Origin: Brevundimonas intermedia
Lineage (GTDB): Bacteria > Pseudomonadota > Alphaproteobacteria > Caulobacterales > Caulobacteraceae
DNA: 64,000 nucleotides
Assembly (NCBI RefSeq): GCF_027922165.1
Contig: NZ_BSFD01000002.1
Location: 292,874 to 356,873 of the forward strand
Direction of reading: 5' to 3'
This document shows positions 1 through 64,000 of this stretch, one piece after another (position 1 is the first letter of the stretch; every line of letters begins with the position of its first letter). Under the pieces are notes generated by a model, which saw nothing but the letters and a program-made list of their open reading frames with translations, had not been told where the DNA came from and ran no database searches. The translations under genes were made by a program, and so were the position numbers.

Positions 1-336
1 CAGCTTGTCGATCTTGGCGAAGAAGCCCCCGTCGCCGCTGGGGTCGCCGAACTGGGTCTGAATCTGGTCGTACAGTTCGTACCGCACATTCTGGCGGGCG
101 GCGTCCGCGTTCGCGCCCATGCCTGCGGCTTGCAGAAAGCGGTTGGTGGCCAGACGAACGCGCGAGACATCGACGCCCGCGCCATAACCCTCGGTGACTG
201 CGGCGGCCTGATCGGCGACCTTGCGGACATAGCCGGCCGTGTTGACGTTGGCGATGTTGTCCGACGTCACCCGCAATTGGGTCTGCGCGGCCTGCAGACC
301 CGTGGTGGCGATGTTCATGATGGACGTCAGCGACAT
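1..336 (-). CDS. flgK: Flagellar hook-associated protein 1 FlgK, N-terminal part (runs off the window)
   Basis: Only the first 112 codons are present; the gene continues beyond position 1. The translation begins MSLTSIMNIATTGLQAAQTQ and contains SDNIANVNTAGYVRK, the N-terminal rod/hook signature of FlgE/FlgK-type axial proteins. The following RLATNRFLQ and QIQTQFGDPSGDG stretches fit FlgK rather than FlgE. FlgK forms the junction between hook and filament outside the cell. The ATG at 334-336 follows a GGAG-like ribosome site. It diverges from fliK, and a sigma-54 promoter lies about 145 bases upstream. Confidence 0.88.
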   Translation of the reverse strand, partial: MSLTSIMNIATTGLQAAQTQLRVTSDNIANVNTAGYVRKVADQAAAVTEGYGAGVDVSRVRLATNRFLQAAGMGANADAARQNVRYELYDQIQTQFGDPSGDGGFFAKIDKL

Positions 337-476
337 GGAACCATCTCCCTCGCCTCACCCGGCAGGCCCTGCCCTGCGGCGCGCAAATCTTGCCCGGCCA
401 CGCGCCGCCCCCGCTCAAACAGAGCGTTGTTTTCACACGACATTGCGGATCGCGCAGTCTTCATGACCCGTGAGGT

Positions 477-493
477 GCGCAAGCCTCGGGCCA
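477..493 (-). promoter_or_regulatory. Sigma-54 promoter of flgK
   Basis: Read on the minus strand this is TGGCCCGAGGCTTGCGC. The -24 GG (491-492) and -12 GC (479-480) are separated by exactly 10 bases, as in the consensus TGGCACG-N4-TTGC. Transcription would start near 467, leaving about 130 bases of leader before flgK. The arrangement mirrors the promoter facing fliK. Confidence 0.72.
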
Positions 494-561
494 AATGTGT
501 CGATAGCGATACCCAAGGCTCCACCTACTGACGAACTCGACACAGGACCGATGCATTCGAT

Positions 562-594
562 GCCGGGCAAAAAGTAGCGAAGGGACGGCAAGAA
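562..594. promoter_or_regulatory. Paired GGCAA motifs, candidate FlbD (ftr) enhancer sites
   Basis: Two similar A-rich motifs, GCCGGGCAAAAA (562-573) and GACGGCAAGAAA (584-595), sit almost exactly midway between the two divergent sigma-54 promoters. In Caulobacter the divergent hook-gene promoters are controlled by FlbD bound at ftr elements. Naming these as ftr sites is inference from position and resemblance. Confidence 0.45.
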
Positions 595-663
595 ACGCCT
601 CTCCGGTCGCCCCGCCCCTCAGCCAAGTTTGATTTTCTCGTGTAATATCAACGTTGACGAAAC

Positions 664-679
664 TGGCCCGCGCCTTGCG
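664..679 (+). promoter_or_regulatory. Sigma-54 promoter of fliK-flgD-flgE
   Basis: The sequence TGGCCCGCGCCTTGCG has -24 GG at 665-666 and -12 GC at 677-678 with a 10-base spacing. It matches the flgK promoter in the -24 block (TGGCCCG) and the -12 block (TTGCG). Transcription would start near 690, which rules out a fliK start codon upstream of that point. Confidence 0.74.
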
Positions 680-742
680 ACAGGCGGTTCGAATAATCAG
701 GCGCAGCAGGCGCCGCCCAGACCTGAAAGTCGCCTGCACTCC

Positions 743-2713
743 ATGTCGTCCGCATTCGCCCTGTTCGCCTCAGCGCCTCCGGCCTCCGCCGGAACGCCCG
801 CTGTTGCGCCCGGCAGTCAGGACAGCGAGGTCGCCGATCTGTTCTCCTCCAAACTCGCAGAGGCCTTCCAAGGTTTGGGTCAGGCCGACGCTACAAAGCT
901 CGAAACGCCGCAACGGGCGCCGGGTCGTCTCTCCCTGCAAACGATCTCGACCACCGACCTGGCGGCGGTAGAAGCAGAAGAAGACGCGCCCGTGGCCCTC
1001 GACCTGACCGCCGAAGCTGCGGACCAAGTCGCGGCTTTACCGGCGCCATCAGAGCTCCTTCCGTCAAACGACGATGCGGAAACGGCGGACGCCGCCATCG
1101 CGGCTGCGGACGTCGTCGTCGCCGCTCAACCAGTTGCTCCACAAGCCGTCGTCCCAGCGCCCGTCCAAACTCCTGCTCTTGTTTCTGCGCCAGCTCCGGC
1201 ATCCGACGCGCCCGCCCTCGGCGACGTGACCGAAACCGCCCGCCTGACGCCGGCCGGTCAGATCGGCCAAGACATAAGCATCGCCGACCTGGCTTCAGAT
1301 CTGAAGGCCGACAGCGCTGCGGCGGCCAGGCCAGCCGCAGCAACGCCGGAACCCTCTCCGGCTCGACAGGCGGCCTCCAAAGACCATACGCCCGCCGTGA
1401 GCGCATCGCCGACGGCTACCACGGTCGTCGAGTCGCCCCTGTTCACGCCGAGCGTCGCTCCGGCGCCCCCGCCCCCGCCCGCGACAATGGACACGACGAC
1501 GACGTCACCACAGTCGCAGCCGAAATCCGCCGAACCGACGCTCGTCAAAGTCGATCGGCCCGCAGCGGCCCCGTCCGGCGTCTCCAGCCCCTCCAATCAG
1601 ACGGCGACCGAAGCCGCCGTCGCGTCCTTGCTGACTGCACCCGAAAAGCCGGCGGCGAAGCCTGGCTCCAACACAGCCAAGGCCGAGGTCGCCGAGGCGG
1701 TTCGCCTGACCGACCCATCCTCGCCCAAGCCTGAGGTGAAGATCGCCGTCCAGGTCGCAACCGCCGCCGCCCAGACCGTCGCGCCGGTTCAGACCGCCGC
1801 CGTCGTGTCCAATCTTGTCATCGCCGAAGCGGTCAGAGCGATCGAAACCCAGGTCGAAGCGCCTCAGCAAAACGCTTCCGAAACCGACCTTCCCGTGATT
1901 GAGGCCAATCAGTCGTCGCAGACCCCGCCGACCAAGGTCGCAGCGACCACACCCGCGCCCTCGACGCCCTTGCGCTCCGCGCCTGAAAACACAGCACCGA
2001 CCAATAGCGCTCGGCCGATGCTGAACGGATCGGACGTCCTCGCCACGGATCATGTCGTCATGGCCGACGCCGCACCGAGCACGAGCCAGACCCAACAGGC
2101 CAGCCTGGGTCAGATCGCACCGGCGACCGACAGCATCACGCCCACCGCAGCGCCGCTCATAGACGCCTCGGTTCCGCCTCTCGACCCGACCACGCCCGTA
2201 GACACGCCGGCGGAAGTCCGTGCGCTCGATGGCGCGACCACCACGACCCAGACCGCCGCCTCGTCCCTGTCCCGCGCCACCATCGAAACGACGGCCCATC
2301 TCGCCGCACAGATCGCACGCAAACTGGAAGGCCGCTCGACCCGGTTCGACATGGTCCTGACGCCCGAGGATCTGGGTCGCGTCGACGTCAGCCTCGAGAT
2401 CGGCGCCGACGGACAGCTGGCCGCCCGTCTGGCCTTCGACAATCCGGCCGCCGCCGCAGAGCTGCGCGGCCGGGCCGACGAGCTGCGCCGTCAGCTTCAG
2501 GACGCCGGCTTCCAGGTCGCCAGCGACTCTCTCGACTTCACCCAGCGCGATACGTCGTCCGGCGGCGGTTTCGACCGCGAGCAGCAGCAACGTCAATCCC
2601 TGTTCGCCGGCGCCGCGCGCCTGACCAACCAGGCCGATCTTTCCGCCACGCCCCCTCCGGGCGCCTGGACCAACCATTCCCAGACGCGCGACCGCGTCGA
2701 TGTGAGGGTCTGA
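743..2713 (+). CDS. fliK: Flagellar hook-length control protein FliK
   Basis: The 656-residue product is Ala/Pro/Thr-rich and probably disordered for most of its length. It ends in a compact Flg_hook domain (about residues 510-600) with FDMVLTPEDLGRVDVSLE and LRRQLQDAGFQV. FliK measures hook length and switches export specificity. The start at 743 (MSSAFALFASAPP) is chosen over the upstream ATG at 629 because the sigma-54 promoter lies between them. No strong ribosome site is visible. The gene is followed after four bases by flgD in a hook operon. The low-complexity N-terminus is usual for the family, and sequence conservation is expected only in the C-terminal domain. Confidence 0.85.
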   Translation: MSSAFALFASAPPASAGTPAVAPGSQDSEVADLFSSKLAEAFQGLGQADATKLETPQRAPGRLSLQTISTTDLAAVEAEEDAPVALDLTAEAADQVAALPAPSELLPSNDDAETADAAIAAADVVVAAQPVAPQAVVPAPVQTPALVSAPAPASDAPALGDVTETARLTPAGQIGQDISIADLASDLKADSAAAARPAAATPEPSPARQAASKDHTPAVSASPTATTVVESPLFTPSVAPAPPPPPATMDTTTTSPQSQPKSAEPTLVKVDRPAAAPSGVSSPSNQTATEAAVASLLTAPEKPAAKPGSNTAKAEVAEAVRLTDPSSPKPEVKIAVQVATAAAQTVAPVQTAAVVSNLVIAEAVRAIETQVEAPQQNASETDLPVIEANQSSQTPPTKVAATTPAPSTPLRSAPENTAPTNSARPMLNGSDVLATDHVVMADAAPSTSQTQQASLGQIAPATDSITPTAAPLIDASVPPLDPTTPVDTPAEVRALDGATTTTQTAASSLSRATIETTAHLAAQIARKLEGRSTRFDMVLTPEDLGRVDVSLEIGADGQLAARLAFDNPAAAAELRGRADELRRQLQDAGFQVASDSLDFTQRDTSSGGGFDREQQQRQSLFAGAARLTNQADLSATPPPGAWTNHSQTRDRVDVRV

Positions 2714-2717
2714 CCCT

Positions 2718-3440
2718 ATGGCCACCGCCGTTTCATCCGTCGACGCCGCCGGCCGCCTGAACAGCGGCACGACAATGCTGGCCTCGAATTTCGAGACCTT
2801 CCTGACCCTGTTGACCACGCAGATGAAGAACCAGGACCCGCTGTCGCCGCTCGATTCCAATGAGTTCACCGCCCAGCTGACCCAGATGGCCGGGGTGGAG
2901 CAGCAACTGCTGACCAACGACCTGCTGACCAGCCTGGTCGCCGCCCAGTCGGCCGGCGGCCTGGACAACGCCTCCAACTATATCGGCAAGGAAGTAACCG
3001 CAGCCTGGACCGCCACGTCGCTGGAAGACGGCAAGGCGACCTGGAGCTACGAACTGGGCGCCACCGCCGACAAGGTGAAGCTGCAGGTGGTCGACAGCAC
3101 CGGCAAGGTGGTCTGGGAAGGTGACGCCCCCGAGAAGGGCATCGGCCTGCACGACTTCACCTGGGACGGCAAGATGACCGGCGGCGACACGGCCGAAGAC
3201 GGCGGCGTCTATACGCTGAAGGTTGCGGCCACCGACGCCAAGAACGCCAAAATCGACAGCCAGGCCCTGATCCGCGGCCGCGTCACCGGCGTCGAGATGT
3301 ACGACGGCGCCCCCTATCTGGTGATCGGCGATTCCATACTCCCGCTTTCGACGGTGATCTCGCTGAACGAGAAGGCCGCCGACGCAGACAATGACGATAC
3401 GGAGAATCCGGACGTCCCGACCGAGCAGGCGGCCGCATGA
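2718..3440 (+). CDS. flgD: Flagellar hook cap / assembly protein FlgD
   Basis: 240 residues. The N-terminal part carries the FlgD hallmark MKNQDPLSPLDSNEFTAQL with the following QMAGVEQQL. The C-terminal half reads as the FlgD Ig/tudor-like region (TWDGKMTGGDTAEDGGVYTL). FlgD caps the growing hook and is needed for FlgE subunits to polymerise. It sits four bases after fliK and 46 bases before flgE, so the three are presumably co-transcribed from the sigma-54 promoter at 664. Confidence 0.93.
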   Translation: MATAVSSVDAAGRLNSGTTMLASNFETFLTLLTTQMKNQDPLSPLDSNEFTAQLTQMAGVEQQLLTNDLLTSLVAAQSAGGLDNASNYIGKEVTAAWTATSLEDGKATWSYELGATADKVKLQVVDSTGKVVWEGDAPEKGIGLHDFTWDGKMTGGDTAEDGGVYTLKVAATDAKNAKIDSQALIRGRVTGVEMYDGAPYLVIGDSILPLSTVISLNEKAADADNDDTENPDVPTEQAAA

Positions 3441-3486
3441 TGCGCTCCGCCGCCTTCCCGATGACTTCCATTCAAGGAGCGTATTC

Positions 3487-5262
3487 ATGAGCTTGAACAG
3501 CGCAATGCTGGCCGGCGTGTCCGGCCTGGCCGCCAACTCCGCCGCCCTGGCGGCGATTTCCCAGAACATCGCCAACGTCAACACCGTCGGCTACAAGCGC
3601 TCGCAGGGCGAGTTCCAGACTCTGGTCAACAGCCAGACCCGCGCCGGCGGTTCCTTCTCGGCAGGCGGCGTCATGTCCGCCACCCGGACGTTCATCAGCC
3701 AAGAAGGCCAGCTGCAGCGCACGACCGAGAACACCGATCTCGCCGTCAGCGGCCAGGGCTTCTTCGTCACCACTACCCAGGCCGAAAACGTCGGCGCCAC
3801 CGATACGCGCCTGTTCACCCGCGCCGGCGCCTTCCGCGTCGACAACCTTGGCTATCTGAAGAACAGCGCCGGTCTTTATCTGCAGGGCTGGCCCGTCGAT
3901 TCCAACGGCGACATCTCGACCGACCCTTCGGACCTGTCGCGCCTGCGGTCGATCAATATCGGTCAGGTCGGCGGCACGGCGGAGCCCACGACGCGCGTCC
4001 AAGTCAACGCCAACCTGCGTTCGACCCAGACGGTCTCGAGTGCGGCGGGCGCAAACAAATACGCCGGCGTCGACGACGCAGCCGTTCCCCCCGTCGAGCA
4101 TGACGTGGAAGTCTCCTACGTCCGGACCGGCGCCAACACCTACGACGTGACGATCAAAACCGGCATCACCAAGATCACCGGCACCGCGACCTATGCGGCC
4201 GGCGCTTTGACTGGCTTCGTTCCCTCAGGAGGAACCAACGGTTCGGCCACCGCCACGGCGACGGCCATCACCATCACGCCGACCAGCGGCACGCCGCCTG
4301 TCGCGGGCACGCCGTTCGCCCTGAACTTCGCCGACATCGGCATCACCACGGACGGCATCGCCAAGACCAAGTATGACCCTTCGGTCAACTCGATGGCGAT
4401 GTACAACGCCGACGATGACAACCCGGTCGGCGTCAAGCCCGACTTCAAGATGAACATCCCGGTGTCGGACTCCAAGGGCGGTCAGCGCAACCTGGAAATC
4501 CGCTTCCTGAAGAGCGCCGAACCGAACCAGTGGTACGCCGAAGTGGTCGCGGTCCCCGCCGATGACGTCGTGACCGGTGCGCCCTACTCCAACGGCCAGA
4601 TCAAAACCGGCCTGATCGCCTTCACCCCGTCAGGCCGTCTCGACATCGAGACGATGCAAGCCTGGCCGGCCGGAACCGGCTTGTTCGACGACCCTGAACA
4701 GGCGACGCTGTCCTTCCTCGAGTCCGATCCCAACAACACGATCGACCCCGCTGACCCGACCGACAACGGAAAAGTCAAATGGGCCGACGGCCTGGGCATC
4801 GCGGCCCAGACGGTGACCCTTGATCTGAACACCTCGGCTGGGGGCCTCAGCCAGTTGAACACCGCCTCGGTGGTCCAGTCGACGGTCACCAACGGTACAG
4901 CCTTCGGCAATCTGAGCGAAATCACCATCGACGAGGGCGGATTCGTCACCGCCATCTTCGACAACGGCGTCATGCGCCGCATCGCCCAGGTCGCCATCGC
5001 CACCTTCCCCAGCCCCGACAGCCTGAAGGAAGTTTCCGGCAACGCCTACGCCGTCAGCCTCGAAAGCGGCACCTTCAACCTGAAGGCGGCCGGCACCGGC
5101 GGCGCCGGCACGGTGGAGGCCCAACAGCTGGAATCCTCGACGGTCGATTTGTCGGCTGAGTTCACCGGCCTGATCACCACCCAACGAGCCTATTCGGCCT
5201 CGTCCAAGATCATCACCACGGCGGACGAAATGCTCGCCGAGCTGATCAACATCAAACGCTGA
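3487..5262 (+). CDS. flgE: Flagellar hook protein FlgE
   Basis: 591 residues. The N-terminus MSLNSAMLAGVSGLAANSAA plus SQNIANVNTVGYKRS is the conserved axial-protein D0 segment. The C-terminus (VDLSAEFTGLITTQRAYSAS, then DEMLAELINIKR) is the matching FlgE/FlgG tail. The middle is a long Thr/Ala-rich variable domain exposed on the hook surface. The start at 3487 is preceded by AAGGAG at 8-base spacing; an in-frame start at 3391 inside flgD has no such site. FlgE is exported by the flagellar type III system. It is the last gene of the hook operon. Confidence 0.94.
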   Translation: MSLNSAMLAGVSGLAANSAALAAISQNIANVNTVGYKRSQGEFQTLVNSQTRAGGSFSAGGVMSATRTFISQEGQLQRTTENTDLAVSGQGFFVTTTQAENVGATDTRLFTRAGAFRVDNLGYLKNSAGLYLQGWPVDSNGDISTDPSDLSRLRSINIGQVGGTAEPTTRVQVNANLRSTQTVSSAAGANKYAGVDDAAVPPVEHDVEVSYVRTGANTYDVTIKTGITKITGTATYAAGALTGFVPSGGTNGSATATATAITITPTSGTPPVAGTPFALNFADIGITTDGIAKTKYDPSVNSMAMYNADDDNPVGVKPDFKMNIPVSDSKGGQRNLEIRFLKSAEPNQWYAEVVAVPADDVVTGAPYSNGQIKTGLIAFTPSGRLDIETMQAWPAGTGLFDDPEQATLSFLESDPNNTIDPADPTDNGKVKWADGLGIAAQTVTLDLNTSAGGLSQLNTASVVQSTVTNGTAFGNLSEITIDEGGFVTAIFDNGVMRRIAQVAIATFPSPDSLKEVSGNAYAVSLESGTFNLKAAGTGGAGTVEAQQLESSTVDLSAEFTGLITTQRAYSASSKIITTADEMLAELINIKR

Positions 5263-5291
5263 TCGGCGAGTAAGTAAGCGTTAGTTTCAAT

Positions 5292-5322
5292 GAATCGTCG
5301 CTCAAGGAAGGTTTACAGAGTC
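5292..5322. promoter_or_regulatory. Two GANTC (CcrM methylation) sites upstream of sciP
   Basis: GAATC at 5292-5296 and GAGTC at 5318-5322 lie 110-145 bases before sciP. In Caulobacterales GANTC adenine methylation by CcrM affects transcription of cell-cycle genes through GcrA. Five-base motifs occur by chance, so the link is suggestive only. Confidence 0.3.
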
Positions 5323-5365
5323 GTTCGGGTCGGGAAGGATTTTATTCGTTCCTTCACCACGACGC

Positions 5366-5380
5366 TTAAACCGACCTTAG
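5366..5380 (+). promoter_or_regulatory. CtrA-type box upstream of sciP
   Basis: TTAA at 5366-5369, seven bases, then TTAG at 5377-5380. This matches the CtrA consensus TTAA-N7-TTAA with one mismatch. It lies 55 bases before the sciP start codon. In Caulobacter sciP is CtrA-activated, so the site fits. Confidence 0.55.
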
Positions 5381-5434
5381 CGGGCCCCGCCTACATTCAT
5401 GACACTACGGTGTTGGTGAAAGAGGCATAAGCCC

Positions 5435-5719
5435 ATGTTGCAAGAGCGACGCCTGAATAGCAAAGGCGAACAATACGTGGTCGGACCGACTGGCACGCCC
5501 CTGACCCTGAACGATCTTCCGCCGTCCAATACGGACCGGTGGGTGATCCGCCGCAAGGCCGAGGTCGTCGCCGCCGTTCGCGGCGGCCTGCTGAGCCTGG
5601 ACGACGCCCTGGCGAAGTACCGCCTGACGGCGGAAGAATTCCTCGCCTGGCAGAAGGCTATCGACAAATGGGGCATGCAGGGTCTGCGTACGACGCGGAT
5701 CCAGAGCTACCGCTCCTAA
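5435..5719 (+). CDS. sciP: CtrA inhibitor SciP (DUF1153 family)
   Basis: 94 residues, the full length of the DUF1153/SciP family. The segment WVIRRKAEVVAAVRGGLLS and the following LDDALAKYRLTAEEFLAWQK form the helix-turn-helix that contacts DNA and CtrA. SciP represses CtrA-activated genes in swarmer cells of Caulobacter. The ATG follows an AGAGG-like site. As in Caulobacter the gene lies directly after flgE, which supports the assignment. It is a single-gene transcript: a CtrA-like box lies upstream and a strong intrinsic terminator closes it at 5741-5772. Confidence 0.9.
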   Translation: MLQERRLNSKGEQYVVGPTGTPLTLNDLPPSNTDRWVIRRKAEVVAAVRGGLLSLDDALAKYRLTAEEFLAWQKAIDKWGMQGLRTTRIQSYRS

Positions 5720-5740
5720 GGGTTCCCCCGAAGACGAGGA

Positions 5741-5772
5741 GGGCCGCATCCGGCGACGGATGCGGCCCTTTT
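5741..5772 (+). terminator. Intrinsic terminator after sciP
   Basis: A perfect 12-bp stem GGGCCGCATCCG (5741-5752) pairs with 5757-5768 around a GCGA tetraloop and is followed by TTTT. It lies 21 bases after the sciP stop and isolates mnmA from sciP transcription. Confidence 0.88.
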
Positions 5773-5810
5773 CGTTGACCGGCCTCGAAATCGCGCCGGT
5801 TCCGCACTAA

Positions 5811-7022
5811 ATGGCGGCCATGACCCTGGTCGAAGACATCTGTCCCGTCCCTGACATCCGCCGCACCGACATGGATGCGGCGGTCGAGAGCGCGCGGGCG
5901 GCGGTCGGCCTGCCTGTCGGCGCGCGCATTGTTGCAGCCATGTCGGGCGGGGTGGACTCGACCGTCGTCGCCGCCCTGCTGCACAAGGCGGGCTATGACG
6001 TCGTCGGCGTGACCCTGCAACTCTACGACCATGGCGCGGCCCTGAAGAAGAAGGGCGCCTGCTGCGCGGGCCAGGACATCCACGACGCCCGTCTGGCCGC
6101 GGAGATGATCGGCATTCCGCACTATGTCCTGGACTACGAAAGCCGGTTCAAGGACGCGGTAATCGACCAGTTCGCCGACTCCTATCTGAAGGGCCAGACC
6201 CCGGTCCCCTGCATCCGCTGCAATCAGACGGTCAAGTTCCGAGACCTGCTCGACGTCGCTCGCGACCTGGGGGCCGAGGCGATGGCGACCGGCCACTACG
6301 TCCGCCGCGCCGCCGTCGGCAATCGCTCGCAGATGCGCAAGGCGATCGACCATTCGCGTGACCAGTCCTATTTCCTGTTCGCCACCACCCAGGACCAGCT
6401 CGACTATCTGCGCTTCCCCTTAGCCGATCTGGAAAAGCCCCAGGTGCGCGGCGTCGCCGCCGAACTGGGGCTGAAGATCGCCGCCAAGCCGGACAGCCAG
6501 GACATCTGTTTCGTCCCGTCCGGCGACTATCGCACCCTGATCGACCGCCTGCGTCCGCAAGGCCGCGAGGCCGGCGAAATCGTCCATATGGACGGCCGGG
6601 TGCTGGGAAGCCACGCCGGCATCACCGACTACACCATCGGCCAGCGCCGGGGCCTGAACGTCGCGGTGGGCGAGCCCCTGTTCGTGGTCAAGCTGGAACC
6701 GGAAACCCGCCGTGTCATCGTCGGCCCGCGCGAAGCCCTGCTGACCGCCAGTCTGACGCTGGAAGAAACCAACTGGCTGGGCGACGAAGCCACCGTCGTC
6801 GAGGCCGCCGCGTCCGGCCTCCCCGTCCTGGCCCGCGTCCGCTCCACCCGCCAGCCCTCGCCCGCCCGCCTGGCCCTGATCGACGGCGACGTCCGCATCG
6901 TCTTCGACCAGGGCGAAGAAGGCGTCGCCCCCGGCCAGGCCTGCGCCCTGTACGACCCCGCGGATCCCGACCGCGTCCTCGGCGGGGGCTTCATCCGCGA
7001 CACGACGGCGGTCGCGGTCTGA
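5811..7022 (+). CDS. mnmA: tRNA-specific 2-thiouridylase MnmA
   Basis: 403 residues. The PP-loop SGGVDST (about residues 45-51) binds ATP. The catalytic cysteines are in VPCIRCNQ (near 134) and [12 protein letters not shown] (near 233). MnmA adenylates and thiolates U34 of Lys, Glu and Gln tRNAs in the cytoplasm. The ATG at 5820 (MTLVEDI) is an equally plausible start; neither has a clear Shine-Dalgarno site. The stop lies three bases from the end of the convergent TonB-like gene. A tRNA-Lys(TTT), a substrate of this enzyme, lies at 45899. Confidence 0.94.
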
Positions 7023-7025
7023 CCT

Positions 7026-7793
7026 TCAGCGCGCGGATCGCCCACCCTCGCGCGGCCGATAATCCAGCCTCACCCGGAACTCGCGGGTGCGCCAGGTCGT
7101 ATCGGCCGGCGGTCGGGGAAAGGGTTCTGCGGCCCTGATCTGGCTCAGAGTCGCGGCGTCCAGCGCGGCCCGGCCGCTGCCGGTCAATACACGCTCGTTG
7201 CTGACCCGCCCCCGCCGATCCAGGGTGAAGGCCACAGTCACCGTGCCGATGACGCCGCCGGGGTGCCGCTTGTGCGTTTCCACCCACCGCAGAACCTGGG
7301 CGTAATAGTCGTCCACCTGGGCGCCCGCATTGGCGCCGGACGTCGCCGCCGCGCCGCCGCCCGTCATACCCCGGCGCGAGTCTCGCGCGCCCTCGGCCCC
7401 CGCCTCTCCCCGGCCCGTCCCTTCCGTCTGGATCGTCGCGAGAGGTGTGGAGGCGACGGACGCCAGAGCGACGGGCGTCGTCTCCAGCGGAAACACCGGC
7501 GTCGGCGTGACCCTCGGCGTCGGCAGCATAGGCGCAGTGCTGGGCGTCAGAGTCTTCCGGGCCGTCGCGGCAGGCGCTTCGGCCTTGGCCGCTGTCGAGT
7601 CCGCAGATCCGTTCTCGCTGTCAAAGGCCGCACGCGGCGTCAGCGTCAGCTCGATTACCGGCGCACCGCCCTGGTCCGGCGCAGGCGGTTGGACGGCGTC
7701 TACCGCCAGCCCCGCCAGCAGACCCAGTTGGACGACCGCGACGACCAGACCGGTCGCCGCCTTGGCGAGCGGGGAAGCAAACTCGGACGGCAT
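7026..7793 (-). CDS. TonB-family energy transducer
   Basis: 255 residues. There is one N-terminal membrane helix (about residues 12-32, GLVVAVVQLGLLAGLAV), then a Pro/Thr/Ala-rich periplasmic spacer. A C-terminal TonB domain (residues 165-245) contains YYAQVLRWVETHKRHP and GTVTVAFTLDRRGRVSNERV. It transmits proton-motive force to outer-membrane receptors. It is transcribed divergently from a TonB-dependent receptor across a 108-base gap with a palindromic operator-like site. No exbB or exbD is nearby, so it would borrow these from elsewhere. Confidence 0.8.
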   Translation of the reverse strand: MPSEFASPLAKAATGLVVAVVQLGLLAGLAVDAVQPPAPDQGGAPVIELTLTPRAAFDSENGSADSTAAKAEAPAATARKTLTPSTAPMLPTPRVTPTPVFPLETTPVALASVASTPLATIQTEGTGRGEAGAEGARDSRRGMTGGGAAATSGANAGAQVDDYYAQVLRWVETHKRHPGGVIGTVTVAFTLDRRGRVSNERVLTGSGRAALDAATLSQIRAAEPFPRPPADTTWRTREFRVRLDYRPREGGRSAR

Positions 7794-7824
7794 GAGGGTC
7801 GCATAGAACCTGATTGTTGAGAAC

Positions 7825-7843
7825 GCAACTGAGAATGAGTTGC
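7825..7843. promoter_or_regulatory. Palindromic operator between TonB-like gene and receptor
   Basis: GCAACT (7825-7830), seven bases GAGAATG, then AGTTGC (7838-7843) form a perfect 6-bp inverted repeat. It sits 32 bases from one start codon and 59 from the other. The AT-rich GAGAATGA core resembles Fur-type sites, which fits divergent TonB uptake genes, but the regulator cannot be named from sequence alone. Confidence 0.4.
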
Positions 7844-7901
7844 ATATAGATTTTATCAGGAGTACCTCGCGCCCCCTTCAGCTTGGGTTTGGGTCGCCAT
7901 C

Positions 7902-10385
7902 ATGCGTATCGTTCTCGTCTCTTCCGCCAGCGCGGCGGCGCTTCTGTTGGCCGGCGCCGCACAGGCCCAAACCACACCCTCAATCGAGGACGCCATTCCA
8001 ACCGTGGTGGTCGCTGACGAGTCCAAGGCCTCCACCGCCTACAGGTTCGGCTCCGCCGTCGAGTCCGGCACGACAGTCTTCAGCGGCGACTCGGTCCATG
8101 ACCGGGCTCCCGGCTCGGGCGACGCCAACCAACTCCTGAAGCTGGCGCCGACCGTCCAGTTCAGCGCTGACGAGGGCATGGCTGACGACGAGAGCCTTCA
8201 AGACCTGCGGCCCTCGCGCATCTCGATCTCCGGGTCCAGCTACCTGGACAACCTCTTCGTGCTAGACGGCGTCGGCGTGAACTCGCGCCTCGACAGCTTC
8301 AACACCAACGCACAGCACTATGACGAAGTCGCCGGCGCGGCCTCGGCCCAGTCCATCTGGGTCGATTCCAGCCTCATCGGCGAGATCAAGCTGATCGATT
8401 CAAACGTCTCGGCGGAGTACGGGGGCTTCCTGGGCGGGGTGGTCGATATCAAGACCCGCGCCCCCGCCCATGCCTATGGCGCGACGGCCTATTATGGGTT
8501 CACCCAGACGGACATGGCCAGTTACCGGATGACCGACGCCGTCCGCGCCGAGTTGGAAGGCGTCTATCCCGAAAAGCCGGACTACGAGAAATCGCGCTAC
8601 GGCTTTACCGTCGATTTGCCGATCAATGAGCGTCTGCGACTGCTCGGCGGCTACAACTACTCGGAGTCCACCGTCACCTACTACCGCGGCGCCACTTACG
8701 GCGGCGGCCCCTTCGGCCAAACCAGCAAGTCCGAGAACTTCCTTCTGAAGGGCGAATATGATCTGGCGGGGGACCTGACGCTGGAGGGGCAAGTCACCTG
8801 GAGCCCCTACGAGAGCATGAACGCCTCGGGCAACGGTATAGACAACCAGATGTACCAGCACGGCGGCGGCCTGGCCTCGAACCTGCGTCTGCGCGGCAAG
8901 CATGGAGCCGCCGAATGGACCGTGCAGTTGACCTATGCCGACTCCGACAATGACCGCGACGCGCCTGCCGTGAATCTCAGTCTTCCGTCGTCCGTCGCCA
9001 GCGTCAATTGGTGCACCAGCACCAACTGCACCATGGGCAGTTTCGGCGATCTGGAACAGTCGCAGCAGGACTACGGCCTCAAGACCACCTGGTCGCAGCC
9101 CCTGGCCGGCGGCAAGCTGACCTCCGGCTTCGACTTCACCCATACGACGGCGGAAAAGAACCGGCCTCAAGACAACTACGCCTATTCGCGCAGCACGGTC
9201 AGTTCGGCGATCAGATGCCTCTACCCGGAAGAAGCGGCGGCTCTCACCTGCGTTCCCAGCTCCTATGTTCTTACGCAGTATTCGGTCTACAGGGCTTACC
9301 AGACCGAGGTGGATCTCCAGACCTACAGCCTTTGGGCCAATTACGACCTCGACTGGCGCGGCTTCGATGTCCGAGCCGGTCTCCGCTACGACCATGACAC
9401 CTTCCTCGGCAATCATGACTTCTCGCCGCGCCTGTCGGTCGCCCGCGACCTGCCCTGGTTCGGCATGACCGCGACGCTCGGCGTCAACCGGTACTACAGC
9501 CGCGGTTTCCTAGGTTACGCCCTTCGTGAGAACGCCCCGGACAATTACATCTATCGCCGCACGCCCGTCGGCGGCGTCTACGGCGACTGGACACTCTATT
9601 CCCACACATCGACGGCCCGCTATTCGGACTCTGATCTTAAGACGCCCTATTCCGACGAACTGACGGCGGCTGTGAGCGGCGGCCTGCTGGGCGGCGAATA
9701 CCGGATCAAGGGCATTCTGCGCGAAGGCAAGGATCAGTTCTCCCTGACCGAGACGACCGAAACCTACGTCAGCGACACCCTGGGCACGCGCACCCGCACC
9801 GTCTCGACAGCCGATAACGACGGCTCGTCCAGCTATCGCGGCCTGTCGGTCGAATGGATGCGGAACTTCGGTCGCCATTCGATCTCGTTCAACAGCAACT
9901 TCTCCCACACCGAGTCCTCGATCACGGACTACTACGACGAACTCGAGGATACGGCGTCCGAGATGGTCTATTACAAGGGCGAGGTCGTGTCGCTTTGGAC
10001 GGCGTTGGCCGACAACCAGCGCCCCGACTACGCCTCTCCCATCATCATCAACGCCGACTGGGGCTCGACCTGGTTGGACGGTCGGATCCGCACCAACGTC
10101 AACGCCCGCTTCAAGGACGAGTTCACCCAGATCGAGGACACGGGTGAGAACATCACTGTCGGCGGCTCGTCCTACGACATCTACGGCGAGGTCCAATACG
10201 ACGCCTCCATAGACGCCAATCTGTCGCTCCAGGCCGAGATCGCCCGCACCCAGTTCGGCACGGCGAGCCTGGACCTGCGAGTCAACAACCTGTTCGACAC
10301 CATCCGAAACAACAACTCGACCGCGACGACCCAGCCCTATCAACTGGGCCGGAACCTCTGGGTCACGCTGAAGTACAAGTACTGA
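7902..10385 (+). CDS. TonB-dependent outer-membrane receptor
   Basis: 827 residues with a clear signal peptide ending AGAAQAQ. A TonB-box-like TVVVADE follows (about residues 34-40). A plug domain comes next (GDANQLLKLAPTVQF, SRISISGSSYLDNLFVLDGV). The rest is a 22-strand-type barrel with many alternating aromatic segments, ending in the typical terminal aromatic motif LWVTLKYKY. It imports a ligand across the outer membrane using TonB. The substrate is unknown; two extracellular loops have Cys pairs (WCTSTNC and RCLYPEEAAALTC). The di-haem peroxidase gene follows five bases after the stop. Confidence 0.88.
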   Translation: MRIVLVSSASAAALLLAGAAQAQTTPSIEDAIPTVVVADESKASTAYRFGSAVESGTTVFSGDSVHDRAPGSGDANQLLKLAPTVQFSADEGMADDESLQDLRPSRISISGSSYLDNLFVLDGVGVNSRLDSFNTNAQHYDEVAGAASAQSIWVDSSLIGEIKLIDSNVSAEYGGFLGGVVDIKTRAPAHAYGATAYYGFTQTDMASYRMTDAVRAELEGVYPEKPDYEKSRYGFTVDLPINERLRLLGGYNYSESTVTYYRGATYGGGPFGQTSKSENFLLKGEYDLAGDLTLEGQVTWSPYESMNASGNGIDNQMYQHGGGLASNLRLRGKHGAAEWTVQLTYADSDNDRDAPAVNLSLPSSVASVNWCTSTNCTMGSFGDLEQSQQDYGLKTTWSQPLAGGKLTSGFDFTHTTAEKNRPQDNYAYSRSTVSSAIRCLYPEEAAALTCVPSSYVLTQYSVYRAYQTEVDLQTYSLWANYDLDWRGFDVRAGLRYDHDTFLGNHDFSPRLSVARDLPWFGMTATLGVNRYYSRGFLGYALRENAPDNYIYRRTPVGGVYGDWTLYSHTSTARYSDSDLKTPYSDELTAAVSGGLLGGEYRIKGILREGKDQFSLTETTETYVSDTLGTRTRTVSTADNDGSSSYRGLSVEWMRNFGRHSISFNSNFSHTESSITDYYDELEDTASEMVYYKGEVVSLWTALADNQRPDYASPIIINADWGSTWLDGRIRTNVNARFKDEFTQIEDTGENITVGGSSYDIYGEVQYDASIDANLSLQAEIARTQFGTASLDLRVNNLFDTIRNNNSTATTQPYQLGRNLWVTLKYKY

Positions 10386-10390
10386 AGACG

Positions 10391-11491
10391 TTGAACCCCG
10401 CCCGCGACATCACCGCCCTCGTCATCGCCGTCCTCGCGCTCCATCTGGGCGTGGGGGCGGCGGTATCACGGGTTCAGACGCCGTCCTCAGACGGCGAGCT
10501 TCGGCTCGCCTACGCCGGCGCGCCCGAGACTTGGCCGCGTCCGGACCTCCTGCCCGGTGCGACCTTCGCCGAGTTCGCCCCCCTGCCCCCGCCGCCCGAA
10601 CCGGCCGAGAATCCGACTACGCCGGAAAAGGCCGCCCTGGGCCGGCGCCTGTTCGAGGATCCGAAGCTGTCCGCCTCAGGCCAGATCGCCTGCGCATCCT
10701 GCCATGCGCAGGAGCTGGGCTTCGCCGACGGTCTCCGCACCTCCTTCGGCCATGACCGCCAGAGAGGCCGGCGCAACGCCCCCTCGGTCGCCACCGCCGC
10801 CTGGGCGACCAGTCTGTTCTGGGACGGCCGGGTCAGGACCCTGGAAGAGCAGAGCCTGCACCCCATCGTCGACGCCAAGGAGATGGCCGCCGACCTGCCC
10901 GTGGTCACCGCCCGCATCGCCGCCGACCCATCCTACGCCGCCCCCTTCGCCCAGGCCTTCGGCTCGCCTGAGGTCACGACCGACCGCATCGCGAAGGCCC
11001 TGGCCGCCTTCCAACGCACCCTGAAGCCCCGCAGCGGCCCCTACGCCCGTTTCTTGGCCGGCCGGGCCGACGCCCTGAACGACCAGCAACTGCGCGGCCT
11101 GCACCTGTTTCGCACCAAGGCCGGCTGCGCCAACTGCCACTCCGGCCCCCTGCTCAGCGACCAGAAGTTCCACAATCTGGGCCTCAGCTTCTACGTCCGC
11201 GAGCGCCAGGACCTGGGCCGCTACGACGTCACCCGCGACCCCGCCGACGTCGGCGCCTTCCGCACCCCCTCCCTGCTGAACATCAGCCGCACCGGCCCCT
11301 GGATGCACAACGGCCTGTTGCCGACCCTCGAGGGCGTGGTCGCCTTCTACGACGCCGGCGGCGCCCGCCCCCGTCCCGACCCGGACCAGAAGGACGACCC
11401 CCTGTTCCCGACCACCGATCCCCTGCTGGTCAAACGCGATCTGACGCCCCACGAGCGCGCCGACCTCGTCGCCTTCCTGGGGGCGCTCTAA
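10391..11491 (+). CDS. Di-haem cytochrome c peroxidase (CcpA/MauG family)
   Basis: 366 residues starting at a TTG, with an N-terminal hydrophobic export segment. Two haem c attachment motifs are visible: CASCH (residues 101-105) and CANCH (246-250). The segments RRNAPSVATAAW and FRTPSLLNISRTGPWMHNG are typical of bacterial di-haem peroxidases. These periplasmic enzymes reduce hydrogen peroxide or carry out MauG-like oxidations. It is coupled to the receptor gene (five-base gap), suggesting a joint role in uptake or oxidation of the transported ligand. That role is inference. Confidence 0.86.
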   Translation: MNPARDITALVIAVLALHLGVGAAVSRVQTPSSDGELRLAYAGAPETWPRPDLLPGATFAEFAPLPPPPEPAENPTTPEKAALGRRLFEDPKLSASGQIACASCHAQELGFADGLRTSFGHDRQRGRRNAPSVATAAWATSLFWDGRVRTLEEQSLHPIVDAKEMAADLPVVTARIAADPSYAAPFAQAFGSPEVTTDRIAKALAAFQRTLKPRSGPYARFLAGRADALNDQQLRGLHLFRTKAGCANCHSGPLLSDQKFHNLGLSFYVRERQDLGRYDVTRDPADVGAFRTPSLLNISRTGPWMHNGLLPTLEGVVAFYDAGGARPRPDPDQKDDPLFPTTDPLLVKRDLTPHERADLVAFLGAL

Positions 11492-11577
11492 CCCTGCAGG
11501 ATTAAATCGAAGACAGGCCGCATCCGCCGTGGTCTTCTGACGCCTCTTACGGTCATCATCCCTGACAAGAGGTTCCG

Positions 11578-13509
11578 ATGCGCACCGCCGCCTGCCTGGC
11601 TTCCGTACTGGCCCTGATGGCCGCCCTGCCCGCTTCGACGTTCGCCGCCGAGGCTGCGGCCCAGCCCGCCGCCGTCCAGCCGGCGACGCCGACCTATACG
11701 GCGGCTCAGTTCTTCGACACGACCAGCTACGGCCTGGCCTACGGCGGGGCCAAGGCCTTCTCGCCCGACGGTAAATCGGTGCTGATCCGGTCGGACAAGA
11801 CGGGCGTCTTCAACGCCTACGCCCTGCCCGTCGCGGGCGGCGAGCCCGTCGCCCTGACCGCCTCGACCACCAGCGCCGCCGACCCCGTCAGCTATTTCCC
11901 CACCGACGCCCGCATCCTGTTCAGCCAGGACGGCGGCGGCGACGAGCTCAATCATCTGTTCGTTCGCGCCGTCGACGGAACCGTCACCGACCTGACGCCG
12001 GGCGACAAGCTGAAGGCCGACTTCCTGGGCTGGAGCCGCGACGGCAAGACCTTCTACGTCATGTCCAACGGTCGCGACCCCGCCGCCTTCGACGTCCTCG
12101 CCTATGACGCCGCCACCTATGAGCACCGGATGGTGTTCGAGAACACGGGCGGCTTCTCGCCCGCCGCCCTATCGCCGGACGGCCGCTGGCTGGTGCTGGA
12201 CAAGGCCCTGACCAGCGCCAACAACGACCTCTATCTGGCGGACCTGACCCAGCCGGGCGAACCTAAGCTGCTGACCCCGCATGAAGGCAATGTCGCCTAC
12301 GCCGCCTACGACTTCACGCCGGATTCCAAGGCCGTCCTGATCGGCACCGACCAGAACGGCGAGTTCCAGCAAGCCTTCCGCCACGACCTGACAACCGGCG
12401 CCGTCACGCCCCTGATCCAGGCCGACTGGGACGTCAGCTTCGTCTTCTATTCGCCGAGCGGCCGCTACCGGGTTTCGGGGCTGAACGCCGACGCCAAGAC
12501 CGAACTGACCCTGCTGGACGCCACCACGAACCGGCCGGTCGCCCTGACCGGCCTGCCCGACGGCGACATCGGCAATGTGCGCTTCAGCGAAGACGAGAAG
12601 ACCATCGCCTTCACCGTCTCGTCCGACACCTCGCCGGCCGACATCTTCGTCGCCGACCTGACGACCGGCCAGGCCCGCCGCCTGACTCACGCCCTGAACC
12701 CCGCGATCAATGAGGATGTCCTGGTCGAGGCGACCATCGTCCGCTACCCCGGCGAAGGCGGCGTGATGATCCCGGCCGTCCTCTACAAGCCCCGGGGCGC
12801 CTCGGCCGCCCATCCGGCCCCGGCCATCGTCCTGGTCCACGGCGGCCCCGGCGGCCAGACCCGGCGCGGCTATTCGGCCATGGTCCAGCATCTGGTGAAC
12901 CACGGCTATGCCGTGCTGGGCGCCAACAACCGGGGCAGTTCCGGTTACGGCAAGACCTTCTTCCACATGGACGACAAGAAGCACGGCGAGGCCGACCTGC
13001 GCGACATCGTCGCCGGCGGCGAATGGCTGCGTCAGCAGGACTGGGTCGCCGACGACCAGGTGGCGGTGATGGGCGGGTCTTACGGCGGCTACATGACCGC
13101 CGCCGCCCTAGCCTTCCATCCGGACGCCTTCGCCGCAGGCGTCAACATCTTCGGCGTGACCAACTGGGTGCGCACCCTGGAGTCCATCCCCGCCTGGTGG
13201 GGCGCCAACCGCATCGCCCTTTATGACGAGATGGGCGACCCCGCGACCGACGCCGAACGCCACCGCCGCATCTCGCCCCTGTTCCATACCGAGGGGATCA
13301 CCAAGCCCCTGCTGGTCGTCCAGGGCGCCAACGACCCGCGCGTGCTTCAGGTCGAGAGCGACGAACTGGTCGCCGCCGTCCGCGCCAACGGCGTGCCGGT
13401 GGAATACGTCCTCTTCCCGAACGAGGGTCACGGCTTCACCCGCCGCGACAACCGCATCACCGCCCAGGACGCCTATCTGGCCTTCTTGGACAAGTATGTG
13501 CGCAAATGA
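11578..13509 (+). CDS. S9-family peptidase (prolyl oligopeptidase type), secreted
   Basis: 643 residues with a signal peptide cleaved near TFAAEA. Residues 45-380 form a beta-propeller with repeated DGKSVLIRS, DGKTFYVMSNG and PDGRWLVLD type blades. The C-terminal alpha/beta hydrolase has the oxyanion region VLVHGGPGG, the nucleophile elbow GGSYGGYM and the catalytic His in NEGHGFTRRDN. This is the DPP/ACPH branch of S9 serine peptidases, expected to cleave short peptides in the periplasm. A good AAGAGG ribosome site precedes the ATG. It stands alone. Confidence 0.9.
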   Translation: MRTAACLASVLALMAALPASTFAAEAAAQPAAVQPATPTYTAAQFFDTTSYGLAYGGAKAFSPDGKSVLIRSDKTGVFNAYALPVAGGEPVALTASTTSAADPVSYFPTDARILFSQDGGGDELNHLFVRAVDGTVTDLTPGDKLKADFLGWSRDGKTFYVMSNGRDPAAFDVLAYDAATYEHRMVFENTGGFSPAALSPDGRWLVLDKALTSANNDLYLADLTQPGEPKLLTPHEGNVAYAAYDFTPDSKAVLIGTDQNGEFQQAFRHDLTTGAVTPLIQADWDVSFVFYSPSGRYRVSGLNADAKTELTLLDATTNRPVALTGLPDGDIGNVRFSEDEKTIAFTVSSDTSPADIFVADLTTGQARRLTHALNPAINEDVLVEATIVRYPGEGGVMIPAVLYKPRGASAAHPAPAIVLVHGGPGGQTRRGYSAMVQHLVNHGYAVLGANNRGSSGYGKTFFHMDDKKHGEADLRDIVAGGEWLRQQDWVADDQVAVMGGSYGGYMTAAALAFHPDAFAAGVNIFGVTNWVRTLESIPAWWGANRIALYDEMGDPATDAERHRRISPLFHTEGITKPLLVVQGANDPRVLQVESDELVAAVRANGVPVEYVLFPNEGHGFTRRDNRITAQDAYLAFLDKYVRK

Positions 13510-13543
13510 CCGCTGGGCGGCGCGTGTTCGAACACGCGCCGCC

Positions 13544-13894
13544 TCACGCCGCCGCGAACACCCTCAGCCGGTTGCCGTCCGGGTCGCGCGCCACAAAGCC
13601 GCGCCCGGCCTCCATCTCCGTCGGCGGGATCAGGATGCGCGCGCCCCGGTCCCAGCAGTCGATGTGAGCCTGTTCGACGGCGGCCGGGTCGTCGAGCGGA
13701 AACTCCAGCTCGCGCCCCTCGCCCGCCTCAGCGCCGGCCCGCCGCATCAGGCCCAGCGCTCGACCCGAGCGCATCATGAACAGGGCGCGGTCCGGCCCGG
13801 CCATCAAGGGCCGGCGCCCCAGAAGGCCGGAATAGAAGCGGGCGCTGGCCTCGGGATCGGCCACCGCCAGAAGAATGTCGTCAATGTCGGTCAT
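13544..13894 (-). CDS. VOC (glyoxalase/bleomycin-resistance) family protein
   Basis: 116 residues. It has one betaalphabetabetabeta pair: ILLAVADPEASARFYSGLLG at the start and GRGFVARDPDGNRLRVF at the end. Members bind a metal and act as lyases, isomerases or drug-binding proteins; the substrate here cannot be read from sequence. It lies directly downstream of a WYL-type regulator on the same strand, and a 21-bp operator copy sits 42 bases before its start. That makes it the regulator's likely target. Confidence 0.8.
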   Translation of the reverse strand: MTDIDDILLAVADPEASARFYSGLLGRRPLMAGPDRALFMMRSGRALGLMRRAGAEAGEGRELEFPLDDPAAVEQAHIDCWDRGARILIPPTEMEAGRGFVARDPDGNRLRVFAAA

Positions 13895-13935
13895 GTTCGC
13901 CCTCCGCCTTCTACGAGAACAAACCTAGACCGGAC

Positions 13936-13956
13936 TACTGCCAGTTCCTGTCAGCA
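13936..13956. promoter_or_regulatory. Operator copy 2 for the WYL-type regulator (VOC gene promoter)
   Basis: Read on the minus strand, this 21-bp site matches the copy at 14672-14692 in 16 of 21 positions. The half-sites TGCTGaCAG and GGCAGtA are preserved. It overlaps the last codons of the regulator gene and lies just upstream of the VOC gene. Confidence 0.6.
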
Positions 13957-14655
13957 TGATCCCGCCTCCCCCCGTTTTTCCTGCGCCTCGCGCCAGGTCT
14001 TCAGCAGGGCTTGGCGTCGGGCGGGATAGCGCGCCTCCGTCACCTCGGCTTCAACGATCCGGTCGGTGCGGAAACTGCGAAAATCCTGCCGCAGCTCGCA
14101 CCAGGCCAGCAGCAGCCGCACCCGGTCGAAGAAGACCAGGGCGAAGGGCCAGACCACCCGTTCCGACGCCGCCCCCGCCTCGTCGCGATAACACAGCCTC
14201 AGCCGCCGCTCGGTGCGGATCGCCTTCCTCAGCAGGGCGGGATCGACCAGATCGGTCGGAAACGGCGCGCCGGGCACGACCAGCAGGGCCGAGGTCTCCA
14301 TCTCGTCGCGAAGGTCGGGCGGCACCACCGCCGCGATCCGCGCCAGTGCGCCCAGGGCCGCCTCGCGCATCCGCGCATCGGCCCGGTCGGCCACCCAGCG
14401 TGACCCCAGCACCAGGGCCTCCACCTCCTCCGGCGTGAACATCAGCGGCGGCAGCAGGAAGCCCGGTTTCAATACATAGCCGACCCCCGGCTCTCCCTCG
14501 ATCGTCGCCCCCTGAGCCTGCAGGCTGGCGATGTCGCGATACAGGGTGCGTAGACTGACCCCCATCTCCTCCGCCAGCGCACGACCGCTGACCGGCCGGC
14601 GACGCCGCCGCAGGGCGTTCAGAAGATCGAGCAGGCGTTCGGACCGGGACACCAC
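13951..14655 (-). CDS. YafY-type transcriptional regulator (HTH plus WYL domain)
   Basis: 234 residues from a GTG start. The N-terminal winged helix (residues 4-60, with GRALAEEMGVSLRTLYRDI) is followed by a WYL-like ligand domain (about 135-215, with LRLCYRDEAGA and DRVRLLLAWCELR). Such proteins are usually repressors or activators of a neighbouring gene. A perfect 7-bp inverted repeat lies 17 bases before the start codon and recurs before the VOC gene. This suggests autoregulation plus control of that gene. Confidence 0.85.
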   Translation of the reverse strand: MVSRSERLLDLLNALRRRRRPVSGRALAEEMGVSLRTLYRDIASLQAQGATIEGEPGVGYVLKPGFLLPPLMFTPEEVEALVLGSRWVADRADARMREAALGALARIAAVVPPDLRDEMETSALLVVPGAPFPTDLVDPALLRKAIRTERRLRLCYRDEAGAASERVVWPFALVFFDRVRLLLAWCELRQDFRSFRTDRIVEAEVTEARYPARRQALLKTWREAQEKRGEAGSC

Positions 14656-14671
14656 GCGAACCTAGCAGACC

Positions 14672-14692
14672 TGCTGCCAGAAAGCGGCAGCA
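14672..14692. promoter_or_regulatory. Operator copy 1 for the WYL-type regulator (autoregulatory)
   Basis: TGCTGCC (14672-14678), seven bases, then GGCAGCA (14686-14692) form a perfect inverted repeat. It lies 17 bases upstream of the regulator's GTG. It shares 16 of 21 positions with the site at 13936-13956. Confidence 0.62.
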
Positions 14693-14799
14693 TCCATCCC
14701 CCTCAACCTCGTTCTGGACGCCATCTGTCGCACCGGCTTTTCGTCAGTCTGTCATATGGAGCCGCTAGGCCGGGTCGAACCCTTGCCGGACCCCGTCGC

Positions 14800-16302
14800 A
14801 TGACCCTTCGCCCTCACGCCGCGATCCTGATCGCCCTGACCGTCGTCGCTACGCCGGCCTTTGCGCACGAGGGGCACGATCACCACCATCCGGCCCGCCT
14901 CCAGCCGGTCGCGCCCGCCGCAGCCGCAGCCACGGACGAAGCGCGCACCTGGCTGGCTGGCGACCACCATGTCCACAGCCGCTACAGCGTCGGCTATACG
15001 CCCGATCCGGCGAACCCGGACGCCCCGCCCACGGCGATCATCGCCGGCGACGCCGTCTATCCGATCCCCCAGAACGCCCGCATGGCCCATCGTTTCGGCC
15101 TGGCCTGGATGGTCTCCACCGACCACGGCGGCCCCAACCATTCCAAGCTGAACGCCGAACAGGCCTATCCCGAACTGCTGATGGCGCGGCGCGAGATCCC
15201 CGACCTGCTGCTCTTCTACGGCATGGAGTTCGACACGCCCGGCGGCGATCACTCCAGCCTGATCCTGCCCCGCACCGAGGCCGAGCGCGACACCCTGCGC
15301 GATCTCGAAAGCCGCTTCGCCAAGCGCGAGGCCTGGCCCGCTGACCCCGCCCGCGATCAGGAGCCGCGCATGGTCGAGGCCCTGCGGGTCATGGACGGTC
15401 TGAACGACCGGCCCGTGGTGATCGCCAACCACCCGTCGCGCTCGGCGACGGGCCTGGGCGAATACGGTCAGTACGATCCGGCGGAACTGCGCGACTGGAA
15501 CGACACCGCCCCGCGCGTGGCGGTCGGCATGGAGGGCGCCCCGGGCCACCAGGCCGCGACCCTGAACCCCGACGGCTCGATCAAGTCCGACGGCGTGCGC
15601 GGCATCTATGGCCGCGCCCCCACCATGGGCGGCTTCGACCAGATGACCGCGCGCCTGGGCGGCTTCTGGGACTCGATGCTGGGCGAGGGTCGCCGCTGGT
15701 GGATCACCTCGACCTCGGATTCGCACCGCCACTACAGCGAAGGCGGCGCTGACTTCTGGCCCGGCGAATATTCCAAGACCTATGTCCTGGCCCGCCGCGA
15801 CCACGCCGATGTGCTGGACGGCCTGCGCGAGGGCCGGATCTTCGTCACCACCGGCGACCTGATCTCCGAACTGGACGTGACGGCGCAATCCGGCGGCCAG
15901 TCCGCCGGGATCGGCGGCCGGCTTGCGGCCCCGGCCGACCAGCCCGTCGTCGTCACCATCCGTCTTCGCGACCCCGCCGGCCCCAACGCCTCTGGCAAGG
16001 ACAGCGCCGTCGCCCGCCTGGACCTGATCCTCGGCGACGTCACCGGCCCCCGCCCCGACCGCGACGCCGACCACAACCCCTCCACCCGGGTCGAGCGCCG
16101 CTTCACCGCCGCCGACTGGACCCGCGACGGCGAGATCATCACCATCCGCCACACCCTCCCCGCCTCGCCCACGCCCCGCTACATCCGCGTACGCGGCACC
16201 AACGGCGCCGAGCTTGAGCCCACCCCCGACCCCGCCGGCGAAGACCCCTGGAGCGACCTGTGGTTCTACGTCAACCCGGTGTTCATCACGCCGCAGGGGT
16301 GA
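14800..16302 (+). CDS. Secreted PHP-domain metallohydrolase (CehA/McbA type)
   Basis: 500 residues with a signal peptide ending TPAFAHEG, followed by a His-rich stretch. The PHP-type metal site is visible in GDHHVHSRYS, STDHGG, GMEFDTPGGDHSS and ANHPSR, and in STSDSHRHY near the C-terminal third. PHP enzymes hydrolyse phosphoesters or related bonds using two or three metals. The C-terminal 130 residues look like a beta-sandwich. It appears monocistronic. The substrate is unknown, and the CehA/McbA label indicates only the nearest general type. Confidence 0.78.
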   Translation: MTLRPHAAILIALTVVATPAFAHEGHDHHHPARLQPVAPAAAAATDEARTWLAGDHHVHSRYSVGYTPDPANPDAPPTAIIAGDAVYPIPQNARMAHRFGLAWMVSTDHGGPNHSKLNAEQAYPELLMARREIPDLLLFYGMEFDTPGGDHSSLILPRTEAERDTLRDLESRFAKREAWPADPARDQEPRMVEALRVMDGLNDRPVVIANHPSRSATGLGEYGQYDPAELRDWNDTAPRVAVGMEGAPGHQAATLNPDGSIKSDGVRGIYGRAPTMGGFDQMTARLGGFWDSMLGEGRRWWITSTSDSHRHYSEGGADFWPGEYSKTYVLARRDHADVLDGLREGRIFVTTGDLISELDVTAQSGGQSAGIGGRLAAPADQPVVVTIRLRDPAGPNASGKDSAVARLDLILGDVTGPRPDRDADHNPSTRVERRFTAADWTRDGEIITIRHTLPASPTPRYIRVRGTNGAELEPTPDPAGEDPWSDLWFYVNPVFITPQG

Positions 16303-16357
16303 GGGGGAGCAGGTCTCTTGTGACCCCTCCTCGCGCCCGGCGGGTTGTGCAGACGGA

Positions 16358-16385
16358 CTTCGGAGTGTAAACGCGCCCTCCGAAG
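16358..16385 (+). other. Hairpin at the 5' side of the rtcB leader
   Basis: CTTCGGAG (16358-16365) pairs with CTCCGAAG (16378-16385) around a 12-base loop. It ends 11 bases before the leader ORF start. Confidence 0.4.
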
Positions 16386-16396
16386 ACGAGAGACCC

Positions 16397-16486
16397 ATGT
16401 TCACCCACTACGTCACCATGAATGCGCCCAAGAGCTTGGACCGACTGCCGGTCCAGGGCGAATGCGCATGCGCGAGGGGTAGTTAG
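16397..16486 (+). CDS. Short leader ORF upstream of rtcB (candidate leader peptide)
   Basis: 29 codons, ATG at 16397, TAG at 16484. A GAGAG-type ribosome site lies about five bases upstream. The predicted peptide ends in GECACARGS, with two Cys codons (16463 and 16469) just before the stop. The last codons overlap a segment, GAGGGGT (16474-16480), that can pair with the 5' arm of the downstream terminator. This layout resembles a translation-coupled attenuator. There is no proof that it is translated, and I recognise no known family. Confidence 0.35.
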   Translation: MFTHYVTMNAPKSLDRLPVQGECACARGS

Positions 16487-16519
16487 GGAACGGCCGGTCA
16501 TCGACTTCGGTTTTCCAGC

Positions 16520-16549
16520 AACCCCTCCCGCCACCGGCCGGAGGGGTTT
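16520..16549 (+). terminator. Terminator-like hairpin in the rtcB leader
   Basis: AACCCCTCC (16520-16528) pairs with GGAGGGGTT (16540-16548) around an 11-base loop, followed by a short T-rich tail (TTTCTTGT region). Two upstream segments can disrupt it: GAGGGGT at 16474-16480 pairs with 16521-16527, and CGGCCGG at 16491-16497 pairs with 16534-16540. It could end the upstream PHP-gene transcript or act as an attenuator 70 bases before rtcB. Confidence 0.6.
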
Positions 16550-16618
16550 CTTGTATCCGCAAGCGACGTCTCTCCGTCCGGTCCGGGAGGATCACAGACA
16601 GAGAAGGAGACGTCGGCC

Positions 16619-17836
16619 ATGTCAGGCTATGACGTGATCGAAGGGTCGGGCGCGCCGATCAAGGCGTGGACCCGAGGGGTGCCCATCGAGGATGCGGCGC
16701 TGAAACAGCTGAAGAACGTGGCCTCGCTGCCGTTCATCCACAAACACGTCGCGGTCATGCCCGACGTGCACTGGGGCATGGGCGCCACGGTGGGGTCGGT
16801 GATCCCGACCGTGGGGGCCATCATCCCGGCCGCCGTGGGTGTAGACATCGGCTGCGGCATGATGGCGGTGCGGACCTCGATCCGCGCCGAACACCTGCCC
16901 GACGACCTGTCGGCCATCCGCTCCGCCATCGAGGCGGCCGTTCCGCACGGTCGCACCGACAATGGCGGGCGCAACGACAAGGGCGCCTGGGCCGCCGAAC
17001 CGCCGGCCTCGGCCGTGACGCGCTGGGCCGATCTGAAGACGGGATATGACGCCGTGGTCGAGAAACACCCCAAGGCGGCGCACCCGCGCGGCTTCGGCCA
17101 CCTGGGCACGCTGGGCACGGGCAACCACTTCATCGAGCTGTGCCTCGACGAGGCGGGCGACGTCTGGGTGATGCTGCACTCCGGCTCGCGCGGCGTGGGC
17201 AACCGGTTCGGGACCTATTTCATCGAACGGGCCAAGCACGAGATGCGCCGCTGGCACATCAACCTGCCCGACCAGGACCTGGCCTATTTCCCGGAAGGGA
17301 CGGACGGCTTCGTCGATTATGTGCGGGCGGTGTCGTGGGCGCAGAAATACGCGCGCGCCAACCGCGAGGTGATGATGGACAGCGTGCTCGGGGTGCTGAA
17401 GGCCTTCTGGCCGGATCTGAAGACGACGCAGGAGGCGGTGAACTGCCACCACAACTACGTCTCGAAGGAGAAGCATTTCGGCAAGGACGTCTTCCTGACC
17501 CGCAAGGGGGCCGTATCGGCCAAGGACGGCGAACTGGGCATCATCCCCGGCTCTATGGGGGCGAAGTCCTTCATCGTGCGCGGCAAGGGCAATGCGGACT
17601 CGTTCTGCACCTGCTCGCACGGCGCCGGTCGGGCCATGAGCCGGACCGAAGCCAAGCGCCGCTTCACGATCGAGGACCACGTCCGCGCCACCGAGGGCGT
17701 GGAATGCCGCAAGGACGCCGAGGTAATCGACGAAACCCCGATGGCCTATAAGGACATCGACGCGGTCATCGCAGCGCAGACCTACCTGATCGAGGTCGTG
17801 CACACCCTGCGTCAGGTGGTGTGCGTCAAGGGATGA
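16619..17836 (+). CDS. rtcB: RtcB family RNA ligase
   Basis: 405 residues, the usual bacterial RtcB length. Metal ligands are visible in GVDIGCGMM (Cys near residue 79) and GTLGTGNHFIEL. The guanylylation His lies in the CSHGAGRAMSR segment. RtcB joins RNA 2',3'-cyclic phosphate or 3'-phosphate ends to 5'-OH ends using GTP and Mn2+, in tRNA or rRNA repair. A strong AGAAGGAGA site precedes the ATG. No rtcA, rtcR or sigma-54 promoter is adjacent, unlike enterobacterial rtc operons. Control may instead come from the 5' leader. The shorter GTP-interacting regions fit the RtcB2-like subgroup, but I cannot assign this firmly. Confidence 0.9.
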   Translation: MSGYDVIEGSGAPIKAWTRGVPIEDAALKQLKNVASLPFIHKHVAVMPDVHWGMGATVGSVIPTVGAIIPAAVGVDIGCGMMAVRTSIRAEHLPDDLSAIRSAIEAAVPHGRTDNGGRNDKGAWAAEPPASAVTRWADLKTGYDAVVEKHPKAAHPRGFGHLGTLGTGNHFIELCLDEAGDVWVMLHSGSRGVGNRFGTYFIERAKHEMRRWHINLPDQDLAYFPEGTDGFVDYVRAVSWAQKYARANREVMMDSVLGVLKAFWPDLKTTQEAVNCHHNYVSKEKHFGKDVFLTRKGAVSAKDGELGIIPGSMGAKSFIVRGKGNADSFCTCSHGAGRAMSRTEAKRRFTIEDHVRATEGVECRKDAEVIDETPMAYKDIDAVIAAQTYLIEVVHTLRQVVCVKG

Positions 17837-17840
17837 CGGG

Positions 17841-17870
17841 AGCCGGTTGCGCGCGAGCGTGGCCGGCTTT
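17841..17870 (+). terminator. Weak terminator after rtcB
   Basis: AGCCGG (17841-17846) pairs with CCGGCT (17863-17868), followed by TTTCG. It lies between the convergent rtcB and the 17877-18572 gene. Confidence 0.45.
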
Positions 17871-17876
17871 CGTCAT

Positions 17877-18572
17877 TCAGGTAACGGACGCCAATACAAC
17901 CCAATGCGGCTCGGTGATCAGCGGCGGCATGGACGGAATGGGTGGTTTAGGAAGCGCCTCTGGCGCAGGTGCGAAGGACGCTTTTGTCCAATCGAATGCT
18001 CGGGTGTCCAGTCCACCCGTGAAGACCTCCAGCATTACTAAGACCCCCGTCTCATCCGCCCAGAACTGTGCGCCGACGACAGCTCTTAGATCGTCCATCA
18101 GAAACCAGGACATATGGTTGGTGATGTCGTTGACCGGACTTCTGGGGTGCTGGCTGCGAAAGGTGGTTACACCACCCACACCGGAGTTGTAGCGCGCGAC
18201 GACTTCGGCGCCCTCGAAATGGCGGCGCAGTAGTCCTGCATCAGGTCCCGCCACGGCCAGAAGTTCATTTATCGCGGCAACTTCCAAGGTGGAAAAACCC
18301 GGCCCCTGAATATCCTGGAACTTCAATCCTGAAAACCAGAGGCGATAGTTGCGAATGATCCCCTGCCGCCAAGCCAGGAAAGCCAGCGTCCAACCGAACA
18401 CATAAAGGCCGAGAAACCACGGAATCGACGCGTTCTTGAATACAATCATGACGGCAAAACAGCCTGCGGCGAGCATGAAAGCCGCCACAAAGAAGATCGC
18501 CTTCCGCTCCCGCACCTTCCGGCTGGGACGTCGATTGAACTTATCCAAGGCTAAAACCCTGGCGGCGCACAC
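17877..18572 (-). CDS. Hypothetical membrane-anchored protein
   Basis: 231 residues from a GTG; the start is uncertain. Two hydrophobic helices lie near the N-terminus (about residues 27-45, FFVAAFMLAAGCFAVMIVF, and 50-67). The remainder looks soluble, with FEGAEVVARYNSGVGGVTTF and VGAQFWADETGVLVMLEVF. GC and codon use are visibly lower than in the flanking rtcB and HxlR genes, which hints at acquisition or an orphan gene. It is convergent with rtcB and tail-to-head behind the HxlR regulator. I do not recognise a family. Confidence 0.6.
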   Translation of the reverse strand: MCAARVLALDKFNRRPSRKVRERKAIFFVAAFMLAAGCFAVMIVFKNASIPWFLGLYVFGWTLAFLAWRQGIIRNYRLWFSGLKFQDIQGPGFSTLEVAAINELLAVAGPDAGLLRRHFEGAEVVARYNSGVGGVTTFRSQHPRSPVNDITNHMSWFLMDDLRAVVGAQFWADETGVLVMLEVFTGGLDTRAFDWTKASFAPAPEALPKPPIPSMPPLITEPHWVVLASVT

Positions 18573-18583
18573 ATGCCACGCCC

Positions 18584-19075
18584 CTAAGCCGCCTCATCCT
18601 TCGGCATCACATCCCCCACCGTCGGCCGGTTCTCCGCGCGAGTCAGCAGGATCTCCTTCGGCTTGACGATCTCGCCGCAGCAGCCGCAGGCGATGCGCGG
18701 CGTCAGGGTCTGGCCGCAGGTCGAGTGGACCATGTCGATGCCGCAGTCGGTCTCGCCATAGACGTGTTTGGCGCCCCAGCCGTGCAAGGTCACCAGAACC
18801 CCGTACAAATCCTTGCCCTTGGCGGTCAGCACATATTCGTTGCGCGGCGGACGCTCGGAATAGGGGCGCGGCTCCAGCACCCCGTGCTGGACCAGGCTTT
18901 TCAGACGCGCGGCCAGAACGTTCCGCGCCACGCCCAGATTGTCCTGCCACTGCTCGAATCGGCGCACCCCGTTGAAGGCGTCGCGGATGACCAGCAGGGT
19001 CCACGGATCGCCGATTACCTCCAGTGTGGCGGCGATGGAGCAGCTTTGGCGGCTGTAGTCTGCGGTGCGTCCCAT
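18584..19075 (-). CDS. HxlR-family transcriptional regulator
   Basis: 163 residues. The HxlR winged helix is clear: CSIAATLEVIGDPWTLLVIR (residues 12-31), then LGVARNVLAARLKSLVQHGV and RPPRNEYVLTAKGKDL. The C-terminal 60 residues carry six Cys, including CGCCGEIVKPKEI, which could bind a metal or sense redox. HxlR proteins commonly act on a divergent neighbour, here the thioesterase gene at 19255. Three TTGGCAA half-sites lie in the intergenic region. Confidence 0.87.
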   Translation of the reverse strand: MGRTADYSRQSCSIAATLEVIGDPWTLLVIRDAFNGVRRFEQWQDNLGVARNVLAARLKSLVQHGVLEPRPYSERPPRNEYVLTAKGKDLYGVLVTLHGWGAKHVYGETDCGIDMVHSTCGQTLTPRIACGCCGEIVKPKEILLTRAENRPTVGDVMPKDEAA

Positions 19076-19103
19076 GCGACAAAAGTGACCTCGCGTCAGC
19101 CGC

Positions 19104-19155
19104 TTGGCAAGAGGGTTGCCAAACCGAACCCGCTAAGTCAGTCTTGTTTGGCAAC
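19104..19155. promoter_or_regulatory. TTGGCAA operator cluster between HxlR regulator and thioesterase
   Basis: TTGGCAA (19104-19110) is followed by GTTGCCAAAC (19115-19124) and GTTTGGCAAC (19146-19155). The last two are a perfect 10-bp inverted repeat, and the first two form a 7-bp palindrome with a five-base spacer. These are probable binding sites for the HxlR protein. Confidence 0.58.
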
Positions 19156-19197
19156 GGACTGACGGACCTCCCGGTTCGCCGCCCTTGTTCCCGACTG

Positions 19198-19224
19198 GCG
19201 GAAGGCTGTCTTTTAGCCTTCCGC
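19198..19224 (+). other. Perfect hairpin just upstream of the thioesterase gene
   Basis: GCGGAAGGCT (19198-19207) pairs with AGCCTTCCGC (19215-19224) around a seven-base loop, followed by CCCTTCTTC. It lies 31 bases before the ATG. It may be a weak terminator or a structured 5' leader. Confidence 0.4.
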
Positions 19225-19254
19225 CCCTTCTTCGCCTGACGCAGGATCGCGCCC

Positions 19255-20112
19255 ATGGCCCATATGACGACTCCCATCTCCCTCGACGCCGCCCTGGCCT
19301 TTCACACGCTGGACGACGGCGGCCTGTCAGCGCCCGTGCCCGGTCATTTCTCCAACGGCCCCTCGGGCCTGGCGCCGGAAAAAGGCTTCCCCTTCGGCGG
19401 CCTGCTGGCGGCCCTCTGCGCCCAGTCGATGCGTCGGGGCCTGTCCCTGACCGCGCCGCTGCGCACCCTGTCGGTCCAGTATCTGTCGGCCGCCCGGTTC
19501 GGCGATCAGGTCGCCTTCCGCCCTCGTCTGCTGAAGGGCGGCCGCAATGTGATCTATGCGGCGGTCGAGGCCGAGCAGGACGGCCGCATGACCCATCACG
19601 CCACCGGCGCCTATGGCCTGGACGGGGCTGCGCCGCCCCTGACCCCGCTTCATCTGCCGCCGCCCCCGCTGGACAGTCTGAACCCCGCCGCCACCATCCA
19701 GGGTCCGATGTCGCCCCACTTCGCCCAGCACGTCGAATACCGCTTCGACGGCGGTCCCAACATCCTGGGCGGCAATACGGGCAAGCCGGTGATCGAGCGC
19801 ACCTGGATGCGGATGGCCGACCGCCGGCCGCTGGACGAGGTCGGGCTCTGCTATCTGCTGGACGCCCTCTACCCCCCGGCCTGGACGGCTTCGTCCACCC
19901 CGGCGCCCATGACCACCGTCGATCTGCGGATCGACATCCTGACCGACCCGACGCCGCAGGAGGCCCCCGAGGGCTGGGCCTTCTTCGAGTTCCGGATGCT
20001 GGACCTGGGCCTGGGCTGGACGGTGGACGAGGCGACCGCCTGGGCGGCGGACGGAACCCCGCTGGCGATCTCGCGCCAGCGCCGCAAACTGCTGCCGCAA
20101 CGCGGCGGCTGA
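19255..20112 (+). CDS. Acyl-CoA thioesterase-like protein (double hotdog)
   Basis: 285 residues. The motifs GFPFGGLLAALCAQSMRR and LRTLSVQYLSAARFGD at the N-terminus, and VDLRIDILTDPTPQ with WAFFEFRMLDLGLGWTVDEA at the C-terminus, are the two hotdog halves of the 4HBT_3/TesB-like family. Such enzymes hydrolyse acyl-CoA esters in the cytoplasm. The chain length specificity is unknown. The start MAHMTTP at 19255 could equally be the second Met at 19264. The gene diverges from an HxlR regulator that probably controls it. Confidence 0.78.
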   Translation: MAHMTTPISLDAALAFHTLDDGGLSAPVPGHFSNGPSGLAPEKGFPFGGLLAALCAQSMRRGLSLTAPLRTLSVQYLSAARFGDQVAFRPRLLKGGRNVIYAAVEAEQDGRMTHHATGAYGLDGAAPPLTPLHLPPPPLDSLNPAATIQGPMSPHFAQHVEYRFDGGPNILGGNTGKPVIERTWMRMADRRPLDEVGLCYLLDALYPPAWTASSTPAPMTTVDLRIDILTDPTPQEAPEGWAFFEFRMLDLGLGWTVDEATAWAADGTPLAISRQRRKLLPQRGG

Positions 20113-20180
20113 TCCCGACAACGGTCAGGCCCCGTTCACCATTCGGCTGTAGTCTCCACATCTCACGAGAGATTCGTCCC

Positions 20181-20456
20181 ATGACCGAACGCCGCCCCCT
20201 TCGCGCCGCCGCCCTGCCTCTGCTGCTGGGGTCGGCCCTTCTCCTCCAGGGCTGCGTCGTCGGAACCGTGGTCGGCGGAACCGCCGCCGTCGTAGGCGGC
20301 GCGGCCAAGGCCGGCGGCGCGGTCGTCGGCGCCGGCTTCGACGCCGTCACCACCTCCGACGAGGAAACCCGCGCCCGTCGCGAACGCGAGCAGCGCGACC
20401 ACGAGCGCGAACAACGCCGCTGCGAACAGCGCCAGCGTCAGGGCAAGAGCTGCTGA
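20181..20456 (+). CDS. Small putative lipoprotein with glycine-rich segment
   Basis: 91 residues. The signal peptide ends at a lipobox LLQGC (Cys near residue 25). A Gly/Ala/Val-rich glycine-zipper-like stretch follows, then a highly charged Arg/Glu tail with REREQRDHEREQRR, probably helical. It is probably anchored in the outer membrane facing the periplasm. The ATG at 20181 is preceded by ACGAGAGA. It does not look like part of a longer gene. The function is unknown. Confidence 0.72.
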   Translation: MTERRPLRAAALPLLLGSALLLQGCVVGTVVGGTAAVVGGAAKAGGAVVGAGFDAVTTSDEETRARREREQRDHEREQRRCEQRQRQGKSC

Positions 20457-20518
20457 TCGGCTGATCCCACAGTCTCTCGTCTTCCGGCCCGAAAGCGGTT
20501 TCGTGCTACGGTCCTCAA

Positions 20519-21211
20519 ATGACCCCGACCGTCCTGATCCCCGGCCTCGCCTGCACGGCCGAGATGTTCGCGCGCCAGACCGTCGCCCTGTGGCCTCACG
20601 GCCCGGTGACCGTCGCCTCGACGCTTGAGGGCGACAGCATCGCCGCCATGGCGGCCGCCATCCTGCGCGACGCCCCTGCCCGTTTCGCGCTCGGGGGCAT
20701 TTCCATGGGGGGCTATATCGCCCTGGAGATCCTGCGCCAGGCGCCGGAGCGCGTGTCAAAACTGGCCCTGCTCGACACCTCCGCCCGCGCCGACACGCCC
20801 GAGCAGATCGAGGCGCGCCGCCTGCTGATAGAACGGGTCGGGAACGGCGAACTGGAGGCGGTCCTCGCCCAGGTCACGCCCAATCTGCTTCATCCCGCCC
20901 ATCGCGACCGTCAGGATCTGATCGACATCCAGATCCGCATGGGCCGCGACGTCGGCCCAGACGGCTTCATCCGCCAGGAAGCGGCGATCACCAAGCGCAT
21001 CGACTCGCGTCCACACCTTGCAGACATCAAGGTTCCGACACTGGTCCTGGTCGGCGACCGCGACCCCTTGACCCCACCGGACCGCGCAAAGGAAATCGCC
21101 GAGGCCGTCCCCGGCGCCCGACTTGTCGTCATCCCCGACTGCGGCCACGCCTCCACGCTGGAACAGCCCGAAGCGGTCAGCGCCGCCCTAGTGGAATGGC
21201 TCTCCGCCTGA
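20519..21211 (+). CDS. Alpha/beta hydrolase
   Basis: 230 residues. The nucleophile elbow GISMGGYIAL (Ser near residue 62), the acid in LVGDRDPLTPPD and the catalytic His in DCGHASTLEQPE are all present. The N-terminal VLIPGLACTAEMF holds the oxyanion segment. It is a typical small serine hydrolase or esterase of the MhpC type. The substrate cannot be told. It is probably transcribed on its own. Confidence 0.84.
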   Translation: MTPTVLIPGLACTAEMFARQTVALWPHGPVTVASTLEGDSIAAMAAAILRDAPARFALGGISMGGYIALEILRQAPERVSKLALLDTSARADTPEQIEARRLLIERVGNGELEAVLAQVTPNLLHPAHRDRQDLIDIQIRMGRDVGPDGFIRQEAAITKRIDSRPHLADIKVPTLVLVGDRDPLTPPDRAKEIAEAVPGARLVVIPDCGHASTLEQPEAVSAALVEWLSA

Positions 21212-21323
21212 GGCGCCCCGTCGGCCGCCGCCCCGGCGATGACGCCCGCTCTCGATTTAATCGATTGCACCCTCGCGTTGTCTGCGGATATCCAGAGCAG
21301 GGGATACAGTAGGGGGATACGTT

Positions 21324-22490
21324 TTGACCGACAGTACCGATGACGCGCCGACGCCGGCGCGCCCGCTTGCCGACGCCTTGGGTCCGATTTCCGATCCGGA
21401 CGAAGGCGCCGAGACCCTGGTGTTCACAACCACGCTCCAGCCGTCGAAATTCCTGGGCCTCAGCCTGAAGAACGGCCTGCTGAACCTCGTGACCCTGACC
21501 CTCTGGCGGTTCTGGGGCAAGACCGAGGTGCGGCGTCGGATCTGGCGCGGCGTGCGCCTGAATGACGAGGCCTTCGAATACACCGGGCGCGGCGTCGAAC
21601 TGTTTGTCGGATTCCTGCTGGCCCTCGTCGTGCTCGGCGCGCCCTTCCTGCTGATCGTCTTTGCGGTTCAGTTCAACCAACCGGGCTTGGCGGCCCTCAT
21701 CATCTTCCCCTTCTATCTGTTCCTCTACTGGCTGTGGGGCTTCGGCGTCTTCAGCGCCTTTCGCTACATGGCCAGCCGCACGACCTGGCGCGGCATCCGT
21801 TTTCGCCTGACCGGATCGGCCAGCGGCTACGGTCTCCGCTTCCTCGGCTACCTCTTGCTTTCCGGCGTCACCGCCGGCTGGTTCTGGCCTGCGGCGGAAC
21901 GCAAGTTGGCGGCGTCTCTGTGGGACGGACTGCGCTTCGGCGACCGCAAACTGACCTTCCGTGTGGGTCGCGCGGAGAGCGAGAGCGTCTATGGTCCTTA
22001 TGCTATCGGCTGGTTCGGCACCATCGGGGGCTATATTCTGCTGCTCGCGGTGGTCGGCATCGTCTTCGCCGCCCTCGGTCTCGCCGGCCTGCTGCCGGAA
22101 CCGGATTCCGGCGGCGCCCCGCCGGACGTCTTGATCATCGTCGGCGTCTACGGCGTGATGGCGCTGCTCGCCCCGATCTTTCTGCTGGTCTGGGCGCCCT
22201 ATCAGGCAGCCATGCTGCGCTCGATCGCCAAGGGGGTGTCGATGGACGGCGCGGACTTGACCCTGAACGTCAAGGCTCTGCCCCTGTGGTGGCTGACGGT
22301 CAGCAACCTGTTCCTGGTCATCGTCACCCTGGGCTTCCTCATGCCCTGGGCCCAGGCGCGGACAGCGCGCTTCCTGATCCAGCGGCTGAAGTCGACCGGC
22401 AAGGCCAAGGTCGGGCTGGCGCATCAGACCGGCCGCGGCCCCGGATCGGGCGAAGGCCTAGCCGACGCCTTCGGCTTCTCGGCCATCTGA
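21324..22490 (+). CDS. DUF898 (YjgN-like) inner-membrane protein
   Basis: 388 residues from a TTG start preceded by AGGGGG. After a short acidic N-terminus come the DUF898 hallmarks: FLGLSLKNGLLNLVTLTLWR and FWGKTEVRRRIW. Repeated RYMASRTTWRGIRFRLTG-type segments alternate with about six membrane helices. The function of the family is unknown. It is coupled (one-base gap) to an M48 metalloprotease gene, a recurrent pairing that suggests a shared membrane-quality-control role (inference). Confidence 0.84.
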   Translation: MTDSTDDAPTPARPLADALGPISDPDEGAETLVFTTTLQPSKFLGLSLKNGLLNLVTLTLWRFWGKTEVRRRIWRGVRLNDEAFEYTGRGVELFVGFLLALVVLGAPFLLIVFAVQFNQPGLAALIIFPFYLFLYWLWGFGVFSAFRYMASRTTWRGIRFRLTGSASGYGLRFLGYLLLSGVTAGWFWPAAERKLAASLWDGLRFGDRKLTFRVGRAESESVYGPYAIGWFGTIGGYILLLAVVGIVFAALGLAGLLPEPDSGGAPPDVLIIVGVYGVMALLAPIFLLVWAPYQAAMLRSIAKGVSMDGADLTLNVKALPLWWLTVSNLFLVIVTLGFLMPWAQARTARFLIQRLKSTGKAKVGLAHQTGRGPGSGEGLADAFGFSAI

Positions 22491-22491
22491 G

Positions 22492-23580
22492 ATGGACGGC
22501 CGCTTCTACGACGGCAAGAGCGCCCGGTCTCATCCGGCCGTCGTCTCCGTCGATGCGGAGGCCGTGACCATATCGACGGAGGAGAAGGCACGTCGCTGGC
22601 CGTCGAAGGGCCTGTCGCTGACCTTCGAGGCGAACGAGGCCCGCCTGTCGCACAGCGCCGAACCGGACGCCCGGCTGGTGGTTTCGCGCACGGACTGGAC
22701 CCAATCAGGCGGTCTGCTGGCCAAACAGACCGCCCGCCGCGACCGTTCGCGCGAGCGGCGCCTGGCCCTGACCCTCGCCGTCGTGGCGGCGGCCGTGACC
22801 GGCTTCGTCTTCTTCGGCATCCCGGCCCTGTCAGGTCCGCTCGCCCGGGCGACGCCGGTCGAATACGAACGCAACATGGGTCGGAACTTCGACCTGCAGA
22901 TGAACGCCCTCTTCCCCCGCTGCGACGGCGAGGACGGCCAGGTCGCCCTCCAGGCCATGACCGACCGTCTGGCCTCCAACGCCGACACCGTGTTCGACAT
23001 TCGCATCCGCGCGGTCCAGGCGCCGATGATCAACGCCTTCGCCCTGCCCGGCGGGTCGATCATCGTCACCGACGACCTGATCCGCTCGGCCGAAACCCCG
23101 GACGAGGTCGCGGCCGTGGTCGCGCACGAAATCGCTCACGTCGAAAAGCGCCACGTCATGCAGGCGGTGTGGCGCAGCCTCGGGTTCGGCCTGATCCTCG
23201 ACGCCGTGGTCGGCGGCGGCTCCGGCGCAGGCCAGCAGGCGGTGATCCTGGCCGGTCAGGCGACCGACCTCAGCTACGGCCGCGCGGCCGAACACGAAGC
23301 CGACGACCGGGGCCGCGCCCTGCTCCACGAAGCCGGCTTCAGCTCAAGGGGCATGGCCGCCTTCTTCGACCGCCTGTCAAAGATGGAGGATCAGAAGCTG
23401 GCCGAGGCGGCCGAGTTCGCCGCCACCCACCCGGCCTCCGGCCGTCGCGCCCGCGAGGCTCGCGCCGCCGAACGCCCCGGCGCCCCCGCCCTCTCCGCCG
23501 AGGACTGGCGTCTGGTCAAATCGGCCTGCAAGGCCGAAGATCCGACGCTGCGCGTGATCCGCCGCAATCTGGGCCTATAG
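22492..23580 (+). CDS. M48-family membrane metalloprotease
   Basis: 362 residues. The N-terminal 85 residues form a small cytoplasmic domain. A membrane helix follows (about 86-108, LALTLAVVAAAVTGFVFFG). The protease domain has HEIAH (near residue 208) and the third zinc ligand in AAEHEADDRGRALL. M48 enzymes such as HtpX, Oma1 and BepA cleave misfolded membrane or periplasmic proteins. The stop overlaps the end of the convergent queD by six bases. It is translationally linked to the DUF898 gene. Confidence 0.88.
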   Translation: MDGRFYDGKSARSHPAVVSVDAEAVTISTEEKARRWPSKGLSLTFEANEARLSHSAEPDARLVVSRTDWTQSGGLLAKQTARRDRSRERRLALTLAVVAAAVTGFVFFGIPALSGPLARATPVEYERNMGRNFDLQMNALFPRCDGEDGQVALQAMTDRLASNADTVFDIRIRAVQAPMINAFALPGGSIIVTDDLIRSAETPDEVAAVVAHEIAHVEKRHVMQAVWRSLGFGLILDAVVGGGSGAGQQAVILAGQATDLSYGRAAEHEADDRGRALLHEAGFSSRGMAAFFDRLSKMEDQKLAEAAEFAATHPASGRRAREARAAERPGAPALSAEDWRLVKSACKAEDPTLRVIRRNLGL

Positions 23581-23943
23581 GCTCAGCACGCACCGCTCGT
23601 TGATCGTCGGCCGCGCCACCTGCACCCGGCACAGGCCCGGCCAGTCCGGCTTCAGCGTCTTCACGAACCACAGGCACAGGTTCTCCAGGCTGGGCAGTTC
23701 CAGCCCCTCGTGCTCGTTCAACATGCCGTGGTCCAGCTGTTCCGCCGCCGCCTTCAGCGCCCGGTCCAGCGCGCCCAGATCGGCGACCCAGTTATGCTCG
23801 GCGTCCAGGGTCTCGGACCGGATCGTCGCCTCGACCGTAAAGGAGTGGCCGTGGACGCGACGATAGATGCTGCCCTCGGGTTCGTTGGGGAAGTGGTGGG
23901 CCGCGTCAAAGGTGGCCTGTTTGGTGATTTCGAAGACGGGCAT
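23575..23943 (-). CDS. queD: QueD-like 6-carboxytetrahydropterin synthase
   Basis: 122 residues. The zinc ligands are present: His16 in FDAAHHF, and His31 and His33 in VHGHSF. LDHGMLNE supplies the conserved Asp-His. However, residue 27, where Escherichia coli QueD has its catalytic Cys (EGHKC), is Tyr in EGSIY. The tail NERCVLSL differs from the usual KET motif. QueD converts dihydroneopterin triphosphate to 6-carboxytetrahydropterin for queuosine. Its start overlaps the queE stop by one base, making it the third gene of queCED. It may be a divergent isoform that uses another residue. Confidence 0.8.
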   Translation of the reverse strand: MPVFEITKQATFDAAHHFPNEPEGSIYRRVHGHSFTVEATIRSETLDAEHNWVADLGALDRALKAAAEQLDHGMLNEHEGLELPSLENLCLWFVKTLKPDWPGLCRVQVARPTINERCVLSL

Positions 23944-24578
23944 TAGCGGACGCCGATGTACTTATGGGTCTGGACGCTCAGGCGCCACTGGGGATGGGTC
24001 AGGCAGTATTCTATGGCGGCGGCGGTGTTGGCCGCCTGGTCGGGGCCGTCCATGGGCTGGAGCCAGAACCGCTCGAACGCCATATGCTCGAACCGCTCGG
24101 GCGGGGCCTTGGGCTGCGGATAGACCAGCTTCAGCTCCTGGCCCTTGATCTGGATCACCGCCGCATCCGCCTTGGGACTGACGCAGATCCAGTCGATTCC
24201 GTCCGGCGCCGCCAGGGTGCCGTTGCTCTCGATGGCGATCTCGAAACCGCGCGCGTGCAGGGCCTCGACCAGCGGCGCGTCCAGTTGCAGCAGAGGCTCT
24301 CCCCCGGTGCAGACCACCAGTTTCGGGTCTCCCGCCCGCCCCCGCCACATCGCCGCGACATGATCGGCCAACAGGTCTGCGGTGGCGAACTTGCCGCCGC
24401 CGTCCCCGTCCACGCCGACGAAGTCCGTATCGCAGAAGCTGCAGACGGCGCTCGCCCGATCCTGCTCGCGCCCGCTCCACAGATTGCAGCCGGCGAACCG
24501 CAGAAAGACCGCCGGCCTCCCCGCCTGTCCGCCCTCGCCCTGGACGGTCAGAAACACTTCCTTGGCCGAATAGGTCAC
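23943..24578 (-). CDS. queE: 7-carboxy-7-deazaguanine synthase QueE (radical SAM)
   Basis: 211 residues. [20 protein letters not shown] is the family N-terminus. The cluster-binding Cys lie at the FAGCNLW segment and at CSFCDTDF, with an extended CX14CX2C loop characteristic of Que[12 protein letters not shown] carries the SAM-binding GGE motif. The enzyme contracts 6-carboxytetrahydropterin to 7-carboxy-7-deazaguanine. It overlaps queC by four bases and queD by one, so the three are translationally coupled. Confidence 0.93.
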
Positions 24579-25306
24579 GTCTTGGCGCCTTGGGACGCGA
24601 CCCAGTCTTCATACCCCGCCGCGCGCAGTTCGCACGCCGGGCATTCGCCGCAGCCATAGCCCCAGGCGTGGCGATGCGTCCGATCGCCCTGATAGCAGGT
24701 GTGGCTGTCCTCGATGATCAGTTCGATCAGAGCCTCGCCCCCGATCCGATCCGCCAGTTCCCAGGTCTGCCCCTTGGTCAGCCACATCAGCGGCGTGTCG
24801 ATCACCACCGGCTTGTCCAGCCCCAGCGACAGAGCGCGCGCCATGGCTTCCATCGTCTCATGGCGGCAGTCGGGATAGCCGGAATAGTCGGTCTCGCACA
24901 TGCCGCCGACCAGCACCTCCAGCCCGCGCCGGTCCGCCAGGGCCGCAGCCGCCACCAGGAAGATCAGATTCCGACCAGGGACAAAGGTCGTCGGCAGGCC
25001 GCGCGCGTCCATCTCGATCTTGCGGTCGGCGGTCAGGGCGCTCTCCGCGATCCGGCCATAGCCGGTCAGGTCCACCACATGATCGTCGCCCAGCCGCTCG
25101 GCCCATTGCGGCAGGGCCGTCTTGATCCCGGCCCGTACCGCCTGGCGCGCCTCCATCTCGACCAGATGACGCTGGCCATAGTCGAAGCCGACCGTCTCCA
25201 CCCGCTGGAACCGCTCCAGCGCCCAGGCCAGGCAAGTCGCGCTGTCCTGCCCGCCGGAGAACAGAACCAGGGCCGATGTGGCGGTGTTTTCCAGGATAAC
25301 GCTCAT
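24575..25306 (-). CDS. queC: 7-cyano-7-deazaguanine synthase QueC
   Basis: 243 residues from the ATG at 25306 ([10 protein letters not shown]), preferred over an upstream start because homologues begin just before the PP-loop [13 protein letters not shown]. The C-terminal zinc motif is intact: CYQGDRT, then [13 protein letters not shown]. QueC makes preQ0 from 7-carboxy-7-deazaguanine using ATP and ammonia. It is first in the queC-queE-queD operon. The 209 bases upstream, shared with the divergent kinase gene, hold no preQ1 riboswitch that I can recognise. Confidence 0.93.
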
Positions 25307-25515
25307 GACAAATCTGCGGTCGGCCGGTCGGCCGCGCGCATGCACAAAGGGATAAGGACCCTATATGGGTCGGGGCGGCCTTCTACACCAGACCCGGCTT
25401 TGGCGCAAAACTTCGAATGACACCGCTGGTAACCGGCGAAACTTTTTGATCCGGCTTAACTAATCCGCAAGCGCTACCGGTGCATATGGAGCTCGAGTAA
25501 GGAGTTCCAGGCAGT

Positions 25516-27138
25516 ATGCCGATTATCGAGACCCTTTCAGAGCAGGCGCTGCCGGTCGCACCCTCGACCCTCGGCTGCCAAGTCCTCGCCCGGTTCGAAC
25601 GCGAACCGGACACGCTCGTTATTCCGGTCGTCGAGAACGACCGCCCCGTCGGCCTCGTCGAACGCACCGCCTTCCTGCAAAAGATCGCCGGCCGCTTCGG
25701 CCACGCCCTCTACGACGGGCGCCCCATCAGTTGCGCCATGGACCCTGAGCCGGCGGTCGTCGAAGGCGATGTCGAGATGGACGCCTTCTGCGACATCATT
25801 CTGAAGGGCGGCCCCGCCGCCCTGCTGCGTGGCTTCATCGTCACCAAAGCCGGCCGCTATCACGGGGTCGGCACCGCCGCCACACTGCTCAAGGTCGCCA
25901 CCGATCGCCAGCGCGCGCACGACGCCCTGATGGCCGACCAGGCCGCCATGCTCGACGACACCCGCGCCCAAGCCCTCGCCGCCGCACGCGCCAAGAGCCA
26001 GTTCCTGGCCATCATGAGCCACGAGTTGCGCACGCCGATGAACGGCGTGCTGGCCGTCGCCGAACTGCTGCGCCGCCAGCCCCTGAATGCGGCGGCCCAG
26101 GCCCATGTCCAGACCATCGTCGACTCGTCGGAAAGCCTGCTGCGCATTCTTCAGGACGCCGTCGATCTGTCGAAGGCCGAGGCCGGCGAGCTGGAGCTGA
26201 ACCCCGCCCCCACCCCGCTGCGCGCCGTCATGGACGACATCCAGGCCCTCTGGGAGCCGCGCGCGTCCCAGGACGGCGTCACCCTGATGGTGGGCTACGA
26301 GGGCGACACCGAACTGGCCGCCGTCATCGACGGCATGCGCCTGAAACAGGTGTTCAGCAATCTGATCGGCAACGCCCTGAAATTCGCTCGCAACGGCCTG
26401 GTCGAGGCCGGGCTCAAGGCCTGGGTCGAGGGCGATCAGGTCCGGATGGAGGCCCGTGTCCGCGACGACGGCCCCGGGGTGGACGCCGACCGCGTCGATT
26501 CCATCTTTGAACCCTTCGTCCATGGATCCGGCCCCGACGGCGCGGGTCTGGGCCTGTCCATCTGCCGCCAGGTGGTCGAACGAATGGACGGCCGTATCTG
26601 GGCCGAGAACAACAAGGGGCGCGGCGCCACTTTCGCCTTCGACCTGACCGCGCGACGCGCCGTCGCCGCCGTCGAGACGCCCTCGAACGTGTCGGACCTG
26701 TCTGAACTGAATCTTCAGTCGACGCCGCACATCCTCATCGTCGACGACAACGCCACCAACCGCGTCGTGGCCCAGGCCCTGTGCGAGATGTTCGGCTGCA
26801 GCTCCGAACTGGCCGAGGACGGGCTCGAGGCGCTCCAGGCCGTGCAGGAAAACCGCTACGACCTGATCCTGATGGACATCAAGATGCCGCGCATGGACGG
26901 CGTCCAGGCCACCCAGGCCATTCGCGCCCTGGACGGTCCCGTCAGCCGCATCCCCATCGTCGCCCTGACCGCCAACGCCGACCCGGAAGACGCCAAACAC
27001 TATCTGTCCGTCGGCATGGCCGCCGTGGTGGAAAAGCCGATCAAACCGGAACGCCTGCGGATGGCCATGAACGCCGCCTTGGCCAGCGCTGAACGGGGCG
27101 AACAACGCCAATCCACCTCCAGGCGTAAGGCGGGCTGA
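25516..27138 (+). CDS. Hybrid sensor histidine kinase with CBS-like N-terminus
   Basis: 540 residues with no membrane segment, so cytoplasmic. Residues 10-130 resemble a CBS-like sensory region (LVIPVVENDRPVGLVER). HisKA has the phospho-acceptor His169 in SHELRTPMNG. The HATPase domain carries NLIGNALKF, DDGPGVD and GLGLSICRQVV. A C-terminal receiver has DD at 410-411 and the acceptor Asp454 in LILMDIKMPRMDG. The kinase would pass phosphate to its own receiver and then to a phosphotransferase encoded elsewhere. No partner lies adjacent. The ATG follows AAGGAG. Caulobacterales have several such soluble hybrid kinases in cell-cycle control, but I cannot say which this is. Confidence 0.88.
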   Translation: MPIIETLSEQALPVAPSTLGCQVLARFEREPDTLVIPVVENDRPVGLVERTAFLQKIAGRFGHALYDGRPISCAMDPEPAVVEGDVEMDAFCDIILKGGPAALLRGFIVTKAGRYHGVGTAATLLKVATDRQRAHDALMADQAAMLDDTRAQALAAARAKSQFLAIMSHELRTPMNGVLAVAELLRRQPLNAAAQAHVQTIVDSSESLLRILQDAVDLSKAEAGELELNPAPTPLRAVMDDIQALWEPRASQDGVTLMVGYEGDTELAAVIDGMRLKQVFSNLIGNALKFARNGLVEAGLKAWVEGDQVRMEARVRDDGPGVDADRVDSIFEPFVHGSGPDGAGLGLSICRQVVERMDGRIWAENNKGRGATFAFDLTARRAVAAVETPSNVSDLSELNLQSTPHILIVDDNATNRVVAQALCEMFGCSSELAEDGLEALQAVQENRYDLILMDIKMPRMDGVQATQAIRALDGPVSRIPIVALTANADPEDAKHYLSVGMAAVVEKPIKPERLRMAMNAALASAERGEQRQSTSRRKAG

Positions 27139-27145
27139 TACGCCG

Positions 27146-28177
27146 TCAGTCCGGCCGGACCTCCAGCGTCTCTTCGTCCTCCTCGTCGTAACCGATCAGA
27201 CGAAGCGCACGCGCCTTCTGACCGTTCAACTCGGCCCAGCGCAGCAGCCCCTCCTCGCGGCCGTGGGTGATCCACACCTCATCCGGCTTCAGCTCTTCGA
27301 AGGTGGCGATCAGCTCGCTCCAGTCCGCGTGGTCCGAGATCACCAGGGGCAGCTCCACCCCCTTCTGGCGCGCCCGCGCTCTCACCCCCATCCAGCCGGA
27401 GGCGAAGGCCGTCACCGGATCGGCGAAACTGCGCGCCCACCGGTCCTGGATCGCCGACGGCGGGGCGATCACCACGTCGCCGCCCAGCGCCCCTTTTCCC
27501 AGACCGCGCGCCGGCAGGATGGGCCCCAGTTCGACCCCTTCGCGTTCATACAGGGCGTTAAGCCGCTCCATCGCCCCGTGGACATAGATGGGCCGCTCCC
27601 ACCCCGCCTCGCGCAGGCTCCTGATGATCCGCTGCGCCTTGCCCAAAGCATAGGCGCCGACCAGATGCGCTCGCTCGGGAAACTGACCCAGAGACCGGAC
27701 CAGCCGCCCGATCTCCTCCTCGGCCGGCGGATGGCGAAACACCGGCAGGCCGAAGGTCGCCTCCGAGATGAAGACATGACAGGGCGTGGGCTCGAACGCC
27801 GGGCAGGTCGGGTCCCGCCGGCGCTTATAGTCGCCCGACACCACTATGGTCAGGCCCTTCCACTTCACCTCGACCTGGGCCGAGCCCAGCACATGGCCCG
27901 CCGGGGACAGCCGCAGGTCCACCCCATTGATCGCGGCGGCTTCGCCGTATTCGACCCCCTGCTGTCGCCCCGCGAAATCGACGCCGTAGCGTTCGGCCAT
28001 GATGGCCAGGGTCTGGCGTGTGGCCAGGACCGCGCCATGCCCGGCCCGGGCGTGGTCCGAATGGCCATGGGTGATCACCGCCCGATCCACCGGCCGCACC
28101 GGATCGACGTAGAAGTCGCCCGGCGGACAGTACAGGCCGGCGGGCGTGGGGTGCAGCAGGTCTTCGGGGCGGATCAT
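27146..28177 (-). CDS. MBL-fold DNA exonuclease (ligase-associated type)
   Basis: 343 residues from the ATG at 28177 (MIRPEDLLHP); the reading frame extends upstream without support. The metallo-beta-lactamase motif is HGHSDHARAGHG. The RPVDRAVITHG, LSPAGHVLGSAQVEV and SGDYKRRRDP segments belong to the beta-CASP/SNM1-like exonucleases usually encoded beside an ATP-dependent DNA ligase. No ligase or helicase gene is adjacent here. The C-terminus ends in an acidic run (YDEEDEETLEV). It is convergent with the histidine kinase gene. Confidence 0.87.
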   Translation of the reverse strand: MIRPEDLLHPTPAGLYCPPGDFYVDPVRPVDRAVITHGHSDHARAGHGAVLATRQTLAIMAERYGVDFAGRQQGVEYGEAAAINGVDLRLSPAGHVLGSAQVEVKWKGLTIVVSGDYKRRRDPTCPAFEPTPCHVFISEATFGLPVFRHPPAEEEIGRLVRSLGQFPERAHLVGAYALGKAQRIIRSLREAGWERPIYVHGAMERLNALYEREGVELGPILPARGLGKGALGGDVVIAPPSAIQDRWARSFADPVTAFASGWMGVRARARQKGVELPLVISDHADWSELIATFEELKPDEVWITHGREEGLLRWAELNGQKARALRLIGYDEEDEETLEVRPD

Positions 28178-28256
28178 GGGACCGTAACGCTCTCGACGCC
28201 GTCGGGTCCCCCATCCATACAGGAGACGATCATCGGCTTCACGGGCGTCCCTTCGC

Positions 28257-28709
28257 ATGCACGACAGTTTCGTCGACACCATCCTGCCTCAGCTCGCGGC
28301 CGGGGCGGCCCACACCGGGGCCCTGGGCTTCGTCTTCGACGGGCTGCACGACGGCGAGCCTCGCATCCGCGTCCCCTGGCGCGAAGATCTGGTGGGGGAT
28401 CCGGACACGGGCGTCCTGGCCGGCGGCCTGGTCACCACCCTGCTGGACCATATCGGCGGCTTGGCGGTCTGGACCGCCATGGACGAGTTCCAGCCCATCG
28501 CCACCCTGGACCTGCGCGTCGACTATATGCGCGCCGCCCATCCGGGCGTGGATCTGCTGGCCCAGGCGAAATGCTTCCGCCTGACGCCCACAATCGCCTT
28601 CGTCCGCGCCTGGGCCTTCGAGGTCGATTCGTCGGACCCGGTCGCCGCCGCCCAGTCCGCCTATGTGCTGAACCGCACGCGCGCCGCGCGGGACGAGGTT
28701 GCAGCATGA
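28257..28709 (+). CDS. PaaI-type hotdog thioesterase 1
   Basis: 150 residues. The hotdog signature includes VLAGGLVTTLLDHIGGLAVW (catalytic Asp region) and ATLDLRVDYMRAAHPG. It is probably a cytoplasmic acyl-CoA or phenylacetyl-CoA thioesterase. Its stop overlaps the start of a second PaaI-type gene (ATGA at 28706-28709). The products may form a hetero-oligomer, which is inference from the tight coupling of two paralogues. Confidence 0.85.
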   Translation: MHDSFVDTILPQLAAGAAHTGALGFVFDGLHDGEPRIRVPWREDLVGDPDTGVLAGGLVTTLLDHIGGLAVWTAMDEFQPIATLDLRVDYMRAAHPGVDLLAQAKCFRLTPTIAFVRAWAFEVDSSDPVAAAQSAYVLNRTRAARDEVAA

Positions 28710-29098
28710 GCGACCTTCTCGACCGCATCCCCTACGCCCGTTTCCTGAACCTCCAGACCCTGGTCAGCGGCGACGAAGTCACCGTCATCCTGCCCTTCGC
28801 CGACCGGCTGATCGGCAATCCCATGCTGCCCGCCCTGCACGGCGGCTCGACGGCGGCCCTGCTCGAGATGACGGCCATGGCCCAGGTCGCCCTGGCCTTC
28901 CCCAGCCCGCGCCTGCCGCGCCCGATCAATGTCACGGTCGCCTATCTGCGCACCGGCCGACCGGTCGACGTCTTCGCCCGCGCCAGCATCAGCCGGGCCG
29001 GCCGCCGCGTCGCCCATGTCCAGGCCGAGGCTTGGCAGGAGGCCCGCAGCCAGCCCATAGCCTCCCTCACCGCCCACTTCCTGCTGGATAATCCCTAG
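28706..29098 (+). CDS. PaaI-type hotdog thioesterase 2
   Basis: 130 residues starting at the ATG overlapping the previous stop. The MLPALHGGSTAALLEMTAMA segment corresponds to the hotdog helix, with Glu in place of the Asp seen in the first paralogue. RPINVTVAYLRTGRPVDVFA follows. The enzyme presumably hydrolyses CoA thioesters. The sequence is only distantly related to the upstream partner. Confidence 0.84.
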   Translation: MSDLLDRIPYARFLNLQTLVSGDEVTVILPFADRLIGNPMLPALHGGSTAALLEMTAMAQVALAFPSPRLPRPINVTVAYLRTGRPVDVFARASISRAGRRVAHVQAEAWQEARSQPIASLTAHFLLDNP

Positions 29099-29187
29099 GG
29101 ATTTCCAGCGCCTCCGCTCCCTCGTCAAAAGCTTTACAAGACAAGGATCGACGAACGCCGCGTCTCGATGCGCGATTGCTTGAAAGA

Positions 29188-29230
29188 TTAACAAGACTCT
29201 ATCGAATATGGTTAAGCCGTGTTAAGATTC
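29188..29230 (+). promoter_or_regulatory. TTAA / GANTC cluster upstream of the 29266 gene
   Basis: Three TTAA half-sites (29188, 29212, 29222) and two GANTC sites (GACTC at 29195, GATTC at 29226) fall within 43 bases, in an AT-rich stretch. The last two TTAA are spaced by six bases rather than the usual seven of a CtrA box. This suggests a cell-cycle-controlled promoter. Confidence 0.35.
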
Positions 29231-29265
29231 ATCCATTGTAAACCTTAGTTTGAGGGGCTTTTCTA

Positions 29266-29616
29266 ATGGAACGGACTGAAGTCATCGCCAGCGTCGCCGG
29301 CGATCTGCACGCGACTGAACACGCCATCGACGCCGCCATCACCCAGGCGACCGTGCTGGTGCAATCCTTCATCGGCGCCCGCGCCGCCCTCTCGCTTTCG
29401 CCCGTCGCCGCCACGGCCTCGCAGGCCAAGGCCATGGAAACCATCGCCGCCCTCGCCGCCGCGCGCGAGTCCATCGTGGCCTGCCACGCCGAACTGCAAA
29501 AAGATCACCGCCGCCTGGGCTTCGGAACCTACGCCGCCGGTCCGATCGCAAAACCGGACGACTGGCTCGACCCCAAGGATGCTCGCTTGACCAGCCATCT
29601 CCGGTCGGTCGGGTGA
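29266..29616 (+). CDS. Small helical protein of unknown function
   Basis: 116 residues, no signal or membrane segment. It is mostly Ala-rich helix (ATEHAIDAAITQATVLVQSF, then SQAKAMETIAALAAARESI) with a proline/aspartate-rich tail (AKPDDWLDPKD). I do not recognise a domain. The upstream AT-rich region with TTAA and GANTC motifs suggests that expression is tied to the cell cycle, as for other small Caulobacterales proteins. Confidence 0.65.
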   Translation: MERTEVIASVAGDLHATEHAIDAAITQATVLVQSFIGARAALSLSPVAATASQAKAMETIAALAAARESIVACHAELQKDHRRLGFGTYAAGPIAKPDDWLDPKDARLTSHLRSVG

Positions 29617-29705
29617 ATTCTTGGTAAGCTTAGCAGACTGACATTTCCGCTTAACCGGAATTGGGTCATTATCGCCTCCGTGCACACAGCGCGGGGGCGA
29701 TTTGC

Positions 29706-30152
29706 ATGCTGAATGTAGGTTATGCGATCGCCGGTGGCGTCTTCATGGTTGGAATGACGCTGTTCGCTTTTCTAAAAGGCGGGATACGCGAGAAGATCGG
29801 CGCCGGAGTATACATAGCTGCTTGGTTTGGCTCGTTGGTTGCGCAAGAAAATCTCGGCTTCCGAGACTGGCCCTACAGTCTATTCGCAATCGATACCGCT
29901 ACTCTTGTCGTGTTTGTCGCCATCGCGTGGAGGTCCCCCCACGCTTGGCCTACCTGGGCCGCCGGCCTCCAACTGATAGCGGTCATGGGCCATATCATGA
30001 TCATGACCACGAATAAGGCGCCCACGACATCGATCTACACGGCCATGAATCTCATCGGCTACCTGATCATCGCCTGTATTGGCGTCGGCACCTTCTGGGT
30101 CTGGCAAGACCGCAAGGCCGCTACAGAATATGCGGAACGGACGATTAGGTAG
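29706..30152 (+). CDS. Hypothetical inner-membrane protein, four helices
   Basis: 148 residues from the ATG at 29706 (MLNVGYAIAGG). Four hydrophobic helices are visible: GYAIAGGVFMVGMTLFAF, IGAGVYIAAWFGSLVA, TLVVFVAIAW/GLQLIAVMGHIMIM and LIGYLIIACIGVGTFWVW. GC content is well below that of the neighbours, suggesting a recently acquired or orphan gene. No family is recognised. Confidence 0.6.
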   Translation: MLNVGYAIAGGVFMVGMTLFAFLKGGIREKIGAGVYIAAWFGSLVAQENLGFRDWPYSLFAIDTATLVVFVAIAWRSPHAWPTWAAGLQLIAVMGHIMIMTTNKAPTTSIYTAMNLIGYLIIACIGVGTFWVWQDRKAATEYAERTIR

Positions 30153-30203
30153 ATATTCCTAAGCCCCTCCCCTAAACTCCCCCGACTCACTGTCGGGATC
30201 CCC

Positions 30204-30839
30204 ATGCCCCTGTCGCACGCCAAACTGTGGAAGGCCGTGGACGCCCTGGCGCGGCGCGAGGGCTTGTCGCCCTCGGGGCTGGCGCGGCGGGCGGGGCTGG
30301 ACGCCACCAGTTTCAATCCATCCAAGCGGTTTGGCGCCGGCGATCCGCCGCGCCCCCGCTGGCCCTCGACCGAGAGCATGACCCTGATCCTCCAGGCGAC
30401 CGGGGTCTCCCTGGCCGATTTCGCGGCCTTGGCGGACGACGCGCCGGCGACCCCGGCCACCGTGCCCCTGCTGGGCCTGGCTCGGGCCGGTCTGGACGGC
30501 TTCTTCGACGATGCGGGCCTGCCGACCGGCGACGGCTGGGACCAGACCGAGCTGCCCCGCGTCAACGCCACCACCTTCAGCCTGCGGATCAGCGGGGATT
30601 CGATGGCGCCCCTGTACCGCGAGGGCGACCGGGTCATCGTCGACCGCGGCGACCCTGCCGTACGGCGCGGCGACCGGGTCGTAGTCCGACTGACTTCCGG
30701 CGAGGTGGTGGCCAAGGAGCTGACCGGCCTGACCGCCCGCGCCGCCACCCTGTCCTCGATCAACCCCGACTACCCGCCCCGCGTCGTGCCCCGGCGCGAG
30801 ATTGAATGGATGGCGCGCATCCTTTGGGTCAGTCAGTAA
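30204..30839 (+). CDS. HTH/S24-peptidase-fold transcriptional regulator
   Basis: 211 residues. The N-terminal 75 residues form a helix-turn-helix (LSPSGLARRAGLDATSF). The C-terminal half is a LexA/S24 peptidase fold with Ser133 in SGDSMAPLY and Lys171 in EVVAKEL as the dyad. Such proteins are repressors whose cleavage or signal binding relieves repression. No prophage genes are nearby, so it is probably a chromosomal regulator. A hairpin CCCGAC/GTCGGG (30181-30197) that contains a GACTC site lies just upstream of the ATG. A terminator follows at 30842. Confidence 0.82.
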   Translation: MPLSHAKLWKAVDALARREGLSPSGLARRAGLDATSFNPSKRFGAGDPPRPRWPSTESMTLILQATGVSLADFAALADDAPATPATVPLLGLARAGLDGFFDDAGLPTGDGWDQTELPRVNATTFSLRISGDSMAPLYREGDRVIVDRGDPAVRRGDRVVVRLTSGEVVAKELTGLTARAATLSSINPDYPPRVVPRREIEWMARILWVSQ

Positions 30840-30841
30840 AA

Positions 30842-30869
30842 GGCCCCGCCCGGCGAACCGGACGGGGCC
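30842..30869. terminator. Bidirectional terminator
   Basis: GGCCCCG (30842-30848) and CCGG (30850-30853) pair with CCGG (30858-30861) and CGGGGCC (30863-30869), with one mismatch and a CGAA loop. It lies three bases after the S24 gene. A second inverted repeat, CGGCGGCGGGA (30907-30917) with 30938-30948, lies between it and the convergent SH3 gene. Confidence 0.68.
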
Positions 30870-30972
30870 AGGCTCCAACGGCGAACCGCGAGCCTTGCGA
30901 CGGTACCGGCGGCGGGAACTGGACGGGGCATGAACGGTCCCGCCGCCGAAACGGTCTTGCCGAAAGCGACCC

Positions 30973-31443
30973 TTAGCGGGTCACATAGTTGGCGTTGACC
31001 CAACCGCCGCCGGCGATCTGGATCCAGTCGCCTTGCGAGGCGACGGCCGTGAACTGTTGACCGGCCGACAGGCTGCCCGCCTGGCGGAAGCCGGTGCCGG
31101 GGCCGCTGCGGATGCGCAGGTTCGTGCCGGCGCGATAGGTATTGGCGTTGGCTTGGGCTGCGGCGCGGGTGCGTTGCTGGTTGCAGCCGATGTAGGAGCC
31201 GGCCGCCGCGCCGGCGCCGGCGCCGACCACGGTCCCGGCCGTCCGCTCATTGCGCGCCAGGTTCGACCCCACCACGCCGCCGACCACGGCGCCGATCAGG
31301 GCGCCCGCGCGCTGGCGACCGCCGGGAGCGTCGCAGTTGGTCACGCCATTGGCCTGGGCCTGGGCGGCCATGGGGGCGGCGGTCACCAGGGCCGCCAGAG
31401 CCGCAGCCGTGGCCAGACCCGTCTTCAGAAACTTGCTCGACAT
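30973..31443 (-). CDS. Secreted SH3-domain protein with glycine zipper
   Basis: 156 residues from the ATG at 31443, which has a good AGGAGATA site; the frame extends upstream. A signal peptide ends near AAQAQA. Residues 60-100 are a glycine-zipper membrane-interacting segment (GALIGAVVGGVVGSNLA). The C-terminal 55 residues are a bacterial SH3_3 domain (NLRIRSGPGTGFRQAG, GDWIQIAGGGWV). It probably sits in the envelope and binds peptidoglycan or proteins. Confidence 0.8.
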   Translation of the reverse strand: MSSKFLKTGLATAAALAALVTAAPMAAQAQANGVTNCDAPGGRQRAGALIGAVVGGVVGSNLARNERTAGTVVGAGAGAAAGSYIGCNQQRTRAAAQANANTYRAGTNLRIRSGPGTGFRQAGSLSAGQQFTAVASQGDWIQIAGGGWVNANYVTR

Positions 31444-31532
31444 CACTGTATCTCCTGTCATCGGGTTTGCCGATGAGGACACAATGCCCGGCCGAACCTG
31501 AAGGCTCCCGGAGCTTCGCCGTTATTTTCGGT

Positions 31533-31910
31533 TCATCTTAGGGGCCGCAGGGCGCGTCGGCGTTCGATCAATCGGCGTGCGGCCTCGATGTCGCGCTCGA
31601 CCAGGTGCTTGCGGCGCACGAACTGGAAGTCCATCACCCGGGCCCACAGGTGCAACAGCCGATCCTGGGTGACGAAGACCGTGACCGCCTCCACCTTTGG
31701 CGGCGGCCCCCAGGCCTCGGACAGCTGGGCCAGATGCTGGGTTCCGGCGTCGTCGGGCAAGGGCTCGCATTCGACGATCCAGTCCCAGCCGCACAGCTCC
31801 GGACGGGCTGTAATCAATCCCAGAATCACGTCCAGAATTCTGTCCGCCGCGCCGCCTGAGACGAGGTCCATCGACAGGATTCGCGCGCGCTCGTCGATCT
31901 CGTATCGCAA
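31533..31910 (-). CDS. Conserved hypothetical protein downstream of lysK
   Basis: 125 residues if translation starts at the TTG at 31910 (LRYEIDERARIL). This TTG has a strong GGGGAGG site five bases upstream; an in-frame TTG at 31940 would give 135. It is a soluble alpha/beta protein with WDWIVECEPLPDDAG and VTVFVTQDRLLHLWA. No catalytic motif or known domain is evident. It starts about 60 bases after lysK on the same strand and may be co-transcribed. Confidence 0.62.
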   Translation of the reverse strand: MRYEIDERARILSMDLVSGGAADRILDVILGLITARPELCGWDWIVECEPLPDDAGTQHLAQLSEAWGPPPKVEAVTVFVTQDRLLHLWARVMDFQFVRRKHLVERDIEAARRLIERRRALRPLR

Positions 31911-31971
31911 CGTCGCCTCCCCGGCCACGCCGCCATCCAAGCCGAGCCGGGTTAAGAAGTCTTCCCCTAGG

Positions 31972-33645
31972 TCAGGCTTGCGCCAATTCGCCGCGCGCGC
32001 CCGCCTCGATCAGGGCGATGGTCTGCGGCAGGCCGTAAATGGCCGCGAACGAGCCGAAGCGCGGCCCCTGCGACGCGCCCAGCAGCACCTCGTACAGCGC
32101 CCCGAACCAGGCCCGCAGCGGCTCGAACTCATGCGCCTTGCCCACCGCATAGACCTCGTTCTGGATCAGCTCGCCGTCCGTCGTGTCCGCCGGCAAGGCC
32201 TTCAGCCGTTCCGCCAGATCCAGCAGCGCCGCCTTCTCCTTGTCGTCCGGCAGGCGATACGACTTCGAGGGCTTCACGAAGTCCTCGTAATAGTTCAGCG
32301 CCCGGTCCATCAGCTGGTCCAGCAGCGGCTCGTTCTCCGGCGTCGCCTCGGGCAGATATTTGGCGAAATAGGCCCACAGCTGGTCCTTGGTCGAGGCGTT
32401 GGCCACCCCCACCAGGTTCAGCAGCAGGGCGAAGGACACCGGCGAGGTATGGGTCGGCGGCTCGCCCGCATGGATCGACCAGACCGCGTTGTCGATCCGC
32501 TTGGCCGGCTCCTGGGTCTTGTAGCTTTCGATGAAGGCCAGATAGTCGTCGATGGCGCGCGGAATGACGTTGAAGTGCAGGCTCTTGGCCGACTTCGGCG
32601 ACTGGAACATGTACCAGCTCAGGCTCTCCGGCGTGCCGTAGCGCAGCCATTCGTCCATCGTCAGGCCGTTGCCCTTGGACTTGGAAATCTTCTTGCCTTC
32701 GATATCCAGGAACAGCTCATAGTTGAACCCCTCCGGCGGCGTCCCACCCAGGGCGCGACAGATCTTGCCGCTCTCGCGCACGCTCTCGATCAGGTCCTTG
32801 CCCGACATCTCGTAATCGACGTCCAGCGCGACCCAGCGCATGGCCCAGTCCGGCTTCCACTGCAGCTTCACATGGCCGCCCGTGACCGGCAGCTCGGTGC
32901 GGCCGCCTGCCGGGTCGTCGAAGACGATGGTCCCCTTCTCGACATTCCGCTCCAGCGTCGGGACCTGAAGCACATGGCCCGTGATCGGGCTGACCGGCAG
33001 GAAGGGCGAATAGGTCGCCCGCCGCTCTTCGCCCAGGGTCGGCAGCATGATGGCCATGACCGCGTCGAACCGCTCCAGCAGGGTCAACAGGGTCGCGTCG
33101 AAGACGCCGGACTTGTAGGTCTCGGTCGAGCTCATGAACTCGTAGTCGAAGCCGAACCCGTCCAGGAAGGCCCGCAGCCGCGCATTATTGTGCGCCCCGA
33201 AACTGTCGTGCGTCCCGAACGGATCGCGCACCCGGGTCAGCGACAGGTGCAGGTCCTCGCGCAGCATCTCCGGATTCGGCACGCCTTCCGGCACCTTCCT
33301 CAACCCGTCCATGTCGTCGCTGAAGGCGATCAGTCGCGTGCGCCAATGGTCGCCGGTCAACGCCCGGAAGGCGTTGCGCACCATGGTGGTCCGCGCCACC
33401 TCGCCGAAGGTGCCCATGTGCGGCAGGCCCGAGGGCCCGTATCCGGTCTCCAGCACCACCGGCCGCCGCAGGGCCTCGAACTTCGCCAGGGCCTCGTCGG
33501 CCTTGCCCGCATCGATCAACGCCCGCGCCTCGGCCCGCTCGCTCTCGCCCAGCCGCTTTTTCAGAACATGGGCCAGCAGATTGCGGGCTTGTTCGAACGG
33601 CCAGGACTTGGCCTCACGGGCGAGGATTTCGAGGTTCTGAAGCAT
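31972..33645 (-). CDS. lysK: Class I lysyl-tRNA synthetase LysK
   Basis: 557 residues. The HIGH-like motif is PHMG (residues 75-78, in GPSGLPHMGTFGE). The KMSKS-like motif is KISKS (319-323). Together they identify a class I LysRS rather than the common class II enzyme. It attaches lysine to tRNA-Lys; a tRNA-Lys(TTT) gene lies at 45899. The ATG at 33645 is chosen because the conserved N-terminus begins there (MLQNLEILAREAK). The frame extends upstream through a 25-bp perfect palindrome that starts four bases before the ATG. Confidence 0.93.
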   Translation of the reverse strand: MLQNLEILAREAKSWPFEQARNLLAHVLKKRLGESERAEARALIDAGKADEALAKFEALRRPVVLETGYGPSGLPHMGTFGEVARTTMVRNAFRALTGDHWRTRLIAFSDDMDGLRKVPEGVPNPEMLREDLHLSLTRVRDPFGTHDSFGAHNNARLRAFLDGFGFDYEFMSSTETYKSGVFDATLLTLLERFDAVMAIMLPTLGEERRATYSPFLPVSPITGHVLQVPTLERNVEKGTIVFDDPAGGRTELPVTGGHVKLQWKPDWAMRWVALDVDYEMSGKDLIESVRESGKICRALGGTPPEGFNYELFLDIEGKKISKSKGNGLTMDEWLRYGTPESLSWYMFQSPKSAKSLHFNVIPRAIDDYLAFIESYKTQEPAKRIDNAVWSIHAGEPPTHTSPVSFALLLNLVGVANASTKDQLWAYFAKYLPEATPENEPLLDQLMDRALNYYEDFVKPSKSYRLPDDKEKAALLDLAERLKALPADTTDGELIQNEVYAVGKAHEFEPLRAWFGALYEVLLGASQGPRFGSFAAIYGLPQTIALIEAGARGELAQA

Positions 33646-33648
33646 GGC

Positions 33649-33673
33649 GGCGGTTTGCAGTCTGCAAACCGCC
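33649..33673. promoter_or_regulatory. 25-bp perfect palindrome upstream of lysK
   Basis: GGCGGTTTGCAG (33649-33660), a single T, then CTGCAAACCGCC (33662-33673) form a perfect 12-bp inverted repeat. It lies at the expected ribosome-binding position, three to four bases before the lysK ATG. It could be an operator for a dimeric regulator or a translation-blocking hairpin. Confidence 0.55.
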
Positions 33674-33707
33674 GGGTCAACCGTTCCGCGTCCAATACCA
33701 CCCCCGT

Positions 33708-33841
33708 CCGTCACCCTCGGGCTCGTCCCGAGGGCCCACAGCGGACACGAATGCGAGCATCACCGCATTGGCGACCTGCCGACCGTCATCGTTCGAATCC
33801 TGCGGACAGGTGGGCCCTCGGGACAAGCCCGAGGGTGACGG
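33708..33841. repeat. 134-bp intergenic inverted-repeat element
   Basis: Arms of 32 bases (33708-33739 and 33810-33841) are inverted repeats with one mismatch. Each arm is itself a hairpin (CCCTCGGG/CCCGAGGG). The interior is 70 bases. It lies between lysK and RidA and resembles the palindromic intergenic repeats common in alphaproteobacteria. No coding potential is seen. Confidence 0.7.
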
Positions 33842-33853
33842 GTTTTAAGGGTT

Positions 33854-34198
33854 TCACCCCCTGGCGGCGATGACGATCACCTCGACCTTGTAGTCCGGCG
33901 AGGCCAGCCGGCTCTCGCCCGTGGCCCGAGCCGGCGGATTGGCCGTATCGACCCAGGCGTCCCAGACGCTGTTCATCGCGTCGAAATCGGCGATGTCGGC
34001 CAGCCAGATCTGGGCCATCAGGATCTTCGACTTGTCGCTGCCCGCCTGGGCCAGCAGGGCGTCGACCTCGGCCAGCGCCGTCTTCGTCTGGGCGATCACA
34101 TCGTCGCCGGGCTCTCCGACCTGACCGGCCAGATAGACGGTGTCGCCGTGAACCACGGCTTCGCTCATGCGGGCGCCGGGCTGGATGCGGGTGATCAT
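33854..34198 (-). CDS. RidA family reactive-intermediate deaminase
   Basis: 114 residues from the ATG at 34198 (MITRIQPGARMSEAV). Family motifs include VYLAGQVGEPGDDVIAQTK and the C-terminal ASPDYKVEVIVIAARG. RidA proteins hydrolyse reactive enamine/imine intermediates such as 2-aminoacrylate. Here the Arg common in the archetypal RidA active site is not obvious, so this is the wider YjgF/YER057c/UK114 group. The frame extends upstream without support. Confidence 0.8.
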   Translation of the reverse strand: MITRIQPGARMSEAVVHGDTVYLAGQVGEPGDDVIAQTKTALAEVDALLAQAGSDKSKILMAQIWLADIADFDAMNSVWDAWVDTANPPARATGESRLASPDYKVEVIVIAARG

Positions 34199-34418
34199 GG
34201 GGAGGGCTCCTGAGTGTTTCGTCCGCCTACCACACTCCGCCCACTCGGGCGTGTGCCGCATGGACCGATAATGGCCTGTGTAATCCAAAGGTCTATATTT
34301 AGGCCCTGTGCTCCTGGCTGCATACGACCCGTGCAGACACCGGATGGTCTTTTGAAAACGCAACGGGGAGCAATACAAAGCGCTTCAATGATCGGGCGCA
34401 AACCTATGGAGCCAGTTG

Positions 34419-34823
34419 ATGCCTCGCTACGGATTTGATGAACGAAACAGCGGGCTTTATGTCCTCATTTGCTGGCTTTGCATGGCAGTCAGCACATTTC
34501 TGGCAATCATATCGATGTCGTCCAATCGGCTGGATTGGATGAATGATGGGCTCATACCAACCCTGTCATTCGCGATGGTAGCAGCGCTTTGCCTTGCGAT
34601 AATCACTTTGATGCCGAAGCTGGCATACTTTCGAACTGCGGGAATAGGCGCCGTGTTTCTCACGTTCGGACTCGCCTATTTGATCTCGGGCGGCGCGGAG
34701 CGATTGGCATGGTTGTTTATCGCTATTGGATGCCTGTCCATCCTAATACCCGTGGCTCTCGGCAAGCGTAGCGATGAGCAGTCATCAGAGCGAACCCTGC
34801 GGATACGACTGCCGTGGACGTAA
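34419..34823 (+). CDS. Hypothetical small membrane protein, low GC
   Basis: 134 residues from the ATG at 34419; GGAG lies eight bases upstream. Four hydrophobic helices (YVLICWLCMAVSTFLAIIS, LSFAMVAALCLAIITLM, IGAVFLTFGLAYLIS, LAWLFIAIGCLSILIPVAL) cover most of the protein. Its GC content and codon use differ sharply from neighbouring genes. No family is recognised; lateral acquisition is possible. Confidence 0.58.
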   Translation: MPRYGFDERNSGLYVLICWLCMAVSTFLAIISMSSNRLDWMNDGLIPTLSFAMVAALCLAIITLMPKLAYFRTAGIGAVFLTFGLAYLISGGAERLAWLFIAIGCLSILIPVALGKRSDEQSSERTLRIRLPWT

Positions 34824-34933
34824 GAATAATCCAACGGCCGCTGCCGGTCATGGCGCCGTGGGCAAACATGGACTGCCCGCCATCCGATCACGAGGCTTAT
34901 CCCGCGGGTCACGGGTTTTAAGCCCGCCCCCGC

Positions 34934-35413
34934 TCAGCGCCGTTGATCGAACGCGCCGACCGCCCAACTCACCACCGCCGCCCCGGCCGCCACGATGATC
35001 ACGTCCTCGATCAGGCCGCTCTTCGTCTGCCCGATCCGCTTCATCGCCTTTTTGCGCCCCGCCAGCCCCAGATAGGCCAGCGGCACGGCCGTCCCGACCG
35101 CCAGGGCCGCGCCCAGTTTCTCACGCCCGCGCGGCGCTAGGGCCGAGCCGGCGATCCCCGCGCTCATCACCCGCGCCAGCAGGCCCAGGAACACCGTCCG
35201 GTCCGGCGCCGACTTCATCTTGTCGCCGAACAGTTCGCCCACCCCCATGGCCAGGCCGCCGAACTTGAACAACGGATGATCCAGCAGCAGCAACCGCCCC
35301 GGCGTGTTCCGGTGCGCCAGCCGCGCCCCGGCTATGGCGGCCATGGGCGTCATGGACCGGGCGCTGGCGACGGCGCCGATGAGGACGGACGGGAGGAGTG
35401 CGAGGGTTTTCAT
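34934..35413 (-). CDS. DUF4126 family membrane protein
   Basis: 159 residues. The N-terminal SVLIGAVASARSMTPMAAIAG and the following GGLAMGVGELFGDKM, with several hydrophobic helices, match the DUF4126 family of small inner-membrane proteins. The function is unknown. It lies convergent with the low-GC gene. Confidence 0.75.
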   Translation of the reverse strand: MKTLALLPSVLIGAVASARSMTPMAAIAGARLAHRNTPGRLLLLDHPLFKFGGLAMGVGELFGDKMKSAPDRTVFLGLLARVMSAGIAGSALAPRGREKLGAALAVGTAVPLAYLGLAGRKKAMKRIGQTKSGLIEDVIIVAAGAAVVSWAVGAFDQRR

Positions 35414-35443
35414 GCCCCATCAACACCGAAAGGGGACGGAGGT

Positions 35444-35884
35444 TCAGCCCTCGGCGCCCTCTTGTTCCCCCGCCTCGCCCCCCGTCTCGCCTGGACCGCC
35501 CGTCAGCCCCGGCACCGCGACGCACCTCTGGCGCGTCCCGCCGCCCTGCGCCGGCTCGACCCGCGGGGCCACCGAACTGACCGTCGTCCCGTCGGCGCCA
35601 TAGGTGGCCAGGAACTGACACCCGGTCTGCAGATCGGTTAGCACATAGACGCCCGGCTGATCGGTCGCCGTCTTCGACAGGGTCGCCCCGACCACGGCCT
35701 GCAAGGCGCCGGCCGGGTTCTCGATGATCTGCTGCGCCTGGGCAGAGCGCGTATTGATCTGATCGGCCGTCGCCTGGGCCTTGGCGGCCGTATCCTGGAT
35801 CTCCTCCAGGGCGGAGGTGTCGATCTCGCAGGCCGAGACGGCGAAGGCGAGCGCGGAGAGGACGACGGCGGTGCGGATTTTCAT
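35444..35884 (-). CDS. Putative lipoprotein
   Basis: 146 residues from the ATG at 35884. The signal peptide ends in a lipobox AVSAC (Cys19). The mature part is helical with [20 protein letters not shown], then [19 protein letters not shown], and a Gly/Glu-rich tail ([15 protein letters not shown]). It is probably anchored to the outer membrane facing the periplasm. The function is unknown. It is divergent from queA with about 109 bases between. Confidence 0.68.
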
Positions 35885-35993
35885 CTCGCCACCCTGCCCG
35901 ACCGCTCCGCCTTCGTCAGCCGGACACAAGGTCACGGCCTGCGGTGCGGACCACCTTGACCCGGCCGCGCCTCCATGGCCTTTGCGCCGCCTG

Positions 35994-37061
35994 ATGAAGA
36001 CCGCCGATTTCGACTTCGACCTGCCCGAGGACCGCATCGCCCTGCGGCCCGCCGATCCGCGCGATTCCGCCCGGCTGCTGGTGGTGAACAACGGCGTCCT
36101 GGACGACCGCATCATCCGCGATCTGCCCGACTTCCTGAGGCCCGGCGACGCCCTGGTGTTCAACGACACCCGCGTCATCCCCGCCCGCCTGTCGGGCGTC
36201 CGCACCCGCCCCAACCCTGTTCCCGGCGCCGAGACGGAAACCCTGACCGTCGAGGTCGAGGCCACGCTTCACCACCGCGACGCCCCCGACGTCTGGTCCG
36301 CCTTCATGAAGCCGGGCAAGCGGATCAAGCCGGGCGACCGAATTGCTTTCCAGACGCTGGAAGCCACCGTCGCGGCCAAGGGCGACGACGGCCTGATCAC
36401 CCTCAAGTTCGACCTGTCCGGCCCCGCCCTGGACGACGCCATCCGCGCCGTCGGGGTCATGCCCCTGCCCCCCTATATCGCCGCCAAACGGCCCGAGGAC
36501 GACCGCGACCGGTCGGACTATCAGACCGTCTTCGCCGAACACGACGGCTCGGTCGCCGCCCCCACGGCGGGCCTGCACTTCACCCCCGCCCTGCTGGACG
36601 CGATCCGGGCCAGGGGCGTCTCCACCCACGCCGTCACCCTGCACGTCGGCGCAGGCACCTTCCTGCCGGTCAAGGCCGACGACCTGGCCGACCACAAGAT
36701 GCACAGCGAATGGGGCGAGGTCTCGCCCGAGACCGCCGCCGCCCTGAACGCCGTCCACGCCGCCGGCGGCCGCATCGTCTGCGTCGGCACCACCTCGCTG
36801 CGCCTCTTGGAATCCGCCACCACCGAGGCCGGCGAGATCCGCCCCTTCCATGGCGACACCGCCATCTTCATCACTCCCGGCTACCGCTTCCGCGCCGTGG
36901 ACGTGCTAATGACCAATTTCCATCTGCCCAAGTCGACCCTCTTCATGCTGGTCAGCGCCTTCGCCGGGCAGGCCACGATGAAGACCGCCTACGCCCACGC
37001 CCTCGCCGACGGCTACCGCTTCTACTCCTACGGCGACGGGTCCCTGCTGTTCCGGGCCTGA
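35994..37061 (+). CDS. queA: S-adenosylmethionine:tRNA ribosyltransferase-isomerase QueA
   Basis: 355 residues from the ATG at 35994 ([19 protein letters not shown]); the upstream extension is unsupported. Family motifs include [36 protein letters not shown] and [20 protein letters not shown]. QueA transfers the ribosyl part of SAM to preQ1 in tRNA to make epoxyqueuosine. In many relatives tgt follows queA; here tgt lies at 42544, about 5.5 kb away. The stop ends two bases before the convergent YgjP-like gene. Confidence 0.94.
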
Positions 37062-37062
37062 C

Positions 37063-37779
37063 CTACCGCCCCACGGCGTGCAGGGCCGCGCCATGGTCCT
37101 TCAGCCATTTGCGCCAGGGCTTGTGATCCCCCACCAGCCGTTCGACCACGGACCAGTAGGCCGGGCTGTGGTCGGCGTGGACCAGGTGGGCGACCTCGTG
37201 GGCGGCCAGGTAGTCGATGACCGGGGGCGGGGCCATGATGACGCGCCAGGAATAGCGGATGGTGCGGTTGTGCGGGCTGCACGAGCCCCAGCGCGACCGG
37301 GTGTCGGCGATCGACATCTTCACCGGCCCCTGGCCCAGCGCCCTCAGATGGACGTCGGTGCGGGCCAGAAGCGTGTCGCGCGCCTCGCGCTTCAGCAGGT
37401 TCTCGACCCGACGGGCATAGGCCTCGCCCTCCCCGCCCGAGCGGATGACCGTCCCCTCCTCGACCAGTCGCGCCGCCCCGGCGCCGGGCGTCGCCTCCAG
37501 CCGCACAGGCTTGCCGCGCAGGGATATGACCTGGCCCGGCTGCAGCGGCCGCCCCTTGGACCGCACCGCCAGCCGTTCTGAGATCCAGACGCTCTTGGAG
37601 CGGGCGAAGGCCACGGCCTGGACCAGCCCGCGCTCGGTCGGGGCGATCACCACGGCCTCGCCCGCGCGCGCGTCGATCCGCACCGACAGACGTCGGGCGC
37701 GGGGATTGACCGACAGTCTCAGCGTGGGGCCGGAGCCCCCTTCGTCAAGCGGCAGACGCTGACCGTTGCGATACGCCAC
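37063..37779 (-). CDS. YgjP/SprT-like zinc metallopeptidase
   Basis: 238 residues from a GTG at 37779 (VAYRNGQRLPL), which has GAGG upstream and overlaps the phaZ 3' end by 35 bases. The N-terminal half is a beta-rich YgjP domain (RLSVRIDARAGEAVVIAP). The C-terminal half has RSRWGSCSPHNRTIRYSWRV and the zinc motif HEVAHLVHADHSPAYW. The family may act on DNA-protein adducts or envelope proteins, but its substrate is not established. It is probably co-transcribed with phaZ. Confidence 0.82.
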   Translation of the reverse strand: MAYRNGQRLPLDEGGSGPTLRLSVNPRARRLSVRIDARAGEAVVIAPTERGLVQAVAFARSKSVWISERLAVRSKGRPLQPGQVISLRGKPVRLEATPGAGAARLVEEGTVIRSGGEGEAYARRVENLLKREARDTLLARTDVHLRALGQGPVKMSIADTRSRWGSCSPHNRTIRYSWRVIMAPPPVIDYLAAHEVAHLVHADHSPAYWSVVERLVGDHKPWRKWLKDHGAALHAVGR

Positions 37780-39025
37780 CGAGGGCCTCGTTCTGGGCGA
37801 TGAAGTCGCGGACCCGGGGATAGATTTCCTCACGGAAGCGACGACCGTTGAAGACGCCGTAATGGCCCACGCTCGGCTGAACGTACAGCACCCGTCGGTC
37901 GTCGGGGACATTGGGGCACAGGCCATGCGCCGCCTGGGTCTGGCCGACGCCCGAGATATCGTCCTTCTCGCCCTCGACCGTCATCAGGCCGATGTCGGTG
38001 ATCTTGCTCAGATCGACCTTGCGCCCGCGATGCTCCAGCAGGCCGCGCGCCAGCAGATGCTGCTGGAAGACGATGTCGATGGTCTGGAGGTAGAATTCCT
38101 CGGTCAGGTCCAGCACCGACATGTATTCGTCGTAGAATTCCTCGTGCTTGTCGACCCCGTCGCCGTCGCCGTCGATCAGGCTGTTGAAATAGTCCCAATG
38201 GGCGTCGCGGTGGCGCGCCTCGTTCATCGACATGAAGCTGTAGAGCTGGACGAAGCCCGGATAGACCCGCCGCCCGAAGCCCGCATACGGCAGGGGCACG
38301 GTGTGGATCATGTTCGACCGGAACCAGGTGAAGGGCTTCTCCTCCGCCAGCTGATTGGTCACGGTCGGCGACAGGCGGGCGTCGATGGGCGAGCCCATGA
38401 AGGTCATGGAGGCGGGGCGGTTGTCGTCGCCGTCCTCGGCCATGACGGCCCCGGCGGCCAGCACCGGCGGCCCAGGCTGGCAGACCCCGACCACATGGGC
38501 CCGGCCGCCGATCTCGGCCAGCATCCGGCGCACGTGATCGATATAGTCGAAGAAGTCGAACCGGCCTTCCAGCACCGGCACCTGGCGGGCGTTGATCCAG
38601 TCGGTCACATAGACGTCGTGGTCCTGCAGAAACGCCTCGACCGTACCGCGCAACAGGGTGGCGTAGTGGCCCGACAGGGGAGCCACGATCAGGACGGCGG
38701 GCCCGGCGGCGGGTTTTCCGGCCCGCTTCAGGTCGCCGATGTTGCGGGCGAACCGGACCAGGCGGCACCAGGGGCTCTGCCAGATCACCTGTTCGACGGT
38801 GCGGACCGACTTGCCGGCGATCTCGATCGTCTCCAGCTTCCAGTCGGGCTTGCCGTAGCGGCGGGTGACGCTCTCGAACAGTTCGGCCGAGGCGTAGGCG
38901 GTACGGCCCACCGCCGTATCGGACGCCGGGTTGAAGGGCGAAGACCAGAATCGCCGGGCCATCTGGGCCCCGACCCGGAACGGCAGGGCCGACTGGTAGG
39001 CGAGTTCGTGAAACGCGTAGAGCAT
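37745..39025 (-). CDS. phaZ: Intracellular polyhydroxyalkanoate depolymerase PhaZ
   Basis: 426 residues. The lipase-box position reads VVGVCQPGPP, with Cys as nucleophile as in the intracellular PhaZ of Ralstonia. APLSGHYATLLRGTVEAFL and the C-terminal PSVGHYGVFNGRRFREEI (His) complete the site. The enzyme mobilises stored polyhydroxybutyrate from granules in the cytoplasm. No phaC or phasin gene is adjacent in the window. The start is the ATG at 39025. Confidence 0.92.
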   Translation of the reverse strand: MLYAFHELAYQSALPFRVGAQMARRFWSSPFNPASDTAVGRTAYASAELFESVTRRYGKPDWKLETIEIAGKSVRTVEQVIWQSPWCRLVRFARNIGDLKRAGKPAAGPAVLIVAPLSGHYATLLRGTVEAFLQDHDVYVTDWINARQVPVLEGRFDFFDYIDHVRRMLAEIGGRAHVVGVCQPGPPVLAAGAVMAEDGDDNRPASMTFMGSPIDARLSPTVTNQLAEEKPFTWFRSNMIHTVPLPYAGFGRRVYPGFVQLYSFMSMNEARHRDAHWDYFNSLIDGDGDGVDKHEEFYDEYMSVLDLTEEFYLQTIDIVFQQHLLARGLLEHRGRKVDLSKITDIGLMTVEGEKDDISGVGQTQAAHGLCPNVPDDRRVLYVQPSVGHYGVFNGRRFREEIYPRVRDFIAQNEALGGVSQRSASAA

Positions 39026-39197
39026 GGCGATCCATTACTGCGCCGGGCGAACCCGACGACCTTTTGCTGCACAGCAGCATACAGGGTTTCCGGTAAATCG
39101 GCAGTTATTCGCAATCCCGTCCAATTCCCGCTCCGGTTCGACCTTCTCGCCGCCGCGCGAACGTGGTCAGATAAGCGCGATGTCCGGGGGGACGTCG

Positions 39198-39566
39198 ATG
39201 GAGTCTTTGATGGTGGTCGCCCTGACCCTCGCCAGCCTGCTGATGCAGACCGCCCCTAATCCGGGCGCCCATTCGGGTGTGGGCCTCGTCTCCTATGAGG
39301 AGGCGGTGCGCTGCGCCGGCCTGACCCAGGCCGCGTCCGAACTGGAAGGCGGCGAAAGCACCGAGGGACAGCGCCTCTATGACGCCGCCCTGTTCTGGTC
39401 GCTGGCGGCCATGCAGGCGGGAACCGCCGCAGGCAAGCCCGCGCCGGCGGCCGAGGCGGACCAGACCCGCGCCCGGATCGAGGCGGTGCGACGCCTGAAC
39501 GCCGACGCCCCCGCCGCGCGCGCGGCCTTGCAACGCTGCCTCCAGAAAACGCCCGACCTCAACTGA
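39198..39566 (+). CDS. Hypothetical exported protein
   Basis: 122 residues if translation starts at the ATG at 39198, which has GGGGGG seven bases upstream; 39180 is also possible. A hydrophobic N-terminus (MESLMVVALTLASLLMQ) acts as a signal or anchor. The mature part has two Cys (RCAGLTQ and RCLQKTPDLN) and is mostly helical. It diverges from phaZ. No known family. Confidence 0.6.
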   Translation: MESLMVVALTLASLLMQTAPNPGAHSGVGLVSYEEAVRCAGLTQAASELEGGESTEGQRLYDAALFWSLAAMQAGTAAGKPAPAAEADQTRARIEAVRRLNADAPAARAALQRCLQKTPDLN

Positions 39567-39676
39567 ACAATCATCCTTAAGGCCAGGCTGAACCCCGATG
39601 GCGGCGTCGCGTTTGCAATGGAACCCTCATGGGACGCATCGGTCGTCCCGAACCGGGATTTAAAGGCGCCCAGCGT

Positions 39677-40912
39677 ATGTTCGAGTTCGGCCGTGACCTT
39701 CGCAAACTCTTCTCCCAGGCCCGTGAGAGCGAGGATCTGGGCTGGGTTGAGCTGATCGGCGTCGATCTGCTGGCGGCCGAGGCGCGTCGGGAAGCCACCG
39801 ACGCCGGCCGGGTCTCCTGCAACCGCCCGTTCGAGACCGAGCGCCGCGCCGCCGCCCTGTGGCGCGAACACGCCCGGCGCAGCGGCGCCGCCGACAGTCT
39901 GGACCGGGCCGAACGCTGCGCCGACAGCCTGATGCGCGCCGCCGTGGGCGAGGTCCAGATCGCGCGGGCCGCCGTCGACAAGGCCCAGGTTCTGATGCTG
40001 CGGTTCGACCTGTGCGGCGAACCCGCCCGCCTCGACCGCGCCCTCGCCGTCCTGGCCGGGGCAGCTCCGACGCGCCGATCCGCCGTTTCCGGCGAACTGT
40101 CCTCGGTTCATGCGCGCCTCAAGGCCCGTCAGGCGCGGCTGTCCGGCGACCCTGCGGCCCTGATGGACGCCGCCGCCCTGATGGACATGGCCCAGCACGA
40201 GGCCGGCGCCGGGGATGTCGAGCTGCGGCTGGACCGCGCAGGTCTCGCCTTGGAGACCGGGGTCGTAAAACGCGACGCCCGCCTGCTGGATCAGGCCGGA
40301 CGCGATCTCGGCGTCCTGGTCGAGTCCGCCTCCCCCGACTATCGCCCCCTGACCCGAGCCCGCGCCCTGGCCCTGTGCGGAGCGGGCCTGTCGGCTCTGG
40401 CCGCCGTGGCCAGCCACGTCGAGGCCCAGGATCAGGGCCGGATGATGTTCGACGCCGCCGCCGACCAGTTCACCCCGGACCACAGCCCGCTGGACTGGGC
40501 CGTGATCCAGGTGCTGCGCGCCGGGGACGACGCCACGCCGCTGATGCTGCTGAACCAGGCCGAGGCCCTGACCCAGGGTCGCGGTCTGATCATCGGCGCC
40601 CTGGTGCGCGAGCGCCGCATGGCCCGCGAGATCGCCCTGGCCGAGGCCGTGCGCGACCTCGCCGGACTGGATCTGCTGGAAGACCGCCTGCGCCGCCGCC
40701 TGGTCGGCGCCGCGCCCCTGGACTGGGCCGCCGACCAGATCGGCCTCGCCGACCTGGCCCTGGCCCGCCATCGTTTGGGCGGTCCCGCGCCCCGCCATCT
40801 GAACCTCATCCTCAACGAGGCCGTGGCCACGGCGAATGAAATGGGCGTGCCTGTTCTGGCCGAACGGGCCGGCGTCCTGCTGTGGAAGTCGAGCCTGTCC
40901 CCCTCTTCCTGA
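39677..40912 (+). CDS. Alpha-helical protein of unknown function
   Basis: 411 residues from the ATG at 39677 (MFEFGRDLRKLF); an upstream ATG at 39629 gives 427. It is almost entirely Ala/Leu/Arg-rich helix in repeated 35-40-residue units (for example DSLDRAERCADSLMRAAVGE and DPAALMDAAALMDMAQHEA), a TPR-like solenoid pattern. There is no signal peptide. It overlaps the frame upstream of the PilZ gene, with 53 bases between stop and PilZ start. It may be a scaffold, but no domain is certain. Confidence 0.66.
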   Translation: MFEFGRDLRKLFSQARESEDLGWVELIGVDLLAAEARREATDAGRVSCNRPFETERRAAALWREHARRSGAADSLDRAERCADSLMRAAVGEVQIARAAVDKAQVLMLRFDLCGEPARLDRALAVLAGAAPTRRSAVSGELSSVHARLKARQARLSGDPAALMDAAALMDMAQHEAGAGDVELRLDRAGLALETGVVKRDARLLDQAGRDLGVLVESASPDYRPLTRARALALCGAGLSALAAVASHVEAQDQGRMMFDAAADQFTPDHSPLDWAVIQVLRAGDDATPLMLLNQAEALTQGRGLIIGALVRERRMAREIALAEAVRDLAGLDLLEDRLRRRLVGAAPLDWAADQIGLADLALARHRLGGPAPRHLNLILNEAVATANEMGVPVLAERAGVLLWKSSLSPSS

Positions 40913-40965
40913 CGCGCTCGAACTCGGCTACCGGCTTCGGGCCGCGTGTTGCGAGACCCCTGAGT

Positions 40966-41307
40966 ATGTTTGGATCCAAGCCCGCCTCTCCGGCCGATCG
41001 ACGCGGCGAACCCCGCCGGTCCGCCAACGCCCGAGGGGTGGTCTGCGCGCCCGGCATCGAAACCGCCTGTCTGATCGTCGATCTTTCGGGGGCGGGCATG
41101 CGGCTGAGGCTCGATCGGGGCGCGGCCCTGCCGTCCGAGGTGGTGGTGGTCGATGTCGCCGAGGCCGTGGCCTATCCCGCGACCGTCGTCTGGCAAAAAG
41201 GACAGGAGGCGGGCCTGAAACAAACCGGCGCCAAATCGCTCCGCGGCCTGGCGCCGGCCCGCCTTATCCCCGCCCGCGACGCCTGGCTGAGGGCGGGGGG
41301 GCGTTAG
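40966..41307 (+). CDS. PilZ-domain protein (probable c-di-GMP binder)
   Basis: 113 residues from the ATG at 40966. Both c-di-GMP motifs are present: RGEPR (RxxxR, about residues 14-18) and DLSGAG (D/NxSxxG, about 44-49). The remaining beta-barrel segments are VVVVDVAEAVAYPATVVW and ARLIPARDAWLR. The protein is a single PilZ domain, as expected for a stand-alone receptor affecting motility or surface behaviour. It lies 53 bases after the helical gene. Confidence 0.78.
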   Translation: MFGSKPASPADRRGEPRRSANARGVVCAPGIETACLIVDLSGAGMRLRLDRGAALPSEVVVVDVAEAVAYPATVVWQKGQEAGLKQTGAKSLRGLAPARLIPARDAWLRAGGR

Positions 41308-41330
41308 CCTCGACGGCTCACCTCTCTTTC

Positions 41331-41503
41331 CTTTCGTCATTCCGGGCGAAGCGCAGCGGAGACCCGGAACCCAGCGGCGCCGAAGGCGAAATGGGTCCGC
41401 CGCAGGATGCTGAAAGATCGAGACCGCGACAGGTTCGCGCTCTCGCGCGCCGCTGGGTTCCGGGTCTTCGGGCCAAGCGGCCCTCCGCCCGGAATGACGA
41501 AAG
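41331..41503. repeat. 173-bp palindromic intergenic element, copy A
   Basis: The ends are CTTTCGTCATTCCGGGCG and its complement. Left arm 41331-41380, core 41381-41446 (66 bp), right arm 41447-41503. The inner arm ends carry the inverted 20-mer GACCCGGAACCCAGCGGCGC. Copy B at 44006-44178 has nearly identical arms in the same orientation, but its core is inverted relative to A. It contains no gene. Confidence 0.88.
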
Positions 41504-41564
41504 ATGTTGGGGGTAGCGCGCACAATGACGCTGCTTCCACCTCAAAGAATTCAACGCGCTAACA

Positions 41565-41698
41565 GAATCTCACCCCCCGCTCCTAACCACCCCTCAACCC
41601 CCCCGCATAATCTCCCCGGTCTCGTCGCTAGGAGGGCTCGTAAGGCCTGCGACCTTGCGGCGGCGGGAGCGTAGGGATCAGGGGCGGGGGTGAGATTC
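41565..41698. repeat. 134-nt inverted-repeat hairpin, unknown function
   Basis: The arms 41565-41584 and 41680-41698 pair over 19-20 positions with one bulge and one mismatch; the outer part GAATCTCACCCCC matches exactly. The interior is C-rich and then G-rich. It lies in a 750-base stretch without a convincing gene. Confidence 0.5.
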
Positions 41699-41730
41699 CC
41701 TCGCGCCGCATGACGGTGCATCGGTGGGCT

Positions 41731-41960
41731 CATCCCGCGCAGAAACGTCGGCGGAGGACTCGGGGTTAGGAACCCGGTCGCACTCGGGACGGTCCTTCGC
41801 AGGGATCGCCGACCTGACGCAGGCCTTGGGGAAGAGGCATCACAACTGCCGCTTCAATATCCCCGGCCGGCAGAAACACCCTGCGCGCGGAGCGTCTGTC
41901 TTCGTCGAAACGGTAAAAACTAATCCATCCCGGGCGAGGCCCGGCGCTCCGTCCTGCCCT
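41731..41960. ncRNA. Candidate structured RNA or unidentified conserved-looking stretch
   Basis: No ORF here has supporting features. The sequence has several local pairings: GGGTT/AACCC (41764-41775), CCTG/CAGG (41813-41823), and an extended hairpin from GGGGAAG (near 41829) to TCCCC (41860-41864) whose inner stem is GGCA/TGCC. A CCGGGC/GCCCGG hairpin ends it at 41930-41944. It resembles an RNA gene but does not match tmRNA, RNase P RNA or SRP RNA motifs I looked for. The strand is uncertain. Confidence 0.25.
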
Positions 41961-42058
41961 CCACACTTCGCAGCGAAAGCGCGTCGTCGCCTCCGCACGC
42001 CCTGTAGCCTTCCATCGCCCAAACCCTTAAATGCCGTCCCCTGACGAAAGATCGCCCC

Positions 42059-42544
42059 GTGACGCCCGACGATTTCGAACTCGATCTCCCGCAAGACCTC
42101 CAGGACGGCCTGATCGCCGTCGGCGAGGCTGCGCGCGATCTCGATCAGCCCTGGTGGATCTTCGGCGGGGCGGCGATGGCCCTGTACGGCCTTACCGACC
42201 TGCATGTGCCCGACATCGACGTCCTGTGCGCCCCGCGTGACGCCCGCGCCCTGCTGGCGGCCCTGGACGGCCAGATCGTGCCCGATCCGGGCGAGGGCCT
42301 GTTCCGCTCGGCCGTCTTCGGCCGCGCCCCGGACCAGCCGATCCTGGTCGAGGTCATGGCCGATCTGGAGACCCGCGACGGCGCCGAATGGCGGCCGGTC
42401 GCCTTTACGTCGCGCCGTCCGGTCTTCATCGACGACGTGCCGCTGTTCGTGCCCGACATCCGGGACCATATCGCCCTTTACCGCCTGTTCGGCCGCCCCA
42501 AGGATCTGGCGCGGATCGAACAGCTTGAACGACTGATCGCCTGA
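42059..42544 (+). CDS. Nucleotidyltransferase-fold protein
   Basis: 161 residues from a GTG start. The segment [20 protein letters not shown] then DIDVLC has the GG...DxD arrangement of minimal nucleotidyltransferases (AbiEii/MNT-like). The C-terminus ([20 protein letters not shown]) resembles their helical tail. Its stop overlaps the tgt ATG, so the two are coupled. Whether it is catalytically active or belongs to a toxin-antitoxin or tRNA-related function is not clear; no antitoxin partner is visible. Confidence 0.7.
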
Positions 42545-43653
42545 TGCCCTTCCCCTTCGAGATTTCCGCCAAACAAGGCCGCGCCCGCACCGGCGTGCTG
42601 AAGACCGCGCGCGGCGACATCCGCACCCCCGCCTTCATGCCCGTCGGCACTGCGGCGACGGTCAAGGCCATGACGGTGGACCAGGTCAAGGCGACCGGCG
42701 CCGACATCATCCTTGGCAACACCTATCACCTGATGCTGCGCCCCGGCCCCGAGCGGATGGAGCGTCTGGGCGGGCTCCACAAATTCATGGGCTGGGACAA
42801 GCCGATCCTGACCGACAGCGGCGGCTTCCAGGTCATGTCCCTGGCCGGGATTTCGAAGGTGAAGGAAGAGGCCGTGACCTTCTCCTCCCACATCGACGGC
42901 TCCAAACACGTCCTGACGCCCGAACGCTCGATCGAGATCCAGGCCGACCGGATCGGCGCCGACATCTCGATGCAACTGGACCAATGCGTCTCCTGGCCGG
43001 CCGAGCGGGACGCGGCCCAGAAAGCCATGGAGCTGTCGATCCGCTGGGGCGCCCGGTCCAAGGCCCGGTTCGGCGAGCGGGAGAACCAGGCCCTGTTCGG
43101 CATCCAGCAGGGCTCGACCTATGAGGACCTGCGCCGCCAGTCGTCGGATCAGCTTCAGGAGATCGGCTTCGACGGCTACGCCATCGGCGGCCTGGCCGTG
43201 GGCGAGGGCCACCAGGCCATGTGCGCGGTCCTGGACTATGCGCCCGAGATGCTGCCCGCCGACCGGCCGCGCTATCTGATGGGGGTGGGCAAGCCGATCG
43301 ATCTGGTCGAGGCCGTCTATCGCGGCGTGGACATGTTCGACTGCGTCCTGCCCACCCGCGCCGGTCGCCACGGCCAGGCCTGGACCTGGGACGGGCCGCT
43401 GAACCTGAAGAACGCCCGCTTCGCCGAGGACCAGGATCCGCTCGATCCCGCCATCGACGGGCCGTCGTCGCAATATTCAAAGGCCTATCTGCACCACCTG
43501 ATCCGCGCCGACGAAATCCTCGGCAAGGTCCTGCTCAGCTGGCACAATATCGCCTTCTACCAGGCCCTGACCGCCGCCATGCGCACCGCGATCTCCGAAG
43601 GCCGATTCGAACAGTTCCGCCGCGACTTCCACGCGCGGCATGTGTCGAACTGA
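42544..43653 (+). CDS. tgt: tRNA-guanine transglycosylase Tgt, lacking the zinc-site cysteines
   Basis: 369 residues. The substrate pocket has [11 protein letters not shown] (Asp91), [10 protein letters not shown] and [10 protein letters not shown], and the nucleophile Asp266 lies in [17 protein letters not shown]. The zinc-binding region, CxCxxC in Zymomonas and Escherichia Tgt, reads [20 protein letters not shown] (residues 299-318). All three Cys are gone and one residue is deleted, although the His remains. Tgt exchanges G34 for preQ1 in Asp, Asn, His and Tyr tRNAs. The start overlaps the nucleotidyltransferase stop. Activity without zinc is plausible but untested. Confidence 0.92.
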
Positions 43654-43655
43654 CC

Positions 43656-43964
43656 ATGCGCATCGAGAAGTCAGGCTTCCACGCCTACAACACCTATCTG
43701 GAAGAGCCGCCCCGCGACGCGGGGAATGAGACGGCCCTGCACCGCCACGTCATCATCATCGGCGGCGACAAATATTCCTTCTTCGCCCACTGGTCCGGCA
43801 AGTTCGCGCACAAGGGCGAACGGATCTCCTTCAACTGGGACTGGGACCGGACCGGCGAGTTCCGCAACATCGACAAATCCTCCTTCGAGGCCTTCGCCAA
43901 GGACGGCGCGGTTCAGATCAGAGGCGATCGCACCGACAAGCGCCGGCCTGCCGGCAGACGTTAG
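43656..43964 (+). CDS. Hypothetical protein directly after tgt
   Basis: 102 residues, ATG two bases after the tgt stop. It has beta-strand-like segments ETALHRHVIIIGGDKYSFFA and GERISFNWDWDRTGEFRNID, no signal peptide and no known motif. The tight spacing suggests that it is co-translated with tgt. Element B starts 42 bases downstream. Confidence 0.68.
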   Translation: MRIEKSGFHAYNTYLEEPPRDAGNETALHRHVIIIGGDKYSFFAHWSGKFAHKGERISFNWDWDRTGEFRNIDKSSFEAFAKDGAVQIRGDRTDKRRPAGRR

Positions 43965-44005
43965 ATCCCGTCGGTCATGGGTCGAACCGCTAAGCCGCCC
44001 CTCCC

Positions 44006-44178
44006 CTTTCGTCATTCCGGGCGCAGCGCAGCGGAGACCCGGAACCCAGCGGCGCGCGAGAGCGCGAACCTGTCGCGGACTCGATCTTTCAGCATCCTGC
44101 GGCTTACAGATTTCGCCTTCGGCGCCGCTGGGTTCCGGGTCTTCGGGCCAAGCGGCCCTTCGCCCGGAATGACGAAAG
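44006..44178. repeat. 173-bp palindromic intergenic element, copy B
   Basis: Same length and ends as copy A. Left arm 44006-44055 differs from A by one base; right arm 44122-44178 differs by one base. The core 44056-44121 matches A only when reverse-complemented (61 of 66 bases). It lies between the hypothetical gene after tgt and the lipoprotein gene, 2.5 kb from A. Confidence 0.88.
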
Positions 44179-44189
44179 GTGTGGGAATT

Positions 44190-44735
44190 CTACCGCTTCG
44201 GCCGGAACCAGCTCGGCGCCGCCGGCGGGGCGCAGTTCCTCTGCATGCCGATCCCCTTCAGAAACGCCCGCCGCATCCGCCCCGACTGGATGGCCGACTG
44301 GACATGGCGACTGTGCTGGTCGGCCCCGCTCAGCCGGCGGATCCAGCTGCGGCCCGGAATGAAGTCGGTGGTCGTGCCGCGAATGGCGTCCAGCGTCGCC
44401 TTGGCCGCCGCATCGGCCGCCCGTTCGCTGGCGTAGGAGCCGTCCTGGCGCGGCGGTTCGTCGGTGTCGGGCCCCAGGGCCTCGTCCAGCCGCGCCACCT
44501 CGGCCCCGATGGTGGTGCACTGGTTCAGATTGCGCAGGTCATAGGGATTGGCCTCGGCCTGCAGCAGGACCGTCGGAATCAGCTGGCGGCGCAAATTGAA
44601 GTCGTCCAGCGGCGCGGTGACCGCCTCGCCAAATCCAGCGCCCACCTGCTCCGCCCCGCCCATGGCGGACCGGCCGGCGTTGCAGCTGGACAGGACGACG
44701 ACGGCCGCAAGGGCCGGCAAAAGGATCGGCTTCAT
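44190..44735 (-). CDS. Putative lipoprotein
   Basis: 181 residues. The signal peptide ends in a lipobox VLSSC (Cys18). The mature part has LNQCTTIGAEVARLDEALGP and a conserved-looking GTTTDFIPGRSWIRRLSGA, with a further Cys near the C-terminus (GMQRNCAPP). It probably sits in the outer membrane facing the periplasm. I do not recognise a domain. Its stop lies 12 bases from element B. The small membrane-protein gene lies upstream on the same strand. Confidence 0.68.
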   Translation of the reverse strand: MKPILLPALAAVVVLSSCNAGRSAMGGAEQVGAGFGEAVTAPLDDFNLRRQLIPTVLLQAEANPYDLRNLNQCTTIGAEVARLDEALGPDTDEPPRQDGSYASERAADAAAKATLDAIRGTTTDFIPGRSWIRRLSGADQHSRHVQSAIQSGRMRRAFLKGIGMQRNCAPPAAPSWFRPKR

Positions 44736-44765
44736 CCGGCCCTTAGAGCACGCAAGCCGTTCCGA

Positions 44766-44879
44766 TCAAAACATCCGGGCCAGGCCCACGACCATGACGC
44801 CCCAGGCGAGCAGGCTGAACACCAGGCCCAGGGCCAGGCCTCCCGCGAAGTCGAATTCGTGATGTTGATCGTGTCTCAT
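44766..44879 (-). CDS. 37-residue single-helix membrane protein
   Basis: A short ORF with a good AGGGAG ribosome site six bases before the ATG at 44879. The peptide begins MRHDQHHEFDFAGG and then has one clean hydrophobic helix (LALGLVFSLLAWGVMVVGLA) ending RMF. This is the pattern of small regulatory or accessory membrane proteins. It lies 30 bases upstream of the lipoprotein gene on the same strand and may share its transcript. Too short for standard gene callers. Confidence 0.55.
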   Translation of the reverse strand: MRHDQHHEFDFAGGLALGLVFSLLAWGVMVVGLARMF

Positions 44880-45008
44880 ACTCGCTCCCTAGGGTCTTTT
44901 TTGTTTATCCCCGGAGCTAATCCCAAAATGGGCCGATCTGCAATCAGGCTTCTTACGGATTATCCATCACGAAACCGTCGTCTTCATAGGCGACCGATGC
45001 GGAAAGGG

Positions 45009-45875
45009 TCAGTTCACCCCATCCCGCGCCATCAGCATGGCGCCGTCCAGCCCGGCGTGCTCACGCTCGGCGACGACCAGATAGCCGCCCTCGCCCATCA
45101 CAACCGCCGCGCCATAACCGTTGATCCGGCGTCGCGCCGCCGCCTCGACCTCGGCGATCAGCCCAGGCGTCGACATCACGCCGCCGCCCATGACGATTCG
45201 GTCGGGGGACCAGGCGAACACCAGGCCGGCGACCAGCTGCCCCAGATAATCGGCGGTCACGGCGCGGACCTCGTCCGCCTCTTCCAGCCGACGCCCCGCC
45301 AGTCTGGCCTGAACCGCCGGCCCCGCCGCCAATCCTTCGGCGCAGTCGGGATGGAAGGGGCAGGCGCTGGGCTGGACGTCGCCCTCGGCGCGACGCACGA
45401 ACATATGTCCGATCTCCGGGTGCAGCGCCCCCTTCAGGGTTCGGCCGTCCACGCACAGCCCGCCGCCGATTCCGGTTCCCACAGTCACATAGGCCACGGC
45501 CCGCGCGCCACGGCCCGCCCCCAGTCTCGCCTCGGCCACGGCCGCCGCGTTGACGTCGGTGTCCACCACGAAGGGCGCCTGGAGCCGCTCCGCCAGGGTT
45601 TTCGAGAGATTGAACCCGGTCCAGCCCGGCTTGGGCGTCGCCAACATCAGGCCGCGATCCTTCGACGCCGGATCGACCACCAGGGGACCGAAACTGGCCA
45701 CCCCCAGGCCCGCCACGGTCCTGTTTCCCGCCGCCGCGACCAAAGCCTCCACCGCCGCCTCGGGCCGGCCCGTGGCGAATCGTCCTTCGTCCAGCACCAC
45801 GCCGGCCGCGTCCTCGATCCGCCACACGATCTTGGTCCCGCCCGTCTCGACGGCGAAGAAGACAGACTGGTGCAT
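45009..45875 (-). CDS. ROK-family sugar kinase (fructokinase-like)
   Basis: 288 residues. The ATP-binding site includes FFAVETGGTKIVWRIED and VGTGIGGGLCVDGR. The ROK zinc motif is split over EIGHMFVRR and ACPFHPDCAEG. The Gly-rich VMGGGVMSTPGL is the adenosine loop. The HMFVRR/CPFHxDC arrangement is typical of bacterial fructokinases, but glucose or mannose are possible. The ATG follows GGAG. A tRNA-Lys gene lies just upstream. Confidence 0.87.
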   Translation of the reverse strand: MHQSVFFAVETGGTKIVWRIEDAAGVVLDEGRFATGRPEAAVEALVAAAGNRTVAGLGVASFGPLVVDPASKDRGLMLATPKPGWTGFNLSKTLAERLQAPFVVDTDVNAAAVAEARLGAGRGARAVAYVTVGTGIGGGLCVDGRTLKGALHPEIGHMFVRRAEGDVQPSACPFHPDCAEGLAAGPAVQARLAGRRLEEADEVRAVTADYLGQLVAGLVFAWSPDRIVMGGGVMSTPGLIAEVEAAARRRINGYGAAVVMGEGGYLVVAEREHAGLDGAMLMARDGVN

Positions 45876-45898
45876 TGGAGCTCCGCAAAAGGGAGAAA

Positions 45899-45975
45899 TG
45901 GTACGTCCTCTCGGGCTCGAACCGAGGACCCTCTGATTAAAAGTCAGATGCTCTAACCAACTGAGCTAAGGACGC
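45899..45975 (-). tRNA. tRNA-Lys (TTT anticodon)
   Basis: The acceptor stem pairs GCGTCCT (45969-45975) with AGGACGT, giving one G-U pair. The anticodon loop CTTTTAA is flanked by TCTGA/TCAGA, giving anticodon TTT. The T arm has CTCGG-TTCGAGC-CCGAG. The 3' CCA is genome-encoded (45899-45901). Minus strand, 77 bases. It is a substrate for MnmA and for LysK, both encoded in this window. Confidence 0.95.
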
Positions 45976-46064
45976 ACCGCGCGACGTCCGGGGCTGGCCC
46001 GAACCGTCGAAGGGCGCCTTCTGTTGCAATCCGCCCTTCCGGTCAAGACCAGGTCTGCTACTCG

Positions 46065-47156
46065 ATGCACATGAAACCGCTGAATGGACTTCGCATCCTC
46101 GAATTCGACGGCCTGGGACCCGTCACATTCGCGGGCATGATGCTGGCGGACATGGGGGCCGAGATGTTGCGCCTGACCCGCTCCGCTTCAGCCGGAGCCT
46201 CCGCCTTCGACGAAGTCGGCGGGGCCCTGCTGCACCGGGGTCGGACCGCCGTCCCGGTGGACCTGAAGTCGAACGCCGACCGCGAAGCCGTCCTCGCCCT
46301 GGCCGCCCACGCCGATGCGGTGATCGAGGGCTTCCGACCCGGGGTCATGGAACGGCTGGGCTACGGTCCCGAGGCGCTCCAGGCGCGCAATCCGGCCCTG
46401 GTCTACGGTCGGGTGACGGGCTGGGGCCAGACCGGGCCGCTGGCGAACCAGGTCGGCCACGACCTGAACTACATCGGCCTGACCGGCGTCTTGCACGCCA
46501 TGGGCGAGCCTGACCGTCCCCCCTCGCCGCCGCTGAACCTGATCGGCGACTATGGCGGCGGAGCCATGATGCTGACGACCGGCGTCCTTGCGGCCCTGCT
46601 CGAGGCGAAGACGACGGGCCGGGGCCGGATCGTCGACGCCGCCATGACCGACGGGACCGCCCTGCTCGGCGGCCTGTTCCAGGCCCTGCGCGGCCAAGGC
46701 GTCTGGAGCGATCGCCGGGCCGCCAACCTGCTGGACGGCGGAGCCCCCTTCTATCGCTGCTACGCCTGCCGCGACGGCGGCTTCGTCGCGGTGGCGGCGT
46801 TGGAGCCGCGCTTCTACGCCGCCCTGCTGGACGGTCTCGGCGTCGACCCGTCCGACGCGCCCCAGTACGACACCGCCGCCTGGCCCTCGCTCCAGGCCCG
46901 GTTCGCCGCCCTGTTCGCCACCCGCGACCGGAACGACTGGGCCACGCATTTCGCGCAAACCGAAGCCTGCGTCACCCCCGTGCTTACCTTTGCCGAGGCG
47001 CCGAACCACCCTCACAACCTGGCCCGCGCCACATTCGACCAGGGCCTGCCCGCCCCGGCGCCCCGCTTCGACGGCCCCACGCTCGAGACCGCCGCAAAGC
47101 CCCCTGTCGCCTCGCTGAACGACGCCCTGTTCGCCTGGCGTCCGGAGGCGGGATGA
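46065..47156 (+). CDS. CaiB/BaiF CoA-transferase family protein (racemase-like)
   Basis: 363 residues. PLNGLRILEFDGLGPVTFAGMMLADMGAEM is split over the N-terminal class III CoA-transferase fold. GHDLNYIGLTGVLHAMG and LNLIGDYGGGAMML hold the His and Asp used by alpha-methylacyl-CoA racemases. VVDAAM-type and FVAVAALEPRFYAAL segments follow. The 360-residue length and His/Asp positions favour racemase (Mcr/AMACR-like) over CoA-transferase. The start may be the second Met, two codons on. Confidence 0.85.
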   Translation: MHMKPLNGLRILEFDGLGPVTFAGMMLADMGAEMLRLTRSASAGASAFDEVGGALLHRGRTAVPVDLKSNADREAVLALAAHADAVIEGFRPGVMERLGYGPEALQARNPALVYGRVTGWGQTGPLANQVGHDLNYIGLTGVLHAMGEPDRPPSPPLNLIGDYGGGAMMLTTGVLAALLEAKTTGRGRIVDAAMTDGTALLGGLFQALRGQGVWSDRRAANLLDGGAPFYRCYACRDGGFVAVAALEPRFYAALLDGLGVDPSDAPQYDTAAWPSLQARFAALFATRDRNDWATHFAQTEACVTPVLTFAEAPNHPHNLARATFDQGLPAPAPRFDGPTLETAAKPPVASLNDALFAWRPEAG

Positions 47157-47234
47157 CCCCCGGCTTTTTCGGCGCTATGGAACGAAACGACGCCCACGGC
47201 GTTGCAACGGTCGATACCCCGGGGACTTGGTTTG

Positions 47235-47501
47235 ATGAGACGCTCGATTTTCGTTCTGGCCGCGACCGCGCTCGGCGTGCTGGCGCTTGCAGGCTGCGAC
47301 GACTTCCAGTCGGGTTCGCAGGACGACTACGCCGACGCCCCGCCGATCAAGGAGCAGGCCCCCTCCGCCGAGGATTCGGCCGAACCCGTCGTCGCCCCCG
47401 AGGTGACCGATCCCGCCCCTACGCCTGCGACGCCTCTCCCGCCGGAAGAGCGGACGTCCGAACAGTCGGTTCAGCCCGAAAGCGAAACCCTGTTCTATTG
47501 A
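47235..47501 (+). CDS. Small putative lipoprotein, acidic and proline-rich
   Basis: 88 residues from the ATG at 47235 (MRRSIFVLAATALG). The lipobox is LAGC (Cys near 20). The mature part is acidic and proline-rich (DDFQSGSQDDYADAPP, then EEVT/PTPATPLPPEER-type repeats), probably disordered. It lies 85 bases before tamA on the same strand. The function is unknown. Confidence 0.65.
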   Translation: MRRSIFVLAATALGVLALAGCDDFQSGSQDDYADAPPIKEQAPSAEDSAEPVVAPEVTDPAPTPATPLPPEERTSEQSVQPESETLFY

Positions 47502-47586
47502 GGCGCGCCACGTCGTCGCCACATCGGCACGCCAGGGCGTATACAGGCGCCGACTTGGAGTCCGCGCCCTTGACGAAAGCTAGAGT

Positions 47587-49383
47587 TTGACGTTCCGGCC
47601 CATCCTGTTTCTCGCCGCTCTGGCGACCTGCAGCCTCGCCGCCCAGGCCGCCGCCGCCGAACCGCGCGCCGCCATTCGGGGCGACATGGACGCCGAGTTG
47701 CGCCGTCTGTTGGAACGGGCGGTCGGCGAGGTGGACGGCGCGCCGGAAAGCCGGTTCGAAGCTCGCCGCCGCGCCCAGGGCGCCATGTCCGCCGCCGAAG
47801 CCCTGCTGCGGTCAGAGGCCTATTACCAGCCCGTGCTCGAAGACGTGGTCGAGGGCGAGGATCGGCCATCAGCCATCGTCGCCGTCCAGCCCGGCCGCCG
47901 TTTCCTGCTCACCCAGCCGACGATCTCCTGGATCGAGACCGCCCCCGACGCCGACAGCGCCGCCGACGCTCTGGAGGCCGTTGGGCTGAAGCCCGGCGAC
48001 CCCGGCCGCGCGGTGGACGTCATCGCCGGCGAGGGCCGAGCCGTGGCGACCCTGTCCCGCAACGGCTACGCCGACGCCAGAGCCGAGGCTCGCCGCGTGG
48101 TGGTCGATCACGCCGCCTTCACCGTCGCCCCGGAATACCGCATCAACTCAGGCCGGCTGGTTCTGTTGGACGGGGTCGTTCTGCAACGGGCCGGGCGTAC
48201 CAATCCCGCCTGGGTCGCCGGACTGGCGCCATGGACGGAAGGCGATCGTTACGACCCGGAACAGGTCGCCGAGCTGGAACGCCGTCTGCTGGACACGGGC
48301 GTCTATGACGGCGTCGGAGTCGCCCTCAGCCCGATTGGTCAGACCAATGCCGACGGCCACCGGCCCGTCATCGTCAATCTGACGGACCGTCCCCGTCGCG
48401 TCATCGAAGCCGGCGCCACTTGGTCGACGGCCGAAGGCGCGGGCGTCGACTTCATTTGGACCCGATACAATCGCTTCGGCCGTGGCGACACCCTGCGGCT
48501 GGAGACCCGCTGGGCCGACATCGACAGCCGGATCGGCGCCGACCTGTCCCTGCCCCACTGGCGCAAGCCGGGGCGGACGCTGAAGCTGAGCGCCGGCGTG
48601 GTCCAGGAAGACACCGACGCCTACGACCGCACCGCCCTGGTGCTGGCGGCGGAACTGCAGCAGCGGATCGGCCGGACGTCCTACTTCAACTACGGCCTCG
48701 GCCTGGACGCGGGCCAGTACAACGAGAACCGCTACGACTTTACCTCGACCCCGCCCAGCGCCGTCACCTTCGACCGCGACCTGGCCATCGTCACAGGCCG
48801 GACCAGCGCCTATATCGACAACTCGAACGACCCGCTGAACCCGACCAAGGGTTGGCGGATGACCGTCTCCGTCCAGCCCACCGCTGTGGCCGGCGAGGAC
48901 ACCGTCCTGTTCCTGCGCAGCGAGAGCCAGGCCACGGCCTACCTGCCCCTTCAGGACCAGGCCAGGACTGTGTTGGCCGGCCGCCTCCGCATCGGCGCCA
49001 TCATCGGCGGCGATGAACTCAGCGTGCCGTCCGACCGTCTCTTCTATTCGGGCGGCGGCGGCTCGGTGCGCGGCTATTCCTACCAAGGCGTCAATCCGGA
49101 ACTGCCGGACGAGACTCCGCGCGGCGGCCTTTCCCTCTTCGAAACCTCGCTTGAGGTGCGTCACGACATCGGCCAGAGCTTCCAGGCCGTGGCCTTTGTC
49201 GACGCCGGCGCCGTCGGCTTCCAGGAAACGCCGAACCTGACCAACATGCGCTACGGCGCCGGGGTCGGGGTGCGCTACAAGCTGCCCTTCGGACCCATCC
49301 GCGCGGACATCGCCGTGCCCCTCGACAAGCGCGAAGGCGACTCGGCCTTTCAGATCTACATCAGTATCGGGCAGGCGTTTTGA
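47587..49383 (+). CDS. tamA: Translocation and assembly module outer-membrane protein TamA
   Basis: 598 residues from a TTG start with a signal peptide ending AQAAAAEP. Three POTRA domains span about residues 30-270. A 16-strand Omp85 barrel follows, with the conserved RGY-containing VRGYSYQGVNPE (lid loop) and FVDAGAVGF. It ends in the terminal aromatic IYISIGQAF. TamA works with TamB to insert outer-membrane proteins. It overlaps tamB by four bases (both use TTG), so the two are translationally coupled. Confidence 0.9.
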   Translation: MTFRPILFLAALATCSLAAQAAAAEPRAAIRGDMDAELRRLLERAVGEVDGAPESRFEARRRAQGAMSAAEALLRSEAYYQPVLEDVVEGEDRPSAIVAVQPGRRFLLTQPTISWIETAPDADSAADALEAVGLKPGDPGRAVDVIAGEGRAVATLSRNGYADARAEARRVVVDHAAFTVAPEYRINSGRLVLLDGVVLQRAGRTNPAWVAGLAPWTEGDRYDPEQVAELERRLLDTGVYDGVGVALSPIGQTNADGHRPVIVNLTDRPRRVIEAGATWSTAEGAGVDFIWTRYNRFGRGDTLRLETRWADIDSRIGADLSLPHWRKPGRTLKLSAGVVQEDTDAYDRTALVLAAELQQRIGRTSYFNYGLGLDAGQYNENRYDFTSTPPSAVTFDRDLAIVTGRTSAYIDNSNDPLNPTKGWRMTVSVQPTAVAGEDTVLFLRSESQATAYLPLQDQARTVLAGRLRIGAIIGGDELSVPSDRLFYSGGGGSVRGYSYQGVNPELPDETPRGGLSLFETSLEVRHDIGQSFQAVAFVDAGAVGFQETPNLTNMRYGAGVGVRYKLPFGPIRADIAVPLDKREGDSAFQIYISIGQAF

Positions 49384-52300
49384 CCGAAGCTCCGCCCGAC
49401 AACACGCCGGACGCCGTCCCACCGGAAGAGACCGCCGCCGAGGTCCGCAAGAAGCGCAGCCTGTTGCAGTTGCTGGCCCTGATCGCGGGCGGCGTGATCG
49501 GCGGCCTGCTGGTCCTGCTGATCATCGCCCTGATCGGGGGCCGGATGTACATCGTGTCCGACGCCGGACGCGACCTGGTGACCGGCTTCGTTCAAGGCCA
49601 GAAGATCAGCCGCTATGGGCGCATCAACGTCTACGGGCTGAAAGGCGACCTGTTCGACGACTTCACCCTGGACCGGGTCACGGTGACCGACCGCGACGGT
49701 GTCTGGCTAGACGCCCGCAACGTCCGGGTCGACTGGTCCTATCTGCCCCTGATCACCCGCCGGTTCCACGCTACCGAAATCAGCGCCGATGTAATCCAGC
49801 TGATCCGTCGCCCGATCCTCGACGCCCCCAGCGGCGCACCAGGCGGGCCTCAGCCCATAGACGTGGACATCGATCGTTTCGCAGCGCGCGTTGAACTGCT
49901 GGAAGGCTTCTCGAAAGAATACGGCCGCTGGAATCTCGCGGGCGATGTCAGCCTGCCGCGCCGCGGCGCCAAGAGCGCCACGGTCAACGCCGCCAGCCTG
50001 AACCGTCCCGGCGATTATCTGCGGCTGGCGGCGACCTTCGGCGGCAAGCTGGAGGATACCCGCGTCAACCTGCGGGCCAACGAGGCCCAGGGCGGTCCCC
50101 TGGCCGGCGCCATGGGCTATTCGCCGGACCAACCTTTCTCTGCCGTCGCCGTGGTCAACGCCGACATGGTGCACGCCAAGGTCCAGACGGGCCAGTTTAC
50201 CCCCCTGATCGTCGATGGCAGGTTCGGCGAGAACGGCTCGCGCGTCTCTGGCTATTTCGACTTCAGCGGATCCGACCTGTTCGCCCCCTTCATCGAACGC
50301 GTCGGCCGCACCGCCCGCTTCGGCTTCGCGATGGTCCCGACCGGGGACAAGGCCTATCAGGGTGTCGGCTGGAAGCTCACCTCGGACAACATCGCCTCCG
50401 AGGCGCGGGGCGTGATCCGCATGTCCGACCGCAGTTCGCCAGACGGGATCCGGCTTGAGGTTCAGGCGGCCTCGCTCAGCCGGCTGATCGGCTCGGACAT
50501 CGCCGGACCGGCCGCCTATTCCGGCCTGTTTAAGGGCGACGCCCAGACCTGGACCCTGCAAGGTCAGGCCACCCTGCTGAACGCCAACCTGGCCAGCTAT
50601 CGGGCCACCCGCATCACCGGCCCGCTGAACGTCCAGATCAAGGACGGCCGTATGGATCTTGACGGCGACATCCGCGCCAACGGCGGCTCGACCGAGGGTC
50701 TTATCGGCGGTCTGCTCGGCGCCGCGCCGCGCGTGCAACTTGAGGCCGCCCGGATGAAGGACGGGGCCATTTTGCTGGAGCAGGTCGATCTGCAAGGCCA
50801 GGGCCTCACACTGAAGGGCTCCGGCTCCCGTAACCTGCTGGGCGGCATGGGCTTCCGTGGCGAGGCCCAGCTGACGGACGCCTCAAGAATTCTGCCGAAC
50901 GCCGGCGGAGGCTTCGGCGGCCCGATCCGCGCCTCTTCCGCCAAGACGGGCGCGCCCTGGGTGCTGAACTTCGACGGTCGCGGCCGGAACCTGACCGTAG
51001 GGCTTGATGAACTGAACCGCCTGCTGGGCCGCACGCCCCGCCTGCAATTGGCCGGTAAGCTGAACGGAGGGCGAATCGAGGTTGATCGGGGCGAGTTGAC
51101 TGGCGCGGCGGGCCGCGCCGGCGCCAAGGGCCTGATCGAGACCAACGGCCGGCTACGGCTGGCGCTGAACTGGAACGCGCGCGGACCGTTCGCGGCTGGA
51201 CCGGTCGAGATCGGCGGCGACATGAACGGGCAAGGCGCCCTGACCGGAACCCTTTCGCAGCCGCGCGTCGATCTGACCGCCGGCTTCGACAAGGTCACGG
51301 CCGGCGGTCTGACCCTGACTGATGCGGACCTGATCCTCAGCTTCCGCCGCGGCGCCGACGCCTCGGACGGCCGGATCACCGTGACCAGCGGCTCGAACTA
51401 TGGCCCGGCCCGCGCATCGGGGAACTTCTTCCTCGGCGGCGACCGGATCCGCTTGACCGACCTCGACGTCAACGCCGGCGGCGTCACGGCCCAAGGCGCG
51501 GTGGCCCTGTCGGACAACATCCCCTCCAGCGCCGACCTGACCTTCACCGCGCGCACAGGGGCGTTCCTGGCTTCGGGCGAAGCCAACGGCCGCATCCGCC
51601 TGACCGAGGGCGGCGGCTCTGACAGCGCCATCCTGGACGTCAGCGGTCGCAACATCCGTCTGGCCGGCCAGAGCTGGAACATCCGCACCATCGACCTTGA
51701 CGGGCGCGGCACGCTGGACAACCTGCCCTTCACCCTGGCCTTGGATGTCGGCGGCGGCACGCCGGCTCAATTCAACGGCACAGGCGTCTACTCACGGCGC
51801 GGCGACGCCCAGACCCTGACATTGCGCGGCGGCGGCCGGGTGCGCGAAGTGGCCTTTACGACCCGCAGCCCCGCTTCGATCATCCTAGACGGTGCGACGC
51901 GCACCGCCCACCTCGATCTCGGCGTCGGCAGCGGCGTGCTCTTGGCCGATTTGCGCCAGGACGCCCGCACGGCGATCATCCAGGCCGACCTGACCAGCGT
52001 CGATCTGCAGACCCTGTCGCCGCAACTGCGAGGCCGCGCCACCGGCCGGGTGGCGCTGCGCGGCGCCGGCGAGGACCTGTCCGGCTCGGCCAACGTCACT
52101 CTGGAAGATGTCCGCAGCATCGACGCCCCGCGCGGTCTGGCCGTCGATGGCCGGCTGGACGCGACCCTGATCAACAACAGCCTGACGCTGAAGGCGACCG
52201 CTACCGACGAAGGCGCGGTCCAGGCGTCTGCAGACCTGGTCCTGCCGGTCGAGGCCTCGGCCGCCCCCCTGCGCCTGGCCATCGCCCGTCAGCGCCCCAT

Positions 52301-53612
52301 GTCAGGCACAGTCTCGATCAACGGCCAGATCCAGCCGATCTGGGACCTTTTCCTCGGCGGCGAACGCAGCCTGGCCGGACAGGTAGCCGGACAGGCCACG
52401 ATCGCCGGCTCCCTGGCGGCGCCGCGCCTGAACGGCCGCTTCGACCTGACCCAGGGTTCCTATCGTGAAAAGAGCGTAGGCCTGGTTCTCGGCGACCTGA
52501 ACCTGCGCACCAGTTTCGACGACACCGTCGCCCAGATCGAGACCTTCGCGGCCAACGACACCTCCGGGGGAACCGTCACGGGCCAAGGCCGCATCGGCCT
52601 GCGAGAAGGCTCGGGCTCGACCGCGCGACTGACGCTCAATCGTTTCCGCGTCATCGACAACGACATTGGCGAGGCGCGCGCCTCTGGCCCCATCACCATC
52701 GTGCGGGGCCAGGATGGCAACATCCAGCTTTCGGGCGAGATGACGGTCGACGAAGCCCGCATCGAGCCGGAAGTTCCGGGTTCGACCGGGATCGTCTCCA
52801 TGGACGTCGTCGAGATCAATCGCCCCGGCGGCGATCCAGAAGAGACTGTGACGCGTCGAACCGGTCCGCAGATCGGCATGGACATCAGCCTCCGTTCCGC
52901 CGGCGGCAAGGTGCGGGTCAGCGGACGCGGTCTGAACGTCGTGCTCGACGTCAACGCCCGGGTGCGCGGGACCATCGCCCAGCCCCAGCTGACTGGCTCG
53001 GCCAATGTGGTGCGCGGCGACTACGAGTTCGCGGGCAAGCGGTTCATCTTCGACGATACCGGCCGCGTGACACTGTCCACCGATCCGAAGCAGATTCGCC
53101 TTAACCTGTCGGCGACGCGAGAGGACACCTCTCTGACCGCCTCGATCAATGTGACGGGCACGGCGGACCAGCCACAGATCGCCCTGACCTCGACCCCCGC
53201 CCTGCCCCAGGACGAAATCCTGTCGCAGGTGCTGTTCGGCCGATCGGCCTCTCAGTTGTCGCCGTTCGAGGCGGCCCAACTGGCGGCGGGCGTCGCGGCC
53301 CTGGCGGGCGGCGGCGGGTTCGACGTGATCGGGAACCTGCGCGAACTGGCCGGGCTCGACCGCCTGTCCTTCGGCGGCGAGGCCTCGGCCGTGACGGTCG
53401 CCGGCGGCCGCTACATCACCGACGACGTCTATCTAGAGGTCATCGGCGGCGGCGAAGGCGGAGCGGCGGTCAAGGTCGAATGGCAACCACGCCGCAACCT
53501 GGCCATCAGCTCGCAGTTCGGCGGCCAGGGCGACACCAGCCTGTCGATCCGCTGGCGCCGCGAAAGCCGCGAGGCCGGCCAGCGCGCCGACCGCCGCCCG
53601 AACCGGAACTAG
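49380..53612 (+). CDS. tamB: Translocation and assembly module inner-membrane protein TamB
   Basis: 1410 residues from a TTG overlapping the tamA stop. A single N-terminal membrane helix (about residues 31-55, LLALIAGGVIGGLLVLLIIAL) precedes a long repetitive beta region with many GxxNGxG-type AsmA-like turns. The C-terminal TamB/DUF490 domain has QDEILSQVLFGRSASQLSPF and ends DTSLSIRWRRE. TamB spans the periplasm and bridges to TamA; TamB-like proteins also move lipids to the outer membrane. Confidence 0.92.
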   Translation: MTEAPPDNTPDAVPPEETAAEVRKKRSLLQLLALIAGGVIGGLLVLLIIALIGGRMYIVSDAGRDLVTGFVQGQKISRYGRINVYGLKGDLFDDFTLDRVTVTDRDGVWLDARNVRVDWSYLPLITRRFHATEISADVIQLIRRPILDAPSGAPGGPQPIDVDIDRFAARVELLEGFSKEYGRWNLAGDVSLPRRGAKSATVNAASLNRPGDYLRLAATFGGKLEDTRVNLRANEAQGGPLAGAMGYSPDQPFSAVAVVNADMVHAKVQTGQFTPLIVDGRFGENGSRVSGYFDFSGSDLFAPFIERVGRTARFGFAMVPTGDKAYQGVGWKLTSDNIASEARGVIRMSDRSSPDGIRLEVQAASLSRLIGSDIAGPAAYSGLFKGDAQTWTLQGQATLLNANLASYRATRITGPLNVQIKDGRMDLDGDIRANGGSTEGLIGGLLGAAPRVQLEAARMKDGAILLEQVDLQGQGLTLKGSGSRNLLGGMGFRGEAQLTDASRILPNAGGGFGGPIRASSAKTGAPWVLNFDGRGRNLTVGLDELNRLLGRTPRLQLAGKLNGGRIEVDRGELTGAAGRAGAKGLIETNGRLRLALNWNARGPFAAGPVEIGGDMNGQGALTGTLSQPRVDLTAGFDKVTAGGLTLTDADLILSFRRGADASDGRITVTSGSNYGPARASGNFFLGGDRIRLTDLDVNAGGVTAQGAVALSDNIPSSADLTFTARTGAFLASGEANGRIRLTEGGGSDSAILDVSGRNIRLAGQSWNIRTIDLDGRGTLDNLPFTLALDVGGGTPAQFNGTGVYSRRGDAQTLTLRGGGRVREVAFTTRSPASIILDGATRTAHLDLGVGSGVLLADLRQDARTAIIQADLTSVDLQTLSPQLRGRATGRVALRGAGEDLSGSANVTLEDVRSIDAPRGLAVDGRLDATLINNSLTLKATATDEGAVQASADLVLPVEASAAPLRLAIARQRPMSGTVSINGQIQPIWDLFLGGERSLAGQVAGQATIAGSLAAPRLNGRFDLTQGSYREKSVGLVLGDLNLRTSFDDTVAQIETFAANDTSGGTVTGQGRIGLREGSGSTARLTLNRFRVIDNDIGEARASGPITIVRGQDGNIQLSGEMTVDEARIEPEVPGSTGIVSMDVVEINRPGGDPEETVTRRTGPQIGMDISLRSAGGKVRVSGRGLNVVLDVNARVRGTIAQPQLTGSANVVRGDYEFAGKRFIFDDTGRVTLSTDPKQIRLNLSATREDTSLTASINVTGTADQPQIALTSTPALPQDEILSQVLFGRSASQLSPFEAAQLAAGVAALAGGGGFDVIGNLRELAGLDRLSFGGEASAVTVAGGRYITDDVYLEVIGGGEGGAAVKVEWQPRRNLAISSQFGGQGDTSLSIRWRRESREAGQRADRRPNRN

Positions 53613-53614
53613 CG

Positions 53615-54157
53615 TCAGGGCTCCCGGCGCAGGCGGTGCAGCAACATGGCGCCCTGCAGGGAGGCGACATAGATCACGGTCGAAACAACAGACGCCGGCC
53701 AGACCACGGCGAGGATCCACAGCGGCAGCTCCGGCGTCGGCATGCTTCCCAGCAGCCGCATGCCGACGTTGGCGACCAGGCTGTAGGCGATCATGGCCAG
53801 CATGATGATCGGAATGACCCGCGTCATCATCCGCCACTGCACAGCGGCGAGCACACCGTAGAGCAGGACCGAAAAGATCGCCCCGAAGCCGACCATAAAC
53901 GGCCACATCGCCTTCATCACCGCGCGTTGGGTTGCGATCTGGTCCGAGGACAGGTTCATACGGGCATATTCGTCATTCATCGCCGTCTCGAACCAACCGG
54001 ACGTGAACATCCACCAGGTCGGGACCAGACTCACGACCAGGGCGATCCCCAGGCCGACGACCATGGCCCGCGCGGACCGCTGCGCCTCCGCCATTCCCCT
54101 CGGCAGAATCAGCGGGTTCATCGCCCTGAGCCAGAGATCGATCGTGGAACGCGTCAT
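53615..54157 (-). CDS. Membrane protein, YIP1-like
   Basis: 180 residues. It has four to five hydrophobic helices (MVVGLGIALVVSLVPTWWMF, MWPFMVGFGAIFSVLLYGVL, VIPIIMLAMIAYSLVANVG, LPLWILAVVWPASVVSTVIY) with a polar MNDEYARMNLSSDQ loop. The pattern resembles the YIP1 family, which is a weak assignment. It is convergent with tamB and divergent from the ast-operon hydrolase. Confidence 0.6.
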   Translation of the reverse strand: MTRSTIDLWLRAMNPLILPRGMAEAQRSARAMVVGLGIALVVSLVPTWWMFTSGWFETAMNDEYARMNLSSDQIATQRAVMKAMWPFMVGFGAIFSVLLYGVLAAVQWRMMTRVIPIIMLAMIAYSLVANVGMRLLGSMPTPELPLWILAVVWPASVVSTVIYVASLQGAMLLHRLRREP

Positions 54158-54257
54158 AAAGCCATCCTGAGTTTCGCGGCGCGAACCTAGCCCCGATCGC
54201 TCGGAACTTACAGCGCTCGACCTTCACCTTTGGCGCGGTGACGGCTAGGGTCCGCCG

Positions 54258-55508
54258 ATGCGGATTCTGACCACGGACCAGGCCGTCCTCGACCACGTCG
54301 CCGCGCGACGCGAGGCGATCATCGGCCGCACCATCGACTGGGCCAATATCAACTCCGGCAGCCGCAACGCCGCCGGACTGAACACCGTGCTGGACGCGCT
54401 GGAGGCCGAGGCGAAGACCCTGCCCGCCGTCGTCGAACGCATCCCGACCCAGCGCTCGACCACCGTCGCCGACGACGGCTCGGTGCGGACCGAAGCCCAC
54501 GCCGACGCCCTAAAGATCACAGCTCGTCCTGAAGCGCCGATCCAGGTCGTCCTGACCGGCCACTACGACACCGTCTTCCCCGCCGACAGCCGCTTCCAGA
54601 CCGTGACGCCCCGTGCTGACGGCGCGCTGAACGGCCCTGGCGTCGCTGACATGAAGGGCGGGATCAGCGTGCTGCTGGCGGCGCTCGACGCCTTCGAAAC
54701 CCATCCCGACCGGCACGGCGTCGGCTGGACCGTCCTGCTCAGCCCCGACGAAGAAATCGGCTCGCCCGCCTCGGCCCCGCTACTGGCCGAACTGGGCGCG
54801 CGGGGGCATGTGGGCCTGACCTATGAACCGGCCCTGGCGGACGGCACCCTAGCCGGGGCGCGCAAGGGCAGCGGCAACTATCATCTGATCGTGACGGGCA
54901 GGGCCGCCCACGCCGGCCGCGCCTTCGACGAAGGCCGCAACGCCATAGCCGGGGCCGCCATCATCGCCGCCGCCCTGCACGGGCTGAACGGCCAAAGGGA
55001 CGGCGTCACAGTGAACGTAGCCAAGATTTCCGGCGGCGGCGCACTGAACGTCGTCGCCGACAACGCCGTGGTCCGCTTCAATGTCCGCGTCCCGGACAAG
55101 GCCGCCGCCGACTGGATCGACGCTTCGGTTCGGGCCATCGCAGGCGCGCCGCCGTTCGAGGGTCTGACCCTGGATCTACACGGCGGCTTCACCCGCGCAC
55201 CCAAGCCGATGGACGCCGCCCAGACCGCCCTGTTCGAAGCGGTGAAACAAGCCGGCGCCCTGCTGGGCCAGCCCATCGCCTGGAAGCCGTCGGGCGGCGT
55301 CTGCGAAGGCAATAATCTGCACGCCGCCGGCCTGCCCAATATCGACACCCTGGGCGTCCGGGGCGGCGAGATCCATTCGGACCAGGAGTTCGCCTGGCCC
55401 GACAGCTTCGTCGAACGCGCCCAGCTCAGCGCTCTCCTTCTGTGCAAGATCGCCTCGGGCGAGATCGACGCGGCCAAACTCAAAGCCCTGCGGATGGAAA
55501 CCCTCTGA
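54258..55508 (+). CDS. M20-family metallohydrolase in the arginine catabolic operon
   Basis: 416 residues. Metal ligands are in LTGHYDTVFP (His, Asp), GVADMKGG and SPDEEIGS, the canonical M20 pattern of CPG2-like enzymes. The dimerisation domain (AHAGRAFDEGRNAIAGAA) follows. It stops at the base before astA, so it heads the astA-astD-astB operon. M20 enzymes hydrolyse N-acyl amino acids. The context suggests that it replaces AstE (N-succinylglutamate desuccinylase), which is otherwise absent from the cluster; this is inference. Confidence 0.82.
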   Translation: MRILTTDQAVLDHVAARREAIIGRTIDWANINSGSRNAAGLNTVLDALEAEAKTLPAVVERIPTQRSTTVADDGSVRTEAHADALKITARPEAPIQVVLTGHYDTVFPADSRFQTVTPRADGALNGPGVADMKGGISVLLAALDAFETHPDRHGVGWTVLLSPDEEIGSPASAPLLAELGARGHVGLTYEPALADGTLAGARKGSGNYHLIVTGRAAHAGRAFDEGRNAIAGAAIIAAALHGLNGQRDGVTVNVAKISGGGALNVVADNAVVRFNVRVPDKAAADWIDASVRAIAGAPPFEGLTLDLHGGFTRAPKPMDAAQTALFEAVKQAGALLGQPIAWKPSGGVCEGNNLHAAGLPNIDTLGVRGGEIHSDQEFAWPDSFVERAQLSALLLCKIASGEIDAAKLKALRMETL

Positions 55509-56516
55509 ATGCTTGTCATCCGTCCCGCCGGTCCTGCCGATCTCGACTATCTGCTGGAGCTGGCCATCCTGTCCGGTCCCGGCTTCACCAGCCTTCCTGA
55601 AGACCCCGACGCCCTGGCTGACCGGCTTGAACTCAGCCAGGCCAGCTTCCGCGGCGAGGTCGCCTGGCAGGAGGCCTGGTACACCCTGATGCTCGAGGAC
55701 GGCGACACCGGCGACATCGACGGCGTCGGCTCGGTCAAGGCGACCGTGGGTCTGAAACGGCCCTTCTTCTCGTTCCGCGTCGTCAACAACACGGCGTCCT
55801 CGCCGTCCTTGGGGGTCAAGCTGGACCACCAGACCCTGGTGCTGGTCAACGAATGCACCGGCTGGACCGAGGTCGGCTCGCTGTTCCTCAAGGCCGACCG
55901 GCGCAAGGGCGGCGCGGGTCGCCTGCTCAGCCAGTCGCGCTATATGCTGATCGGCGCCCAGCCCGAACTCTTCGCCGAGAATGTGCTGGCTGAGTTGCGC
56001 GGGGTCTTCACCCCCGACGGCGCATGCCCCTTCTGGGACCATGTCGCGCACAAGTTTTTCCCCATGGAGTTCGACGACGCCGACCGGATGAGCGGCTCGA
56101 CCGACAAGCAGTTCATCCTCGACCTGGCGCCCCGCCACCCCATCTATACCGAGCTTCTTCCCGAGCCGGCCCGCGCCGTGATCGGCAAGGTCCATCCCCA
56201 GGGCGTACCCGCCATGGCCTTGCTGGAGAGCGAGGGCTTCCGCCCCAACGGTCTGGTCGACATCTTCGACGCCGGCCCCACAGTCTCGTGCGGGCGGGAC
56301 AATATCCGCACCGTCCGCGACGCCCGCCGCCTGACAGTCGAGTTGGTCGATACAGTCCAGGCCGAACTGCCGGCCCTGATCTCGACCGACAGAATCGCCG
56401 CCTTCCGCGCCGTCCGCGCCAAGGCCGACATCGAAGGCGACATCGCCCGCCTGACCGCCGAAACCGCCGCCGCGCTGAAGATCAAGACCGGCGCCATCGT
56501 CCGCGTGAAATCATGA
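55509..56516 (+). CDS. astA: Arginine N-succinyltransferase AstA
   Basis: 335 residues. Motifs include RPAGPADLDYLLELAILSG, the QTLVLVNECTGWTEVGSLFL region and KADRRKGGAGRLLSQSRYM. It transfers succinate from succinyl-CoA to arginine, the first step of the AST pathway. The start abuts the M20 gene stop. The stop overlaps the astD ATG by four bases (ATGA), so translation is coupled. Confidence 0.93.
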   Translation: MLVIRPAGPADLDYLLELAILSGPGFTSLPEDPDALADRLELSQASFRGEVAWQEAWYTLMLEDGDTGDIDGVGSVKATVGLKRPFFSFRVVNNTASSPSLGVKLDHQTLVLVNECTGWTEVGSLFLKADRRKGGAGRLLSQSRYMLIGAQPELFAENVLAELRGVFTPDGACPFWDHVAHKFFPMEFDDADRMSGSTDKQFILDLAPRHPIYTELLPEPARAVIGKVHPQGVPAMALLESEGFRPNGLVDIFDAGPTVSCGRDNIRTVRDARRLTVELVDTVQAELPALISTDRIAAFRAVRAKADIEGDIARLTAETAAALKIKTGAIVRVKS

Positions 56517-57928
56517 CCCTGTTCAAATCCACCGATCCCGCCACCGAAGCGACCAACTGGGAGGGCGAGGCCGCCAGTCCTGTCCAGGTCCAGGCCGCCG
56601 TTGACGCCGCCCGCGCCGCCTTCCCCGCCTGGGCCGACGCCCCACGCGCAGACCGCATCGACGCCGTCAAACGTTATCAGGCCGTGCTGAAGGACCGCGC
56701 GCCCCAGATCGCCGAGGCCATCGCCCGCGAAACCGGAAAACCGCTGTGGGAGACGAAGACCGAAGCGGCCGCCATGATCGGCAAGGTGGACATCTCCATC
56801 CGCGCCTATGACGAGCGCACCGGCGAGCGCACCAGCGACACCGCCTTCGGCCGCGCGACCCTGCGTCACCGTCCGCATGGCGTGGCGGCGGTGCTGGGTC
56901 CGTTCAACTTCCCCGGCCATCTGCCCAACGGCCATATCGTCCCGGCTCTGCTGGCGGGCGATACCGTCGTGTTCAAGCCGTCGGAGGAGACGCCCCTGGT
57001 CGGCCAGGTCATGGCCGAGGCCTTTGCCGCCGCCGACCTGCCGACCGGCGTGGTCAATGTCGTCCAGGGCGGCCGCGAGACCGGCGCGGCCCTGCTGGAC
57101 GCCGGGATCGACGCCCTGATGTTCACCGGCTCGGGCGCGGCCGGCGCGCATTTCCGCCGCAAGTTCGCCGACGATCCTCACGTCATCCTGGCGCTGGAGC
57201 TGGGCGGCAACAATCCTCTGGTCGTCTGGGACGCCGCCGACGCTCAGGCCGTAGCGGGCATCGCGGTGCAGTCCGCCTTCATCACCACCGGCCAGCGCTG
57301 TTCCTGCGCCCGTCGCCTGATCGTGCCGGAAGGGCCTCAGGGCGACGCCATCATCGAAGCCATCGCCGCCCTGTCCGACCGGCTGGTGTTCGGTCCTTGG
57401 GACAGCGATCCCGAACCCTATGCTGGACCGCTAATCTCCGCCCGCGCGGCGGAAGCGGCGCTGAAAGCGCTGCAGGAACGGATCGACGCCGGAGCCAAGG
57501 TCATCCGCCCCTCGGGTCCCGTCGCCAACCTGCCGGGCGCCTTCGTCAAACCCGCCATCATCGACGTAACCGGGATCGACGTCCCGGACGAGGAGATGTT
57601 CGCCCCCTTCCTGTCGGTCGTCCGCGTCCCAAGTTTCGACGCTGCGATCCAGGCGGCGAACGCCACCCGCTACGGCCTGTCCGCCGGTCTGGTCAGCGAC
57701 GATCCGGCGAACTGGGACCACTTCATACGCCGCATCCGCGCGGGCGTGGTCAACTTCAACCGCCCGACCACCGGCGCCGCCGGCGACATGCCATTCGGCG
57801 GCCTGGGCGCCAGCGGCAACCACCGGCCCAGCGCCTACTACGCCGCCGACTACTGCGCCTATCCGGTCGCCAGCTTCGAGGCCGACGCGGTCGCGAACAT
57901 CGAAGGCGAGATCAAAGGGCTGCAATGA
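56513..57928 (+). CDS. astD: N-succinylglutamate 5-semialdehyde dehydrogenase AstD
   Basis: 471 residues from the ATG overlapping the astA stop. Aldehyde-dehydrogenase motifs are LGPFNFPGHLPNGHIVPAL, VFKPSEETPL, FTGSGAAGAHFRR and LALELGGNNPLV (general-base Glu). The catalytic Cys lies in TTGQRCSCARRL. It oxidises N-succinylglutamate semialdehyde with NAD+. It overlaps astB by four bases. Confidence 0.94.
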   Translation: MTLFKSTDPATEATNWEGEAASPVQVQAAVDAARAAFPAWADAPRADRIDAVKRYQAVLKDRAPQIAEAIARETGKPLWETKTEAAAMIGKVDISIRAYDERTGERTSDTAFGRATLRHRPHGVAAVLGPFNFPGHLPNGHIVPALLAGDTVVFKPSEETPLVGQVMAEAFAAADLPTGVVNVVQGGRETGAALLDAGIDALMFTGSGAAGAHFRRKFADDPHVILALELGGNNPLVVWDAADAQAVAGIAVQSAFITTGQRCSCARRLIVPEGPQGDAIIEAIAALSDRLVFGPWDSDPEPYAGPLISARAAEAALKALQERIDAGAKVIRPSGPVANLPGAFVKPAIIDVTGIDVPDEEMFAPFLSVVRVPSFDAAIQAANATRYGLSAGLVSDDPANWDHFIRRIRAGVVNFNRPTTGAAGDMPFGGLGASGNHRPSAYYAADYCAYPVASFEADAVANIEGEIKGLQ

Positions 57929-59262
57929 TCCACGCTGTCGAAGCCAATGCCGACGGCCTGATCGGGCCAACGCACTCCTACGCCGGTCTGTCGCCGGGCA
58001 ATCTGGCCTCCAGCCTGAACAGGGGCGAGGCGTCGAAGCCGCGCGCCGCGGTGTTGCAGGGGCTCGACAAGATGAAGACCCTGGCGGACCTGGGCCTGCC
58101 CCAGTTCGTCCTGCCCCCGCACGAGCGGCCGAACATCCCCTTCCTGCGGACGCTCGGTTTCACCGGCTCGGACGCCCAGGTGCTGGAGCGGGCCTGGAAG
58201 GACGCGCCCTCCTTCGCCGCCGCCGCCTGCTCAGCCTCGCCCATGTGGGCCGCCAACGCCGCGACCGTGACGCCCAGCGCCGACGCCGCCGACGGGCGGG
58301 TGCATTTCACCCCCGCCAATCTGCTCACCAATCTGCACCGGTCGCTGGAACACCAGCAGACGAAACGGGCCCTGGACGCCCTCTTCCCCGATGCCGACCG
58401 GTTCGCCGTTCATGACGCCCTGCCCTCCGTCGCCCATCTGGCCGACGAAGGCGCCGCCAACCATGTGCGCCTGTGCGCCGACCACGGGGCGCGGGGCGTC
58501 AATCTGCTGGTCTGGGGCCGCGAGGCGTTCGAGTCCTGGGACGGTCCCTATCCCGCCCGTCAAACGCGCGAGGCGTCGCAGGCCGTGGGTCGTCGCCATA
58601 GCGCAAGCGGCGTCGTTCTGGCCCAACAGTCGAAGGCCGCCATCGCCGGCGGAACCTTCCACAACGACGTGGTCTGCGTCGGGGCGCTGGAGACCCTGTT
58701 CTTCCATGACCTGGCGTTCGAGGACACGGCCGGGACCCAGGACGCCATCCGACGCGCAGCCGAAGGCCTGTTCGACCCGATCTTCGTCGAGGTCTCGTCA
58801 GCCGACCTGCCCCTGGCCGACGCCATCAGCAGCTATCTGTTCAACTCCATGCTGATCCAGATTCCGGGCGAGGACCGCCTGACCCTGATCTGCCCGACCG
58901 AGACCCGCGACAACCCGCGCAGCCATGCGGTGGCGCAATCCCTGGCCACCTCCAACGGCCCCATCGGCCAGGTCCGTTACGTCGATGTGCGCCAGTCGAT
59001 GCGCAACGGCGGCGGTCCGGCCTGCCTGCGCCTGCGAGTCGTCCTGAACGAAGCGGAACTCGCCGCGGCCAACCCGGCCATGCGCTTGACCGACGCTCTA
59101 CACGCCGAACTCTCGGCCTGGGCTGACCGCTGGTACCGCGACGAACTGCGGCCTGCCGACCTGGCCGACCCGGCCTTGCTGGACGAAAGCCGGGGCGCCC
59201 TGGACGCACTGACCAAGATCCTGAACCTGGGCGGCGGCTTCTATCCGTTCCAGCGAATCTAG
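57925..59262 (+). CDS. astB: N-succinylarginine dihydrolase AstB
   Basis: 445 residues. The guanidino-modifying fold shows GLIGPTHSYAGLSPGNLAS, LADEGAANHVRLC, GGTFHNDVVCVG (catalytic His) and NGGGPACLRLRVVL (catalytic Cys). It converts N-succinylarginine to N-succinylornithine, ammonia and CO2. It is last in the operon. No astC aminotransferase is present in the window; AstC activity is often supplied by acetylornithine aminotransferase encoded elsewhere. The end overlaps phhA by four bases. Confidence 0.94.
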   Translation: MIHAVEANADGLIGPTHSYAGLSPGNLASSLNRGEASKPRAAVLQGLDKMKTLADLGLPQFVLPPHERPNIPFLRTLGFTGSDAQVLERAWKDAPSFAAAACSASPMWAANAATVTPSADAADGRVHFTPANLLTNLHRSLEHQQTKRALDALFPDADRFAVHDALPSVAHLADEGAANHVRLCADHGARGVNLLVWGREAFESWDGPYPARQTREASQAVGRRHSASGVVLAQQSKAAIAGGTFHNDVVCVGALETLFFHDLAFEDTAGTQDAIRRAAEGLFDPIFVEVSSADLPLADAISSYLFNSMLIQIPGEDRLTLICPTETRDNPRSHAVAQSLATSNGPIGQVRYVDVRQSMRNGGGPACLRLRVVLNEAELAAANPAMRLTDALHAELSAWADRWYRDELRPADLADPALLDESRGALDALTKILNLGGGFYPFQRI

Positions 59263-60134
59263 GCCGCGAACCGGCCGCCCTTGGCCGCATAGGACTGGGT
59301 GCCGCGCGTGAAGACGTGATCGGTCGACAGAACGGTCTCGATCGGCAGGTCGGCCTGGCCTTTCAGGGCGGCGTAGACAGGGCCGAAGTCTTTCAGCGTC
59401 TCGTCCTTCAGCGCCTCCAGGCTGTCGATGACGAAATAGACCTGCTGGAAGTCATCGATCCGGTACAGGGTCCGCATCACCCGCTCCAGGTCGAAGCCCA
59501 GGCGGTTCGGCGACGCGTCTTCCAGGGCGAAGACGCTCTCGGTCGCTGACGAGACGATGCCCGCGCCATAGATGCGCAGGCCGTCAGCCTCCTTCATCAG
59601 GCCGAACTCGACCGTGTACCAGTAGAGCCGGGCCAGGTTCGGCAACATGCCCAGGCCGGCGGCCCGCTGCCCGCCCTTGCCATAGGCCTCCATATAGGCG
59701 GCGAAGTCGGGGTCGGTCAGCATGGGGACATGGCCGAAGACGTCGTGGAAGATGTCGGGTTCCTGGAGATAGTCCAGCTGGTCCGGTCTTCTAATGAACT
59801 GCCCCGAGACGAAACGGCGGTTGGCCAGATGGTCGAAGAAGACCTCGTCCGGCACCAGGCCCGGCACGCAGACGACGGTCCAACCGGTCAGGGCCTGAAG
59901 CTTGGGATTGATGACTTCGAAGTCGGGAATGCCGCCGGCGTTGAGGTCCAGCGAATCCAGGCCGCGCAGGAAGGCGTCGCAGGCGCGGCCGGGCAGGATC
60001 TTCATCTGGCGGGCGTAGAGCGTATCCCAGGTCTGGTGTTCGACCTCAGTATAGGCGGCCCAGTTCTGGGCGATGGTCCAGTCGGCGGCCGCGCCCTCGG
60101 GCGGCTGTTCGAAGACGTGTTCGAAGTCGGACAT
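59259..60134 (-). CDS. phhA: Phenylalanine 4-monooxygenase PhhA
   Basis: 291 residues from the ATG at 60134 (MSDFEHVFEQPPEG), which has AGGAG upstream; the frame extends further. Iron ligands are the two His in DIFHDVFGHVPML and Glu in LYWYTVEFGLM. The KLQALTGWTVVCVPGLVPDE segment binds the pterin. It hydroxylates phenylalanine to tyrosine with tetrahydropterin and O2. A phhB (pterin dehydratase) gene is not visible nearby. It is convergent with astB. Confidence 0.92.
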   Translation of the reverse strand: MSDFEHVFEQPPEGAAADWTIAQNWAAYTEVEHQTWDTLYARQMKILPGRACDAFLRGLDSLDLNAGGIPDFEVINPKLQALTGWTVVCVPGLVPDEVFFDHLANRRFVSGQFIRRPDQLDYLQEPDIFHDVFGHVPMLTDPDFAAYMEAYGKGGQRAAGLGMLPNLARLYWYTVEFGLMKEADGLRIYGAGIVSSATESVFALEDASPNRLGFDLERVMRTLYRIDDFQQVYFVIDSLEALKDETLKDFGPVYAALKGQADLPIETVLSTDHVFTRGTQSYAAKGGRFAA

Positions 60135-60193
60135 GGGGACGCTCCTCTTTTGCCCCATCCTAACGCCCGGTCTGCGCCCGTTCAAAGGCTTGG

Positions 60194-60502
60194 TCAGTGA
60201 ATGGCTTCATGCAGGGGTGCGTGATGGCCTTGAGCATCGACGGTGAACCAGCGCTGGGCGTCGTCGGGCAGGAGGACCGACTGGCCGTCTTCAAGCACGG
60301 CTTCGGCGGCATAGGCCACGAAGCCGCCGTCCTCGCCGAGGGCGAAGACGCGGTAGAAGGGTTGGTGCGGCGAGACCGCGCCCGTGTCGATGGCCGGGCC
60401 GTGGTAGGCGGGGTCAACGTCCATCACCACGCCCCGGAAGGCGTCGTCGCGGTGGCGGACGATCTGGCCGATGGCGAAACGGGCTGTGTGAACCTGGGTC
60501 AT
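60194..60502 (-). CDS. hspQ: Heat-shock protein HspQ (YccV-like)
   Basis: 102 residues. The hallmark FAIGQIVRHRDDAFRGVVMD and DVDPAYHGPAIDTG, with HQPFYRVFALGED, match the hemimethylated-DNA-binding/HspQ family. HspQ modulates Lon protease specificity in enterobacteria. It lies upstream of phhA on the same strand. The function in Caulobacterales is not established. Confidence 0.86.
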   Translation of the reverse strand: MTQVHTARFAIGQIVRHRDDAFRGVVMDVDPAYHGPAIDTGAVSPHQPFYRVFALGEDGGFVAYAAEAVLEDGQSVLLPDDAQRWFTVDAQGHHAPLHEAIH

Positions 60503-60649
60503 GCGATCCTAATACGCTTGGCGCGATGACCCTGATCCACGCAGGCCTGTTCATCTTCCTGACAGAATGGCTTGGCGCGGACGATCTTGGCGGGCTAGGT
60601 TGATCGGGACGGGCGCCGCTTTGGACCGCCCACATCGGAATGACGGCCC

Positions 60650-61750
60650 ATGCCGGAGACCCACGGCGCGCCCAGGAGGCGCGACGAGCGGTCCCAGCCT
60701 TCCCGCGAGCGGGATGCGTCGGGTCGGGATGCGCCCCTGTATGGCGCGCTCGATCTGGGGACCAATAATTGCCGGCTGCTGATCGCCAGACCCTCACGGG
60801 ACGGCTTTCGGGTGGTCGACAGCTTCAGCCGCATCGTGCGGCTGGGCGAAGGCTTGTCTCGCACAGGCCGGCTGGACCCCCGCGCCATGGACCGGGCCTA
60901 TGACGCCCTGGCCCTGTGCGCCGACCGGATCGTCAGGAAGGGCGTCGACTCGGTCCGACTGAGCGCGGTCGCCACACAGGCCTGCCGGGCGGCCGAGAAC
61001 GGGGCGGAGTTCATTGATCGGGTGCGCAAAGGCACTGGGCTGAGGCTGCGGATCATCGATCCGGCGGAAGAGGCGCGGCTGGCGGTCGAGGGCTGTCTGA
61101 ACCTGATCGACCCCAGGGCCGAAGGGGTGGTGATCATCGACGTGGGCGGAGGGTCGACCGAACTGTCCTGGCTGAAGCGCGAGGGGTCGGACTGGAAGAC
61201 TACCGGCTGGATGTCGGCGGCCCTGGGGGTCGTCACCCTGGCGGAACGGCACCCGGAGCCGGAGGGCGCGGGCGAAGACTGGTACGAGGCCATGGTCGCC
61301 GATATGGGCGCGGCCCTGGCGGGCGGCGGGATCGAGGATCCCGCCATGCTGGACCTGCTGCGGCGGGACCGGGCGCATCTGATCGGGACGTCCGGCGCGA
61401 TCACCAGTCTGGCGGGCATCCACCTGAACCTGCCCCGCTACAATCGCGACCGGGTCGATGGGCTGTGGATGACGCGCGGCGACTGCGAGGCGGCGGCGGA
61501 ACGGCTGAAGGCCCTGGGGCCGGAAGGGCGGGCCAAGGAGGCCTGTATCGGGCCGGACCGGGCCGATCTGGTCCTGGCCGGGGCGGCGATCCTGGAGGCT
61601 ATTCAGCGGGCCTGGCCGTCAGAGCGGGTCCGTGTGGCCGACCGGGGCCTGAGGGAAGGCCTGCTGCTACAGCAGATGCGGGAGGACAAGAAGCCGCCCA
61701 AACGGCGCAGGCGCCGTCGAGGTCGAGGCAAAGGCCCGGCTCAGGCCTGA
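60650..61750 (+). CDS. Ppx/GppA phosphatase family protein
   Basis: 366 residues. A basic, Arg-rich N-terminus (residues 1-30) precedes the family motifs: LYGALDLGTNNCRLLIA (phosphate 1), VVIIDVGGGSTELSW (phosphate 2) and IGTSGAITSLAGIHLN (adenosine). The C-terminus is Lys/Arg-rich (KRRRRRRGRGKG). Members hydrolyse polyphosphate or pppGpp, and the sequence alone does not decide between them. The basic tails suggest RNA or polyphosphate contact. It diverges from hspQ. Confidence 0.87.
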   Translation: MPETHGAPRRRDERSQPSRERDASGRDAPLYGALDLGTNNCRLLIARPSRDGFRVVDSFSRIVRLGEGLSRTGRLDPRAMDRAYDALALCADRIVRKGVDSVRLSAVATQACRAAENGAEFIDRVRKGTGLRLRIIDPAEEARLAVEGCLNLIDPRAEGVVIIDVGGGSTELSWLKREGSDWKTTGWMSAALGVVTLAERHPEPEGAGEDWYEAMVADMGAALAGGGIEDPAMLDLLRRDRAHLIGTSGAITSLAGIHLNLPRYNRDRVDGLWMTRGDCEAAAERLKALGPEGRAKEACIGPDRADLVLAGAAILEAIQRAWPSERVRVADRGLREGLLLQQMREDKKPPKRRRRRRGRGKGPAQA

Positions 61751-61753
61751 GGG

Positions 61754-62626
61754 TCAGCCCGGCGTCGCCATCCGCACGGGCACGTCGATGTCGCAGACCG
61801 AGAAGTCGGCGCCCTTGGCCTGGCGCGCCCCATCGATCAGTGTACGGAAAGTTTGCGAGGCCGTGTTCAGCATCTGCACCGCCGGACGTTCGGCGGCGGG
61901 CAGGTCGGAGGCCAGGCGGACGCGGGTCATACGGTCGGGATCGGCGACGATGCCGCTGGGCTCGGGGCTGGCCTTCAGGGCGCGCACGACCTCCAGCCCC
62001 ACGACCACGCGGCCCCAGACCGTGTAGCGCTTGTCCAGGGCCGGATAGGCCTGGCGCATCAGGAAGAACTGGCTGTTGGCGGTGTCATTGCCCTCGTCCC
62101 GCGCCATGCCGGCGACGCCCGGGCAATAGAGGCCCCAGCCGTGGACCTTGCGGTCGGTCGTGCCGGCCATCAGGGCGTCGGGCTGGGTCTGGACCGGAAC
62201 CGAATGATAGAAGCCGACCAGGGCCCCGGCCGGCGCGGCGGCGGGGGTGAAGGCCATGTCCGGTCCGCGTCGGAAGGTGAACTCGGCCTTCAGGTCGGGA
62301 TACCAGCTCTGGCCGTCGCCGGTGCCCAGAGGATCGCCGGTCTGGGCCATGAACCAGTCGATGACCCGGTGCCAGGCCAGGTTGTCGTAGAAGCCGCGCG
62401 AGGCCAGCAGCTTGATCCGCTCGACATGGGCGGGGGCGATTTCGGGGGCCAGCTCGACCAGGATCCGCCCCTTGGTCGTGTCGATGACCAGCAGATTGTC
62501 GGGGGCCACGGCCCGCCATTCGCTCGGGCCGGGCGGGGGCGGCGGCACAGCCGCCTGCTGCGCCACGACGGGACCGGACACCAGAGCGGTCAGTCCCGCC
62601 GCGATCAGTGCGTTTCGAACAATCAT
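61754..62626 (-). CDS. Secreted cyclophilin-type peptidyl-prolyl isomerase 1
   Basis: 290 residues with a signal peptide ending VVAQQ. Cyclophilin motifs are AWHRVIDWFMAQTGDPLGTG, NSQFFLM and VWGRVVVGLEVVRAL. A C-terminal extension of about 70 residues carries one Cys (SVCDIDVP). It accelerates proline isomerisation in envelope proteins. It lies 23 bases after a paralogue on the same strand. The loop HSVPVQTQPDALMAGT is shared with that paralogue. Confidence 0.88.
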   Translation of the reverse strand: MIVRNALIAAGLTALVSGPVVAQQAAVPPPPPGPSEWRAVAPDNLLVIDTTKGRILVELAPEIAPAHVERIKLLASRGFYDNLAWHRVIDWFMAQTGDPLGTGDGQSWYPDLKAEFTFRRGPDMAFTPAAAPAGALVGFYHSVPVQTQPDALMAGTTDRKVHGWGLYCPGVAGMARDEGNDTANSQFFLMRQAYPALDKRYTVWGRVVVGLEVVRALKASPEPSGIVADPDRMTRVRLASDLPAAERPAVQMLNTASQTFRTLIDGARQAKGADFSVCDIDVPVRMATPG

Positions 62627-62649
62627 AGCCCCTGCCCCCTTGCCGATAT

Positions 62650-63549
62650 CTAACCGCCGACGACCTCGGCCACCGGCTGGACGTCGCAGATGCTGAAGCC
62701 GCCGCCGCGCGCCGTGCGGGTCGCGGCGATACGCTCGGCGAAGGCGGCGCTGGCGGGATTCAGAACCCGCACCGTGGGACGTTCGCCTTCCGGCAGGGCC
62801 GAGGCCATGCGAACCCGCGTCATGACGTCGGGGTTGGCCACCTTGCCGTCGTCGGCGTCCGAGCCCTTGTTCAGCTTGTTCACCACGTCCAGGCCGGAGA
62901 CCACGCGGCCGAAGGCGGTGTAGACGCCGTTCAACTGGTCCCGGTCGCCCATCATCAGGAAGAACTGGCTGTTGGCGCTGTCCGGCGCGCCGGCGCGGGC
63001 CATACCCAGGACGCCGGGGCAGAACAGGCCGTGCGCGCCGACCTTGAAGTCAGCGGTGATCATCATCTGGGCGTCGGGCTGGGTCTCGACGGGCAGGACG
63101 CCGACCAGGCCGCGCACGCCCTGACCGGCGTTCGGCACGACGACGAAGCCGGCGTCGCGGCCGCGACGGAAGTTGAACTCGGCCTTCAGGTCGGGCAGTT
63201 CGCTGCCGCCCTCGCCCGTGCCCTGGGGGTCGCCGGTCTGGGCCATGAAGTCGGGGATGACGCGGTGGAACTTCAGCCCGTCATAGAAGCCCTGGTTGGC
63301 CAGGATGCGGATGCGTTCGGCGTGGGCGGGCGCGGCCACCGGGGTCAGCTCGACCAGAATTCGGCCCTTCGGGGTGTCGATGACCAGCAGGTTCTCGGGC
63401 GCGACCGTGCGCCAGTCCGCAGCGGGAGCCTGAACCGGGGCTTGGGCCGGGGCCTGAGCTTGGGCTACAGCCGGAGCCTGGGTCGCAACCGACGCCAGAA
63501 GAGCGGCGGCGGCGGCCGCGATCACACCAAGACGCATTGACGCACTCAT
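62650..63549 (-). CDS. Secreted cyclophilin-type peptidyl-prolyl isomerase 2
   Basis: 299 residues. After a signal peptide and an Ala/Pro/Gln-rich linker comes a cyclophilin domain with KFHRVIPDFMAQTGDPQGTG, NSQFFLMMGDRDQLNGVYT and FGRVVSGLDVVNKL. The C-terminal extension resembles that of the first isomerase. Its ATG overlaps the coaD stop (ATGA), so it is coupled to coaD. The two PPIases look like a tandem duplication. Confidence 0.89.
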   Translation of the reverse strand: MSASMRLGVIAAAAAALLASVATQAPAVAQAQAPAQAPVQAPAADWRTVAPENLLVIDTPKGRILVELTPVAAPAHAERIRILANQGFYDGLKFHRVIPDFMAQTGDPQGTGEGGSELPDLKAEFNFRRGRDAGFVVVPNAGQGVRGLVGVLPVETQPDAQMMITADFKVGAHGLFCPGVLGMARAGAPDSANSQFFLMMGDRDQLNGVYTAFGRVVSGLDVVNKLNKGSDADDGKVANPDVMTRVRMASALPEGERPTVRVLNPASAAFAERIAATRTARGGGFSICDVQPVAEVVGG

Positions 63550-64000
63550 CCTCTGTTCTTGACCTTGTCCCGTACGCGCGCGGCGATGGCGGGGCTGACG
63601 AAACTGTCGATCGCGCCGTCCAGACGGGCGATTTCCTTGACCAACCGCGAGGCGATGGCCTGATGCCGGGGATCGGCCATCAGGAATACCGTCTCGATGT
63701 CCTGATTGAGGCGCTGGTTCATGGCCGTCATCTGAAACTCGTATTCGAAATCGGCGACCGCGCGCAAACCGCGAATGATGACATTAGCGTTCAGCTCTTC
63801 CGCGAAATGCATCAGCAGGGTCGAGAAGGGCTGGACCACGATGTCGCCGCCCAGACCCGCGACCTCCGCCTGCAGCATCTCGACCCGCTCGACCGTGGTG
63901 AACAACGGCCCCTTGTCGTCGTTCTGAGCCACGCCGATGACCACGCGGTCCACCAGCTTCAGCGCCCGCTTGATGATGTCGGTGTGACCGTTGGTCACTG
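63546..64000 (-). CDS. coaD: Phosphopantetheine adenylyltransferase CoaD, N-terminus beyond the window
   Basis: The visible 151 codons carry the N-terminal TNGH motif (normally FDPVTNGH, cut off at the edge) and VIIRGLRAVADFEYEFQM. The FLMADPRHQAIASRLVKEIA segment follows, with the C-terminal SPAIAARVRDKVK. CoaD makes dephospho-CoA from phosphopantetheine and ATP. The frame stays open through position 64000, so the first roughly 15 residues are missing. A GTG at 63998 is not a real start. Confidence 0.92.
   Translation of the reverse strand, partial: VTNGHTDIIKRALKLVDRVVIGVAQNDDKGPLFTTVERVEMLQAEVAGLGGDIVVQPFSTLLMHFAEELNANVIIRGLRAVADFEYEFQMTAMNQRLNQDIETVFLMADPRHQAIASRLVKEIARLDGAIDSFVSPAIAARVRDKVKNRG

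Follow-up and report, generated by a model that had tools for sequence, protein, structure and literature searches.

A dispersed family of hairpin-forming repeats in Brevundimonas carries its spacer in either orientation

Two 173 bp palindromic elements in a 64 kb stretch of the Brevundimonas intermedia genome (the whole stretch of DNA that was analysed, hereafter the window) are not a special pair; they are members of a Brevundimonas family of dispersed hairpin-forming repeats, in which a spacer (core) of approximately 66 bp is held in either orientation between two unequal, inverted arms. We observed many copies of the element, equal numbers of the two forms, a gradient between core identity and form, stable orientation at true orthologues and re-occupation of sites by other copies. 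We consider it probable (about 0.72) that the spacer orientation of this family has been rarely reshuffled over evolution, rather than being set by a regulated switch, and that the family is a long-loop variant of the CGTC-tagged REP heterodimers.

The left copy, A, lies at positions 41331–41503 of the window and the right copy, B, at 44006–44178. In A, a left arm on the forward strand (41331–41380, with CGTC at 41335–41338) and a right arm on the reverse strand (41447–41503) enclose a forward-strand core (41381–41446). B is made up of a left arm (44006–44055, forward), a core that is inverted relative to that of A (44056–44121, reverse) and a right arm (44122–44178, reverse). Recalculation returned the geometry given in an earlier note on this DNA: both copies are 173 bp long, the left arms are identical at 49 of 50 positions and the right arms at 56 of 57, in each case on the same strand, and the cores agree at 61 of 66 positions as reverse complements versus 11 of 66 on the same strand. 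The likeness of the two cores is not a matter of chance, as the best other ungapped 66-base match to the A core in the window, B aside, was only 34 of 66. The inverted 20-mer that the note had placed at the inner arm ends is contained in an exact inverted repeat of 21 bp (AGACCCGGAACCCAGCGGCGC), the longest in both copies, with its halves at 41360–41380 (forward) and 41447–41467 (reverse) in A and at 44035–44055 (forward) and 44122–44142 (reverse) in B. The outer ends of each copy form an exact terminal inverted repeat of 17 bp, and in both arms the CGTC tag lies there. Folding of both strands, a check proposed in the same note, found A and B strongly hairpin-forming on all four strands in comparison with shuffled sequences (z −10.2 to −10.9).

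A two-armed copy consists of an S arm, a core of ~66 bp and an L arm, the arms being CGTC-tagged REP-like hairpins with a short and a long loop, respectively, and inverted repeats of each other. In both A and B the left arm is S and the right arm is L. The loops in A measure 16 nt (S) and 23 nt (L), and the L loop holds a hairpin of its own (GGGCCAAGCGGCCC, at 41470–41483 in A and 44145–44158 in B). Most arms begin with TTTCGTCAT, and the pattern GTCATTCCGGGCNNNG had 86 matches in the B. intermedia genome versus none for a reversed control. The stem TTCCGGG/CCCGGAA comprises seven pairs, with the preceding A opposite C. By stem the arms fall into two main families, CCGGG and CTCCGG, around the same type of core, which is conserved at its ends and variable in the middle, and tracts of approximately 10 bases adjoin the element, pyrimidine-rich before it and purine-rich after it. 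Parsing of 12 genomes gave a census of 146 copies, 141 two-armed and five one-armed; 136 of the 141 were S/L heterodimers, versus the 50% expected if arms were combined at random, and in 127 of these 136 both arms had CGTCA (unparsed arms were scored as misses). Each of the five SS copies pairs two different short arms, and two identical arm types were found in none. GANTC, the CcrM site, was present in 28 of 44 cores from the B. intermedia genome (mononucleotide-shuffle mean 9) and in 62 of 136 cores overall (shuffle mean 27), directly before a conserved CGCGAC in 25 of the 28 and 56 of the 62; B carries it as GACTC at 44078, and the A core is without it. Five B. intermedia elements have an extra small hairpin of the CGTC kind inserted left of the core, within the arm; the outer arm is of type S in L097 and of type L in L099, L100, L102 and L105. 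A regular expression run over the 12 genomes returned eight such inserts (seven left and one right) and missed L100, G033_L203 (left) and G028_L233 (right).

The B. intermedia genome holds at least 45 copies on eight contigs, one further copy cut by a contig end having been dropped. Copy A as query gave 104 alignments, which were often the two strands of one palindrome, and the core as query gave 40 places; scoring covered 40 of 89 first-look candidates in the former search and 40 of 51 in the latter, so the count is a minimum. Matches shorter than 40 nt and cores shorter than 50 nt were dropped, 50 of 53 match places were taken in from one set and 50 of 50 from another, and parsing yielded 44 copies at first and 45 finally. 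A match to the element at E≤0.001 was found in 52 of 61 sampled genomes of the genus, B. intermedia included. The nearest relative, G033, is at 97% in tgt. A 25-mer spanning the inner arm and the start of the core was present in 35 stretches in named GTDB records, of which 33 were titled Brevundimonas, one was a Caulobacterales MAG and one another MAG. Judged by these sequence matches, the family is a Brevundimonas-centred dispersed repeat. The search of this and related Brevundimonas genomes that the earlier note had called for thus brought out a dispersed family with both core orientations present (68 versus 68, see below). That A and B bracket a block of nucleotidyltransferase, tgt and hypothetical genes is true as a layout; the bracketing looks incidental, given the number of copies in the genome. 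Clusters of four, three and two elements in the same direction were seen at G000:C4:8532-9726, C2:453230-453920 and C6:217301-217747, and all elements within each were of one form (SL, as defined next).

With the core as reference, A has the form S-core-L (SL) and B the form L-core-S (LS). The B. intermedia copies comprised 26 SL, 18 LS and one SS, and the 146 copies from 12 genomes comprised 68 SL, 68 LS, five SS and five one-armed, after eight arms missed by the parser had been typed by eye and one copy parsed as LL had been reset to LS. Neither form should have been favoured by the searches, the queries being cores. Form followed core identity. Among copy pairs with a core identity of ≥0.95, 2 of 39 were of opposite form; with falling identity these numbers became 17 of 68, 70 of 209 and, at 0.86–0.89, 240 of 586, and further down, to 0.80, 682 of 1336 and 1123 of 2127, approximately half below 0.86; copy pairs are not independent, and these fractions are descriptive. 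At core identity ≥0.92, 19 of 107 pairs were of opposite form, versus a mean of 54 and a minimum of 31 in 2000 shuffles. A core tree built by a quick method, weak in that cores are only ~66 bp long, required 25 changes of form versus 45.9±3.0 (minimum 38) in 200 shuffles. The nearest core within the B. intermedia genome was of the same form in 29 of 38 cases, six tandem copies being excluded (shuffle mean 18.5, p 0.004). Form is therefore inherited with the core, drifting as cores diverge.

Orthologous sites, defined by flanks matched on both sides, provided 77 pairs at 22 sites, which we divided at a core identity of 0.88, a cut set after the identities had been seen. All 17 pairs at or above the cut (nine sites) keep the core orientation, as do all five pairs between 0.84 and 0.88 (three sites). 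Of the 60 pairs below the cut, 32 are inverted (nine sites) and 28 are not, and every inverted one has a core identity of 0.83 or less. Mean core identity in these 60 less related pairs was 0.789, versus 0.789 for 8935 non-orthologous pairs between genomes, and flanks of orthologous sites had a median identity of 92% (5th–95th percentile 85–96%); flanks that are alike around cores that resemble random ones indicate that one site is often occupied by different copies in different species. The changes took several shapes: arm orientation kept around an inverted and different core (identity 0.79–0.83; five pairs, three sites), core orientation kept with arms swapped (0.79–0.86; five pairs, three sites), and core and arms both turned (23 pairs, seven sites). 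So no flip of the same core was caught between species, and sites are re-occupied in random orientation. The site of B itself has been re-used: among 30 tgt loci, eight carry a CGTC-type repeat, of several sorts, after the tgt/hypothetical genes (the B. intermedia copy, L142, L151, L152, L157, L158, L159 and L162). In G073 and G020 this site is a short gap without an element; the bases adjoining the element vary, and no target-site duplication could be fixed.

Of 145 cores compared with that of copy A, the seven closest are all LS and the eighth is SL, and on this count A looks re-oriented. Its S arm is identical to that of another B. intermedia copy, L027 (C1:109895), and its L arm is two bases apart; the two copies also share roughly a dozen bases at the junction with a neighbouring unit of 480 bp, plus the unit itself (468 of 499). 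The L027 core is inverted relative to that of A (58 of 65 aligned positions, two gap columns), and the two copies are unlike in their left flanks. Arms and core follow one another in L099 as they do in L027, and in L024 the whole element is turned. The comparison of A with L027 supports a re-orientation beside homologous DNA and would be compatible with simple inversion or with exchange with another copy. The long-arm variant of A (GGAG) occurs in six SL and no LS copies in the B. intermedia genome, and in 10 SL and two LS copies over the 12 genomes.

The unit of ~480 bp directly to the right of A (window 41515–41985) is itself present in several copies. The B. intermedia genome has five full or nearly full copies, the others being 91–95% identical to that of the window over the unit and 98–99% over the inner 346 bases; three are found in G108, and several at approximately 70% identity in other genomes of the genus. 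Matches were obtained in 13 of 120 genomes of the order, from two genera, those in the second genus extending only over 68–94 bases. Units of the B. intermedia type have a long open frame that is not kept in the diverged group. RNAalifold on nine copies, which are essentially two sequence groups, predicted 105 pairs over ~340 nt, 13 of them with two-sided changes, and a CATAAT box precedes this fold. The best Rfam match over the unit had an E-value of 1.4. The unit may be a gene for a structured RNA of an undescribed kind, with copies that evolve in concert. Upstream of the unit at G000:C11:172182 and in G108 the CGTC element is absent, and the palindromic repeats CCTCCCC/GGGGAGG and CTTCTCCC/GGGAGAAG are found at the same side.

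Gene context, called with a home-made codon scorer that is crude and left 40 of the 136 copies without a call, was convergent for 30, tandem for 56 and divergent for 10 of the remaining 96. In tandem contexts the core runs along transcription in 29 copies and against it in 27 (p 0.89), and the L arm comes first in 35 versus 21 (p 0.08). Core orientation appears to be neutral, and the distribution fits hairpins near gene 3′ ends that would have no orientation-dependent role. Between 41200 and 44300 no sigma-70-like promoter site was found, a weak result with 0.2 expected by chance, and no T-tailed terminator-like site was found versus 1.8 expected, which leaves a terminator role without that kind of support. 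The six neighbouring ORFs gave Pfam matches to PilZ, a nucleotidyltransferase (below cut-off), TGT and ROK; none matched a recombinase, two being without any Pfam match. Membership of the element in an Rfam family was considered and rejected, the only match at E≤1 being a weak one to sR36 (E 0.5; 16.7 bits versus a cut-off of 55).

Under the reading that we prefer, rare reshuffling, inverted CGTC-tagged arms, one with a short and one with a long loop, would accept the ~66 bp spacer either way round because each arm is an inverted repeat of the other. Re-orientation would be rare but recurrent, presumably a side effect of recombination through the arms or of template switching there, and it would more often come about by core exchange or re-occupation of sites, to which we give about even odds, than by inversion of a resident core. 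A single crossover or arm-to-arm conversion was rejected as the source of the two forms, since it would leave equal arm pairs; 136 of 141 two-armed copies are heterodimers, and none was seen with identical arm types. Simple inversion in place, in which the resident core flips via template switching or recombination at the inner 21 bp repeats and then diverges, is an account that we regard as possible but doubtful. Those inner repeats are exact in both A and B, heterodimers are left intact as inversion predicts, and A and L027 have the same arm order and unit junction with an inverted core whose identity (0.89) is near that of the unit (0.94). However, none of the 17 orthologous pairs with clearly related cores is inverted, all inverted cores among the 77 pairs are at or below 0.83, and cores below the 0.88 cut are collectively no closer than random copies (0.789 for both). 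The GGAG arm of A, which in its own genome is confined to SL copies, yet belongs to an element whose core groups with LS, weakly suggests a mosaic (10 SL and two LS over 12 genomes). Of the claim in the note, the inversion of core against arms stands, and the analysis found it to recur throughout the family, A itself looking re-oriented; the flip of one and the same core is the part that was not caught between species.

Read as an active switch, the "small invertible element" of that note is not supported. Phase variation by a dedicated recombinase acting on neighbouring genes would explain a segment that is flanked by inverted repeats and found in both orientations, but orientation, compared with one genome per species, is stable among related copies (17 of 17 orthologous pairs, and 37 of 39 near-identical copy pairs at ≥0.95 of the same form) and random to transcription (29:27), at least 45 copies are dispersed, and the six neighbouring ORFs and the interval 41200–44300 yielded neither the Pfam recombinase nor, more weakly, the promoter-like site that it calls for; we judge it highly improbable. 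Hardly more credible is the idea that these are REPINs moved by a RAYT (Y1) transposase: the paired, inverted, REP-like hairpins are intergenic and multi-copy as it requires, but at E≤0.001 Y1_Tnp (PF01797) is absent from the B. intermedia genome and present in only 4 of 131 genomes of the genus, versus 5 of 14 control genomes, and the tag is CGTC, not GTAG. The other possibility raised in the earlier note, a non-autonomous palindromic repeat moved by a transposase encoded elsewhere, was close as to the kind of repeat, and no transposase was identified to go with it. Independent assembly, with arms and spacer joined anew at each site, orientation random from the start and nothing inverted, would account for the 68:68 ratio of forms, for the different copies or CGTC-type repeats that the same sites hold in different species, and for related spacers with arms of another stem family (CTCCGG instead of CCGGG). 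We nevertheless hold it to be unlikely, because form is inherited with the core (25 changes versus 45.9 in shuffles), so that each copy spreads as one unit, and changes of form occur within lineages. A more far-reaching version of rare reshuffling, which we put forward only as a speculation with the odds against it, is that the inverted arms may serve as a docking frame for a spacer cassette; copies would exchange this cassette either way round and without a recombinase, and the intergenic sites of Brevundimonas would hold constantly reshuffled hairpins under selection only for unequal arms. Equal spacer orientations, together with the decay of orientation with divergence, could serve as a clock for recombination of such palindromic repeats, and the almost invariable pairing of unequal arms may offer a way to test why heterodimers are favoured.

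Several described systems resemble these elements in part. As presented by Bertels and Rainey (2011, PMC3116915), REPINs consist of two inverted REP sequences and a spacer that form one hairpin, as here, are proposed to spread as a unit, and have their movement tied to RAYT transposases; the REPs within them are of the GTAG type (PMC3733652). The present family is unlike REPINs in its CGTC tag and in that a RAYT was not found in the B. intermedia genome.

The CcrM-associated intergenic repeats (CIRs) of Caulobacter reportedly go back to Chen and Shapiro in 2003. In the accounts of PMC2229807 and PMC10969869 they are ~110 bp long, with two arms and a linker, and no terminal inverted repeat is listed for them; a Caulobacterales host, intergenic location, structure and GANTC in many cores are features that the present family shares. 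The 173 bp element closes end to end, and A lacks GANTC, which sets the family apart from CIRs as described there. Compared with MITEs as outlined in PMC10969869, no target-site duplication was definable, and the search for a parent transposon covered Y1 transposases; the elements are, like MITEs, short, dispersed, bounded by terminal inverted repeats (17 bp, exact) and present or absent at a given site among relatives.

The closest likeness is to the CGTC-tagged REP dimers of Di Nocera et al. (2013, PMC3733652), which are described as common in, and predominantly from, alpha-proteobacteria and apparently without a dedicated transposase. That class is characterised by the CGTC tag, a palindromic stem of 8–9 bp with complementary AT in the first and second position, and a loop of 4–5 nt with exceptions. 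Neither Brevundimonas nor Caulobacter is named in the main text of that paper, figure species lists aside, and no description of spacers in two orientations was found in it or in the literature searched, to which subscription journals were mostly external. Shared features are the CGTC tag beside a palindromic stem, a CCA-like tail, mostly intergenic location, a conserved and often structured spacer (mostly 20–100 bp in theirs), the frequency of heterodimers, and no dedicated transposase, the search here having been for Y1 transposases in the B. intermedia genome. The loops of the present family, at 16 and ~23 nt, are unlike the 4–5 nt given in PMC3733652; because of this loop length we place the family in none of the four groups recognised there and take it as a long-loop variant of the class.
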